A stretch of DNA of 64,000 nucleotides, from the NCBI GenBank assembly GCA_032622095.1, contig CP136062.1, positions 194,687,887-194,751,886 on the forward strand. The letters run 5' to 3'. Numbering within the stretch: the stretch's first letter is position 1; every line of letters starts with the position of its first letter. The stretch comes from Siphonodentalium dalli (taxonomy: Eukaryota; Mollusca; Scaphopoda; Gadilida; Siphonodentaliidae). The notes beneath the pieces were generated by a model. It searched no databases, was not told the origin of the DNA, and saw only the letters and a program-made list of their open reading frames with translations. Made by a program: the position numbers and the translations under genes. Shown here one piece after another: positions 1 to 64,000 of this stretch.

Positions 1-470
1 GCTTGAGTTTTCTCCCCGTATCATCATAATGTTTTAAACGATCGTGGTTTACTAATCCAGTATCCCTCAAGTAATTCGATTACGTCTTATACACGGAAAT
101 TCGTATTTTAATTTCCGCCATTTTATGGCTGGAGCCATACTCATTCAATTTATATCAAATTATTAACTTTTAAATTATTAAATTTTAAGATAGCCTATTA
201 ACCTGAGCGTTTACAGAATACATCTTCGACTCAAATTACTTATGTTTCTATATATTATCGATCTTAGATCGGTGTTATTACCGGAAATTTATTGAAAATG
301 GCGTACAGTACCCCTTTAACTAGTGCATGTTATTGATTTATTTTTGCAAGAAAAGATACTATTGAAGTAATTTCCATCAAAATGACAGCGGTATCGTATC
401 TTTTGAATTCCTCGCTGGGAGGAACAGAAATTTCTACAAAGGTTAAACAAATGGTCACATCTGCGCCTTC

Positions 471-752
471 TTAACCCTTTCATGACGGGAGCTGCGCTTA
501 TGCAGCATTAACAACAATTTGCCAGTGCATTCTCTTATATATGCGAATATCCCATATATAGGCAGCCTCGGATATATATAAGAGAATGCACTGGCTTACA
601 AGGTCAATATTGTTTGGCCAATGTATTCTCTTATACATGCGAGTCTCCCACGGAGCCTCGCATATATAAGAGAATACATTGGCCAAACAATATTTCTTAT
701 TGGCACAGGTTTTTTTCGCCAAAATTCAGGAAGCTGCAGTCATCCAAGGGCC
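471..752 (+). mobile_element. TTAA-flanked hairpin MITE, CATGAC-end subfamily
   Basis: Begins TTAACCCTTTCATGACGGGAGC and ends with a worn copy of the inverse (GCTGCAGTCATCCAAGGG). It contains two long hairpins (about 520-597 and 619-688) whose arms read CCAATG(T/C)ATTCTCTTATA.. and pair almost perfectly. A TTAA target plus CCC termini is the hallmark of piggyBac-type elements. No transposase is encoded, so it is non-autonomous. Confidence 0.8.
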
Positions 753-835
753 AGAAGTATTTGTCATTTATCAGACCGATAAATGACAAATACTTACAAT
801 CACACCAATCGTATCACACATAATTGTCATGCATA

Positions 836-1371
836 CAGGGGGGGGGGTCGGAAAAAAATTTCAGGCACGTATGGCATTTTTTCCCTTTCGATCATTTTTT
901 GTACCCACCCACCCCCACTGCAATTTTTTTTCCGTTTTTGGCAGTTTTTTCCGACCATTTTTTGACACCCACCCCCCCCCTTTTAACACTAAAACAGAGA
1001 TTTGCGGGGGGAAATTCACTGTAAACAGCTGTATATGAACTTCTGTGCATACTATTTATCATGGATGTTAACATGGACATGTAAATAGGAATGAGTCATT
1101 TTGAAGTCATTCGGCCAAAAAAACATGGCCGCCAGCGGCCATCTTGGATTTCAAAATTTGCAACAAAATACAACACGATAACTGCCTGCAGTCAGTTTAC
1201 CAGTTAGAATTACATTATTTCTCTCATTCAAAGTGGTTTTGAAGCCCAACTCATTGCCAAAACACTAAAAAACAAGCTGGAATTTTTTTGTTTAGTTGCG
1301 GAAAAAATTGCTTGTTGGTGGCTTTGACCACCCACCCACCCCGGCAATTTTTTTTTCACCCCCCCCCCCTG
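836..1371. mobile_element. hAT-like non-autonomous element with poly-G termini
   Basis: Termini are CAGGGGGGGGGG..GGAAAAAAATT and the inverse AATTTTTTTTT..CCCCCCCCCTG. ATGCATA flanks the element on both sides (829-835 and 1372-1378; 7 of 8 bp if the expected 8-bp duplication is assumed). CAGGG ends with 8-bp duplications typify hAT elements. The interior includes the GGCCGCCAGCGGCCATCTTGG motif that recurs near 9040-9230. Confidence 0.65.
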
Positions 1372-1557
1372 ATGCATAGCGAAAATAAATCAGCCTCAAG
1401 TGTGAGCAATGAGCAAAAATGTGTGAGCAATAACCAAAAAAGCTCGTAATTGAGAAGGCTCTTTATTATATGTCGCTTCTGGGGACAACACACGGATGAT
1501 CTTGATAAGATGCGATCGTTGGATTTTCTGCTTGCCTGACAGAATATTAAAAACATG

Positions 1558-1999
1558 TTAACCCTTTACCCAACAGGAGGGCCCTGTGCCAATGCATTCT
1601 CTTATATATGCGAGTCGACCATAGGTCGCCTCGCATATATAAGAGAATGCATTGGCCTAACAATTTTTCATCATTTGTTATTATTTGTTACTATTTTTTT
1701 ACAATTTTAATAATGTTTTCTTAAATTCTTTAACAGACTTATTTTGTAGGTTTAGTGCCAGGGAATCTTACGTTTTTCATGGGCATCAAAATTATTTCTA
1801 TGAATACTTGGTAATAGCTTTGAGTTATAACATGTCCCTAAGGTTTAATCCAGTTTGTTTTTTTAATTCGCTATGGCATGCTTAAGCATACCCAAAAAAA
1901 TATAACCCAAAAAAAAATCTATTTTCTAATTTTTTAATTTAACTCAACATACCGTAAATTAGGACCGATGAGATCGGCCCCTGGCACTGAAAGGGTTAA
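1558..1999 (+). mobile_element. TTAA-flanked hairpin MITE, single hairpin, long body
   Basis: Bounded by TTAA at 1558-1561 and 1996-1999. The left end is CCCTTTACCCAACA, the right end GGCACTGAAAGGG. One hairpin (about 1593-1656) precedes a roughly 330-bp AT-rich body that ends in CCGATGAGATCGGCCCC. A reversed relative lies at 30016-30386. Confidence 0.85.
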
Positions 2000-2120
2000 A
2001 CAAAATAAAAACGACTATTTTCAAGTTTGGTAATTGGAGAGTTTGACAGGAAGATTTACAACAAACGTTTTTAGCTTATAAACCAAACTAGGTGTGCACT
2101 CAGTTTACAATCTGAAATCG

Positions 2121-2420
2121 TGAATGTCTGCGAGAAAATAAATACAACATTTTTCAGTGCATATTTTAGTTTGTTTTTGGTGGCCATTTACATAACTATT
2201 TGTTTGTTGTGTGAAGGACCAACACAACATAAAACAACATCAATTTTATTCAACCATGTTTGTAATAATGTGACATACACGGTTAATACTGAATCATTTT
2301 TTCGGACAGTATGTTGTTTTATTGTGACTTTTCTTCCAAAAAGTAGTTCTGAAATTGGCCGCCAGGAAACTAAAATATGCAATGAATTTTTTTTATTTTT
2401 TTTCTCGCAGACATTCATGA
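2121..2420. mobile_element. Inverted-repeat element with GAATGTCTGCGAG ends
   Basis: The left end TGAATGTCTGCGAGAAAA is matched by TTTTTCTCGCAGACATTCA on the right. The arms continue inward for about 65 bp (GCATATTTTAGTTT near both ends, TGGCCA/TGGCCG). About 300 bp, no coding capacity, target duplication not obvious. Confidence 0.7.
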
Positions 2421-2600
2421 TTGTCCCCCGACATTCCGTCAGATGACTATAGTAATGACCCTCGTTCGTCCGTGCGTCGAAACGGACGTACGTCCGTCCG
2501 GAACTTTGTCCGAGCCTGTATTCTGTCATTTTCGTGTCACTTTTTTAAAACTTGGCACAGATAACAACCAGCATTGGGGTGATGCATGCATATATCCTTG
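2420..2600 (+). repeat. GTCCGTCCG-type dispersed repeat fragment
   Basis: Starts TTGTCCCCCGACATTCCG and runs through CGTCCGTGCGTCGAAACGG into ACTTTTTTAAAACTTGGCAC. It shares GTCCCCCGA plus a CGTCCG-rich block with 3130-3660, 18705-19010 and, in reverse, 23790-24015. Such blocks make short arginine/valine-rich ORFs that are not genes. Confidence 0.6.
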
Positions 2601-3129
2601 GTCCCTGCCCCAGTACAAACTGTTGGAAGGCGACAATGAAGAGTTAAGCCGAACCGGTTTATAATGTTCTCCCAGTTCCTATAGTTGCCAATATTATCTT
2701 GAAAATTAATAAGCACGTTCTTATTAGAGCGAGGTATATGTCAGTCTAACTAATCACACTGGTGTGTGTACGAGAATAATATAACAGGTCTTATGTCCTT
2801 TGGGCTATGGCGTACTTCACATTGTTGGTGGGTAATGGGGTGACAAATAAGATGCGATCTTGTGATTACAATTCAAGGTGTCGTATGATATGTAAATATT
2901 TCAACATCTTCATTGATTATGACGTGGATAACACTTATGGATTACCGTCACATTTGACATATACCCTCGGTTCGTTGGAAATGTAAGATGTACTCTACGC
3001 ATAACAGAGATACATGGTCACCTTATCGGAATGAAAATCGTTACACAATGTCAAACGCAATATATTTGCAACGTGCAAGCTAACCGATGAATAACAAAAA
3101 TGTGCACTCACAGATGTTAATACCCAGAT
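2601..3129. other. Intron 4 sequence without recognisable feature
   Basis: About 530 bp of plain AT-rich sequence. I looked for a further SLC7 exon on the minus strand here and found none. Confidence 0.5.
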
Positions 3130-3665
3130 CGTTTATTGTCCCCCGAAAAAAATGAATTTCGGGGGACTATTAAAATAGCCGGTGTCCGTCCGTGCGTCCG
3201 TGTGTCCGTCCGTGCGTCCGGAAATGGTTTCCGGATGATAACTTTAGTTTCGGTTATTAGATCAAAAGCAAATTTCATTGGTGAGTTTATCAGACCAAAA
3301 TACAGGTCAAGTTCGAATATGGGTTTGCTCGGCCCATTTTTGCGAGAGTTATGGCCCTTTTTTGTTTACTTAAATCTTGTAATTTTCTGGTTTCCGGATG
3401 ATAACTTCAGTTTGTGTGATCATATCTAAACCAAATTTGGTATGTGAGTTTATCATCCCTATGTACAGGTCAAGTTCGAATATGGGTATGCTTCGCCCAT
3501 TTTTGCGAGAGTTGTGGCCCTTTTTCGACTTGTTTTACTTAGAAAAGTACTCACTTTTTCGGTTTCCGGATGATATCTCAAGTTTGTATCCTTTAATTGC
3601 CAATACCGTTTTTATGTGGATCATTCATATCAAGATACAGGTCAAGTTCGAATTTTTCTTGTAAT
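3130..3665 (+). repeat. Dispersed element with three internal ~165-bp repeats
   Basis: Opens with an inverted pair around GTCCCCCGAAA/TTTCGGGGGAC, then CGTCCGTGCGTCC tandem words, then three diverged copies of a block beginning TTTCCGGATGATAAC (3228, 3389, 3562). Each continues with GGTCAAGTTCGAATATGGG and CCATTTTTGCGAGAGTT. No coding function is evident. Confidence 0.75.
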
Positions 3666-3742
3666 TTTCTTCATTTTGTGCCAATTTGAGGTTATATTTT
3701 GACTTTAAGAGTTTTATTAAGATTTGGTTATTTGTATGCATG

Positions 3743-4945
3743 TCAGTAATTATTATTATTATTATTATTATTATTATTTACATTTGTATAGCGCCTAACC
3801 CACAACAGAATTGTGTTCGCAGGCGCTGTTACATAAAAGAATCGATAAAAGTATATATACAATAAAACAGATTGGATAAGAAATACGTGAGGGTTAAAAT
3901 GACTGAATCAAAGAGATAAGCGAATCCTAAAAAAAATAAAAAAGATGCTCAAAATACATCTGTAGTTAAAAGTCAGTTTGAGAAATAAAAATCATAAACA
4001 TCCATTAACGGTAAGATTAAGCCAGTTGACTCCATATGCAATTTTAAAAAGGTGAGTTTTTAAAAGTTTTCGGAATTCTAAAACATCACTAATATGTCTG
4101 AGATCGTCGGAAAGATTGTTCCACAAGGTAGGAGCGGCAACACAGAAAGCTCTATCCACTAACGTGCGATGGCTGGACTTAGGAAGTATAAGAAGTCGTT
4201 TACTGTCTGATCTCTTCTGCGTCGAACCAGATGGTTGCCTTAGATTAACTAGTTCCTTTATATAATATGGTGCCGTTCCTTCGACCGCTCGGAATGTTAA
4301 CAACAAAATTTTAAATTCAATCCTGTACGGCACAGGAAGCCAGTGAAGATCCCGCAGCACTGGACTCATATCAGTCCTCCTGGGCACCCGGGCCACAATC
4401 CTGGCAGCAGTCTTCTGAACTTTCTGTAACTTATTCATTAGCGTGCCAGTGACGCCAAATAAGCACGCATTCATGAAGTCCAGCTTACTGCTGACCAAGG
4501 ATTGGACAATTGATTTAGTCGCCGATAGAGTCAAGTATTTCCTTATTCTTCCTATGTTTCTCAAGTGGTAGTTGCAAGTCCGACATACACTATTAACATG
4601 CGACTCCATGGTCATATTGGCATCGAAGATGGCTCCAAGGTTGCGAATACATTCACTTGCAGAAATTGAATTAGAATTGGTTTTTATAACAAGAGGAGAG
4701 TTTATTTTATTTAGTTGTTTCGTGGTTCCTATGACTATAATTTCAGTCTAAACTTAAAGTTTGTTAAGAAACATCCATTCCTTAACTTCCAAGACGCATT
4801 GTTCCACTGCAGCCACAGCATGAACCACAGACTGTTCACTGCCAGCCGAGAACGAAACATATAACTGACAGTCATCTGCGTATAGGTGAAACATGAGGCC
4901 ATGGCGGCGGATGAGACAATGCACAAGTGTCTTATCCATCTAATA
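3743..4945 (-). pseudogene. 5'-truncated CR1/L2-like LINE: RT C-terminal part and microsatellite tail
   Basis: On the minus strand one frame runs from about 4945 to 3992. It contains the RT active-site motif YADD (in LYADDCQLY), then EIIVIG, GAIFDANMTMESHVN, and the C-terminal block VLRDLHWLPVPYRIEFKILLLTF, followed by AFCVAAPTLWN and FRKLLKTHLFK. Two in-frame stops (TAA at 4754-4756, TAG at 4748-4750) interrupt it just after WMFLNKL. Otherwise no frameshift is seen, so decay is mild. The 3' end reads GGCGCTATACAAATGTAAAT and then (AAT)n at 3743-3778, the short-repeat tail characteristic of CR1/L2-group elements. Endonuclease and most of the RT are missing through 5' truncation. The clade assignment is from memory of motifs. 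Confidence 0.85.
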
Positions 4946-4984
4946 TATATTTTGGGACTTCTGTCTGTCTGTTAGCTATGGCCG

Positions 4985-5715
4985 GGAAAACTGCCAGTCG
5001 GACGGGAAAACTGCCAGACGGATTTTGACGAAATTTGATACCTAGGGTTACTTTTTGCCAGGGAGTGTTTTGGACGGGTCATATCGTGACTCCGACCTGA
5101 CATTGACCTTCAAAAAGGTAAATTCAAGGTCAAATCGGGTAAAACGGGACGGATTTCGACGAAATTTGATACCTACAGATACTTTTGTCCGGGGAGTCTT
5201 TTGGACTGGTCAAATCGTAACCCAGACCTGACCTTGACCCTCAAAAAGGTCAATTCAAGGTCAAATCGGGTAAAACGGACGGATTTCGACGAAATTTGAT
5301 ACCCATGGTTACTTTTGTCCGGGGAGTGTTTTGTACGGGTCAAATCGTGACCCCGACCTGACCTTGACCTTCAAAATTGTCAATTCAAGGTCAAATCGCG
5401 AATTTTGACGGGATTTCGACAACATTTGATACCTAGGGTTACTTTTGTCCGAGGAGTGTTTTGGACGGGTCAAATCGTGACCCCAACTTGACCTTGACCT
5501 TCAAAATGGTCAATTCAAGGTGAAATCGGGTAAAACCTGACGGATTTCGACGGGTACTTTTGTCGGGTACTTTTGTCCGGGGAGTGTTTTGTTCGGGTCA
5601 AATCGTTACCTCGACCTGATCTTGACCTTCAAAATGGTCAATTTAACGTCAAATCGCGCAATTCGCCGAAAAGCAGAGGGGAAACAGCCCGGACGAATTC
5701 GGGTCCACCAGCTAG
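4985..5715 (+). repeat. ~130-bp tandem repeat, about 5.5 units
   Basis: Units begin ACGGATTTCGACGAAATTTG near 5018, 5150, 5279, 5407 and (shortened) 5539, and continue TACTTTTGTCCGGGGAGTG, TTTTGGACGGGTCAAATCG and CCTGACCTTGACC. Divergence between units is modest. It is preceded by CTTCTGTCTGTCTGTTAGC. Not coding. Confidence 0.85.
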
Positions 5716-6940
5716 TATACTATACTTCTACAAAGCCTCCGCTCCAAATGAAGCCACCGGTTCGGGGGACACTGTGGCCGAGTGGCCTTTTATTCTACCT
5801 CGACCTTCTATTATCCTAATGGGCACTTTATACCATGCTTAGAATAGGATAAGTTTATTTACAATATACATACATGAATATCACAAACATATATGAACAA
5901 TAAATACGAATATTTTGTTTATTTCACGGGGGTGATATAGCTCTTCCAGGCTGTCTTCGTGTCATCCCCGTTGGCATAGGTATCGCTATAGTCAATGTTT
6001 AAAGATGGCGTATGTGGGCGTTAATCTCCATGTGAATGCACAGAAAATCTTGGCTTGTGAACATAATTATCAAGGGTATGTTACAGATACTGTTCAGGTT
6101 GATATGTACCATTGTCCTAAGTTAATTTAATTGCGCAGACTGATGGGTGGTATCCGTGTATATGTTGCCTGACTATGAATGGAAATGTGTGCACGATTTT
6201 ATTTTATTTTATTTGTTTCGGTATTTCACTCTTTAATGTCAAAATGTGTGTATATAAATTAACGACCACCACTTTGTAAATGGTCAATTTGTGTATGTAT
6301 AATGTACTCTTCATATCATGGAGGATAATAAAGGTATGTATATAATATTTATACAACGCACAATACATGTAAATATCATGATTGAAGCATTTGTTAGCAT
6401 GTTCGCTTTATGAACATCATTTCAAAAGATTCAGGTAGACGGTCATAATACAAGTCATGAATAAAGACCGATGAATGAAGAGTGTAAAGATCGAATATTT
6501 TCAAAATATGCTTTATATCACAAGTTGACATTTGTAATCTAGAACGTCCATTCTCCAATTTTTTACACAATGAGTTCCCACGGATAACTCTAACTGATAA
6601 CCAGTCCGCTTCTAAACCCGCCCACAAAAACAAACATTTCCATAGGGCGTATGAACCTCGCATACAGCATTTCAATGTCGGTAGAGGCGTTCTGCTCATT
6701 TGCTTATAAGGGGGTATCTATCACATTGAAACATGACCCGTCAGAATGCGATACTGCAGTAATAGAGTAACTGTTCTACTTCTGGACACAACCATATGAA
6801 TGCATCGTTCGTGTCAATAATATCCCAAACTGCATACGTGTCCAAAATACAGATAATTGCGTTGACAGTATATATTATGTTACGAAAGCGCATTAAGGCC
6901 ATCCGAAACACCACTGCATCCCCAAATATACAAATACACA
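5716..6940. other. Intron 4 sequence without recognisable feature
   Basis: About 1.2 kb. The longest minus-strand frame (6394-6699) shows no family resemblance and a residue mix like translated AT-rich noise. Nothing else stands out. Confidence 0.45.
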
Positions 6941-7226
6941 ACGCGTTATAACGACTTGCAAGTCGGTAATGTAATCACTTGCAAGTCGTTATAACGACTC
7001 CCAGCAACTCGTTATAACGACTTGTAGAAATAAAAACTTATAAATAAGAAATGTTCTATACAAGTCGCTTTAACGACTTGTTTTTATTTCTACAAGTCGT
7101 TATAACGAATTCCAAAAACGAGTTGCAACTCGTTATAACGAGTTGTAAGTCGTTATAACGACTTTCACAACTCACGAGTTGTAACTCGTTATAACGAGTT
7201 GTTGGAAGTCGTTATAACGACTTGTA
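6941..7226. repeat. Cluster of nine CGTTATAACG palindromes
   Basis: The perfect palindrome CGTTATAACG occurs about eight times, with one variant (CGCTTTAACG), usually inside larger palindromes such as CAAGTCGTTATAACGACTTG or AACTCGTTATAACGAGTT. Spacing is irregular at 20-55 bp, so it is not a simple tandem repeat. Confidence 0.85.
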
Positions 7227-7710
7227 GAAATAAGATCAAGTTCTTAGAACGACATGGGTGTTTGAACTCGAATATACTCTTTCTGAGAAAACAGAATTTA
7301 GACTGGCACTCATAAATGCTATTTCCCTATATCGGTGCTTATACAGCCACGCACATAAATGAAATTAACCAATTACGGCTTAGCTGATACCATTCTGCGT
7401 TATATACCCTGAATTATCCCACAAACGTTCACTCAGAAACAGTCACTCTCGTATGAATCTCGATTGCAGATCACGTCTTGATGGTCCACCATTCGGGGAT
7501 GCTCAATAACGCGGAATAGAATACTCGCTCAGTGCGACTACCATATATAATCGAATATTTTAGATGGAACATATCATTGCGCATTACGTAAATAGTATGT
7601 CGGAAATCCAGTCCACGATTTGCGCATTTTGGACACGGAACATTCACATTATATCAGTAAGCATAAATCCATTTATGATAGACCATAATATTGACGAAAC
7701 CACAAACGTA
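7227..7710. other. Intron 4 sequence without recognisable feature
   Basis: Unique-looking sequence downstream of the splice-donor array. No exon motif was recognised. Confidence 0.45.
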
Positions 7711-8425
7711 TATAGGGTATACAACTTACCTTGTGCTATGACGACGAGGCCGGTTATAGGGTATACAACTTACCTTGTGCTATGACGACGAGGCCGGTTA
7801 TATAGGGTATACAACTTACCTTGTGCTATGACGACGAGGCCGGTTATATAGGGTATACAACTTACCTTGTGTTATGACGACGAGGTCGGTTATATAGGGT
7901 ATACAACTTACCTTGTGCTATGACGACGAGGCCGGTTATATAGGGTATACAACTTACCTTGTGCTATGACGACGAGGCCGGTTATAGGGTATACAACTTA
8001 CCTTGTGCTATGACGACGAGGCCGGTTATAGGGTATACAACTTACCTTGTGCTATGACGACGAGGCCGGTTATAGGGTATACAACTTACCTTGTGCTATG
8101 ACGACGAGGCCGGTTATATGGTATACAACTTACCTTGTGCTATGACGACGAGGCCGGTTATAGGGTATACAACTTACCGTGTGCTATGACGACGAGGCCG
8201 GTTATAGGGTATACAACTTACCTTGTGCTATGACGACGAGGCCGGTTATAGGGTATACAACTTACCTTGTGCTATGACGACGAGGCCGGTTATAGGGTAT
8301 ACAACTTACCTTGTGCTATGACGACGAGGCCGGTTATAGGGTATACAACTTACCTTGTGCTATGACGACGAGGCCGGTTATAGGGTATACAACTTACCTT
8401 GTGCTATGACGACGAGGCCGGTTAT
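7711..8425 (-). repeat. Tandem array of exon 4 end plus 5' splice site (16 copies)
   Basis: Sixteen head-to-tail units of mostly 44 bp (46 bp when TATA is expanded to TATATA). Each unit, on the minus strand, carries GGCCTCGTCGTCATAGCA, CAAG|GTAAGT and TTGTATACCCTATA. The copy nearest the exon is the authentic exon 4/intron 4 boundary. The others repeat 22 coding bases plus the donor. Units are nearly identical. All 16 keep GTAAGT; one unit has CACG instead of CAAG before it (near 8178) and one has GTTATG for GCTATG (near 7871). High identity points to recent or ongoing expansion. Confidence 0.97.
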
Positions 8426-8523
8426 GATGATCATTAATAATGCTAATACTTTGGCTGTGGTAAAGATATTCTGAACATTGGCAGCGGCCTTCACACTCAT
8501 GACATTCACGAATGTCAACAAAG
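8398..8523 (-). CDS. SLC7 LAT-type amino-acid transporter, exon 4 (TM4-TM5)
   Basis: Fourth coding exon, 126 nt. Two bases complete the exon 3 codon, 41 codons follow, and one base is left (phase 1). The acceptor is CTTTCAG|CTTTG. The peptide TLLTFVNVMSVKAAANVQ.. and ..AKVLALLMIIITGLVVIAQG fits TM4 to TM5 of LAT transporters (LLT.VN...VK....VQ). The donor is CAAG|GTAAGT at 8392-8397. The last 22 exon bases and the first 20 or so intron bases are the repeat unit of a 16-copy tandem array that makes up the next 690 bp of the intron, so fifteen further identical donors follow. Reading through the first donor meets a TAA after six codons in 44-bp units, so only the first donor looks productive. 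Later exons are not in this window. Confidence 0.92.
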
Positions 8524-9972
8524 CTGAAAGAAAAAAACAAATTGTGAGACACTGGTTGAGAAGCTGAATAATATAAAAATAAATACCGAACGATTAAATG
8601 AGCAAGTGTTAGATGTAATTATGTCTACGGCTAAAAAGATTCAATTCCATCATTGTTCTGCGCCTTAAGCTAAAGCAATTGACACCCGTTTCTTTTTACC
8701 GGTATATCATTAATATATGTTAATTTTCCAGAATTCCCAGACACCACACACTGTCGCGATGGTACCGTCATGTGTGAGGCAACTAAGTGATAAGAAGCTT
8801 GTCAACGTTGGTTTTCAATATCTGCAGTATATGGGCTTTAAGACAATATCTACGAAACCCATTTCTCTAGAAAGACAAGATTTAAAAACAATATTCGGAA
8901 ACAATTCGATAGCTCCCATATCGAGGCTACCCCACATATCCATATGATGTTTGTCGACGATCGGACGAGGGAGATGGCCTACAGTGTGTGCCGATGGATT
9001 CAGTCAAGCAAAAAGTAAACTCCAGTATATATATGACCGAGATGGCCGTTGGCGGCCAAGTTTTTAAAACGAAAAAGATGTTCAGTGAGAATCGTTCAAA
9101 TTCAACAGCTCCTAACTAGAGGTGGTCCTAAAAATGCCTGGAATTTTTCAAAATATAGTTCTCCGATGAATGTTGAGTGCAGGGCGTACCAGATGGATTA
9201 AAATTTAAAATTCAAGATGGCTGTTGGCGACCATGTTTTCAACGAATTTCGGAACAATTCGACGGATCCCATCTAGGTGCAACCCCGAATTAATATGCAT
9301 AATTCAGACATGCAAAGAGTAAATCCATTCTCATAATAAGGCCCATAACTCAACAAAACCTGAATAGACAAAACCCGCTGTATGTATATATATTCTTTCC
9401 ATCGTGGTGGTTCATCAGTATACCAAAGAGCATGCAAATCCGACCACCAATGACTAAGATATAGAGCTCCAAAATTCGGACAAACGGACGTAACAACGGA
9501 CGGTACACATTCCATTTGCGGGGGGGGGGGGGGGGGTAATGACATGCAGTACTACCACATTGTGCTTGAATCTTACCTATCGAGCAGCATAACAGGAACA
9601 CGGTAGCGAATATGAATAGCAAAGGAAAATGCGCCTCTTTGGAGGGAATATCAGGCATGCTAACAACGGTGTTATCAATGTTCTTTAGCCTCCTGGTCTC
9701 AATGGAATTGACTAGCTAACATTATAGGAACTAATTGTATTGCTGATGGGTATCGATAGCATTAAGTTGCAAGGCCACACTGTCTGCCACTGTATATGTA
9801 CGAACACGACTATCAGCCTAATAATAATAAACGTCTGGGTCGCAACACGAGTAGTTATATTTAGCATGAATGATATGAAGGGCAATTCATTTCAGTTTCC
9901 ATGGAGTTATACGGGCGTTATATTCATTTGTCACAATATGTCTTGTATATACTTCATGAGGTTGTTGGTGAT
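8524..9972. other. Intron 3, left part: dispersed repeat remnants
   Basis: Contains two diverged copies of a block with GATGGCCGTTGGCGGCCA (near 9040 and 9215) and TCGGAACAATTCGA, related to the motif at 1115-1145, and a 19-base G run near 9519-9537. No exon recognised. Confidence 0.5.
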
Positions 9973-10547
9973 GATGTGATGATGATGATGATGATGATTA
10001 TGGTGATCATGGCGAGGATGATGATATGATGATGGTTATGACGATGATGGCGACGATGATGATAATGATGCTGATGATGATGACGAGTATGATTATGGTG
10101 ACGATGACAATGATGCTGATGATGATGGCGAGTGTGCTATGATGATGACGATGACCACGACGAAGGTGATATGACTATGATGATGACGATGGTGACTATG
10201 GTGATAATCATGGTGATGATAATGGTGGTGCATGGTGGTGGTGGCGATGATGATGGTGGTAGTGGTCGTAGTGATGACGGGGATGATGATCATATGGTGG
10301 TGGTGATGACAACAATTATGATTATGATGACGATGGCGAGAATGGCGAGAATGGTGATGATTATGATGGTGATACGATAATGATGGTGATGATGATCATG
10401 ATAAAGGTGGCGATGATGATGATGACGATGATGGCGACGACGATGATAATGATAATCACGATGACGATGGCGAAGAGGATGATGACTGTGGTGATATTAA
10501 CGATGGGAGGATGATGACGAGGTGAGGTTGATGTTGATGGTGAGGAC

Positions 10548-10597
<50 letters not shown>

Positions 10598-10830
10598 CGA
10601 TGATGGCGATATTGATATGATGCTGCTTTTTCTGGTGATCTTACCGTATTACTTTGTGTTGATGATGATGATGATGATATGATTATGGTGGTGATGATGA
10701 TGGCGATGATGATAATTATGATGATGATTGTGCCTGTGATCTTACGGTATTACTTTGTGTTGATGATGATGATATGATGATGATGATGATATGATGATGA
10801 TTGTGCTGGTGATCTTATAGTATTATTTTG
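9973..10830. repeat. Imperfect GAT/ATG trinucleotide microsatellite, ~860 bp
   Basis: Long run of GATGAT with GGT, GAC and TAT variants. It is purest at 10546-10597. Its open frames (Asp/Met-rich forward, His-rich reverse) are by-products. From 10620 short GAT runs alternate with a repeated TTACTTTGTGTTGATGATG block (10652, 10750), indicating local tandem duplication. Confidence 0.95.
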
Positions 10831-13058
10831 TGTTGTGTGTAAATATATGTGTTTCAACTCTATTGCGTGTAAATTGCCTATTGAGTTATCATTAAAGCAT
10901 TACAAGTAAAGAAGTACAGCTGTACTAAAGTGATCTCGTGATAATTTACACATTGTGCATATTATATTTCTGAATTTGGTAAATAGGCATGTGACCCAGT
11001 CTGTGTGTCTGAATAGATTTGAAATATACCTATATAACGCATCATAAAGTGACCTTGGTTCTTCTCTAGCCTTCGGCACAGAAGCTATATCGGAGTATAT
11101 CCAACATATGTACTTAATACTTCACCCACAGTAGCTATATATGTAATGTACACAAATCAGTGAGGTTGGTGTTGTTAAAAAGTACACTTCATTTCAAAAC
11201 AATACCACACTTTGTAATAGTCAGGAGGCAAGCACCCAAAACAAAATTTTTGCTAACCATTTTCAGAACTAAATGCCAACATATTCTTGGTGGTACAGTT
11301 TGGTCCACTGATTAAAAAAAAACATTGTTGGCAATTTTCTATACCCGTGTTGGAGGTCAAATGTCAAGGTCAAATGTACAGGCGCTTTCTGTCCCAGCCT
11401 GAATTTTTCCACATATAGAATGATATTTTTTTAGTAAGGGCTATTGATGGATGATGTATTGTACCAAGGACCAGTGAGGCATGGTAATCTGCTTGCTGAT
11501 GTGTCTGGGTTCTTATGTGGTTTCCTTATCAACCGTTGCTATGAAATTGTTTTCTCATAAGGCGAAAGTCTATACAATGTCGCTGATACATAATTCATAA
11601 TGACAATATTTTCATTTATATATAGAAATATCACAACGGCTATATATAACCCATCCTGGAAAATTGTGAGTAAAATATAAAGATACGAAACCTGATGTTT
11701 ACACGTTTGCCTGCATGGATGTAGGTTTGTAGTCATGAGGTGCATGCTACTCATAATGATAAACAGCACATGACTTTCATTAGAATTACACGACCAATAA
11801 ATTAGTATGACGAAGTATAACATGCTGTAAATGTGGCAGTAACAGATGTCAATTGCCATTTCCGTTCGCTTCAAATTTAAGAAATCAGTATTTTATGAAT
11901 ATATCGCGATGGCACTCGTATGCTGCAAGTACACACACCCAAAAACAGATCAATGGCAATTCTCAACTCATTTCAAAGAGAATTCTGAATGCGATACCAT
12001 TGCGATGAATAATATTCCACCGGGAGGGCATTCTTGCAACGTGATTATAGGAGTAAAAAAATGGGGGGAAAAAGACGATTCATCAAAGAAAATATATAGT
12101 TATTCAATACTGCATGTGCAGCCTGGTGGTGATCTACATTGTGCAGGGCTATATAAATATATATATAAATCTGTCAACTATTCTGTTTATCCTAACTTGT
12201 GTTTTAGTTATGATGTATGTAATACAAACTGGATATGCTAATTTAGTTTTTCCGTCACATTTCTGAACAATTTGATAGTTGATAAAATCATTGAAATAAA
12301 ACACGCGGCCACTACGAAATGATCGTGGGAACATGAGATCAATTAACGGTTATAAGAGTCATCGTCTATACAAAGAGGCGCTGATTTAAATTACCAGCCA
12401 CAAAATCGAACGACCAAAATAGACACCGCCGACAGGTCGAAAGATCAACAAAATGGTCCTCGTTCTGCTATTCTTCGAATAGCGTGGGAGTCTCGAGTTA
12501 TCGATCTTGTGCTCATATCCGTTTGCTGCCACCGCAATCTGTTCGATCGTCGTGATTTCCGTAATCACGAGAACCATTTCTATGTTTACTGCGCAATATC
12601 TCGGGATTGATCAAAGATTGATCAATTAAATACCGACGGAGCGATGGCTGACTCGATGTAGATCGGATCCCGTTTGAATGGCAATTCTGTTTGCAGGCTA
12701 TATTAATGTTATTTGGATAAGTAATTTGAATCTTTATCCCACTGGCTATAGAGAAACTCAGACATAATGAATGTCTAATAAGGTGTATTCTCAGTCGTGT
12801 GTCCTCGCATGTCGTGTATAATGACACACGCGGCATGCATAAATAACCTCGTTGTAGGAAGTTTATATCTTCTCCGATGGCTCCCAAACAAAAATGAATT
12901 ACAAGTACACATGGGTGCCACTTCAACGCCAAGCTTACACAAGCTATAATAACTAAACCTGAATTAAATATGAAAACGACAGCATATATATACGTGCACG
13001 TACTATTTGTCCTTGGGTCTTGTATTCCTTGTGTCACACTTTGCGCGGAAAGGTTAGG
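10831..13058. other. Intron 3, middle part: no supported gene
   Basis: About 2.2 kb of mostly unique sequence. It includes GGTCAAATGTCAAGGTCAAATG near 11350, a common invertebrate dispersed word. Two overlapping minus-strand frames at 12386-12577 and 12513-13037 are open but match no family I know. Confidence 0.4.
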
Positions 13059-13066
13059 TTATTTAG

Positions 13067-13590
13067 TAGATCATGCCACGAATCTCTACTCTGGCTAACG
13101 CCCGTACAGCTCATATTCCACCAGTACAAAACTTGGGAACTTTTTTGACATGAGTTTTGACATGCAACCTCATACAGTCGAAAAAATAACGCGGGGAATA
13201 TCTTTCTTAGTCAGTATCTGTTCCTCAATAATGCAATTCACTGTAGGTGAAGATACTGACTCAAAATTTCACGATTTAAGTGACCTCATGAGCGATTTTG
13301 CTTCGTGTCGCTTACAATTATGGACTTCTTCCTGGGTAATTAATTCAATGTTTATTGCGATATAGGCTCACAAAAGTCACGGAAAAGCAAGCAATTTCGA
13401 GATGGGACCTTCACATACAGCGAAGTACATTATTAAGCAACAGATAATAACTAAGAAATATATTCCCCGCATTATGTTTTCGACTTTTTAAGGTTCCCTG
13501 TCAAAACATAAAAAGTTCCCAGGTGTACTGATGCATGGAATATGATCTCTACGGGCGTTAGCCAGAGTAGATATTGATGGCATGATCTAG
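13067..13590. mobile_element. Full-length foldback, hAT-like element with 8-bp duplication
   Basis: Ends are TAGATCATGCCA and its inverse. The target duplication TTATTTAG is perfect (13059-13066 and 13591-13598). Arms pair over about 220 bp each (CTCTACTCTGGCTAACGCCC, then AAAAAGTTCCCA/TTGGGAACTTTTTT, then GCGGGGAATAT..TTTCTTAGT), leaving only a short loop. No coding capacity. Relatives or fragments lie at 38130-38230, 31060-31350 and 32585-32640. Confidence 0.85.
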
Positions 13591-13791
13591 TTATTTAGAT
13601 CTTATTGCTATATTGTAACGTGAACGACTCGGTTGGGGTGTTTTCTGACAAGGTAGAGTCGATGTCGTTGGAATGCTCGATTATGTTAGTTGATTGCTTC
13701 ATCCTTCCAGTGGCGATATATAGAGTATGCATGCTGGGTAGATCATACTCAATTATCAGTTTGAATAAATGAAATATGTCCACGTGTTTTT

Positions 13792-14213
13792 TTAAGGGTA
13801 CTCAATCCGATTCGATGGTCCCCATATCATCAGATTCCAACGACAACAACATTTTTTGAAATGCCGCTTCAGTTATCAGAATCGAGTAATTGCCAAAAAA
13901 TTAATGCTAACCATGCACAGTCAACTATGGCATAAAACTGCCCAAAACCAGCCAAAACCTGTTATTTATCAACATTTTGTTCAACGAAATTTTGCCGGTT
14001 TGTCAAATATCTGACACAAAAAAAGCCACTTGATTTTAGAGTTAGCCATCTTCATCCGCAATTTGGTGGTGAAAAATAATAAATTTCAAACATCGATATT
14101 TGATCACTCTGAGCTTTGATGGGTGGGTTACTCGACTCGAATCAAATATATTTTACCCCCGAAGACAAGGACATAGTAATTTGCGAGCGTTAATCCTGAT
14201 TATGCATCTTTAA
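13792..14213 (+). mobile_element. TTAA-flanked MITE, GTACTCAATCC family (worn right end)
   Basis: TTAA at 13792-13795 followed by GGGTACTCAATCCGATTCG. The right end is degraded (TAATCCTGATTATGCATCT|TTAA at 14210-14213). The interior words GGGTACTCAATCC, CAGATTCCAACGACAACAAC and GAGCTTTGATGGGTG recur in the better-kept copy at 39424-39900. Confidence 0.75.
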
Positions 14214-14272
14214 TTGGGGACCTGTTATTTGAAGAGATACTACATACACGCGTATATACATATAATTCTTAC

Positions 14273-14405
14273 TTAGACACAGCGCTGCTAGCAACCGCAC
14301 GGCCATGTCTGGTGGATCACATGGAAATATAGATTGTAGTATGTAGTATGCGAATGTTAGTGATGTGATGGCTTGAGCTGTAGGTCGAATGATGAATAGG
14401 TTAAC
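14273..14405 (-). CDS. SLC7 LAT-type amino-acid transporter, exon 3 (TM3, heavy-chain cysteine)
   Basis: Third coding exon, 133 nt: 44 codons plus one base (ends in phase 1). The acceptor is TTTCAG|GTTAAC and the donor is GTAAGA (14267-14272). The peptide begins [22 protein letters not shown] (TM3) and continues [20 protein letters not shown]. The cysteine in FPCDPP matches the conserved extracellular TM3-TM4 loop cysteine that forms the disulfide with the SLC3A2 heavy chain, so this protein is predicted to be a heteromeric light chain. CDPP and RLLAA are closest by memory to y+LAT-type members; an alignment would settle this. A TTAA-flanked MITE (13792-14213) begins about 60 nt into the following intron. 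Confidence 0.92.
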
Positions 14406-15257
14406 CTGAAATCAAGAAGAAAAAAGGGTTGAAGTAGACCTCCATATAAAGAATGAACCCAGATCGTTCGACACTGTCACGTAGTTGTAAACATCCATAC
14501 ACATTTCAATTGTTGGCTCACATCACATGTTGTTTCGCTGCCCGCTTCTGTACCCGAAATATTTATTCTGGAGTAAATGTGTTAACGCATGGGCGAATGG
14601 ATTACTTGACCAATGTAAATAATTGCAAACTTTGCCGTTAGTTATAAATGTTAATCTGCATAGAACACATTGGCCTATATAGTCCTAACAGTTGGGAGTT
14701 CCAGTCTAGTTGCGAAGAAGTCTGAAGATATACATGTATGTGGACAGAGTAAAATACTCTTTTGATAGGCATATACAATGTGAGAGACTGCTTGTACATG
14801 TCAGGTGATCGGTATCTCAGGCGCGACTCGTTTCCGAATACTGTCGTGATGACTCTCTGCCATTCGACGCGTCCAAAGGAAATCCAGGGCTTATGATTCG
14901 GCGTTTTCCAGCGAGATCAGATTGTTGCTGGGCAATATCAGGCCCGGGACCCTACGTCATGTAATTAGCTCGAAAATGGTGGCAATATGTCTTACATTGA
15001 AACGATCATTCAACGTTTCTTTCACGTATAAAAATCACTCAACCAAAACAGATAGCGACTGAGCTATGCATATTTTTTTTCTAGCTCACAATGAATCTGT
15101 CCACTTATGACTGTTGTGAAGATGTCAGTGTTCAAGTGACTTCGGTCACCATTTTTCGATGTGAAATTTGAACGTCAAAACATCATATATATATATAGAA
15201 AACAAATTTGTTCAATATTCGTTTTTGCTGTACTGTATGCACGATGAGTTGTGATAG
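14406..15257. other. Intron 2, left part: nothing recognised
   Basis: About 850 bp of apparently unique sequence upstream of the hAT-like element. Confidence 0.45.
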
Positions 15258-15265
15258 CTCATTGG

Positions 15266-17154
15266 CAGGGATGTGGCTAGAGGGTCTCCGTTGGGGGGTG
15301 TCCACCTTGGGAAATTCCAATTGCACCCCCCCCCCCCCCCTTGAATCAGAATCAGACACCAAACACAACTTTTGCATAATTCCATTTGCACCCACCCCCC
15401 TTGAACCAGAATCACAGACCAAACACAAGTTTTGCATAATTCCATTTGCACCCCTTGCACATCAGTCCTCAGGCCTAATATCCTATGTATTCATAAACTA
15501 TGAACTTCAGCTCCCCTATATATGCCCGGTATAAGAAAATTCAGATACTTTAACCTGAGAATTGCAAAAATCCTAACATCTAGTAGCCTACTCCAGACAA
15601 TTGCACACGGCTACGGGTAAGAGACCATGACATTGTGGCCGTCCATGTTTGTTCAGCCCGGTGTGAGAAAATTTGGAATACTATACAAGAAATCGCAAAT
15701 CCTAGCATCTAGACTGGCCTCAACTGAAGCTTCTCTAGTGTTGGAAATTTCAAACCTCATAGTCCCTCTTAGGTTGGAAAATCTCCAACTGATGACCATT
15801 TCAGTCCACAAGTTTGACCGAAGGTACTAAACTATTGTTTTGTTAAACTAATTAGCAGGTTGTATTGGTCACGGGGGAGGGACAGTGACACACCAGGCCG
15901 ACCATGGTTCGGCCCGGTGTTCGAAAATTTTGAAATCTGAACAAGAAAATCGCAAAATCCTAGCATCTAGACTAGCCTCAAGTCTTCTTAGAGTTGGAAA
16001 TTTCAAACCTGACACCCCCCCACTTAGGTTGGAAAATTTCCAAATGATGACAATTCCAATTCCAATGTTGACCAAATGTATGACAATATTGTTTTCTTAA
16101 ATTTAGTAGCAGTTTTGACTAGCCACGGGGGAGGATCAGGACACAAGCTTTCCAAGTGTTGAAAATTTCCAACCTGTCACCTCCATAAGGTTGGAAAATT
16201 TCCAACTGATGACCATTCCAACTAATGTTTTGGCAGGTATGAAATTTCCAACTGTTGAAAATTTTGACCAAAGTTGGGGGGTGAGACACCCCCCCCCACA
16301 CACACACCCCCTTGCACATCAGTCCTCAGGCCTAATATCCTATGTATTCATAAACTATGTTGTTCTATATGCCCGGTATAAGAAAATTCAGATACTTTAA
16401 CCTGATAATTGCATAAATCATAACATCTAGTAGCCTACTCCAGACAATTGAACACGGCTACGGGTAAGACACCAGGACATTGTGCCCGTCCATGTTTGTT
16501 CAGCCCGGTGTGAGAAAATTTGGAAAACTATATATACAAGAAAATCGCAAATCCTAGCATCTAGACTGGCCTCAACTGAAGCTCCCCCAGTGTTGGAAAT
16601 TTCAAACCTCATACTCCCTCTTAGGTTGGAAAATCTCCAACTGATGACCATTTCAGTCCACAAGTTTGACCGAAGGTACTAAACTATTGTTTTGTTAAAC
16701 TAATTAGCAGTTTTATATTGGTCACGGGGGAGGGACAGTGACACGGTGTTCGAAAATTTTGAAATCTGAACAAGAAAATCGCAAAATCCTAGCATCTATA
16801 GACTAGCCTCAAGTCTTCTTAGAGTTGGAAATTTCAAACCTGACAACCCCCACTTAGGTTGGAAAATTTCCAAATGATGACAATTCCAATGACAATGTTG
16901 ACCAAATGTATGACAATATTGTTTTCTTAAATTTAGTAGCAGTTTTGACTAGCCACGGGGGAGGACCAGGACTCAAGCTTTCCAAGTGTTGGAAATTTCA
17001 AACCTGTCACCCCCCCCTAAGGTTGGAAAATTTCCAACTGATGACCATTCCAACTAATGTTTTGGCAGGTATGAAATTTCCAACTGTTGAAAATTTTGAC
17101 CAGAGTGGGGGGGGGGGTGAGACACCCCCACACCCCCCTCTATCCACATCCCTG
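15266..17154. mobile_element. hAT-like non-autonomous element with internal 856-bp duplication
   Basis: Ends are CAGGGATGTGGCTAGAGGG and CCCTCTATCCACATCCCTG. Flanks CTCATTGG and CCCATTGG match 7 of 8 bp as a target duplication. The interior is a head-to-tail duplication: the block starting GCACATCAGTCCTCAGGCC at 15457 restarts at 16313. Within it, words such as TTGGAAATTTCAAACCT and GGTTGGAAAATTTCCAACTG recur, and runs of G or C end in GTGAGACACCCCC. No transposase. Related element at 54036-55016. Confidence 0.85.
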
Positions 17155-17162
17155 CCCATTGG

Positions 17163-18704
17163 GTCTAATAGCTTGCTGATATCTTTGACAATACATGGAA
17201 CAACGATTGTTTAAATTACCATGCATGCAGGCGCGATATCTTACCGCCATTTTCGACCAAATCGTAACGTAATGGTTCCCAATCCTGAATATTATACTGT
17301 AGACCAATACAAGTTGCCCAATTTTATGCGGAACAGTATCTCCTATATATGGTACTATATATGTACACTATAAATAATGAATGTTGTTAGAAGTTCGACT
17401 GATAGCATGCCATGATGATTCCATCCATCTGTGTTGGTTCTAATCCATTTGTTTTATTTGCAAAGAGAACGCGTTGTATAGCCGAGACTGGTTTTCGATG
17501 GCTATTAGGAAAATTGGTAAAACTTTTAGAAAAGAGAACAAGACAAACCCTTTTAAGAGATCTGTTTAAAATGCGTGAAATTGATAAATTAGTACTCAGA
17601 CGCTATGTCAACCTGGGGAATGTAGCATTCTACTAACATCCCTGAATATTCCTAAGAAACCGACCATACCGCTCCATAGAATACATCGTCTGAACTACGC
17701 CAAATTGTAAATATTTACAACTCGATTCGGGACGCAACTATATCGGCGACAATCTAACACAAATGATTTCGCCATCGGGAGTCATTGCATTTGATTAATA
17801 TATAAGAATGACGTATGTATCGTCAATTTGGTTTAATATTCGTAACAAATAACTACTTTGAGCAAGATTATTCTCAAGTTCTATTTGATCACCGTTCAGT
17901 AGTTTTTCACATAACTTTAAGTATTGAAGAAACCGTGTTGAATAAAGGACTGACTGACAGCTTTTGTTTAAAGCATATAAAGCGAACTACACTCTGCAAA
18001 CCGAAGGTATTGCGTATGTAGACGTGACTTCGTGGGTAGCGAACGCATGACACGATGTCTCGGAATGATACATCCGTCTGCGGATGATGCCACGATCCAC
18101 ATGGAATCGATTTGTGTCGCCCTGGCATTTCAACCTAATTCGTTCGTATTACATGTACACACTAGCAATAAACTGGTGTCTAAGTGAGTACTAAGCCAGA
18201 TATGAGCTACATAAAGCATGTTATTCATTAGTATCATTCTTGAGTAGCGTGCATATAAGTTAATTAAATAACAGTGCCCTGGGTTTTTGGAATGTCTTAA
18301 TGAGCTAACACCTGTTTAATGAAGGAGTAGACACGTATGTAACTGCATATTTATTGTCTCGGTATGTGGTGCAAAAAGCATATTTCGGTTTATATCCAAC
18401 GAAACATAACCGCGGGGAAATGTCTTGATTGAAGTTGATTCCATGTGATCTTTATTCACATGGTTTGTTTTGTCTTTAATTGAGTGTTTTCCCCTATGTC
18501 TGACCATCATTTGATCTCGTTACATATCCCCAACTCCAAGGGTGTTATACTGCTCCTAACTCACAATGCACTCTATATAGAGGGGCCATACTGTTCATGA
18601 TACTATTGGTAAACCAACTGCATGGTTGTAGTATAAGGTTTTAACATAATGTAGTTTTTCTACTTTACAATAACCCATCACAAATGAATGTGATATTATT
18701 TTTA
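17163..18704. other. Intron 2: dispersed repeat and otherwise unremarkable sequence
   Basis: Positions 17640-17810 are a diverged inverted copy of 35320-35500 (shared words TTCAGACGATGT, GCGTCCCGAA, CTATGGAG), so at least part of it is repetitive. A 74-codon frame at 17412-17636 has no recognisable domain. Confidence 0.5.
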
Positions 18705-19030
18705 TAGTGGACTACATGCGTCCGTCCGTGCGTATAGCCGTCTGTGTGTCCGTCCGTTCATATATCTCGACCATGGGTCATCGGATCTCAATGCAATTTG
18801 ATATGCAGGTTTGGCATCAGGAGTGCTTTCAAAAGAGTGCTTTCAAAACAGGGTCCATTAACTTTGTTCACATTTTCCGTTCAAGAGTTATCCCTCCTTG
18901 TTAATCTGAAAATATTACAATTCGGTCCGTCCGCTCATATATCTCAGCCATATATAGGTTATTGGATTCTGATGAAATTTGGTATGTATGTTTGTCACCA
19001 GGAGGGCTTTCAAACGAGGGTTCAGTTACA
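18705..19030 (+). repeat. GTCCGTCCG-type dispersed repeat, two diverged units
   Basis: GCGTCCGTCCGTGCG followed by TATATCTCGACCATGGGTCATCGGATCTC; a second unit from about 18925 repeats CATATATCTCAGCCATATATAGG and GGAGGGCTTTCAAACGAGG. Same type as 3130-3660. Confidence 0.6.
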
Positions 19031-19035
19031 TGTAT

Positions 19036-19226
19036 GTTGTTTGCAAACCTTTGCGATTAATCGCAAACCTTTGCGTTAAATCGCCAACTATACTGTGCGA
19101 TAAATCGCAAACATTTGCGATAAATCGCAAAACAACAAGAATTTTTGCGATTTATTGCAAAGGTTTACCATTTATCGCATAGATGTATGCAATCTATCGC
19201 AACGGTTTGCCATTTATCGCAAAATA
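19036..19226. repeat. Cluster of TTGCGATAAATCGCAA-type inverted words
   Basis: Around ten copies of TGCGAT(A/T)(A/T)ATCGCAA or its halves in 190 bp (for example near 19047, 19062, 19098, 19116, 19145, 19173, 19193 and 19215), in both orientations and often as perfect 16-bp palindromes. Spacing is irregular. Confidence 0.8.
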
Positions 19227-19289
19227 TATTTGTATGCGTTGGCACTAATGGGCTTTCGTACATATAAGTAGAATTGAACATTTTGCCTC

Positions 19290-19354
19290 GAGATCACAAA
19301 ATTACAAATCCGGGTACGGATTGTGAACATTCCTTATACCCGGATTTGTAATTT
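19290..19354. repeat. Inverted repeat, 21-bp arms
   Basis: ACAAAATTACAAATCCGGGT on the left is mirrored by ACCCGGATTTGTAATTTTGT on the right with a loop of about 20 bp. Intron 2, about 430 bp from the exon 2 donor. Confidence 0.75.
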
Positions 19355-19764
19355 TGTTTACTGAAATAAAAGGTAAATTGTTCTTCAAATACCACTTTCA
19401 TAGTTTGGTTGTTGAACCGCGTGGCAAGACGAATGTCGTGCAGCAATGTAAACCGCAAAAAATATTGCGATGACGTCGATAAAAGAAAATAACGATCGAA
19501 TAGAAATTTCGCAGTGGTGTACTTATGTGCGACAGTTTTTTCATAACAACACGGAATATTTATATGTATGTGCTCCATTTGTATCGACCACAATATAATT
19601 GAATATATGGTCTACTTGAAAACGTGGAGATATAACAGAATTATACTTTGAAGTGCGCTCCATTTTGTATTGAAATTCGACAGCGTTGAACAATGCAAAC
19701 CGAGAACGTGGTGTGGCACTGAATCTCATTCATTGATTCCAGAGTGTGATATAGATTTACTCAC

Positions 19765-19923
19765 CCAGAGTTGGATGAAGGCACACATCGGACCGAACAC
19801 TTCCATGATATAGGCGTAGTCTCCGCCCGACTTCGTGATTGTCGTGCCCAGCTCGGCATAACACAGCGCCCCCAATAACGACAGAAAACCGCAAACAACC
19901 CATATTATTAATGAAAGACCAAC
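19765..19923 (-). CDS. SLC7 LAT-type amino-acid transporter, exon 2 (TM2 and loop)
   Basis: Second coding exon of the same transporter, 53 codons, phase 0 at both ends. The acceptor is TTTCAG immediately before GTTGGT and the donor is GTGAGT (19759-19764). The peptide starts [13 protein letters not shown] and contains the highly conserved block [21 protein letters not shown], which spans TM2 and the first cytoplasmic loop and is near-identical in LAT1, LAT2 and y+LAT proteins. It ends ..CAFIQLW, continuing directly into exon 3. Intron 1, between it and exon 1, is 22,875 bp and packed with mobile elements. No stop codon, frameshift or missing signature residue is visible. Confidence 0.93.
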
Positions 19924-21410
19924 CTGAAATAAAACAAAACAAAACAAAACTGTATTTGCTTGTAGAAGTATTACGTCACTGTTGCAGACATAGCCATACA
20001 GCGATGCTGACGATTTTAATGGTGCCGGAAAGACTGCATGCCCATATAGGGTTAATTTCACATCGAAACAACGTCAATGACTTCACAGACTATCAATGGG
20101 TAACTGGTATATTTACTTTATCTGGTTAGATACAACAAACCGGATACACCACTTTATCATGGAAATACGAGTATGGTGCATCATCATTAGAAACGTCAAA
20201 TGTCATGCTGAAGTCCCGGAGTGCGTGGTTGTACAATTATATATACATAGAGAACCTCGCCCAATAGATGATGAAATCCCTCTCATGGACATAAACAGTT
20301 TAAACGACTACATTATCTGCATATTTTATTTATCACAAATCTGTCATTTCCCTCAGTTTTACATTCGTTGCTTCAATGAGGCCCTTACATGTATTTGGTC
20401 AAACAAACTATATTTAGCATTCATGACGTGCGAAAACCGGAGTGCAGCTTATAGAGCGAAATAGATCGTTGGGTTTTTTGAAAACCACAAAATGTACGTG
20501 TTCTATACCAGATAGGAACCATGCACTCATTAATGGGAGGTTTAGACGGCAAGATATCGACTTTCAAAAGATGAAGTTTTAAATTTGTGTCAGCCTATAG
20601 AGAAAAGCCCCAATGATCGCCTCTTATTAAGAGCATCCACGATTTCGTCGCCCAAAAACGGGGTAGATAATAAAGAGCGTTCTCAATTATGAGCTGTTAT
20701 GATTTATTATCGTCAAGCCTGTGTTCTACAAATGATGGCTGTTGCAATTAAGTTGCATGGCAAATGAAAAATTGGGCAATGAATATCTGACCAATTTGTT
20801 GTCAAATCGGACCATAGATAATTAAAGGCGACACGCAACAAACTAATGCCGCTAACGCGATATTTTACCGATGGGCCGATATCTGCCGATGTGCGGCGTC
20901 AACGTTCCACATTTTGGAGATAGGTTTCCCGTTTGATAAAAAACGTCATGACCTATTTCCAATATTGTGTGACGTCTATGTTACATACATGTAGTCCACG
21001 CATCCAAGCAATGAATTCAGCACAAAAGCTGCTGCGATGTAGATATTGGTCGACCTTGCTGAATTTCTATGATGCTGGAGGGGCAAACTGATGCTGTTAA
21101 GAAAAAGTTCGGTCATATTCCTCAAGTTTTTTTAATGTTCGCGACCTTTGGCTAATCTGAACGAATCAAGGAAAAATCATAATGTGTAAAAACATTTATA
21201 CTGTAAAATATTATAATAATGTTGGCTAATGCAAATCGACAAAAATCATCAAAATTCTATACCTGTCGTTTTGTTACACCAGCGTGGAGCCATTATTACA
21301 ATATTTTAAGATATATATGTTCTTGAATGTTTCATACAGCCACTGGCTCTTTCTCAACTAGCTCCAATTAGCCGAACACACTTTCCCCCATCCGCATCAT
21401 ATATAGAGGA
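19924..21410. other. Intron 1, left end: dispersed repeat fragments
   Basis: TATCGACTTTCAAAAGATGAAG near 20555 recurs near 35845, and TTGCTGAATTTCTATGATGCTGG plus TTTGGCTAATCTGAACGAATC (21055-21175) belong to the long-TIR family typified by 40849-41178. No exon seen. Confidence 0.5.
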
Positions 21411-21416
21411 TCTCTA

Positions 21417-21489
21417 ATGAGTCGCAATTATATACGAAATTTATTAACCGAGTGCATTAGGTTAATAAATTTCATATATAATTGCGACG
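21417..21489. repeat. Inverted repeat, ~30-bp arms
   Basis: GTCGCAATTATATACGAAAT..ATTAACC is mirrored by GGTTAAT..TTTCATATATAATTGCGAC with a loop of about 12 bp. A strong hairpin with one or two mismatches. Confidence 0.8.
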
Positions 21490-23789
21490 AATTTGAGATA
21501 CATTTTATCACATAATCACATTTTAGCAAGTAAAAAACGATCTCAAAACGGCTGAGGTTAAACAAAATTAATATTTATTTCCTTATCACAACTAAAGAGG
21601 ACACCTTCAAGAAATATATAGTTCCATTTTAGATGTGTCTTTTCGTGTTGACAAAATTGCCGAACCACCCTTATAACCCATGTGTATATCATAATCAACA
21701 CTAAATAACCCAACACAAATCGAATGTCATAATTATATTCTAATTAACATAATAATAATAAAGTTCCGACTTTGAAATCGACATCATTTTTCTCAGCTAT
21801 TACGTCACTGCGTGTGCCAATACACGTGTGTCTTACTAAAATATTTAGGAATGGTTTAGAGCTATACTTATGTGATAAACATAAGCAGGACCCACCAACA
21901 CCATATCAGCAAATTAGTGGATCACCTGGCAACGTCCCACCGGCCCGGGTCGTAATCAATTAGAACCATGTCCACTCAAAGTGTATCACTTATGACCATT
22001 GATCGAACAAGATTCTCTGAGATCGAATACTAAGTAGAGCCAGTAGAGGTAGTTGTAAAGGCCGTGATAATCCATACCGTTGGTGTATGGTTACGAATAT
22101 AGGGTCCATCAACCATCCAAACAACTTTGACCCATAATGGTAATGGCAATGGACATGGTCGTGGCTTGCTAGTCTCCGTTTTGGGATATCCAACTTAAAA
22201 TATCCAGCTGCACCACCTCATCTAACCGAGAGGCCGATCACGATCGGCAGAGGTTTAACCCACACCTTGGCGATAGCGATTAGCTATAACTGATAATTTG
22301 TCAAATATATGATCACAGGAATCCATATATCAGTACCCAACCTGAAATCAAAAGCTCAAATAATTTGTCTTAAGAAGGGGTTAAAGTGTTTGGGGTGGGG
22401 AGGGGTAGTTTTAAATCTCATAACTATGTCCCCATTCACCCAAGGACCTCTCACTGTGAGATCCAACGGTTTAGTGATTTCGGAGGATATGTTTAGGAGT
22501 TTAAGTTAACTCATTGGAAGCAAAAGTGATAAACCCCTATCTCTGCCACTTTTGACCTGCCAGATATTCAAAATTCATTCCATCTCATATTTAAATTTTA
22601 CTTTAATTACCCCCATCGCATTCTCCCCAGTTATTTGTTTATCAAACATGTCAGACAGATATGATCAGATCAGACCTGTGTAATAAGGAATGCTTATATT
22701 GTTAGGTATGTGCAAGATTACGTGTTTCATAACAGGGGTGTATGGTTTTCAAAAATATATGTAGTTTATACAGTACAAAAGTGTTATCTATATAATGTTA
22801 TACAGACATAATATGATGCGGATGTTGGCCCTTAAATCGAAACAAATTACCATAGTTCATATAAAAGAAAGTAAGTAGCCCATAGTCACTGGTTTCACAC
22901 ATTACAATGTTTTACAACTAGCTTGGACACTAAAATCCACAGCCTTCAATGCTGTCTTTCAAGCGCTCTGTAGCCCCTAAAATTCAATCAACCATGACAA
23001 TATGAACAAATGGGAAAATAAGGTTCCTGGAAATATAACAACATCTACCATCTTGATTTTCAAAACAAAGCATCACTTACAATAATAATGTAGATTTATC
23101 TGCCTGTTACATATTGCATAGATAAATCATATTGGCAATCAGCCATTATTTTATTTTCACATTGAAGCATGTGCCTGAAGGGTTAATATATTTTTCAAAA
23201 GTTAATTAATCAGTCAATTCCAAAATCAATAGAAGTGAATAGTGTGCAAAGTTAACCATATATAAGAGATCTAAGAGTCATTGTACATTATAGCATATGT
23301 CTATGGGAACCTTTGAAAGGGTTAATTATTTTCTAAGCAGATCAATGGGATATAGAAGACATTTTATATATAGGTGAGGGACTCCTTATCACACTCTGTA
23401 ATGAAATTTCAAGAATAGGAGAAACAAGAGTTTCATGCTGCCATTAATCAAATTTGACAGATGCCAGCAGTGTTGTTTATCATTGACTTCATCTAACCAA
23501 AGGCCAGAGCTCTGTACAGTATGTCATCACTCAATTAATAACAAGATTTCACTTGGAATGACACCATCTATAAAATGTACTCTCATATAATCTGGATATT
23601 GGATGTGCACATGGTAATTTAGTGATATCATTATATTACATGTAACTATTGCAATAAAATCTTCATATTTTCAAAACAGGACATCACACCTAATTAATTG
23701 TATAAAACTAAAACATTAAAAATTGGTCAATGCCAATTTTTTTTTTTATTATTTAAAAAGTTTAAAAAAAATTGAATATTTTGTTATTG
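21490..23789. other. Intron 1: AT-rich, no recognisable feature
   Basis: About 2.3 kb. Nothing beyond AT-rich unique-looking sequence, with no palindromic element, satellite or coding motif. The quietest stretch of intron 1. Confidence 0.45.
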
Positions 23790-24015
23790 TCCATATTCAA
23801 ATTCGATATGTATTTTGGGCTGAGAAACTCACATACCAAGTTTGGTTCCGATCAGATAACACATATACGAACTCGATCTGTATTTTGGGCCGTGAAACTC
23901 ACATACCAAATTTGGTTCCGATCAGATAGAAAATGTTTCAGTTATCGCATTATGCGTAAAGTGTCTACGGACGGACATACAGACGGACGACGAGTGGTCA
24001 ATCCGGACAACGACG
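23790..24015 (-). repeat. Reverse GTCCGTCCG-type repeat with 78-bp internal duplication
   Basis: CATACCAAGTTTGGTTCCGAT (23835) repeats as CATACCAAATTTGGTTCCGAT (23903), with GTATTTTGGGC before each. It ends in a minus-strand GTCCGTCTGTATGTCCGTCC block near 23985-23965. Confidence 0.6.
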
Positions 24016-24069
24016 ACACTATGTTTACCATACTATGGTATGGGTAAACATAATAAGTGAAGCAACCAG

Positions 24070-25395
24070 AAATTTCCGAGAAATTCCAGGTGTGCATCCC
24101 CCCGATGAGTTGGAATTTTCCAACTGCATGGTACCTCAATCTGGCCAACTGTTGGGAATGTTCAATCCAAACACCAATATGGTGGCAGAGTTCCAACTGA
24201 TGGACCGAAACTAAGAACATATTCGAGTTTGTATCTAAAAACAACAATTTCGCACTAATTATGGTTGGGGATCAAACAGTCTGATAAATATCCATTACTT
24301 TCAAGTTTCAACTACGTCTGACGACACCGGGATTCTGACTGATTTCAGTTATTGAAATGAAACAGGGTCTAATGGGGATCAAAGTATCAGAACAAGTTTA
24401 ACATATGTTTGGCGTGAATTTTCCAACTGGTGTTATGTGAGGCTTACAATTCCTAACTGGTGTTATGTGAGGCTTACAATTCCTAACTGGTGTTATGTGA
24501 GGCTTACAATTCCTAACTGGTGTTATGTGAGGCTTACAATTCCTAACTGGTGTTATGTGAGGCTTACAATTCCTAACTGGTGTTATGTGAGGCTTACAAT
24601 TCCTAACTGGTGCTATGTGAGGCTTACAATTCCTAACTGGTGTTATGTGAGGCTTACAATTCCTAACTGGTGTTATGCGAGGCTTACAATTCCTAACTGG
24701 TGTTATGTGAGGCTTACAATTCCTAACTGGTGTTATGTGAGGCTTACAATTCCTAACTGGTGTTATGTGAGGCTTACAATTCCTAACTGGTGTTATGTGA
24801 GGCTTACAATTCCTAACTGGTGTTATGTGAGGCTTACGATTCCTAACTGGTGTTATGTGAGGCTTACAACTCCTAACTGGTGTTATGTGAGGCTTACAAT
24901 TCCTAACTGGTGTTATGTGAGGCTTACAATTCCTAACTGGTGTTATGTGAGGCTTACAATTCCTAACTGGTGTTATGTGAGGCATACAATTTCCAATTGA
25001 TGTTATGTGAGGCTTACAATTCCTAACTGGTGTTATGTGAGGCATACAATTTCCAATTGATGTTATGTGAGGCTTACAATTCCTAACTGGTGTTATGTGA
25101 GGCATACAATTTCCAATTGATGTTATGTGAGGCTTACAATTCCTAACTGGTGTTATGTGAGGCATACAATTTCCAATTGATGTTATGTGAGGCTTACAAT
25201 TCCTAACTGGTGTTATGTGAGGCATACAATTTCCAATTGATGTTATGTGAGGCATACAATTTGTAACTGATGATTATGTCAGGCATACAATTTCCAATTG
25301 AATTCCAACTCTTGACAATATTGACCAAAGTTGTGGGGAGGGAGGATCGGGGCGTGAGACACCCGATCACGGCCTACCGCTACGTCTCCGAGAAT
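24070..25395. mobile_element. Member of the 15266/54036 hAT-like family carrying a minisatellite
   Basis: Flanks of the 30-bp minisatellite carry the family's signature words: GGAATTTTCCAACTG near 24111 and, to the right, TTGACCAAAGTTGTGGGGAG followed by GTGAGACACCC and CTACGTCTCCG near 25380. The right terminus fits the family; the left terminus is worn and its exact position is uncertain. Confidence 0.5.
24421..25280. repeat. 30-bp minisatellite, ~28 units, with 60-bp higher-order part
   Basis: The unit is TGTTATGTGAGGCTTACAAT plus TCCTAACTGG. Units 24421-24980 are almost invariant. From about 24981 the array switches to a 60-bp dimer alternating the standard unit with a GGCATACAATTTCCAATTGA variant, about five dimers. 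Because 30 is divisible by 3 and the unit lacks stops, long frames run on both strands (187 codons forward, 285 reverse, decapeptide repeats). With no conserved flank these are most likely by-products. Confidence 0.95.
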
Positions 25396-25771
25396 GGACT
25401 GGATATACCCATCGCAGAGATTATTCCATGTGCCTGAAGTTTGTTTCGTCAAACAGACGACTAAAAGTGACATGGCGGTTTGGAGTCATAAATTATACCT
25501 AGCAATGTGCACTTGTGATAGGTTCCGGTCAGTTCCGGTGGCAAAATTTTGAGACGAAAAAAAACGTGAAATATTTGTTCACGAAACTTATATGCCACAA
25601 AAATACACAGAATTCAGCAGAATTGATAAAAATAAATCGGGCCTTGTGTGTGAAACAATTAATAGCGTTTTTCTCACTACTGTGTGAACTATTGATCACA
25701 ACTTTTATTACTCGGTATACGGGTTTTCATTGTATATAATGTATATATCGGTATATCGTGTATCTTGTCGT

Positions 25772-27785
25772 TATGGTGTTTTCTCCCTCTTGACAAGGGG
25801 GGGGTGTGCAAATAACACCCATGACGAGGCATGTCCGTTGACACTTCTGACACTTCTGTACTCGACACAGATGAGATGGAACCCAGTAACTTATTAATGG
25901 ATGGTAACACGGTCGGTGTTGTGATGTAGTGATGTGGGTCAAGGTGCTCGAAAAGAACCAAAATATCTTCTCGGATATTGACTGATGTTCACAAGAGGTA
26001 TTTAATCAGGTGCTAATTTTACGACCTCATAAAAGTGCCACATATTAAATCAGAAGATCGCCTCTTAAAGAATATTTATGTTTTACTCGATATCGATACA
26101 CGTTATATATGGCAGTTTTCCCTCGTCTTTTCCAATCAGTAATGTCAGTCGAGGCAAACAACGTTACTGTCAAAGGGATAGTTCTAACCATGCCTTTCTA
26201 ATAGTACACATTAAAGTCCCGTATATAGTGGGTTTAAAGCCACATGGCGGTTTGCGCTCCAAAATACACATAATATTATTCGCTTTTGAATTTTTCCCGC
26301 TATCGTAATAGGTCGATAAATATCTTAACTACTTTTCTACGAGTATTCTGTAACCGAAAAAGACGCATTGGAGTAATGAAAAATACAACTCTGAATACGG
26401 TGTTTGGGTGCCAAACACAACACAACAGCCATTTGCACGATAAGGAACAGAAAAGAGCGTTCCGCGTCAGTCCATTCCTGATATGGTAGAAATAAAGAGC
26501 GTTTCTCTTACTTCTGGCGAAAAATTGAAAACGGCTGGAAAATGGCTGTGACTTTGCCAAGTATTTTTTCAATATTTCGTGTATTTATCGACCAATCATA
26601 TCCGTCCCTCCAAATTACGTAGACAAAATTTGGAGGTTCGTTTGAGCCATGTCCCTTTAAGTATGAAATTGTGTTATATCCCGGTTCGGTTCCGGGGATA
26701 AAAATATATCTTTAAATGTGTGAATTAAAATGTATGAACTTTATGTCACACAAAAAAACTGTATTTTAGTTAAGCATGGAACAATAAAGAGTGTTCCTTG
26801 TTAGCCTTCTCCTGATGTTGTAAACATAAAGAGCGTTTATCTAACTTGTGTGGGAACAATTGGGACAACAGCAGGGAGTCTGCAATGAGTTGGACAAGTT
26901 TTATCAGAGTATATAAAATCAGTAGATCGGTATTTCGTGAATATATCGACCTATGTTATTCCTCTTCCAAATTACTTACATGTATGCATAACTTTGAGGT
27001 TCAAATGTCCGTTTAATAGAATAATAGTTCCACTTATAATTTAAGTGGACCATTACTGTTTCCGCAAATAACCGCGGACATAACTGACGAACAAGTATGC
27101 GCCAAGATAATCGCCATTGGTCACATGATATCATTTCACACAAAACAACGAGAAAAGGTTATTGTGTCGAAAGTATTCTTCACACGAATATTTTTAACGA
27201 AAACCAAAAGGAAACTAGAGGTGATTTACTAAGAATAACATGGGTTCCCCGCAGTGCAACCGTCTTCGCGATAAGAGTAGCCATGTTGTATTATCACTAC
27301 ATATATAGAAGGCGAAGACTCGTCTGAGCCACCGACCCACAGGACGAACCCCCCCCCCCCCCATAAAGAGAAATATCCACCGTTATTGTCACCCTCGCGA
27401 TTATATCATTATATTAAGTGAACAGATGTTGTACACTATGAATTATAATGTTTGTGTGTGATTATATTTTATGTTCATTTTGTGTCATACAATTATGTGG
27501 GGAGAGAGACCATTTGTAAGTTGTAAAACTTGTGTCTCAATCCCGTTGCGATATTATTATGCAATAAAATATGTTTACACTAAGAGTAGCCATATCAAAA
27601 AGAAGAACTATATTCAAATGAGTCTGACCAACCTCATTTCAGATGCACCGGTTCCCACGATGCAAGTATCTATATCTATATCACAGGGTTTTTTTTCCGG
27701 CCTCGAAAAAACCCACCCACCTGTCTCTGGAAGTTATTTGCACGTACCCCCTTGTCAAGAGGGAGATAACGCCACAACTATACCA
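25772..27785. mobile_element. ~2-kb segment bounded by ~45-bp inverted repeats
   Basis: The left arm (25772-25816) TGGTGTTTTCTCCCTCTTGAC..GGTGTGCAAATAAC is mirrored on the right (27733-27785) by GTTATTTGCACGTACCC..GTCAAGAGGGAGATAACGCC. The interior holds two AATAAAGAGCGTT-bearing patches (26440-26520, 26780-26850) and no transposase. It may be one large non-autonomous element or two related insertions. Confidence 0.5.
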
Positions 27786-27933
27786 TAAGTCAGACGGTCC
27801 TCATGACCTGATTAGATTGTCGTCCGCTTCTTAACGACTGATAAAAAGCCTGGACAACTAAGTCGATGCACAGTCGCATGTGAACAGCTTCCCAGCATGC
27901 AAGGCATGCATGGTTGTCAATATAGCTGTGTCC

Positions 27934-28323
27934 ATTCTCAACGACTCGTACATTTCCGCTGGCTGGGGAAATAACCTCTTTCATAATTAGAAATCATATC
28001 TGCCGATATATTTAAATTACGCGATTGACCATGTGCATATACCGATAAGTGCGTCTGTTGGCTGGGAGACCCGTCTGTTAAACTTGAACCAATTATTGTT
28101 ATATTTATTACAATTTATCACTATTTAGTGCATGAGCATTGAGCAAGTCTGGTACTGGTATATACAGTGAATACATACTGGTACATGCACATATATGCGC
28201 CAACGAGTGAAGGCCATCGCCTTATAACCAGGGCCGTACGTTGTAGCATTGTGCGAATATGGTTTCTATTTATGGAAGAGGTTATTTCCCCAGCGAAGCG
28301 GAAATGGCTGAGTCGTTGAGAAT
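27934..28323. mobile_element. Foldback with ~48-bp arms
   Basis: Left arm 27934-27982 (CATTCTCAACGACTCG..GGGGAAATAACCTCTTTCAT) is mirrored by 28272-28323 (ATGGAAGAGGTTATTTCCCC..AGTCGTTGAGAATG). The loop is about 290 bp. Non-coding. Confidence 0.65.
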
Positions 28324-28421
28324 GTATCTGTGTCAAGTTCAAATTGACTCCACTAACAAAAAGTCCGACCGAAGTCATAATCGCAGGTGTGCAGTTTCCA
28401 TGTAGTGGTATAGTGATAAGA

Positions 28422-28822
28422 TTAACCCTTTACCCAACAGAAGGGCCCTGTGCCAATGCATTCTCTTATATATGCGAGTCGACCATAGGTCGCCTCGCAT
28501 ATATAAGAGAATGCATTGGCTTAACACATTAAAAATTATAAAATTGTTAAAGAATGTAAGAAAAAATGGTAAAAAGTGTTAAACAAATATTTTTTTTAGG
28601 CCAATGCATTCTCTTATATATGCGAGGCGACCGATGGTCGACTCGCATATATAAGAGAATGCATTGGCACAGGGCTAACTGTAACTATCACAATGTGGTC
28701 AAGGAGCCGGTTCCAATGATATCCATATTTGTATGGTTCTATTGAGACAGACCGAAGATATTTTAGGCTGTTGAAGCTTTATTTGGCCGGTTTTGGCCGT
28801 TTTGTTGGGGGTAAAGGGTTAA
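28422..28822 (+). mobile_element. TTAA-flanked two-hairpin MITE (intact ends)
   Basis: TTAA at 28422-28425 and 28819-28822, ends CCCTTTACCCAACA and TGTTGGGGGTAAAGGG. Hairpins at about 28453-28522 and 28601-28668, separated by an AT-rich spacer. The right third reads ATGATATCCATATTTGTATG and AAGATATTTTAGGCTGTTG. Near-identical to 56750-57139 and, inverted, to 57276-57664, so this family transposed recently. Confidence 0.92.
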
Positions 28823-29137
28823 CAAAAAAATACAAGACCGGGCAATGCATGTCAATTTAATTTGGTGTAAGATATACATGCGTGTGTCTCTTCAGCAATC
28901 GTTGACACACAATACTCAAAATTCACGTACGCACCCAGCTGGTTAAGTGGTCGCGCATAGTTGCTATGATGATTATGGGTCCAGTTGACTTGCTATGATG
29001 CTGGTAGGACAAGCTGATGCTATTAAGAAAAAGTACCGTTGTTTTTTTCAAAACTTAGCCTTTGGCTAATCTGAACGAATCGAGGAAAAAGCCATTATAT
29101 TTATAAATAATTAAAAACAGATATAATGTAAACTATT

Positions 29138-29669
29138 TTAAAGGCACGGGCGGCGTTCGTTGCAGAAATATTCATATTTGTTCAAATCGCCATCAACAGA
29201 AGGAATATTAAAATATGTATAGTTTTTGTTCATATTCCAAACTTAATCAGCGCGTAAATAGTATAGTATCGTCAAGACGTATGATGGTGTACGTAAACAA
29301 GAGAGTACTCGTGTTACAGAAGTTGTGCTTCTGTTTACATAACACAGCGCAATTCTATTGGTTAATCACACACAAATGATATAAACGCTCTTTATTATTT
29401 CCATATCAGGAAAACAGTAACAAAATAAAGCTCTTTATGTTTACCATATCCGGATCTAAACAAAAGCCAGGAAACGTAACGTTTTTTTGCTTTGTTTACA
29501 TAACAGAGCAAACAAAATTGACAATAACATACTGTTTATGCCATATTTCTGATTGGTGTAAGAACAAGGTCTGTCTATATTTTACTATTCTTTCTGTTTA
29601 TGGCGGTTTTTGACGGAGGTGAATATTTTAACAGCATATACCCACTATCAAGGCCGCCCGTATCTTTAA
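29138..29669 (+). mobile_element. TTAA-flanked MITE, GGGCGGC-end family
   Basis: TTAA|AGGCACGGGCGGCGTT on the left and GGCCGCCCGTATCT|TTAA on the right, 532 bp. The interior includes ACGCTCTTTATTATTTCCATA, the inverse of the AATAAAGAGCGTT word that makes up the 42-bp satellites. An oppositely oriented relative lies at 61965-62491. Confidence 0.88.
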
Positions 29670-29808
29670 TTAATAATGACACTTTTGGTTAATGCAAACC
29701 AGTCATAATCAAACTGGCTATTCTTGTCGTTTTGCAAACACTTGAGCTGCCATAATTAAAATATTTAAAAATATATACATGTTCATCAATGATTCACGCA
29801 GACACTAT

Positions 29809-29950
29809 ACAGTAATGCCCAAAGTAATCGACCATTTAGCTACAGCAGAATTATGGGTAACTTTTCAGGATTTAGTCGGAAATATGGCTTGTTGCCATTC
29901 ATCGGGGAGAGCTTTCCGATGAATGGCAACAAGCCATATTTCCGAGTAAA
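29809..29950 (+). mobile_element. Worn relative of the TA-flanked mariner-like MITE with hairpin core
   Basis: TACAGTAATGCCC..AATCGACCATTTA at its left end resembles 39910-40046. Its core is a long hairpin: GGAAATATGGCTTGTTGCCA..ATCGG mirrored by CCGATGAATGGCAACAAGCC (29878-29945). The right terminus is lost. Confidence 0.6.
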
Positions 29951-30015
29951 TAAATCGCTGGCATTATATATATATAGACAAACACCGCAAAATGACAACT
30001 TGCGAACAAATAACA

Positions 30016-30386
30016 TGAACCCTTTCAGTGCCAGGGGCCGATCTCATCGGCCCTAATATTTTTGGGTATGCTTAAGCATGCTATAGCGAATTTAAAAACA
30101 AACTGGATAAAACCTTAGAGGCATGTTATAACTCAAAACTATCACCAAGTATTCATAGTAATAATTTTGATGCCCATGAAAAACGTAAGATTCCCTGGCA
30201 TTAAACCTACAAAATAAGTCTGTTAAAGAATATAAGAAATAATTATTAAAATTGTAAAAAATTGTAAAAAAATAATAACAAATGATGAACAATTGTTAGG
30301 CCAATGCATTCTTTTATATATGCGAGGCGACCTATGGTCGACTCGCATATATAAGAGAATGCATTGGCACAGGGTATATGGGTTGA
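30016..30386 (-). mobile_element. TTAA-type hairpin MITE, single hairpin, worn ends
   Basis: Reverse-orientation relative of 1558-1999: TGAACCCTTTCAGTGCC, CGATCTCATCGG, the AT-rich body, then the hairpin at about 30300-30368 and CACAGGG..GGGTTGA. Both TTAA sites have mutated (TGAA, TTGA), so the copy is older. Confidence 0.75.
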
Positions 30387-30659
30387 TACAAAAATCGGAC
30401 CTGGCACTTCTTAAAAGCATAGGAGCGTCATAACAATTCAGCGGATTCAACAAGCATCATCGCAATTAGAAAGACCACTTGGCAAGGTTGGTGATTCATA
30501 TGCCACGATAATAATTTCCCCGCCGTCAATTAATGCAGTTCGTCACACAGGTCACTCTGCGTGTGCAACATATTTTCGCGGAAAAGTTTCACAATTGACC
30601 TATAATATTCACATAGGTTCAATTTGGATTATTTGGTTATAAAATAAGCCGATAGACCT

Positions 30660-30915
30660 ATATCCATTATTCAGTTTTATGACGCAGGCCGCAGTGAAAG
30701 CACATTTTAAAGAGCGTATATCTGGTAGGCCTAAGTCGCGAGTTGGTTTATTCGTGTTCTTTTCCGTACATAATGAACTTACAATAAGACATTTTGAGTC
30801 GATAATGGCACTAAAACACTCTCAATTTCAGTTCGTTATAGATTCAAATAAGGCGATTCTAAGCCGATTATGAACCTAAAACAAATCATACTATATAAGC
30901 CCATAACGTGCAGAT
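30660..30915 (+). repeat. Dispersed repeat shared with 59757-60005
   Basis: Shared words are GCAGTGAAAGCACAT, AAAGAGCGTATATCTGG, GAGTTGGTTTATTCGTGT and TTGAGTCGATAATGGCACTA. A third fragment is at 38340-38400. About 250 bp, orientation the same as the 59.8-kb copy. Confidence 0.65.
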
Positions 30916-31049
30916 TTTCGAGAGAACAGACTGGCATACTTTTACTTAGCAAAATCAGTTTGGCCCACCAGCATCATAGAAATTCAGCAGGACACATCAA
31001 CATCATAACATGTATAGGAAGTTAGCATGCGGGACTACTTAACCAGGGG

Positions 31050-33146
31050 TTTAGACTGGGAACTTTATAACATTGAATAAACAAGGCAGATATATTTATT
31101 TGTCACTGCTTGTTCCTCGATAATCTATTTCACACTAGACGCTGGTCCCATGCGAATTTTGTGAGCCTTTGTCGAGTAAACATTGAATTAGTTACCCGTG
31201 AGAAATTATATAATTGTTAGCGACGCAAAGCATATTCGCTTACACAGTCACTGAATCGTGAAATTTCGAGTTGGGACCTTCACCAACAGTGAAGTACATT
31301 ATTAAGGAGCAATTAAGTTCTAAGAAATATATTACCTGCACTGTTTTTCCCCAATGTTATCCTCCCTGTCACAACAGGGGTGGGGGGTTCTGCAGAAAAA
31401 GTCCAGACACAGGGAGGGGGTGAGAGGGTGGTTCGATGAAGGAAAATGTGTGATTTTTCCCCAATCAACACATGTATCAAAGATTAATTAGGAATCATTA
31501 AGATATTGGAAATACATTACATAGTTTCGTACTCTTATTACCTGTTGCATCATTTCTGAGTATGATATGCCCATATTATAGAGAACACTATATGCATCAT
31601 CATGTTGGACGCTCATGATTCTATTATACCGGTGCATACAGCCCAGCTGTGCACCTATTGAGTTGGGCTGATTTTTTAAAACCTACTTAAAGCAAGAATG
31701 CGTATCATTTAATTTCAAAGGTACAGGTTTTAAATGATATTATAAAGCCCATGTTCCACTCCCAATACTATTACATGTACTTCAGGCAGTGGCTATCACG
31801 GTCTTATTCTTTCTCTGTATATCTGCTAGTCAATGTTCAAGTCAATAAGCATGTACCAGCAGTCCATGTCTACACGAATAAAACAAATTCATTTTTAATG
31901 ACAAAATGAAAATGTGCAACCGCATGTCAACAGTATAAAATTATAACAAGATATTTGCAAATATCATCTTGCCCTCGGAGCCTTTTACACCAGTTAGCGA
32001 ATACCCAAACCATATTATTTTGTAAATGATGGTAGACCATACATATGCAATCAAACAATCACCGACATAATGCACAGTCCATTGGGATGCAACTTGGACT
32101 CATTGGCCAAAAAACTTGGACACTGTATATGTGCACTATTAGAGTTGTGAGGTGAAAGTTGTAGGCCTATGATGATATTCCTATACATAATGCATATCTT
32201 TATATATTCACTCACAAGTTGTTGGCAATGTTGGCAAAAAGATGGGAAGCAGATACCTATATATGGGAAAGACTGTTTTGCGATTTTGCTTCCGATTACT
32301 GTATGCTACTATCAATCAACTGTATTTGGTTGCATTAATATGTTGGAATATGCTAAATATTAATTGCTAAGAAAGAACCAGGCTGATAAAATTTTATTGG
32401 ATATTATTCTGATTTATTTACTAATTTTAGGAGGGCGGATCCCAAAATGTTGGTATGGAAAAAAAAAATGCACAGAGAGTGGGGGTGGGTGGTCAGCTAG
32501 CGGGAATTTTTTTTTTGGAAACCTATGTCTGCAAATTTTGTCAAGACTTAACATAAAACAGCTCCCATTTTCTGTACTGGTGTATGTGATCTCTATACGC
32601 GTGGCGTAGCTGGAGTAGAGATTCATGACATGTTCTAGGGTTTAGTATCAACATTTAGGGAGTCAAAGGATTGATTATTTATAGTGTGTTAGTATATATA
32701 AGCCCGCAATATGTTGCTGACCTCGTCAAATGATAGGGTATATTTTATAAACATTGAATTGTCGACTCGATATATGGGAATGACATAACATAACCCATGC
32801 ATATACACAAATACAATTCACAGGAACGCTCATTACATGTACATTCAACAATGACAAGACTGTATTGTTATTGACCCTATATATTGATCATTCGTGGAGT
32901 CGTGGACCCTATGCATGTATATTGGTACTTATTAAAAAAAAGGCATGTCTCTAATAAAGTAGAAGTTATCAAACAATGGAATATCATATTCAATATCCAC
33001 ATGCCAACATATTATATGGATCCACATTAAAAATGACATTCGAGATTTTTTCTCACCCATATCAATTCGATTTACCGAGTGTCACAATGACCAGGCAAAT
33101 TAGCTTCAAATTAAACGAATTTGTGACAATTGATAGTCAGTCTCTT
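31050..33146. other. Intron 1: mixed repeat debris
   Basis: 31060-31350 resembles the inner part of the 13067-13590 foldback (GAGTTGGGACCTTCACCAAC, GTGAAGTACATTATTAAGGA), and 32585-32640 resembles its end (GATCTCTATACGCG.., AGTAGAGATTCATGACATG). The rest looks unique. No exon. Confidence 0.5.
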
Positions 33147-33661
33147 TTAACCCATTTTTAACTAAATGGATTCTCCCATCAGTTATAAAAGTATACTTTA
33201 GAATGGTCTATTATTCACACACAGTTCATGGAATATAACCAGTTAAGACGACAGGTATAATACAAATGCACAAGGATTCCCGATCTTTAGTGAGAAATGT
33301 TCAGTTCAACAATTTGTTGAATTTATTATCTGAACATTGCCTCAGGGAACTACTCACCAATGAGTATTTAGTATAAAAAAAGGTTAAAAGACGATGATTA
33401 TCTTCCATGTTAACCCGTTCTTTACTAAACACTCAGACACGAGTAGTTCCCTTAGGCAATGTTCAGATAATAAATTCAACAAAGGACCATTTACTGAACA
33501 TTTACCACCAATGAATAGGAATCATTCAGCACTTGTGTTATATTTTCGTCCGTCTGTCGTCTGCTCATTTTCCTGAACACCCATCCAAATGAAATATAGA
33601 CCAGTCCAATGTATACGTTAATAGCTGGATGGGAGAATCCAGTTAGTACTGAAAGGGTTAT
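33147..33661. mobile_element. TTAA-type foldback element, TGGATTCTCCCATC ends
   Basis: TTAA|CCCATTTTTAACTAAATGG then ATTCTCCCATCAG. The right side is CTGGATGGGAGAATCCAG then TACTGAAAGGG|TTAT. The arms continue inward with TGTTCAG..AATTTATTATCTGAACATTGCC and its inverse (33320-33350, 33460-33485). 515 bp, non-coding. Confidence 0.75.
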
Positions 33662-34191
33662 TCTGAAATATTATCGCTGGCCTCTTAGAGAGATTTGTTT
33701 GTTGTGAGAACAGATTAGGACAGCTGTCTTGAATCAGACAGAGCAACCTTAAAGGCCCACTTAATTTTCGAACCCCCAGATCACATATATAAAATATATG
33801 CCATATTGTATAAAATTTGAAATAGGAAGCTCCAAAACGTTATATTTACACACTAAGTGTTGTCATCACTAAATCCAGCATTCTGATTGGTCGGCGCCCA
33901 CGTGGCTGGTTGCAGATATTTCTCGGTGAATGCGTAACGCCTCATAACACCAAGCTAATAACACCATCGATACTTCATTAGGTTTGGAAAGACGAACGCG
34001 TAATGCTTTGGGCGCATTTTGACTCGCGCAGGATTGACTTAATACATCATCGGGTTTCAACATGAAGAGAAATTGTTCCTATTAACTTTTGCCAAGAGTG
34101 CTATTGGGTATTTTGGGCTGATCTTGTCACGATACACTTTTCGATTTAAATATATTTACAAAAGCGGCTTTTTCGCTAAATGTATATAAAT

Positions 34192-34352
34192 ATAAGGATT
34201 AACTGTCATGTGGACTATTTTTATGGAGATGTAACGGTGAGGTAAGTGGACATAACTTGTATGTAAAACCCTTCGGGTTTTACACAAGTTATGTCCACTT
34301 ACCTCACCGTTACATCTCCATAAAAACAGTCCACATGACAGTTAATCCTTAT
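34192..34352. repeat. Near-perfect 161-bp hairpin, ~78-bp arms
   Basis: The left arm ATAAGGATTAACTGTCATG..GGACATAACTTGTATGTAAAACCC and the right arm GGGTTTTACACAAGTTATGTCC..CATGACAGTTAATCCTTAT pair with only about three mismatches around a TTCG loop. TTAA occurs at the same place in each arm, so a very short TTAA MITE is possible. Confidence 0.9.
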
Positions 34353-34450
34353 GTATTATCAACTTATCCGGTGTAATAAACTGTGAACATGTTGTTTTTG
34401 CTGAGTTACTGACGTGATTTTTTCATCTGAAATGTTGACCAAATTGTATT

Positions 34451-34514
34451 ATTTTCAATGGAGGGGAATAACTCTAAATCTTAAATATAGAGTTATTCCC
34501 CTTCCATTGAAAAT
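34451..34514. repeat. Inverted repeat, ~27-bp arms
   Basis: ATTTTCAATGGAGGGGAATA.. mirrored by ..TATTCCCCTTCCATTGAAAAT around an AATCTTAAATA loop. About 100 bp from the larger 34192-34352 hairpin. Confidence 0.85.
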
Positions 34515-37145
34515 ACATTTTAGTTTGAATTCTGTTGCATCCTGGGAGCCAAAACGGGGGTGGTTTTCTATTATTTCAGCTGTTTTCTATTTCTCTATGG
34601 GCATCCTCTGAGACACAGACGTTTAAAATGGTGATGAATTATAGTATTTTAATCATATTTTATGTCATAGATTGTTATTAAAACCATATATCAAGGCAGT
34701 ATAAAAAAAATAATCAGTGACGCGAAAATTAAGTGGGGTCTTTAAGTAACCAAGTTTCACGAGTACATACAGTACATAAAGAGTGTGCGATAAGCAAAAC
34801 ACTCAACACCCGGGGTGTCCAACTGAGCCCATTGTGGATTACTAGGATTCATCGTGATTTTTTTTCACGGTGATCCACAGTGACTTGCGTGGAGCGGATT
34901 AATATTAATCAGCAGAAAATTGTATAGACTGAGCAGTCATACTTCGAGCTTCGTCTCATGTTTGTATTACTGTGTAAATATGCCGATAATTCAGGGTCAT
35001 AATCAATTGTTTTCAATCAGAATATAATTTAAGAGGCCACACTATTTACTCGAGCATGTTATATCCATTTCCGGAATCTGAGCCAGATCTCCGTCACTCC
35101 CCGGAAAAGTAAAGGACGGGAACTTCCGTCTTCCACGTATAAACACGCCAATTATAATTATGTTTGATCCTATTAGTGTTTATGCTATGCGAATGCGTTC
35201 ATGATATTCCGTTTGTTCTAATTAAAGTGATGTGAAACACTCCGTTATATACATGGAGAATAATCTTGTTCATAGTTGTTATTTTTACAAATATTATATC
35301 CAAATTGACGGCACACACCGCCATTATTATATATTAATTAAATGCAGTGACTCTCGATGACAAAATATTTGTCGCTAGTTCATCACCGATAGATGCGTCC
35401 CGAACCGAGTAGTACATATTTACATTTGAGCGTAGTTCAGACGATGTTTTCTATGGAGTGGTGCGGTCGATTTGCTTGAGATTTTCGGCCATGTTAGTAG
35501 AATGGTATATTCCCCCAGTTAGCATAGCGCCTGAATACTAACTTATCAGTTTCATGCCCCAAACAAGTACATAATATGTCTTTAAGCGTCAGCTGCAAAA
35601 ATCTGCAAAGGCTTTTAAATGGCGGAACACAATCTTTATATGTATTTACCCATTTTACTAGTTATTGTAGAATTTGAGTATACGTCCGTATTTGAGTATA
35701 TACACACCAACCCGCCTCACCACCACATGTATGTGGTCAGCGGTAATCCCAGATCCAACGGACAGGACAGGCCGGTGTATATGACCATGCAGCCACTACC
35801 ACGACTATTAAGGATTAGATATAAAGGTTTTGATGGCCATATATCGACTTTCAAAAGAGGAAGTTTTAAAACGTATTGAATTTTTGTCAGCCTAAATATC
35901 CAATTATCGCCTGCTATAAAGAGATACAAACATTATTTTTTAGATTCTTTTTTCAGAGGTGATACATTCTGTGACTTAAATCGGGGTTTCTTCCCAGATA
36001 TATTGCGTACCCATATAAGTAAAGTAGTTTATTTCTTATTGATCATTATGTAGCCTTGTCACAAGAACTTGTCAAAAGCGATACATGTACATTACTTTGT
36101 TTGATCTCATCGCTGGACGAATTTTGGCTCGCTGATGGGCAATTACGTAACCCACCGATGCACCTCACAATAAAATAAGGGGCTGCAGAATGCGGTCACA
36201 CCACTTCCAGCTGTACAGCCATGCCAACATGTGTGGATTTGATTCAAAGAGTAAATTTGGTAGCTATCTCATATAACCCTTGTGTTGGTCAGATAATTAC
36301 ACACGCTGTGTTAAACGCTCGCACCATCTGGTGTTTTAATTATGTGGGTCATACATCGGACCCAGTGAACTTTCCCATAGCTTTAATTTATGTATGGCCA
36401 TGAAGTTGTTTGCGCTGCAACCGCTGTATCTATAAAAGAGGTTTCGCAAAATCACTTTTACAAATAAAGGTTAGAAATAATTGATCAATCTTACATGATG
36501 GCGGCATCCCATTACTTGTATAGACATAGGCATAGTTTATTGCACAAGTGATCGCTATGCAAGTATAGTATACGGGAAGCAATAAAGAACAAGAAGTGAA
36601 GAAAAATCAAATGTCAATTTAACATAATGAGGACATTTTTGTTAATGTAGAAGGTGAACATGTAAATAAGCTATCCGTAAGGTGACTATATGCTTCTTTT
36701 AATTGTGTTTATCGATGTGTACATCATAATCATGTAAAATGTTCATTGTCTGATCTATTGGGTACTCTCTATGAAAGTACACAGTGTTTTATTTAAAATC
36801 ATTTGAGTTTAATAATTTTTTTAATTTCAGTTCATCATGGTATCCACAAAACGTTGGCCAAATCGTCTTTGAATACTTAAATAAAATGCATCGGAGTGAG
36901 CCTCAGTGAGGTATATGCAGAGCAGTGCAGTAAGACATGCACTTCATCTATATGAAATCCAAATCAATGAAGTTTGCCTCTCGATTGCATCAGCATTTGG
37001 TTTTCCTAACTATTCGCCCAATCCGTATTTTACAGTTTTACACAAATAGATTATAGCTATGACTCCTTCGCGATGATGAAATATATTTTAATGTATTATG
37101 GCTGTTACGTCCAGGACCGCCGCCCCATGAAATTCTAACTGTCAA
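34515..37145. other. Intron 1: sparse dispersed repeats, no gene
   Basis: 35320-35500 is the inverted counterpart of 17640-17810. TATCGACTTTCAAAAGAGGAAG near 35845 matches 20555. The 86-codon frame at 35619-35879 runs into that repeat and is not a gene. Confidence 0.5.
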
Positions 37146-37181
37146 CTCTCTCTCTCTCTCTCTCGCTCTCCTCCCTCCCTA

Positions 37182-37256
<75 letters not shown>
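37146..37256. repeat. (CT)n microsatellite
   Basis: About 110 bp of nearly pure CT with a few CCT/TAT interruptions. It is followed by a common dispersed word (CCCAGACCACTGAACCGA..ACCAAATTTGG), with relatives near 38550 (inverse) and 41690. Confidence 0.97.
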
Positions 37257-37474
37257 ACACCATACCACATCTGCCAATATGGAATCTGTCTGTGTGTTTG
37301 AATTTTTATCCCAGACCACTGAACCGAGTTGAACCAAATTTGGTGAGGTGGTGACTCGGAGTGACTCGGGGTGACTCGGGGTATCTTAGCGGAGGTTATT
37401 ACGGCGTCAGTTTTCAAAAGTTTGATCTACAAAAAATTAATTAAATAAATAATTGCTTTTAAAAATAAGCTCAC

Positions 37475-37740
37475 AATGGGATTATTTCAGAATCAAATAA
37501 GTTCAATATGAACCTATGTTAATATTTAGGTCCAATGTGAACATATTTGCAACGAGGATATGTTACAGCACCTGATGTACGCTGTTTATAATATGTTTCA
37601 CTTTGGCCCGCACCAGCCAACGGAATAACAGGTATAAGTCCCCCATGGGCTTATTCCAGAATGAAATAAGTCCAATATGAACCAATTTAAATATTTAGGT
37701 CCAATATGAACCTCTTTGCAAGATGATTTGGGAGCCTGAT
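37475..37740 (+). repeat. Tandem duplication, ~175-bp period
   Basis: GGGATTATTTCAGAATCAAATAAG..CAATATGAACC..ATATTTAGGTCCAAT occurs at 37479 and again at 37648, moderately diverged. Confidence 0.7.
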
Positions 37741-39094
37741 TTGGGAGCCTGATATACTGTTTACATCAAAACTATATTAGTAATGTCGAGAGATCATGCT
37801 TATATATTTTTCTTGATTTTATTCTGATGTAAATTTAAATTAAAGGTATAACATAATCGTATTTCGTCATCACGTGTATATATACTTTCCGATTGCAATT
37901 AATTGCGGTAGCAATGACAAGCAGGGCGTTAAATAACTTAAAGTAGTGTGGTTAAGGCACGTCATTGTTAAAGTGGTTAAGGAACGTCGGTCATTGTTGG
38001 TAATATAAGTGTATATGGGCTGGAGAGTACCATGCAGACACAATGAAACTAAGAGTGTGTCTATACATAGATGTATCATTCGTATCGATAGAGTATGCAT
38101 CGAGTTTTGACTATACAGTATATGAAAAGTTATAGATCATGCCATGATTCTCTATACTCTGGCTACGCGTCCGTTGAGATCATATTCCACCCGTTCAAAA
38201 CATGGAAACCTTTTTGATGTTCTGACGTATTCTGGCGCGGAACTTTATAACTTTGAACAGACAAAGCACGGACCATATTTCTTTTTTAATATAACTGGTC
38301 CCGAATAGTCTGTTTCCAGAGTGGACTTATAACCGTTATTCCGTTGGATGGCGCGGGCCACAGTGAAAACACACTATAAAGAGCGCACATCTGGTGCTGC
38401 AACATATCATCGTGCAAATACACACGTACAGGTTCATGTTGGACCTAAATTTTTATTTTTTTTATTTATTAAATTAATTTTTTTTTAAATCATTATCTTG
38501 ATAAACAAGCGCCGTTATAGCCTCCGGCAGGGTACCCCAAGTCACCACACCTAATTTGGTTGACATCGGTTCAGGGGTCTGGGAGAAAAATTCAAACAGA
38601 CAAACAGACAGATCCTACTCTTTGGTTGTTTATAGATTAGGCGCTGGTGAATGACGCCATGTATTTTTTTTATATCCATCAGTTATTTTTCAAAGATCGC
38701 AGATATGGAATTTGGAGAAACTGGCACATGTCTTCCGGTTAGCAACTGTGAGGAGATTGCTAAAGTGCGGAATCGGCAATAGGAAGAATTCCCATGTGAT
38801 TTAGACCTATTAGATTCATTTAGACCAATTTTGTTGTTTAGCTTAATGAAAACACTGGAAGATGTCATGGCACGGTATATGACGTCGTTTACGTAATTTT
38901 GACATTGCGGGCCAGAAACCAGATACGATTGCACAATCCATGACAAGTATTGTCGTGTCATCTCCACAGGACCACTGTATTGTGTTACATAAATTATTCT
39001 TAGCGTTATGTCGTCGATAATAAAAGAAAATTCGAGGCGCAGCGTGTGTGGTTGCTCCACTATACGAGTCACGTATGCTTCATATTAAATACTA

Positions 39095-39270
39095 ACAAGT
39101 TTTAACAGTCTTGTGATTTCTGGAGTGAAATAGAGCGGAGAGTTTATAAGTGTTGGGTTTAGATATTTTATTCTAAGTTCATTAAATTCCCTACATCTCA
39201 GTACCATGTGGTATTCATCGCCGATTTCAAGATTGCATATTCGGTCGGAATAATCCGTATATAATGGCGT
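39095..39270 (-). pseudogene. LINE C-terminal scrap
   Basis: The minus strand reads RICNLEIGDEYHMVLRC..FNELRIKYL. This is the cysteine/histidine tail seen at the C-terminus of many invertebrate non-LTR retrotransposon polyproteins (IGDEYH...C...R..Y). Frame is lost on either side. The flanking 38683-39072 frame is not recognisably part of it. Confidence 0.6.
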
Positions 39271-39423
39271 ATTTAACTATTTATCCAAGCGCCGTGTTCT
39301 GTATATAGGGAGTTAGTGGTTTCGTGTGCGGAAAGCCATAATACTGATATGTATTTCTCTCGTATGGTTTATAATCCGGTAAAATGTGAGTTTGCTTGAT
39401 TTCGAGTTTGTTGACCACCATTC

Positions 39424-39900
39424 TTAAAGGTACTCAATCCGTAAAGAGGGTCCCCATCTCAACAGATTCCAACAACAACAATCCGATCAGAGGGTCCTAT
39501 ATTACTATTTCTTTGGCTTTGGGGGTAAAACATATCTGATTCGAGTCGAGGAACCCATCAATCAAAGCTCAGAGTTATTAGATATTGATTTTTGAAATTT
39601 GTTATGTTCTCGAGATGAGTACTAATAACTGCCGTAATCTGCTCTGGATGTGTACTCCAAATCTATTCAAACAGACAAGGATGGATAACTCTAAAATCAA
39701 CTGGTAATTTTAACGCAATTTTGACTGAGTTCTGGGCCAGATAGTATTCCCGATAATGAAAAATAATAGATTTCTAAAATCGATATCTAACAAATATGAG
39801 CTTTGATGGGTGACTTCCTCGACTCGAATCAAATATTTTTGACCCCCGAAGCCATTGAAATAGTAATTGAGAGGAGTTTTATCGGATTGAGTACCTTTAA
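39424..39900 (+). mobile_element. TTAA-flanked MITE, GGTACTCAATCCG family (intact ends)
   Basis: TTAA|AGGTACTCAATCCGTAAAG at left; ATCGGATTGAGTACCT|TTAA at right. 477 bp. The interior carries GAGTCGAGGAACCCATCAAT and its inverse GATGGGTGACTTCCTCGACTC, so it is partly foldback. Second copy at 13792-14213. Confidence 0.9.
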
Positions 39901-39909
39901 TTGTATGTA

Positions 39910-40046
39910 CAGTAATGCCCTAAATAATCGACTCCTTAACCACAGCAGAATTATGGGTAATTTTTCAGGATTTAGTCGGAAATATGGCTTGTTGCCATTC
40001 ATCGGAAAGCTCTCAGTTAAGGAGTCGATTATTTAGGGCATTACTG
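39910..40046. mobile_element. 137-bp mariner-like MITE with perfect 31-bp TIRs
   Basis: CAGTAATGCCCTAAATAATC.. is perfectly mirrored over 31 bp by the right end. TA flanks both sides (39908-39909, 40047-40048). CAGT ends with a TA duplication fit Tc1/mariner. It lies 10 bp from the TTAA MITE at 39424-39900. Its core (ATGGGTAATTTTTCAGGATT..) recurs at 29853 and 47257. Confidence 0.9.
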
Positions 40047-40848
40047 TACATGTCACGTCGTTTACCAGTAAGTGTGTTATTGAAGCTTTTCGAGCGTGTA
40101 TAGTACTCGTTGTTGGTCCAGATACTATACTCATACCAGTCTGATAAATATACAGACTCCATGTCACTACCCTTCATCTACTTTCGTAAGTTGATTGAAA
40201 TGAAACACGGTCTAATTGTATTAGACTGTACTCATACCTAAGCAGTTAAGGGTGTCACGAATACCAATAATAAATAAGTTATTTATTAAACACATTATCA
40301 CAATATAAAAAAAATACATAACAAGTACTACAAAGAAGTAGATATTCGTGTTCATGTGGAAATTTGAAAACAATTATAATCCTCATCCTGCATGTCACTC
40401 CACCAATATTTTAAGTATAATTCCGAGCCATGCCCATACACCAACTGTATTCCACTAATTTATCGATCTATATGCTAATCCTCGGACATGACGACTATAG
40501 CTTGAACTTAAGTTTAGCTCGTAGCTTAAAGATTACACCAATTTGTAGCTTTAGATTCCTGAATTAATTACTTAACCCCGTGTGAACTTGCACACTGCCC
40601 AATCCGCTCGCCGCCTATTAGGGCAAATAGTGGCTATCAGAGTCTCATAGTCTATCAGTGTCTCACATAGGTCTATCGATGTTTGTTTTTTTGTCCATTT
40701 CGACGAAGTTTGCATGGGACTCGCCGACACCTACATGGTATATGTCGACTGTTCCAAATGTGGGCAATATTTCAATAATATTCTATCAATTCGTGATTGT
40801 GATTTCTCGAAATAGACACACACAAAAACATGACATGGAACACTGATA

Positions 40849-41178
40849 CACCACTGGTCAAGTGGTCCTGCTAACATGCGATGATGTTGGTGGTCCTGCT
40901 GAATTGCTATGATGCGGGTAGGGCAAACTTATGCCGTTACGAAACAGTACTGTTATTTTTTTCTAAAGTTGTCATTTTCGCGGTGTTTGGCTAATCCGAG
41001 CGATTTAAGAAAAAAAAACCAGTAGGTGTATGAAACATTCAAGAACATATATAGACGAAATAAAAAAATATAACGGTATTTTTTGTTAACAGCATCAGTT
41101 TGCCATAACAGCATCATAGCAATTTAGCAGGACCCAACCTCATCGTAGCACATTAGCAGGACCACTTGACCAGGGGTG
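40849..41178. mobile_element. MITE with ~65-bp TIRs and TGATA flanks
   Basis: The left end CACCACTGGTCAAGTGGTCCTGCTAA..TTGCTATGATGC is mirrored by GCATCATAGCAATTTAGCAGG..CACTTGACCAGGGGTG. TGATA flanks both sides (40844-40848, 41179-41183). The interior TTTGGCTAATCCGAGCGATT matches fragments at 21055-21175 and 28935-29110. Confidence 0.85.
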
Positions 41179-41497
41179 TGATAAGCTTTTGTTTGCAGGA
41201 ATAGTCAGTTGGGCATGCAGTGTGAACTTGTACGGTCCTTTGTGTGTGATATTTACGAGTGCAACGGGGTCATGCAATGATAACTGATTGTATCGGCAGT
41301 GGAATACATGCTCAGATGGAATACGCTCGACAGTCGCCAAATATTATTTGATGTCAAAATGGACGGAGGTACAGGCTCAGTATGATGTGTTGATTGATTC
41401 AAATGCATGATATGTGCGTGAACAAGTTACCAGTTCTTATCGAAATGGCGTCCATTGGTTGAATGTGTAGGTATATGCGCGTGGATTATATAAGCGA

Positions 41498-41595
41498 CGC
41501 GCCCCATGCTATGGGCGACTCGCATATATAAGATATTGTATAGGCAAGCGGGTTTTTCGCTAAATTTGAGGAAGCTCCAGTCATGAAAGGGTTAA
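41498..41595 (-). mobile_element. Half of a TTAA hairpin MITE
   Basis: One arm (GGGCGACTCGCATATATAAG) and the terminus GGAAGCTCCAGTCATGAAAGGG|TTAA remain. The other half is missing. CATGAC-end subfamily, as at 471 and 42513. Confidence 0.7.
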
Positions 41596-42512
41596 CCCAC
41601 GATCAGTTATGTTATGCACAGAAGCAGGTATCTTGATGCCGGTAATCTCCACACGTATAAAAAGTAGGAAATGTCTGTCCCTTCCTTATTTCCTCTCAGA
41701 CCCCTGGACCGATTTCAACCAAATTTGGATTGGTGACAGAAGCTTATATTTAAAACCTATATTATACAACTTGCAGTGGTACATACATGTATATGTCATA
41801 TATAGTTAAGCCTCAAACGAAGCGCAGTAATTACTCTCTTCATCTATTTTCCGGAGATAATAGCCTGCCGACATACATGAAATTCCTATATATACGAACA
41901 GTATATATACTCCGGAAAGACTTACCAGGCTTAAAGTGACACTTGTACCTCGTTCGTGGTTCGTTAATTTGCGTGTGGAACAAGGAGATACATTTTACGG
42001 AAGCGATGGTTTATAATAGCGGATACAGGAATCAAACACTCAACCAGACGCGCGAAGGGAATAATACACACACACACATGCATATAAATGTACTTATATG
42101 TTAACTATATACCCGCGAATATCATGCATATATGTAATTATAGTATATCCATATATTATAGATGTTCAGTTTGTAGAATGTGACTTGTAGCTCGTATATA
42201 ATGTGAAATGGTGGATGGCAACATATGATATATACTGGTAGCGAAATGAATCGGAGATCACGCGAACAAGGAGCATATCGCAACATAAATTCGAGCAACA
42301 CGTTCGCAGTATAATAATGAGAATGCATGGTTGCAAAAGGGATAAGTCCGAAAAAGTGGAATTTAAAGAACGTGTGTCAATTGGTTGAGCTATAAGGTAA
42401 ATCATCATACATGTACATGCAGTCGATTATGTTATAACTAACTCGGACATATATCTCCCAAATCAGAATGATCCATGATGTATATAATTGGACATCAAGC
42501 GGAATATCTCTA

Positions 42513-42780
42513 TTAACCCTCTCATGACTGGAGCTTCCTGAAATTGTGCGAAATCCCTGTGCCAATGCATTCTCTTATACATGCGAGTCGCCCATAGGGC
42601 GCCTCCCATATATAAGAGAATTCATTAGCCTAACAATAATTACCTTGATCTTGTAAGCCAATGCATTTCTTATATATCCAAGGCTCTCTATCTGAGACTT
42701 TTAAATAATGTATAAGATAATGCTATGACACATGACCTTTTATGCTGCACCAGCGCAGCTCCCGTCATGAAAGTGCCCAA
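42513..42780 (+). mobile_element. TTAA hairpin MITE abutting the exon 1 splice donor
   Basis: TTAA at 42513-42516, then CCCTCTCATGACTGGAGCTTCC. Hairpin at about 42563-42630. A second, decayed hairpin (GCCAATGCATTTCTTATATA) follows. The right end CAGCTCCCGTCATGAAAGTG has lost its TTAA. It stops about 14 nt from the GTGAGT donor of SLC7 exon 1. Confidence 0.8.
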
Positions 42781-42798
42781 ACGTTTTCATGTACTCAC

Positions 42799-42999
42799 CG
42801 ATCCGACCTCGGCGACCACTCCTTTAGGCGAAATGAATATTCCTGATCCTATAATAGTCCCAACAATTATAGTGACACCATTAAACAGTGTGAGTTCCTG
42901 TTTAAGTTCGACAGTTTGTTCTACAACCACATCTTGTTTATCTACACTTGGATCATAATTGTTCACCACAAGCTTGTTTGTAGTTCGACCTCCTCCCAT
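42799..42999 (-). CDS. SLC7 LAT-type amino-acid transporter, exon 1 (start codon to TM1)
   Basis: First coding exon of a 12-TM amino-acid exchanger light chain. Known for the family: these proteins swap large neutral or cationic amino acids across the plasma membrane in a disulfide-linked pair with SLC3A2/4F2hc. Seen: 67 codons from an ATG in good context (CATCATGG), a roughly 35-residue polar N-tail, then TM1 with the family signature GTIIGSGIF at residues 48-55, where the unwound helix contacts substrate, followed by SPKGV. The exon stops after a complete codon at a consensus donor (GTGAGT, 42793-42798). Phase 0 joins it to exon 2 to give EVGS|VGLS, as in family members. A TTAA-family MITE ends about 14 nt past the donor. 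The LAT versus y+LAT paralogue is not decided. Confidence 0.9.
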
Positions 43000-43139
43000 G
43001 ATGGAGTCCGTGAATATAAACTATGTCCAGAATAAGAATAAAATTCGATGAGGTTTCTACCGTTATGTAGTGCACAACTAACACTGGTGCTGATGAAAGG
43101 TAAAACCACGTGTTAAACTGTCCGATGAAGCGACTTGTT

Positions 43140-43215
43140 TACGAACACACCGGGCTTTCCATTCAAACGCGCTCGTTATATACACGCCGGCCGGCTCGCG
43201 AAAACGCGCATTAAT
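43140..43215 (-). promoter_or_regulatory. Candidate promoter of the SLC7 transporter
   Basis: About 140-215 bp upstream of the start codon the sequence turns locally CpG-rich (CGCGC, GCCGGCCGG, GCTCGCG) in otherwise AT-rich, CpG-poor surroundings. On the minus strand it holds TATATAA (43176-43182), which would place initiation near 43148 and give a 5' UTR of about 150 nt. Position and composition fit a core promoter, but no transcript evidence is available here and a non-coding first exon farther upstream cannot be excluded. Confidence 0.35.
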
Positions 43216-43219
43216 AAGC

Positions 43220-44440
43220 TAATCCAACCGTTCAAAAGCTACACATGCTTCGGTAAAAGGAGTAATTATCATTCTATGAAGATATCACAGAAGATTCGAG
43301 CCGTCTATTTGAATGAATGTACGCACGCGACCAAAAAATCGAAGCATTTTATTGATTATACTTTAGCACAACAACAGAAGAATGATGCAATGTGCAGGAT
43401 CTACGGCAGGCCGTTTCGTTATTAATTTCTAACCGACCAGCGCTGCTTATCCGCAAGTGTTGCAGGGAAGTAACAAACTATTGATAATTAAGTCATATAA
43501 AGGTAACAGCTGTCAATAAGATATAGTGGTTATCGACTTTCAATTTTGTTTCAACTGCATATGGTTTGGGGGCTTAAAACAGGGATTTCGTCTGACTGTT
43601 GTGTAAAATGGGCATTCCATAAGGAAATTATATTCTGTATTAGAAAATAATCCGTGGAAGGGGAATAACTATATCTCTTAGTTGTGAATTATGATGCGTT
43701 CTGTCTAAATAACGGGGGGAAATTCTTGGTGTGAATATACGAGAATCTCTGTCACTTGGTGGACACTCCTTTGCCACAGCTGCTCCGTATATTCCGGTAG
43801 AATATATATATTTTTGGTTCCTCTCACAAATGGTATATATTAAATATGGAATATATATTGCACATAATGTGATATGGGCATTCGAAAATTACGTGGGCCT
43901 TTAACTATAGGGTATACTGGGAAATAAAACAAATTGTACTGGATCTGTCATCTAGATCTGTGCGATGTACTGCGATTATATTAAGTGATAAAAGTAACAG
44001 CTGCGTGTTAGTATACAAGTATAGTACGAATATTTGATGGCATGGAATGAAGCGACGGATGAAACAGTGCCACGTGGAATTCAGAAACGCATCATGGTCA
44101 GCGAGGTTCTATCTGTTTCCAATTAAATTCACTTAATATATGAGGCACTGCGTAATAATAAATTTTGTAGTCAAAGAAATAAAAGTGCGCATGTACACGG
44201 TTGTGTTAGCCCATAGAACTTGATGATAGAAGACTACCAGACCCACACGTGACACTGTGGAAACACACGTGATGCAGATATTACGTCTCTGACACAAACT
44301 CGTGTTTGTATTATCACACAGGGATTGTGGAGGCTTACAAAACAGTGGGGTCATAATTTGGGGGCGGGGGTGTGGGTGTAGATAACTTATGGAGGTCGGA
44401 CAATCAGGAGAATATAATGGAACATGTACCGCACACAGCC
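43220..44440. other. Upstream of the SLC7 start: no feature beyond candidate promoter
   Basis: About 1.2 kb of 5' flank. A 96-codon plus-strand frame at 43135-43425 crosses the candidate promoter and matches no family I know. Distal control elements cannot be recognised by eye. Confidence 0.4.
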
Positions 44441-44525
44441 CCCTGGGGAAAATTACTAAAATACCAATATAGATTATACCAGTGGTATAGTCTATATTGG
44501 TATTTTAGTAATTTCCCCCAGGGGC
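44441..44525. repeat. Inverted repeat, ~37-bp arms
   Basis: CCCCTGGGGAAAATTACTAAA..CCAATATAGATTATACCA is mirrored by TGGTATAGTCTATATTGG..TTTAGTAATTTCCCCCAGGGG around a short loop. A strong hairpin with one or two mismatches. Confidence 0.85.
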
Positions 44526-45154
44526 CTGCATGTGGTACCGCATCAGTATTTCAGTACCGGCACATAGTCATCGGGATTACAATTGCATTGAACATAATTG
44601 TTATATGGGGTTTGGGATTTAACCCGGGGGGATTTGGAAGGGGCGGAACCCCTTCCCTACAACCCACTTTTGAATTTATTTAAAGTACATAACATGGTAC
44701 AACATAATCATGAAATGATGGATCAATGGATGAGAATGATGTTATTTTTTTTCTTTGGTTTCTTGTTTTACCTGTTTTCTGATGTAGTTGCTATTGTTGT
44801 TGTTGTTGTTGTTGTTGCTGGTTCAGGTTCGGAGGAGATGGCCATGGCTTGGAGAATTTCTGCTGATTCTCTTTCACGTTTTTCTGCCTGTTCTGCCAAG
44901 TATTTTCTTGCCGATGCCATCTCCTCCAACGCGAACTGAACGACCTCCGAGAGGCGGTCGCTGTTTATAGAACTGTTGTTGTTGTTGTTGCTGTTGGTCT
45001 CGGTGGAGGTAGAAGACTCCGGACAGGTCTATTCCGGAGTCATCGGGTTGAATGGTGAACCAATCTCCATCCCGGCAGCTGGCTGGATCTCATCAGTCAG
45101 CATTCCAGTGGGGGAGAGGTGGTCTGGGCGTCTCTCAGACCTCTCCCGAGCTGG

Positions 45155-45802
45155 TGTCAGAGTGCTAATTTTTGGACAATTATTACCTTGTTTATCTACA
45201 TTGATTTTGCCGATATTCGTTTCTATAGTATTCGCGTTAGGTTCGTTTCTTTGTTAGATTAGGCTTTCTCGAAATTACAACATCTCTTTGTATTAATCAG
45301 CTGGCTATTCTTATGCAACTTGTTAATTCCTGCCCAAGCATGTGCTCGTTAATTACCATTCATCGCACGTATTCTTAGCTTTACTTTTAATAATAACTTA
45401 TTTGTCGAACTGTTAATGCCATTGTGGTGATCGGATAATTTATAATACAAATCTGTTAATCTAATCATGCATCATCAATTCACACCTGTTCATGCTTTGT
45501 ATATAAGAATTTGTAATACTGTGCTCTTCAGCGGCACTATATCACTCAACCGTGGGTTGTAGGAGAGGGCTTACAGCCCTTTCAAATCTTCCCGGGGGGA
45601 TCTTCCCAAACCCAAACTCCAAACTCAGTCGATATGGCAGTCTATGTTTTGGAATTCCAATATTCAGTCACGTTTCACCTATTACAACTGGAGGTCCAAT
45701 TGTTTGGTGGATTCCAACTATACCGTATATTTGTATTGTGTAAATAAATGCCAATTCCCCAGAAAGACTCAATCTTGATTCAACCCGAAATCAGCTCTAT
45801 CA
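45155..45802. mobile_element. Solo LTR, 648 bp
   Basis: Starts TGTCAG and ends CTATCA (TG..CA ends). CTGG flanks both sides (5-6 bp with one mismatch: AGCTGG/AACTGG). Arm B shows the uninterrupted site at 47941-47955, which is direct evidence for insertion. In plus orientation it contains TATATAAG (near 45500) and AATAAA (45743-45748), as expected for an LTR's promoter and polyadenylation signal. No internal retroviral or retrotransposon genes remain, so it probably arose by LTR-LTR recombination. Confidence 0.85.
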
Positions 45803-46862
45803 AACTGGACTACCGGTAGCATCTTCGGTGGTGCACAGGCGACCACCAGTCTTCGCGGCCGAGTGGGAGGAGGCAGTCGGCCGATCCACAGCTGCCCTAT
45901 TCTTACTCCACTCAGCCCTCCAAGCTGCGTCCCTGTGTCGACGTGAAGGGGTCTTCTTCCTCCTCGTCCCTGCTCCGGTGGTCACATTTCTGCCGACGCT
46001 CTTGAGCTCCTGCATGGTGGTGTCCAGCTGATGAAGTCCTGTACTCCACGGATAGAGTTACGAAGCCACCCTTAGCCTGGTGAAGATTCCAGCTAAGGGT
46101 GTCCACAACGCATAGTCTACCCAAGGCCGCTAACAAAACGAGGGGATTAATTGCATTGAACATAAAAGCAAGTGCAAATAATGTCCGAACAGAAGTATAT
46201 AACCCTTAAATATATAAGAGAATGAACCGTCACAGGTCATGAAATGGTTAACGCGTGTGTCATAACTATTTTGATCCTCGGAAATGGGACCGGGATGTAA
46301 TAAAAGCGAGAACAATAATTTCAGACGAATGTAAAAACCCAGCACGCCAATTGGAAAATGATTGCGACAATGTATATAGGCGCAAATTACAGATACTACC
46401 ACTATACAGTCTCGACCATATGACCCTGCCAAACATTAGTCACAGTAACAGCAAATCCAAATAATTTATAAATAATACTTATATTACAAATTATATGTAA
46501 TTTATATCTGTTCCTTGTGACATGTGGCACGTCACCCCCCCCCCCCACACACACACTTTTCTCACAAATTATGGATATTATAATAGTAGTGTAATTACTT
46601 CCAAAATTTTGAATCTACATCGCCTCCAATTGCAATTTTGACTGCCAGCACCTCAAAAGTGCACCAAATTGCACCCATTTTCAGCCCCTCCCATGAGCCC
46701 CCATAGCATGCTCGGATGTGTGGCACTAATCTTTAAATCGTGGCTACGGATATGGATCACATTAGTATATGTTGACACCAGTTCTCTCTCTAAAAAAAAA
46801 GAAGGTCATTCAAGTAATAGTATTTACGAAAATCTTATTCCAATTTTTCTTCAGCATGGAAC

Positions 46863-47265
46863 AATAAAGAGCGTTCCCTGTTAGTCTATTCCTGATACGG
46901 TAACAATAAAGAGCGTTTCTTGTTAGTCTATTCCTGATATGGTAACAATAAAGAGCGTTCCTTGTTAATCTATTCCTGATATTGTAACAATAAAGAGCAT
47001 TCCTTGTTAGTCTTTTCCTGATACGATTTAAATAAAGAGCGTTTCTTGTTAGTCTATTCCTGATATGGTAACAATAAAGAGCGTTCCTTGTTAGTCTATT
47101 CCTGATATGGTAACAATAAAGAGCATTCCTTGTTAGTCTTTTCATGATACGGTTTAAATAAAGAGCGTTTCTTGTTAGTCTATTCCTGATATGGTAACAA
47201 TAACGAGCGTTCATTGTTAGTCTATTCTTGATATGGTAACACTAAAGAACGTTCCTTATGGGTAA
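46863..47265 (+). repeat. 42-bp satellite, ~10 units (arm A)
   Basis: The unit starts AATAAAGAGCGTTCCTTGTT and continues AGTCTATTCCTGATATGGTAAC. Each unit carries an AATAAA. The reverse strand is open (14-residue repeat NRLTRNALYCYHIR) only because the period is divisible by 3. Confidence 0.95.
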
Positions 47266-47574
47266 CTTTTCAGGATTTAGTCGGAAATATGGCTTGTTGC
47301 CATTCATCGGAAAGCTCTCGCTGCTTGTTAGTCTATTCCTGGTGAATAAATGGCGTTTGTTTCACTTCTGTGTTAAAAATAACAACAGCTGTCATACGTT
47401 TGAGGGTGAGTATCACCAGAGGTGGATACACACACACGCACCCTCACGCACACACCCACTACAACCCACTTTTGAATTTATTTAAAGTACATAACATGGT
47501 ACAACACAATCATGAAATGATGGAGCATGCAATGGATGAGAATGATGTTATTTTTTTTCTTTGGTTTCTTTTTT

Positions 47575-48303
47575 TTACCTGTTTTCTGATGTAGTTGCTA
47601 TTGTTGTTGTTGCTGGTTCAGGTTCGGAGGAGATGGCCATGGCTTGGAGAATTTCTGCTGATTCTCTTTCACGTTTTTCTGCCTGTTCTGCCAAGTATTT
47701 TCTTGCCGATGCCATCTCCTCCAACGCGAACTGAACGACCTCCGAGAGGCGGTCGCTGTTTATAGAGCTGTTGTTGTTGTTGCTGCTGGTCTCGGTGGAG
47801 GTAGAAGACTCCGGACAGGTGTATTCCGGAGTCATCGGGTTGAATGGTGAACCAATCTCCATCCCGGCAGCTGGCTGGATCTCATCAGTCAGCATTCCAG
47901 TGGGGGAGAGGTGGTCTGGGCGTCTCTCAGACCTCTCCCGAGCTGGACTACCTGTAGCATCTTCGGTGGTGCGCAGGCGACCACCAGTCTTCGCGGCCGA
48001 GTGGGAGGAGGCAGCCGGCCGATCCACAGCTGCCCTCTTCTTACTCCACTCAGCCCTCCGAGCTGCGTCCCTGTGTCGACGTGAAGGGGTCTTCTTCCTC
48101 CTCGTCCCTGCTCGGTGGTCACATTTCTGCCGACGCCCTTGAGCTCCTGCATGGTGGTGTCCAGCTGCTGAAGTCCTGTACTCCACGGATAGAGTTACGA
48201 AGCCACCCTCAGCCTGGTGAAGATTCCAGCTAAGGGTGTCCACAACGCATAGTCTACCCAAGGCCGCTAACAAAACGAGGGGATTAATTGCATTCAACAT
48301 CAA
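47575..48303 (-). CDS. Unrecognised basic ORF in duplicated unit (possibly retroelement-derived)
   Basis: 242 codons on the minus strand of arm B. Seen: an ordinary N-terminal part, a strongly basic stretch (TRRKKTPSRRHRDAARRAEW, about residues 67-86), a Ser/Asn-rich low-complexity tract (SSNNNNSS), a likely helix (VVQFALEEMASARKYLAEQAEKR) and a Pro/Thr-rich tail. The PSRRHRD-type basic motif is reminiscent of gag-like or nucleic-acid-binding ORFs of retroelements, but I cannot name a family. Arm A has a one-base difference that joins a different upstream frame (MQELKSVGRNVTTG..TRRKK), so the true start may be in that frame. There the LTR also splits the ORF. Status as a living gene is doubtful. 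Confidence 0.4.
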   Translation of the reverse strand: MMLNAINPLVLLAALGRLCVVDTLSWNLHQAEGGFVTLSVEYRTSAAGHHHAGAQGRRQKCDHRAGTRRKKTPSRRHRDAARRAEWSKKRAAVDRPAASSHSAAKTGGRLRTTEDATGSPARERSERRPDHLSPTGMLTDEIQPAAGMEIGSPFNPMTPEYTCPESSTSTETSSNNNNSSINSDRLSEVVQFALEEMASARKYLAEQAEKRERESAEILQAMAISSEPEPATTTIATTSENR

Positions 48304-49000
48304 AGCAAGTGCAAATAATGTCCGAACAGAAGTATATAACCCTTAAATATATAAGAGAATGAACCGTCACAGGTCATGAAATGGTTAACGCGTGTGTCAT
48401 AACTATTTTGATCCTCGGAAATGGGACCGGGATGTAATAAAAACGAGAACAATAATTTCAGACGAATGTAAAAACTCAGCACGCCAATTGGAAAATGATT
48501 GCGACAATGTATATAGGCGCAAATTACAGATACTACCACTATACAGTCTCGACCATATGACCCTGTCAAACATTAGTCACAGTAACAGCAAATCCAAATA
48601 ATTTATAAATAATACTTATATTACAAATTATATGTAATTTATATCTGTTCCTTGTGACATGTGGCACGTCACCCCCCCCCCACACACACGTTTCTCACAA
48701 ATTATGGATATTATAATAGTAGTGTAATTACTTCCAAAATTTTGAATCTACATCGCCTCCAATTGCAATTTTGACTGCCAGCACATCAAAAGTGCACCAA
48801 ATTGCACCCATTTTCAGCCCGCCCCCCCCCATGAGTCCCCATAGCATGCTCGGATGTGTGGCACTAATCTTTAAATCGTGGCTACGGATATGGATCACAT
48901 TAGTATATGTTGACACCAGTTCTCTCTCTAAAAAAAAAAAGGTCATTCAAGTAATAGTATTTACGAAAATCTTATTCCAATTTTTCTTCAGCATGGAACA

Positions 49001-49495
49001 ATAAAGAGCGTTCCTTGTTAGTCTATTCCTGATATGGTAACAATAAAGAACGTTCCTTGTTAATCTATTCCTGATATGGCAACAATAAAGAGCGTTCCTT
49101 GTTAATCTATTCCTGATATTGTAACAATAAAGAGCATTCCTTGTCAGTCTTTTCCTGATACGGTTTAAATAAAGAGCGTTTCTTGTTAGTCTATTCCTGA
49201 TATTGTAACAATAAAGAGCATTCCTTGTCAGTCTTTTCCTGATACGGTTTAAATAAAGAGCGTTTCTTGTTAGTCTATTCCTGATATGGTAACAATAAAG
49301 AGCGTTCCTTGTTAGTCTATTCCTGATATGGTAACAATAAAGAGCATTCCTTGTTAGTCTTTTCCTGATACGGTTTAAATAAAGAGCGTTTCTTGTTAGT
49401 CTATTCCTGATATGGTAACAATAAAGAGCGTTCCTTGTTAGTCTATTCTTGATATGGTAACACTAAAGAACGTTCCTTGTTAGTCTATTCCTGAT
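49001..49495 (+). repeat. 42-bp satellite, 12 units (arm B)
   Basis: Same unit as arm A at 42-bp steps from 49001. Two sequence types recur in a pattern (GGTAACAATAAAGAGC and GGTTTAAATAAAGAGC), giving a partial higher-order arrangement. Confidence 0.95.
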
Positions 49496-49639
49496 GAATA
49501 AATGGCGTTTGTTTCACTTCTTTGTTAAAAATAAAAACAGCTGTCATACGTTTGAGGGTGAGTATCACCAGAGGTGGCTACACACACACACCCTCCCTCT
49601 CGCACACCCCCCACGCCCACAACACCAGTTCAATTAGTA

Positions 49640-49870
49640 AAGATATTGTGTGTTTTTTTTTGCGATGACAAAGTCATTGAAGGTGAGAAACATGTCTTGA
49701 TCGATTATCCTAATTTTTCTTCAATCCGCCGTGATTGTCTAAATATTACGGAAGACAGTTTCAAAAAATATCGACTGATGAGCAGATGGGATCGACTTGA
49801 AAATATCCTAGCTAATGATGTAAATCAAAATTTGCAAGGTAGTCAGGAGGCCCTTCGTAGCAGATCATAA
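49640..49870 (+). pseudogene. LINE C-terminal scrap
   Basis: The plus frame reads CDDKVIEGEKHVLIDYPNF..RRDCL, the E.EKHVL.C...Y...R pattern of non-LTR retrotransposon C-termini, and ends at a TAA (49868-49870). The second cysteine is replaced by tyrosine (DYP for DCP). It sits just past the tandem duplication. Confidence 0.6.
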
Positions 49871-50990
49871 TTATAGCTGGCCCAATTATTTAATCTGAGA
49901 AACAGTATAAACATTACATGCCTTATTTAATATTTTATTTAATATGTTGATCCTTGTGTATAAATATGTGTTTTCAGACATTACATCATTGTTTGTATAT
50001 ATGCATAGCAACATCCCGACATAGGGGCGTCATTTGCTTGATAAATTATATCTATCTATCTATTGGCTTTCCATATATTCGGCGACGGTGCTTATGGGCG
50101 TATTATGATCACAATCCCACGGATTTACATCACGTGGTAACAAAGTTGGCCAATCGAAACATCAGCTTATCTGGATTCCACACATTCGTGAAATTGAACG
50201 CCGCTGGTTTTATGAATGAAGTGTCTGTCGTTATCGTAAAATGTAGTATAGCATTTTGTGTGAAGTCAATCGTGAAATCTGAGGTAGACACATGGTTATC
50301 ATCCGTGCAAGGTTGTGATATTACATGTGGATATTCAATTAGATCCGACGATTAGTGGTGGGCATAGTATGGTATTAGATACGACAGCGCCCAATGTTTA
50401 TGTTTTGAAGTGAGATATAACTCTAAGATGTCCGTTATTTCGTTAAATATTACTTTTACGAAATAACGGGCATTTAAAGATTTACACCACAAAGGCTCAA
50501 ACTTCGCAAAACGTATAAGAAATGATAAACTCATGGTGGGTGGGCTTGGGGGAGGCGGATGACACTGTACAGAAGTCAGCCCAAAAAACACCTGTCGTAT
50601 TTAATCCCAGATATTGCCTAGTGGTGACTAAACAAAATCAACTGTTATATTCAAATCGTCGACAGACGCATATTTGTTCCTTGTTTTTTTTGTGGATAGG
50701 GAGATGAACATGGCTAATAAAACTATACCAGGGGTCAATACTATGAACAATTTTATACCTGTAAATACAAATAGTATTTATTAATTTGTAATTACAACTT
50801 TGTGTTAACTATCACAGTGGTTTCATAGTACAGGGAAAATTTAGCCGTATTATTTGTACACTAAATTATGAATATACAAACATATTATTAATAGTTTAAT
50901 AGTTAATTGTTATCGTCTCCCGACCATACATTTCGTCCTAATAAGAGACACGACGACGCGGGGTGTGACACGTGGGGTGTTGGACGACTT
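49871..50990. other. No recognised gene; small hairpin
   Basis: A 133-codon plus frame at 49954-50355 has no recognisable domain. At 50433-50468 CCGTTATTTCGT and ACGAAATAACGG form a 12-bp inverted repeat. Nothing else. Confidence 0.4.
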
Positions 50991-52311
50991 GGTGGGTGCC
51001 CCCAACTTTGGTCAAAATATTTATCAACAGTTGGAAATTTCATACCGATGGGTTGACTGTCGATACAAACATTTTACACCACATACAAGCTCACGTTGTC
51101 ATTTATTGTTTAATTTCACAACCAATAATAAGTGAGAACTGTGTTTGGAGATCATTCAGTCTGATTCACTTGCATATTTTTGACTTTTGTTGAAAATTAT
51201 GGTCAAAATGGCCATCAGATATAACTTGTTCAATGCCGGGATGCAGTTGGAAAATTAAAGGTGGACAGCCCATGCACACTCAATCGTCACGTCCCTGTCC
51301 GAATATGTTGTTACTTGTTCAGTTGAGGGGAGGAGTGTCCACATCTAAATTTCATATGCACCCGATATGCTGCGAGTGCACCTTAGACTGGGCGAGGGGT
51401 GAAACCACTAAAACGTAGAAAAAACTAACTCACCACTCTGCTCCAATTCACCCGTTATCAGTGCTATCTGAATACCTAGTTCAAATTAGACGGACATGTA
51501 GAGCTAAAATAACTGACAACAATTTCTATGGGAAAGTTACAATGCGTGCTAATATTATTTTGTGATTAGTGATATCGCCGGTACTATGAAACGATGAACT
51601 AACAATATCTCACAAATTTCACAAAGATCAACTGTTGATTATTGTAGATTGCTTACATGTGAGTGATTCACAATATATTGAATCACGGCAAGCCAAAGTT
51701 ACAAAAGAATTAACCAATCATAAGTTGAGAGGTTGGTCGCTTATCAGAGCTATCCAATCGGTACACGGATTGCTAAGTTGATGACCACTTGTCTGTGCAA
51801 AGTTAACTAATAAATTATTCGTTTGTAGAGTGTGCAAACAAAGTACAAGTCAGTGTAATATCGAGTACTCCAAACCAATTTGGTATCATTGTTTTCACAA
51901 ATTACAACCATTCAGTTTGTGAAAACAAAATATTATTTTGATGGTATAACATTATATATATTGTGCCCATCCTATGATTTCAAACTGATCCGCTACTCTT
52001 ATCATAACACGTCGAGGCAGGAACGTGGCTCCATTTTATCAGGATCTGGGGGTGTCCATCACAGTATCGAAGCAGGGACGTGCTAAGGCTCTCAGTTATA
52101 GGAGGGGTGGTCATTTTATAATTTCAAACTGCTCCGATATCTTATAATATATCGAGATAGGGACGTGGCTATATGGGCTCCGTTTGGTGATGGGGTGTCC
52201 ATCCTATAATTTCAATATGCACCCTTTGAATAAAAAAAAATGCCTATAAATTCCACATAGCGATGGAATCGTATATCAAGCGGCGAGTAGTTTTCTACGC
52301 TGATAACAAAA
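50991..52311. other. hAT-family debris
   Basis: Fragments of the 15266/54036 family: CAACTTTGGTCAAAATATTT and CAGTTGGAAATTTCATACC (51002-51046), a right end CGTCACGTCCCTG (51285), left-end-like CAGGAACGTGGC (52018), CAGGGACGTGC (52073) and TAGGGACGTGGC (52153) with GGGTGTCCATC words. No complete element could be bounded. Confidence 0.5.
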
Positions 52312-52625
52312 GTTAGTCAATATTACTAACATATGTTAGTCAAACGTTTTCCCCCAGGATGACTAACTTAGTTCAGCCAACATGACTAAGGCATAACATT
52401 AGTCAAAATTACTAGGGTGATGTTAGTCATAACGACTAAGAAATGGGGATTCAAAACGACTAATTAGTCAAAATGGCCAGGATTTAGTCATAACTTTTCT
52501 TAGTCACTGGGAAGGCGAAAATGTAAGTTGCTGAATTATCTGCAAATAATTCCAATACTTGACCAAAGTTACTCAAAATGTTTGTGACTAACACTAAGTT
52601 AGTTATATTTAGTCAAAATGTCCAA
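52312..52625. repeat. Cluster of TTAGTCA / TGACTAA words
   Basis: About 16 copies of TTAGTC or GACTAA in 310 bp, in both orientations, several as near-palindromes (TTAGTCA..TGACTAA). It borders the minus-strand frame at 52613-52915. Confidence 0.8.
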
Positions 52626-53204
52626 CCCAAGGGGGCGGTTGGACAACTTAATGTTACAGCTGGAAAATAAGAAGCCAACCGGGGTAAACAATTACATTTC
52701 ACAGAAATAGAAGTTTCTGATTGAGGGGTTGGGATACAGTTGGATATCGACGTTGGCGCACCGAAGAGACCATCTGGCCACGTCACTGCATTTATGCTGT
52801 AGTCATTTGAGAAAACTGCTTGCATCTTCGTATTCGTGTCCTTTATCGTGACCAAATGCATTCGCGTCGACGATCGAAACTCAAAGGATAATCCGCCCAT
52901 GAACATGAGTATCATTTACCTCGCAATGAATTCTTGAGCGATAAACAATACTCACATTAGGAACACGCGTAATTTGTATTGATTTGTCATTTATAAACTA
53001 CAGTTGATCAAGACAACAACACCGAAATGCCTCTAACCAAATACCAAAAGGCAGTATTTCTGGAAGAAGTTAACACAAGAAAAGACAGCTGTAATATGCC
53101 AGGCATCGTGTTCCCAAGACCACTATCGCCATGTCCCTGTTTATGAGATTTCCATTGATAAAACATTTTCATAAGGAGGGGGGGGGGGGGGCGCTACGTC
53201 CCTG

Positions 53205-54027
53205 CGAATCAGAGATGGTTATATGGTCCGGTTTAAGGGTGTGAAAATCGACAATTTATGTTGTGTTCAAAGATGTATTTTTCATGACTTCAAGTCTTTC
53301 TTGGACTTATAATGCCCATATAGAAAGTAAGTTCAAGTATTTATTGTTATTTCAATACCGGGAAAAATTCAAAAACGAATATTATTAGGTGTATTTTGAA
53401 GCGTAAACCGCCACGTGGGTTTAAAGTCATCATAAGGGATAATACAGCGGCCAAGTCGGAAATGAGCTCTATTTTTCGATTATTGTCAAATCTACGATAA
53501 ACGATACCCATCAGTGACTTTTTCCAGAAATTAACGATTTTGGTAAAGTGAGACATGTGAGTCATGACTTATTTGCCAAAAACTGTTGGTTTTAAAATTA
53601 CTACATCATACCATATACACTTGATATGAAAACAGAGTTGGTTAATTTGGAATTTCTTGCCATTTGGAGCCGAAATATTTAATTTTTGCTGAAAAATCGC
53701 TCTTTTTCACAAAAACATATTTATTTCAAACATCATTCAAATGGATATTGCATTAATGCCGAAATATTTAATCCGTATGGTGTAGCAGTTATCTCAAAAG
53801 CATCAGTAGAAAGAAGTTAACAGAAATTTTGAACGGATTGCGAGATAATGGATTTTAACTACCGCTCCCAAACACGTTTTTGGTAGAAAAATTACATATT
53901 TTTGATAATAAAGTTACCAAATTTCCCAATTGATCACAATTGGGACCAAACATGACTCATTTGCTGAAAATTGGGCCAAGGACATTGTTTAAGTTATTAA
54001 AGAAGTGTTCAGGCTTCCAGAGTCTCA
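53205..54027. other. No recognised gene
   Basis: AT-rich sequence. The segment 53395-53440 (AAACCGCCACGTGGGTTTAAAG) resembles 26235-26265 in inverse and is therefore probably dispersed repeat. A G run of about 17 lies at 53176-53192 just before it. Confidence 0.4.
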
Positions 54028-54035
54028 GTTACAAT

Positions 54036-55016
54036 CAGGGACGTGGCTAGAGGGTATCCGATGTGGGGGGGGGTGTCCACCTTGGGAAATTCCAACTGCA
54101 CCACCCCCTTGAATTAGACCAAACACAAGTTTTGCATAATTCCATTTGCACCCGGGTGCTCAGGCCTAATATCATATATATTCATAAACCATGGTTCTAT
54201 ATTCCCGGTATGAGAACATTAAGATATTGTAACCTGAAAATTGCATAAATCCTAACATCTAGTGTTCTAACTCCAGACGAATGCACACGGCTACGGACAA
54301 GAGCACACCGGGCCGACCATGGTTGTTCGGCCAGGTGTGAGAATTGTTTTTAAACTATTCAAGAAACTCACAAATCCTAGCATCTAGACTGGCCTCAACT
54401 GCAGCTTTCCTCGTGTTGGAAATTTCAAACCTCATACTCCCTCTCAGGTGGGAAATTATGACCATTTCAGTCCAGAAGTTTGACCAAATGTAATTGTTTT
54501 GTTAAACTAATGGTTCGGCCCGGTGTGCGAAATTATTGAAATCTGAACAAGAAAATCGCAAAATCCTAGCATCTAGATTTCTTAGAGTTGGAAATTTCAA
54601 ACCTGACCCCCACTTAGGTTCGAAATTTCCATCTGATGACAATTCCAATGGCAATGTTGACCAAAGGTATGACAATATTGACTGGCCGCGGGGGAGGGAC
54701 CAGGACACAAGCTTTCCAAGTGTTGGAAATTTCCTACCTGTCACCCCCTAAGGTTGGAAAATTTCCAACTGATGACCATTTCAGTCCAAAAAATTTACGA
54801 AAAATATGAAAATATGCAAATATTGGTCCAAAAACAATTAATTCTCCTAATAAATTGTTTGAAAATCAAACTACAAGAACATTTTCAACCTATTGTTGGT
54901 GTGAAATTTCCAACTAATATTTTGGCAGGTATGAAATTTCCAACTGTTGAACATTTTGTCCAAAGTTGGGGGGGGGGGGGGTAAGACACCCCAAACCCCC
55001 TGTCACCACGTCTCTG
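54036..55016. mobile_element. hAT-like non-autonomous element, perfect 8-bp duplication
   Basis: The target duplication GTTACAAT is perfect (54028-54035, 55017-55024). Ends are CAGGGACGTGGCTAGAGGG and CACCACGTCTCTG. The interior matches the 15266-17154 element (GGAAATTTCAAACCT, AACTAATATTTTGGCAGG, TTGTCCAAAGTTGGGG), but with a single unit. 981 bp, non-coding. Confidence 0.92.
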
Positions 55017-56749
55017 GTTACAATAACAATAACAACATATTTGATTAAACATGCATCGACGTCGACTGTGTAGGACTGCAATATTTGTTATAAAGAACAC
55101 ATGACACACAATGTAATCATATAGTCTCAAAAATATCAAACAAAATCACTTCTGTTTGGCAAAATTGTTGTTAGTGTCCCTCTAAATAATAAGAAATATT
55201 ACAATTATATATTATAAATATTATAATCAAATCAATCCCCACTATAGTCTCACCAAGGTCGCAGTTCTCAGTTTTATACACCAGTATATCTAAATCAAAA
55301 GCAAAACAGTGTGATGTGTAGCTGAGAGAACGTTGTCATGTATTCAGTTAGTTGGGTGTTCAAGACTTAAAATAGGGTAGGTGGTCTTCAAACCATCGGA
55401 AAATGGACTTATTTACCGTTCGTTTTAAGGTGCTACAGGCTTTCGGGAACGATCGCATCCATAGTAATTGTATATTTCTTGATCGAATAGCCTTTTCTCC
55501 ACGCCCTCTGTTAAAACGTATATCATATAATTTTAGTTCGTGGTATGTTCAATACCTCAAATAGAGTATGGGGTCCCAAAAACAGTGAAAATTCGCCTTT
55601 CGTATTTGCCAACCGATTATTGAAAAGTGTCCCAGACTCCCAGGATTCGGGAACAAACCATCCATATATATTGTTTACTTCCTGATAGAAATACAATCTG
55701 TCCACACCCTCAGTTAACCTGAGAGCATATCCCTTCAGTTCGTGGCGTTTTCATGACTTAAAATAGCGTAGGTGGTCACCAAAAAAAACCCCAGTTAAAA
55801 TAGCATTTTTGTTATTTGTCAGACGCTTTTTGTAAGGTATCCCAGGCTGTCGGAAACCAACATTGCCTTATATATCGTATATTACTGATAGCATAGACTT
55901 CAAATAGGGTATGGGGCATAAAACAAATAGGGTATAGGGTATAAAACAGTGAAACACATACACGGTGTGTATATCCTGATAAAAACAAACCTTTGGTCAC
56001 ACCCGTAGTTAATATTGAGATCATATTATTTCAGCATGTGGTGTCTGCAAGACTTCAAATAGGGTAGGGGTCCTCAAAACAGAAATTTTGCCTTTCTTAA
56101 TTGCGAGCCACTTTTCGTAAATTGCTCATTTTTGTTTTAACCCAAATCCATCTACATGTATATACATATATATGATTTGCGTATGCGTTAGTATACAACT
56201 GCCCATTGTCTAATCACTCAGTTAATACTGAGTGGATAGCGTTCCAGATCGTCGCGTGTTATAGTCTTAAATTTGGTAGGGGGTCATAAAACAGTGAACC
56301 ATCGCATTTGTTTTATTTGCCAGCCACTTTTTTGCAAAGTGTCCCTGGCTGTCGCATACCAACCCATTTATAAAAAATGCGTAGTTCCTGATAAAATAGC
56401 CATTTGTCCATACCGTATTTTGACATTGAGAGTACATCCATTCAGTTCGTGATGGGTTTAATAGTTTAAATGGGACAGGGGGTCCCTCTAAACAATCAAA
56501 ATTCGCCTTTATCGATTGCCATCTGTTTTGTGTAAGGTGCCGCATGCTTTTTGTAAGGTGCCACATGCTTTCGTGAACAAACCTATCATATTAAACATTG
56601 CATCTGTTTGATAGAACAACCATTTGGCCACACTTTCGGGTGATATTGATAGCATATCCCTTCAGGTGGTGGTGTGTTCAAAACTTCAAATATGGATTGG
56701 GGTCCCCTAAGACAGTGCAAATTAGCCTTTGTTCAAGAGTTCAAATGGG

Positions 56750-57139
56750 TTAACCCTTTACCCAACAGAAGGGCCCTGTGCCAATGCATTCTCTTATATA
56801 TGCGAGTCGACCATAGGTCGCCTCGCATATATAAGAGAATGCATTGGCTTAACACATTACAAATTATAAAATTGTTAAAGAATGTAAGAAAAAATGGTAA
56901 AAAGTGTTAAAAAAAGATTTTTTTTAGGCCAATGCATTCTCTTATATATGCGAGGCGATCTATGGTCGACTCGCATATATAAGAGAATGCATTGGCACAG
57001 GGCATAACTGTGACTATCACAATGTGGTCAAGGAGCCGGTTCCAATGATATCCATATTTGTATGGTTCTATTGAGACAGACCGAAGATATTTTAGGCTGT
57101 TGAAGCTTTATTTGGCCGGTTTGTTGGGTAAAGGGTTAA
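56750..57139 (+). mobile_element. TTAA-flanked two-hairpin MITE (intact)
   Basis: TTAA at 56750-56753 and 57136-57139. Same ends, hairpins and body as 28422-28822, differing by a handful of bases. Inserted in the 190-bp satellite. Confidence 0.93.
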
Positions 57140-57275
57140 GTGATTCCCCCCAAAGACAGTGAGGGTTCGCCTTTCTCGTTTGCTAGCCGCTTTGCAAAGT
57201 GTCCCAGACATTTGGGAATGAAACCCGTTAAAGATATGTATTTCCTGATATAACTACATTTTCCCACACCATCAG

Positions 57276-57664
57276 TTAACCCTTTACCCAACAAACCGGC
57301 CAAATAAAGCTTCAACAGCCTAAAATATCTTCCGTCTGTCTCAATAGAACCATACAAATATGGATATCATTGGAACCGTCTCCTTGACCACATTGTGATA
57401 GTTACAGTTATGCCCTGTGCCAATGCATTCTCTTATATATGCGAGTCGACCATATGTCGCCTCGCATATATAAGAGAATGCATTGGCCTAAAAAACTCTT
57501 TTTTTAACACTTTTTACCATTTTTTCTTACATTCTTTAACAATTTTATAATTTTTAATGTGTTAAGCCAATGCATTCTCTTATATATGCGAGACGACCTA
57601 TGGTCGACTCGCATATATAAGAGAATGCATTGGCACAGGGCCCTTCTGTTGGGTAAAGGGTTAA
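57276..57664 (-). mobile_element. TTAA-flanked two-hairpin MITE (intact, inverted)
   Basis: TTAA at 57276-57279 and 57661-57664. Inverse of 56750-57139 with 136 bp between them, also inside the 190-bp satellite. The empty site is visible as CAGTTAACC in a sister unit (near 55712). Confidence 0.93.
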
Positions 57665-57720
57665 ATGGGGTCGGGTGCTCAAAACAAAGAAAATTCAACT
57701 TTCGCATTTTAACACGATAA

Positions 57721-59300
57721 GAAAATTAAGTATCTATAGATGGCAACCAACGACCGTCATTATGTATTTATGTCTGTCACGAAGATAAGGTTGTTGGGAT
57801 ATAAATTATATACTCTATTTGCACAGTAATATTTACACAGAATCATCACCGTGGTCGTTGATTCGCGTTTCAGACATCTTCCCACGCTAATGAGGTTTCG
57901 GATTGCATCATCCACTGAGTGCACGTGTCAGAGACAGATTTCATCAGAATCGCGACGAAAGCGGCGATAACGACCACTAACACTAATCAAATAAAATGGG
58001 TCCTGTTATCTGATGGCATGCACACAATAAAAACACTAAATTAGTATGCAGACATCAAAGCAACTTACTGCTATTAATGCGGATGCTCTAATTAACGCCA
58101 CACCTGATAGTAGCTGTTTATTATCTATGGATTATCGCCGCACCTCAATTACGGCGTATATATGCACACACCGTACTTGCACTATTTGGTATCGAACATG
58201 CATTGCCAAAAACTGCCAGCAATATGATCCAATATTGTCCTTTTATTCGACATGGATCATCAAAACCTGCTACCAATAGTACTACAAAGCATTAGATAGC
58301 GCTTAATAATATATATATATATATATATATAGCTAGATTGTGTGCAGTAAATATATGATCCTATAGCGACAGCTGAGTGGCTTTTAAAAGTGCATGGCTT
58401 ATATATGCGTTGGTCATTGGTTCTACTCTGAGAGGGACTTCCATAAAGGGACGCAAGGCATTCGCAGTCGGTATATGAGAACAAATGATAAAAGTCCGTA
58501 TAAACATCACCACTAAACATAACGTGGAGAAATAGATAAACTTTTTTCTTGTATACACTATTATAGTTCTCCAAAAACGAAATTTCGCGTGCTGTATAAC
58601 CATTGTTATAAAAACAAAACTTTTACAGCGATTTTTAAATAAACATCACACAACGTGTAGTAAGTTCAATTAATGTTCAACTTTTTGACCATTTTCAATG
58701 TTTACCGTTAAGTATTTCTGATACATTGATATCTTATAGGATTAACTTATCGGTAATTTATCGGCAATTCAATTGTAACAGTAATGTTTACATAACAATG
58801 GTTTTTACATGCGACAGTTATGTTATTTTGTATGAACCCACTTCAAATGTATTGAGCCCTTTTAAGATTGGCTTGATGTATTGTATACATGGCTTCTTTG
58901 TAGGTAGGTTGTCTCAAGTTGAACGGATATAGGCGATTCAAACTCATACGAAACTGTCAGTTGTTTTAGTGGGTGTAAGTCTGCACGAGTGCTGAAACGG
59001 ACATGGGTTAATTCAACTTCATTATATGTATTATGTAATTTTGTAGTATGATCAATATATTAATGAACAACTTTCATCCACAAATGCCAAGCCTTTCAGC
59101 GAAAGCAAGAGCAATCAGAAAAGACAGATGGCTTAACAGAACAAGTCGTCCAATCTATAAACTTTTTGAATTTTAATGTGTATAAAACTCCAGTCTCCAA
59201 AATCTATGTAGATTTGTTTGAATCATTTATCCGGTGTATCGCTTCAATGCAGTTCTTGTAACAAAAATTGGTAGATAAGAAATTTAGTGGATTAAGGTTT
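57721..59300. other. No recognised gene; (TA)n
   Basis: Mostly unique-looking sequence with a (TA)n run at 58306-58331. A 30-codon frame at 59082-59174 ends shortly before the next ORF. See the finding on 59082-59585. Confidence 0.4.
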
Positions 59301-59312
59301 TAGGTGAAAGTG

Positions 59313-59585
59313 ATGAAACTTGGTTATGTAAGTTTTGCATGGACCGAATTTTACAAATTCGCTTTAATTGACAACGATGATTTAATATATGAATTTGACA
59401 CATTAGTAGATTTGGAAGAAAGAATAAAAGATTTATGTGAAAATTTAAATTTCAACAAAGTTAATATAAATTATGGGGAAGGTGATAATACAATTAAAGA
59501 TGTTCAGAATATAATCTCCAGGAATTATTTTATGGAAGAAAATTATAAGATGAACTTAATATTTCCATTAAAAGTCACTTGGTAA
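59313..59585 (+). CDS. Small AT-rich ORF of unknown function
   Basis: 90 codons, MKLGYVSFAWTEFYKFALID.., acidic middle (DNDDLIYEFD), a predicted helix (LVDLEERIKDLCENLNF), then NYGEGDN and a C-terminal FPLKVTW. The residue mix looks protein-like (alternating hydrophobic strands, few cysteines) rather than noise, with strong A/T-ending codon use. AGGTG lies 6 nt upstream of the ATG; two in-frame GTG codons precede it. No intron signals were seen and no family recognised. It could be a captured foreign gene, contamination or chance. Confidence 0.35.
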   Translation: MKLGYVSFAWTEFYKFALIDNDDLIYEFDTLVDLEERIKDLCENLNFNKVNINYGEGDNTIKDVQNIISRNYFMEENYKMNLIFPLKVTW

Positions 59586-59756
59586 GAAAATATCTACGAT
59601 ATATTTTAACTGCAGAATTATAGTAGCTAACTTTGATAAGCTCAATTTATTTTTCAAACCATCCTCGCGCAAATAATCACATAATCGACCTATGATGTGA
59701 AATATGTACATAATGTGATTATCTAATTCTGAAATAAGTAGATAATTCACTCATAC

Positions 59757-60005
59757 CCGTTATTTCGTTTTATGTCGCGGGCCATAGTGAAACACATGTA
59801 AAAGAGTGTACATCTTTAAAGTCGTGAGTTGGCTTATTTGTGTCAATGTCCGCACATAACCTGCTTAGTATTCCATATTATGAGTCGATAATGGGACTAA
59901 AACTCTTATTTTCGGCACATTATCGACTCAAAGTGAGGTAATTCTAAGTAGATTATCTACCTAAAATAATTATATTATTAGCAGGTAATGTGCTGCTTTC
60001 CGGGA
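59757..60005 (+). repeat. Dispersed repeat shared with 30660-30915
   Basis: GCCATAGTGAAACACAT, AAAGAGTGTACATCT, GAGTTGGCTTATTTGTGT and a hairpin TGAGTCGATAATG/CATTATCGACTCA (59890-59932). The last is absent as a pair in the 30.7-kb copy. Confidence 0.65.
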
Positions 60006-60017
60006 GAACAGGCAGGT

Positions 60018-61920
60018 GATGGTGTTGGAATATATGTTCAAAATACCTTGATCACATTCCGAAAACTTCTGTTACTGATGATAAAAGTATATCTGAAACT
60101 TGGCTCCTTGAGATAGAAAAATATTGTTTTTGGTTGTAGTTTTAGACCCCCTGGTTGTGATTGATATGAAATACTATATCAGTCATAAATAAGTTTTATC
60201 AAGCCAGGTTACAAATACAAATATATATTTCTTGGGGGATTGTAATATTAATATTTAGAAATCTGATGAACATATGATGACAGGAAATGTTCTAAAAACC
60301 ATTTAAAGCTTGTGATTTTTCCCCACTCATTTTGAGACCAACTAGAATTACAAAGAATACTTTCTCATTGGTAGATAACAATTTGTCCAAATTGAGTGGA
60401 AAGAAAACATAACAGTGGTATAGTGATAATTACATTCGTGATCATGTACCAGTATTTGTTCTTACACATATAGGCAATACCAATTTTATAACAGGTTCTG
60501 GGAATAATTACGAAGAGGGCATTAAGATTTTCTAACAAAACGATTACTCGAACAATGGATTAAAGTTCGGTACAGATGATACTAACGAAACTTTTGATAA
60601 TTTTAATTCAACTTTGCTATCTCATCTTGACAACACATGTCCACTGAAGAAACATACAATTAGAAAAGAAAAAAATGTATGAAAACCATGGATGACTAAA
60701 ATATTTAATAAATGCCTGTAAGAAGAAAATGTACTGTGTACGAAGTTTATGTTAATAGAACGGATGTCACTGAAATTTAGATATACAAAAATATCTATAA
60801 AAAAAAAAAAACTTACCTCCGTTATTGGATTTGTAAAGAAAAAGTATTATTCTGATTTACTAAATGAAAGGAAAAGTGATGCTTATTATATATGGAAAAT
60901 ACTGAATGAATTATTAATGAGGAAGAAGCAACGAACATGTCCCGAGAAGATGATAAATGGAAAACTTACCACAAATGAATACGATATTGTAAATGGTTTT
61001 AGTAAATGTTTCCACTGAAGTGGGACCTACATTGGCTAACCAAATATCAGATAGCTATTTGAATATCAGCGATTTCGTGACTAGCACATTACAAAAACTT
61101 AAATTCACACCAGCAACATAAGTGATTCGACTTGTAACCAATTTACTAATAAAACATCAGAGGACTGTTATGGCATCAGCATGAAATTAATTAAGAAAGT
61201 TATCAACTTCATATCATTCCCGTGAACATTTATATATCTTTTAATAAAGGTGCTTTTTTCCAGATTTATTGAAATTTGCGAGTCCTTCCTATTCATTATA
61301 GGCCGATATATATCCTTACTTCCCCAACTATCAAAAGTCGTGAAAATCTCCACAATAAACCACTTATGGGGCATTTGGAAAACAAATGGAATATTGACCG
61401 AATCTCATCATGGATTCAGTAAAGGGAGGTCTTCCAGATGCTTTGGTGGATGTTGTGGAGAAATTAACATCGTCTTTAGATAAAAATAATTATTTAGCGG
61501 GACTGTTCATTGACAGGAAAAAAGAATTGGATAGCAGATACAATTGACCATTACATATTACTACACAAGTCAGACATGTATGGAACAAAAGGGATAGCAT
61601 ATAATTGGCTGTATAGTTATCAACCAAATCGTAGTCAATATGTATCGAGCAAAAATTATATTTCTGGTTATACGTTTGTAACGCGTGGCATACCACAAGG
61701 ATTTACACTGGGACCTATTTTGTTGATCATATATATTAATGATCTTCCTAATACAGTTCCACTGTTAAAACGATAATTTATGCTGATAACAAATCTCTTT
61801 TACACTGGCCCCATTTACAAAAGGTAGTGGAAGAAATGAAAACTGAAATCAGTGAACTTAATGAATGTTGTTTAATTTGCTCAAGCCTAAAACAAAATAT
61901 ATGCTTTTAATGGGAAATGC
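60018..61920 (+). pseudogene. Decayed CR1/Jockey-type LINE (endonuclease and RT)
   Basis: Translation in shifting frames gives, in order, the AP-endonuclease start GVGIYVQNTL (about 60025), a degraded GD-N block near 60235, the RDHVPVFVLTHIG motif (equivalent of SDHxPV, about 60440), the linker CPLKK..KPWMTK (60640-60700), KKYYSDLL and YIWKILN (60830-60905), and RT motifs SHHGFSKGRS (61405) and RGIPQGFTLGP..YINDLP (61685-61750). The active-site loop is degraded (YADNKS for YADD). Many stops and frameshifts: dead. The 3' end is obscured by the TTAA MITE that starts at 61965. Confidence 0.85.
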
Positions 61921-61964
61921 AAGAAATTTAAATAACAAAAAATTGTGAACTATAACTCGTGTTT

Positions 61965-62491
61965 TAAAGATACGGGCGGCGTTGGCGGTGGATATGCTGC
62001 TAAAATATTCAGCTCTATAAAAAAGCGCCATAAACAGAAAGAATAGTAAAATATAGACAGACTTTGTTCTTATACCAATCAGAAATATGGCATAAACAGT
62101 ATGTTATTGTCAAATGTTTTTCCTTTGCTATGTAAACAAAGGCAAAAAACGTTACAGAGCCTGGCTTTTGTTTAGATCCGGATATGGTAAACATAAAGAG
62201 CGTTACTTGTTACTGTTTACCTGATATGGATATACTAAAGAGCGTTTATATCATTTGTGTGTGATTAACCAATAGAATTTCGCTGCGTTATGTAAACAGA
62301 AGCAAAACGTCTGTAACACGAGCAGGTTCTTGTTTATGTACAACATCGTACGTCTTAACGACCATATACAATTTGCGCGCTGGTTATGTTTGGCATATGA
62401 ACAAAACTATATATATTTTGATATTCCTTCTGTTGATGGCGATTTAAACAAATATGAATATTTCTGCAACGAACGCCGCCCGTGCCTTTAA
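61965..62491 (-). mobile_element. TTAA-flanked MITE, GGGCGGC-end family
   Basis: TTAA|AGATACGGGCGGCGTT left and AACGCCGCCCGTGCCT|TTAA right, 527 bp. Opposite orientation to 29138-29669, with which it shares the interior (TTACCTGATATGGATATAC, AAAGAGCGTT words). It lies between the dead LINE and the fresher one. Confidence 0.88.
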
Positions 62492-62760
62492 TATGTGAAA
62501 AACGAACTATAATCAATTTGTTTTTGTTGACCATTGTTGGAAAATATTAAGTAGGTTATTGTTGATAATATATTAGATGAATAAATTATTTGAACATGAT
62601 TATTGCTTAGAAATAAGAGGGGATTGTGTTAATTTTTCTTTATAATCTTATCATCAAATGGATTTAAGAAATAAGAATTGGTTTAAAATTAATTTTAAAT
62701 GTTAATGATTTAAATTAAGAATTTAATTTGTTCATAGTTACTGGGTATTAATCTTTACTT

Positions 62761-63171
62761 ATGCGTCTTCCTAGATACTTTTTAAAATTCAGAACATCAC
62801 CTCTCTACAGTGACGTATGTGATACAGTAACGGTCAGTGCACGAAATGAGTATTGTTGTGTATTTAGTAATAATGTCTGCAGTCGGGACAATGATTTATT
62901 ATTGCCGACTGAGAATTGTGTTAATGTTATACCGTCAAAGTATATGGCTATGAATTACCCACGTCTGTTCGACGGAAGGTGTGATATCGGTAAATGTGCG
63001 AGCATGAATTATTATGCCACTACCTTGGGTGATTTTTGCACTGAGCAATACTCAGTACTAACTGTCCAGCACAGCAATGACTATACTATGCCTATTTATG
63101 ATACCAGGTCGAAACATTTTATGAAGGTAATCAGTCCTCAATGGGCTGTAGTTCAGACTGTTTTGTTTTAG
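62761..63171 (+). CDS. LINE first ORF (unrecognised, Cys-rich)
   Basis: 136 codons, MRLPRYFLKFRTSPLYSDVC.., with ten or so cysteines but no clear CCHC knuckle spacing. Its stop (63169-63171) lies 31 nt beyond a candidate start of the downstream endonuclease ORF in the -1 frame. Placement immediately 5' of the LINE endonuclease suggests an ORF1 or N-terminal extension, but similarity to a known ORF1 is not visible. It could instead be one ORF broken by a one-base indel. Confidence 0.5.
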   Translation: MRLPRYFLKFRTSPLYSDVCDTVTVSARNEYCCVFSNNVCSRDNDLLLPTENCVNVIPSKYMAMNYPRLFDGRCDIGKCASMNYYATTLGDFCTEQYSVLTVQHSNDYTMPIYDTRSKHFMKVISPQWAVVQTVLF

Positions 63172-64000
63172 ATAAAAGCCTCGTCATGCATGACATGCAT
63201 AGCACGACATGTCCCATTTTTAACGCGAGTGACACATACAATCATGGCAAAGTGGATGATAGATGCGCAACCGATTGTCAGTTAATCGCATGTCATAATC
63301 TTGTCAGTGAAAATGGAGTTACCTCCACTAGTATGTTAAACGGAAATCCTCTGTTGAGTGTTTTAACATTAAACGTGTGCGGATTAGAAAAGAGACTTCA
63401 ATATAAAGAATTTGTCGATTTGATATCCAATTATGACATTCTGTGTTTCTCTGAAACAAAGGCGTTCTTTGAAGATAGCATATCCATTCCAGGGTTTGAG
63501 ATCTGTATTAAAAAAGGGAAACAAATTGGAAGCGGAACCCGATCGGGTGGGATTTTGATAGCGGCCAAAGCTGGAATACATAAATACATTGTGCCCCACG
63601 CAACTGAGAGTAATAACGTGGCCTGGATCCGGGTAGACACGAAATGTAAAAATCAGGAAGGACTCCTAATAGGCGCCGTATATATACCCCCTACCGGAAC
63701 ACGTTATTGCAACGACGACTGGGTTTTGGATATCGAACGCGATGTACGTAAATTGAGGAGGGAAAGCGAACTGTTACTTTTGACTGGGGATTTTAACGCC
63801 AGAATCAACAATGTGAATGATCTCAGCCCCGACCATGACCCGGGTGATTTACGTCATATATTTGAAAATAATAACATATGTGATAATATGAATTCTATTA
63901 TAACATGTATGAATGAAAATTATGTTATGGGTGATAATTCTTATATTAGTAAGACGTTGCAGGTTCCCAATAGAGTATCGCAGGACAAAGGTAAGGTGAG
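63141..64000 (+). CDS. Non-LTR retrotransposon ORF2, endonuclease domain (runs off window)
   Basis: Open for 286 codons to the window edge. An ORF2-type polyprotein would nick target DNA and reverse-transcribe its RNA. Seen: about 70 residues of leader, then the APE-type endonuclease: LSVLTLNVCGL (about residues 71-81), DILCFSETKA with the catalytic Glu (about 95-104), SGGILIAAKAG, WIRVDTK, GAVYIPPTG, and LLLLTGDFNARINN with the catalytic Asp/Asn (about 213-226), then VPNRVSQDKGKV. All visible catalytic residues are intact and there is no stop, so this copy is young. RT lies beyond base 64000. ATG at 63141 is the first in frame after a stop at 63099-63101. Confidence 0.88.
   Translation, partial: MGCSSDCFVLDKSLVMHDMHSTTCPIFNASDTYNHGKVDDRCATDCQLIACHNLVSENGVTSTSMLNGNPLLSVLTLNVCGLEKRLQYKEFVDLISNYDILCFSETKAFFEDSISIPGFEICIKKGKQIGSGTRSGGILIAAKAGIHKYIVPHATESNNVAWIRVDTKCKNQEGLLIGAVYIPPTGTRYCNDDWVLDIERDVRKLRRESELLLLTGDFNARINNVNDLSPDHDPGDLRHIFENNNICDNMNSIITCMNENYVMGDNSYISKTLQVPNRVSQDKGKV

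Follow-up and report, generated by a model that had tools for sequence, protein, structure and literature searches.

A 16-unit minisatellite of splice donors at an exon boundary of an SLC7 transporter gene

Introduction

Which donor does a gene use when the end of one of its exons stands, together with its 5' splice site, in 16 tandem copies, and does such an array serve any function? The question is raised by a locus on the minus strand of a 64-kb stretch of DNA, the whole of which was analyzed here (hereafter the window). A sequence-only reading had described the array at this locus and proposed two roles for it, namely a copy-number-dependent route to nonsense-mediated decay (NMD) or a U1 sink. 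The locus offers a natural test of donor choice, with 16 strong 5' splice sites, all but one of which share the same nine bases, and with every wrong choice flagged by one common stop codon. If copy number differs among individuals, it would also gauge how many competing donors exon definition tolerates.

Results

Host gene

Exons were placed by tblastn with a human SLC7A9 sequence, and their ends were set by hand at splice signals (Table 1). The three junctions between exons 1 to 4 are all GT/AG with agreeing phases (0, 0, 1), and the joined exons form an open frame of 207 residues, the window holding only the N-terminal part of the protein. These residues matched Pfam PF13520 (AA_permease_2; E 3e-28, profile positions 1-169 of 427) and the NCBIfam L-type transporter model (E 5.5e-75), the latter with 252.8 bits, below the model cut-off of 701.8. 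Among PDB chains, 33 distinct sequences were matched at E up to 0.001. The top 18 were LAT-type or SLC7A13 chains (E 5.9e-68 to 2e-22), the first being a consensus-mutated construct, and the remainder were more distant permeases. Judged from these N-terminal 207 residues, the host gene encodes an SLC7 LAT-type transporter, which agrees with the gene family and the exon boundary named in the sequence-only reading. Since exons 1 to 4 join into a LAT-matching open frame, we take the first donor to be the gene's own splice site.

Searches of the minus strand at positions 1-7711 with human SLC7A9 and with a C-terminal part of LAT1 yielded no exon downstream of exon 4. The later half of the protein had no match there better than E 11, and the best match with the LAT1 part (E 0.49) fell at 9625-9554, upstream of exon 4. 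Exon 4 is flanked by an intron of 5.7 kb upstream and, if no exon was missed, by one of more than 8.3 kb downstream of donor 1. No repeats were found in the short stretches searched near the four exons, the exon 4 stretch containing part of copy 1 only. An exon-like ORF (MPDIPSKEAHFPLLFIFATVFLLCCSI) lies at 9577-9716 on the minus strand, with a phase-1 donor (AG/GTAAGA) that would permit an in-frame join to exon 4. The joined ORF and exon 4 scored 23.8 bits against PF13520, under the cut-off of 27, exon 4 supplying most of the score; this ORF could possibly be an alternative first exon, or else a product of chance.

Table 1. Coding exons, array and donors placed in the window (a slash marks the exon/intron junction).
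Feature	Coordinates	Strand	Basis
Coding exon 1, from presumed ATG; donor ATCG/GTGAGT, phase 0	42799..42999	(-)	tblastn and frame
Coding exon 2, 159 nt; acceptor TTTCAG, donor CTGG/GTGAGT, phase 0	19765..19923	(-)	tblastn and frame
Coding exon 3, 133 nt; acceptor TTTCAG, donor CTAA/GTAAGA, end phase 1	14273..14405	(-)	tblastn and frame
Coding exon 4, 126 nt; acceptor TTTCTTTCAG, donor CAAG/GTAAGT at 8397, end phase 1	8398..8523	(-)	tblastn, frame, PF13520
Minisatellite, 16 units	7711..8425	(-)	TRF and copy-by-copy reading of units
Donor of copy 1; alone among 16 in giving the LAT frame	8392..8397	(-)	frame
Copy 6 donor, altered at -2 (ACG/GTAAGT)	8172..8180	(-)	copy comparison
Donors of copies 2-16; any one leads to a stop after codon 212 (IAQGKLYTL, then stop)	7724..8353	(-)	frame

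Array anatomy

In the one haplotype analyzed, TRF gave the array a period of 44 and 16.1 copies, with 98% matches and a score of 1330. On the minus strand it holds 16 GTAAGT sites, the first bases of which run from 8397 to 7729 in steps of 44 bp (11 times) or 46 bp (four times). The 46-bp length is confined to units 11-14, with 44 bp in units 1-10 and in unit 15; the two lengths differ by one TA within TATATA. The last unit merges into the flank. Each unit spans the exon/intron boundary, with a 28-nt exon 4 tail (ATAACCGGCCTCGTCGTCATAGCACAAG) placed by homology and frame, followed by 16 intron bases (GTAAGTTGTATACCCT) or by 18 (with AT added). The units carry the AG/GT splice signals seen in many lancelet "mirages," which are tandem duplications of exon/intron boundaries (PMC3087553). 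Divergence is low: apart from the TA length variation, only five differences from the consensus were observed across the 16 copies, located at the exon base on the left edge of copy 1, once each in copies 6 and 7, and twice in copy 13. The motif AAG/GTAAGT is present in 15 of the 16 copies. On both strands of the window, AAGGTAAGT was matched 15 times, always inside the array, compared with 0.62 on average, and 3 at most, in 100 shuffles. Elsewhere in the window, the array unit had nothing beyond 11-12-bp matches at two places.

These data confirm a splice-donor minisatellite at the exon 4 boundary, with the exon tail and donor amplified into 16 copies and GTAAGT intact in all of them, as the sequence-only reading had it. 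CAAG precedes GTAAGT in 15 of 16 copies; copy 6 has CACG there and reads ACGGTAAGT.

Other repeats and open frames were noted in the window. Imperfect repeats of TCGTTATAACGA palindromes lie at 7094-7226, approximately 0.5 kb from the splice-donor array. A 42-bp repeat array occurs twice (46856-47257 and 48993-49495) with similar flanks and starts approximately 2.1 kb apart, and is probably a duplicated or mobile segment. A 30-bp array of 29 copies (24421-25292) has long open frames on both strands, since its unit is a multiple of three. On the minus strand, a 251-codon ORF (3992-4747) had no Pfam match at E 0.1; by motif only, it looks like a LINE reverse transcriptase tail. Neither an Rfam search at gathering thresholds nor an ARAGORN run with the bacterial code gave any hit.

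Outcome of each donor choice

Donor 1 gives the in-frame exon 4 of 126 nt. All 15 later donors, as well as intron retention, read into the same IAQGKLYTL and stop, so the earlier claims that only the first donor keeps the frame and that later donors add a stop were both borne out. The truncated product is identical at any copy number, since the stop sits in the first extra unit. The distance from this stop to the new junction is 24 nt for donor 2 and 68-648 nt for donors 3-16; if exons follow, NMD of later-donor transcripts would be expected. Use of a later donor extends exon 4 to 170-794 nt. In a rough donor score, 15 of the 16 donors are equal, in agreement with the ladder of near-equal donors at 44-46-bp steps proposed before, and copy 1 ranks highest among the gene's four donors. 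The exon 3 donor is weak in the same score (0.58 vs. 7.7 for copy 1).

Origin and selection

ATAACC opens the first unit, and ATA also stands 44 or 46 bp beyond the point where the last unit starts, which amounts to a 3-bp microhomology. Since a 3-bp match at offset 44 is found at 2.9% of window positions, the microhomology speaks modestly for a duplication, and the array may tentatively be traced to a duplication at ATA followed by expansion in copy number. A random 44-bp founder unit would cover one of the seven splice junctions placed in the window with a probability of about 0.005. Genome-wide, with many minisatellites, junction-covering founders would be expected. Over 704 unit positions, the chance that no unconstrained substitution hits the 96 GTAAGT positions is 0.56 (four substitutions) or 0.48 (five). 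Universal retention of GTAAGT therefore does not indicate function.

Discussion

Donor choice

We consider it likely that the array is a mirage-type minisatellite of recent origin that is removed by splicing from the first donor, with the other copies tolerated as intron. The exon 4/intron 4 boundary would first have been doubled by a tandem duplication at the 3-bp ATA microhomology, and the rise to 16 copies would have followed through slippage or unequal exchange. Long flanking introns are the setting of exon definition, under which the exon 4 acceptor would pair with donor 1, since copy 1 leaves exon 4 complete. The remaining 15 copies would leave within intron 4, and leaky use of a later donor would give only a truncated, probably decayed transcript, the array being mainly tolerated and not functional. 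This explanation assumes splicing of exon 4 to an exon further downstream. In five minigenes of human sequence, each offering a pair of identical CAG/guaagu donors (vs. 16 donors here) under exon definition, the upstream donor was used exclusively (PMC9225289). A preference for shorter exons is also reported in that paper. Transcriptome-wide, the same source reports that approximately 60% of alternative donor use was downstream before filtering and that 60% was upstream once scores were near equal. By analogy with these two-donor minigenes, and given the long flanking introns, we infer that first-donor use is most likely in this array.

Two further candidates were rejected. The AG of the unit is unlikely to act as an acceptor (recursive splicing, pseudo-exons): its tract is 62.5% pyrimidine and 25% T, compared with 81-88% and 75-81%, respectively, for the acceptors of exons 2-4. 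It has a second AG 4 nt upstream and no T-rich tract, and a search of two joined units gave no yTnAy branch-like motif. RNA structure hiding the later donors gave no signal in a stretch covering exon 4 and the first four donors (z -0.68; 42 of 200 shuffles equally good).

The array could also be leaky, measurable use of later donors, the stop after codon 212 and NMD setting transporter output, with more copies leading to more loss. Such a reading gains from the one stop shared by the 15 later donors and intron retention, and from the 14 of 15 later donors that match donor 1 in the rough score. Moreover, later copies of such arrays can be used, since human IFI6 uses two downstream repeat units (PMC4526556). 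However, the minigenes that spliced exclusively from the upstream donor, the growth of exon 4 from 126 to 170-794 nt where shorter exons are preferred (PMC9225289), and the lancelet mirages reported without disturbed splicing (PMC3087553; PMC3902484) make it unlikely. Copy-number dependence of NMD, as put forward earlier, was not sustained, the stop lying in the first extra unit at any copy number and GTAAGT retention being explicable without selection. Nor did the sequence lend support to a U1 sink as function, the retention having a probability of about 0.48-0.56 when unconstrained. A related platform, in which the ladder draws many U1 snRNPs and thus secures exon 4 or blocks premature polyadenylation in a long intron, would fit the 15 AAG/GTAAGT within 0.7 kb (vs. 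0.62 expected per shuffled 64-kb window) and the weak exon 3 donor (0.58 vs. 7.7, rough score). We nevertheless hold it to be very improbable, as GTAAGT bears no sign of selection, copy 1 is already the best-scoring of the gene's four donors, and no repeats were found in the short stretches around the other three coding exons. It is likewise improbable that the 16 U1 sites form a ladder under selection, perhaps in a non-lancelet animal, with copy number tuning productive splicing or intron 4 transcription as a heritable splicing rheostat. Tandem arrays are often mis-assembled and the true copy number might be lower, but the copies are distinguishable by their 44- and 46-bp lengths and five scattered differences, which argues against a simple assembly loop and renders such an artefact extremely unlikely.

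Comparison with known splice-boundary minisatellites

The young, tolerated minisatellite that we favor is a member of a described kind, given the lancelet mirages and human IFI6 as reported in the papers cited here, and the earlier remark that minisatellites including a splice junction are rarely described should be amended to include these precedents. In lancelets, the Adh3 mirage has units of 10-72 bp and somatic instability, and globin mirages were described in BflGb6 (3 or 6 units of 150-160 bp on the acceptor side, with 81-100% identity) and BflGb9; regular splicing was reported not to be disturbed by the Adh3 and globin mirages (PMC3087553). A troponin C mirage and imperfect PGBD5 repeats are also known in lancelets, and no aberrant mRNAs were reported to be generated by the Adh and troponin C mirages (PMC3902484). 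The present array resembles them in its intragenic tandem exon/intron boundary copies with AG/GT, its 44-46-bp units falling within the Adh3 range. It differs in having 16 near-identical donor units in another gene, whereas BflGb6 has three or six acceptor-side units. In a lancelet host the array would be a further mirage; in any other host it would carry mirages beyond lancelets into a second lineage. Either way it adds a new gene, and perhaps a new lineage, to the reported splice-boundary minisatellites.

The minisatellite of human IFI6 (6-16) has 12-bp units in about 26 copies. It contains multiple splice donors (Turri et al., 1995, via PMC4526556), and two downstream repeat units also act as donors, leading to three mRNA species (PMC4526556). 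Both minisatellites have units that contain splice donors; unlike the downstream units of IFI6, which yield different isoforms, any later donor here truncates. Variable tandem repeats at exon-intron boundaries were also reported in human paralogs (PMC2812944).

Splice-boundary minisatellites have been discussed as a path to new introns. Under the Rogers model, tandem duplication of an AG/GT segment could found a new intron, as proposed for mirages (PMC3087553), and PMC4974935 likewise concerns the gain of introns through tandemly duplicated AG/GT segments. A duplicated AG/GT segment is present in this array as well, but its unit AG is a poor acceptor, and, with donor 1 in use, copies 2-16 would fall within an intron that already exists. 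Among these systems, the array is notable for its 16 nearly identical strong donors.
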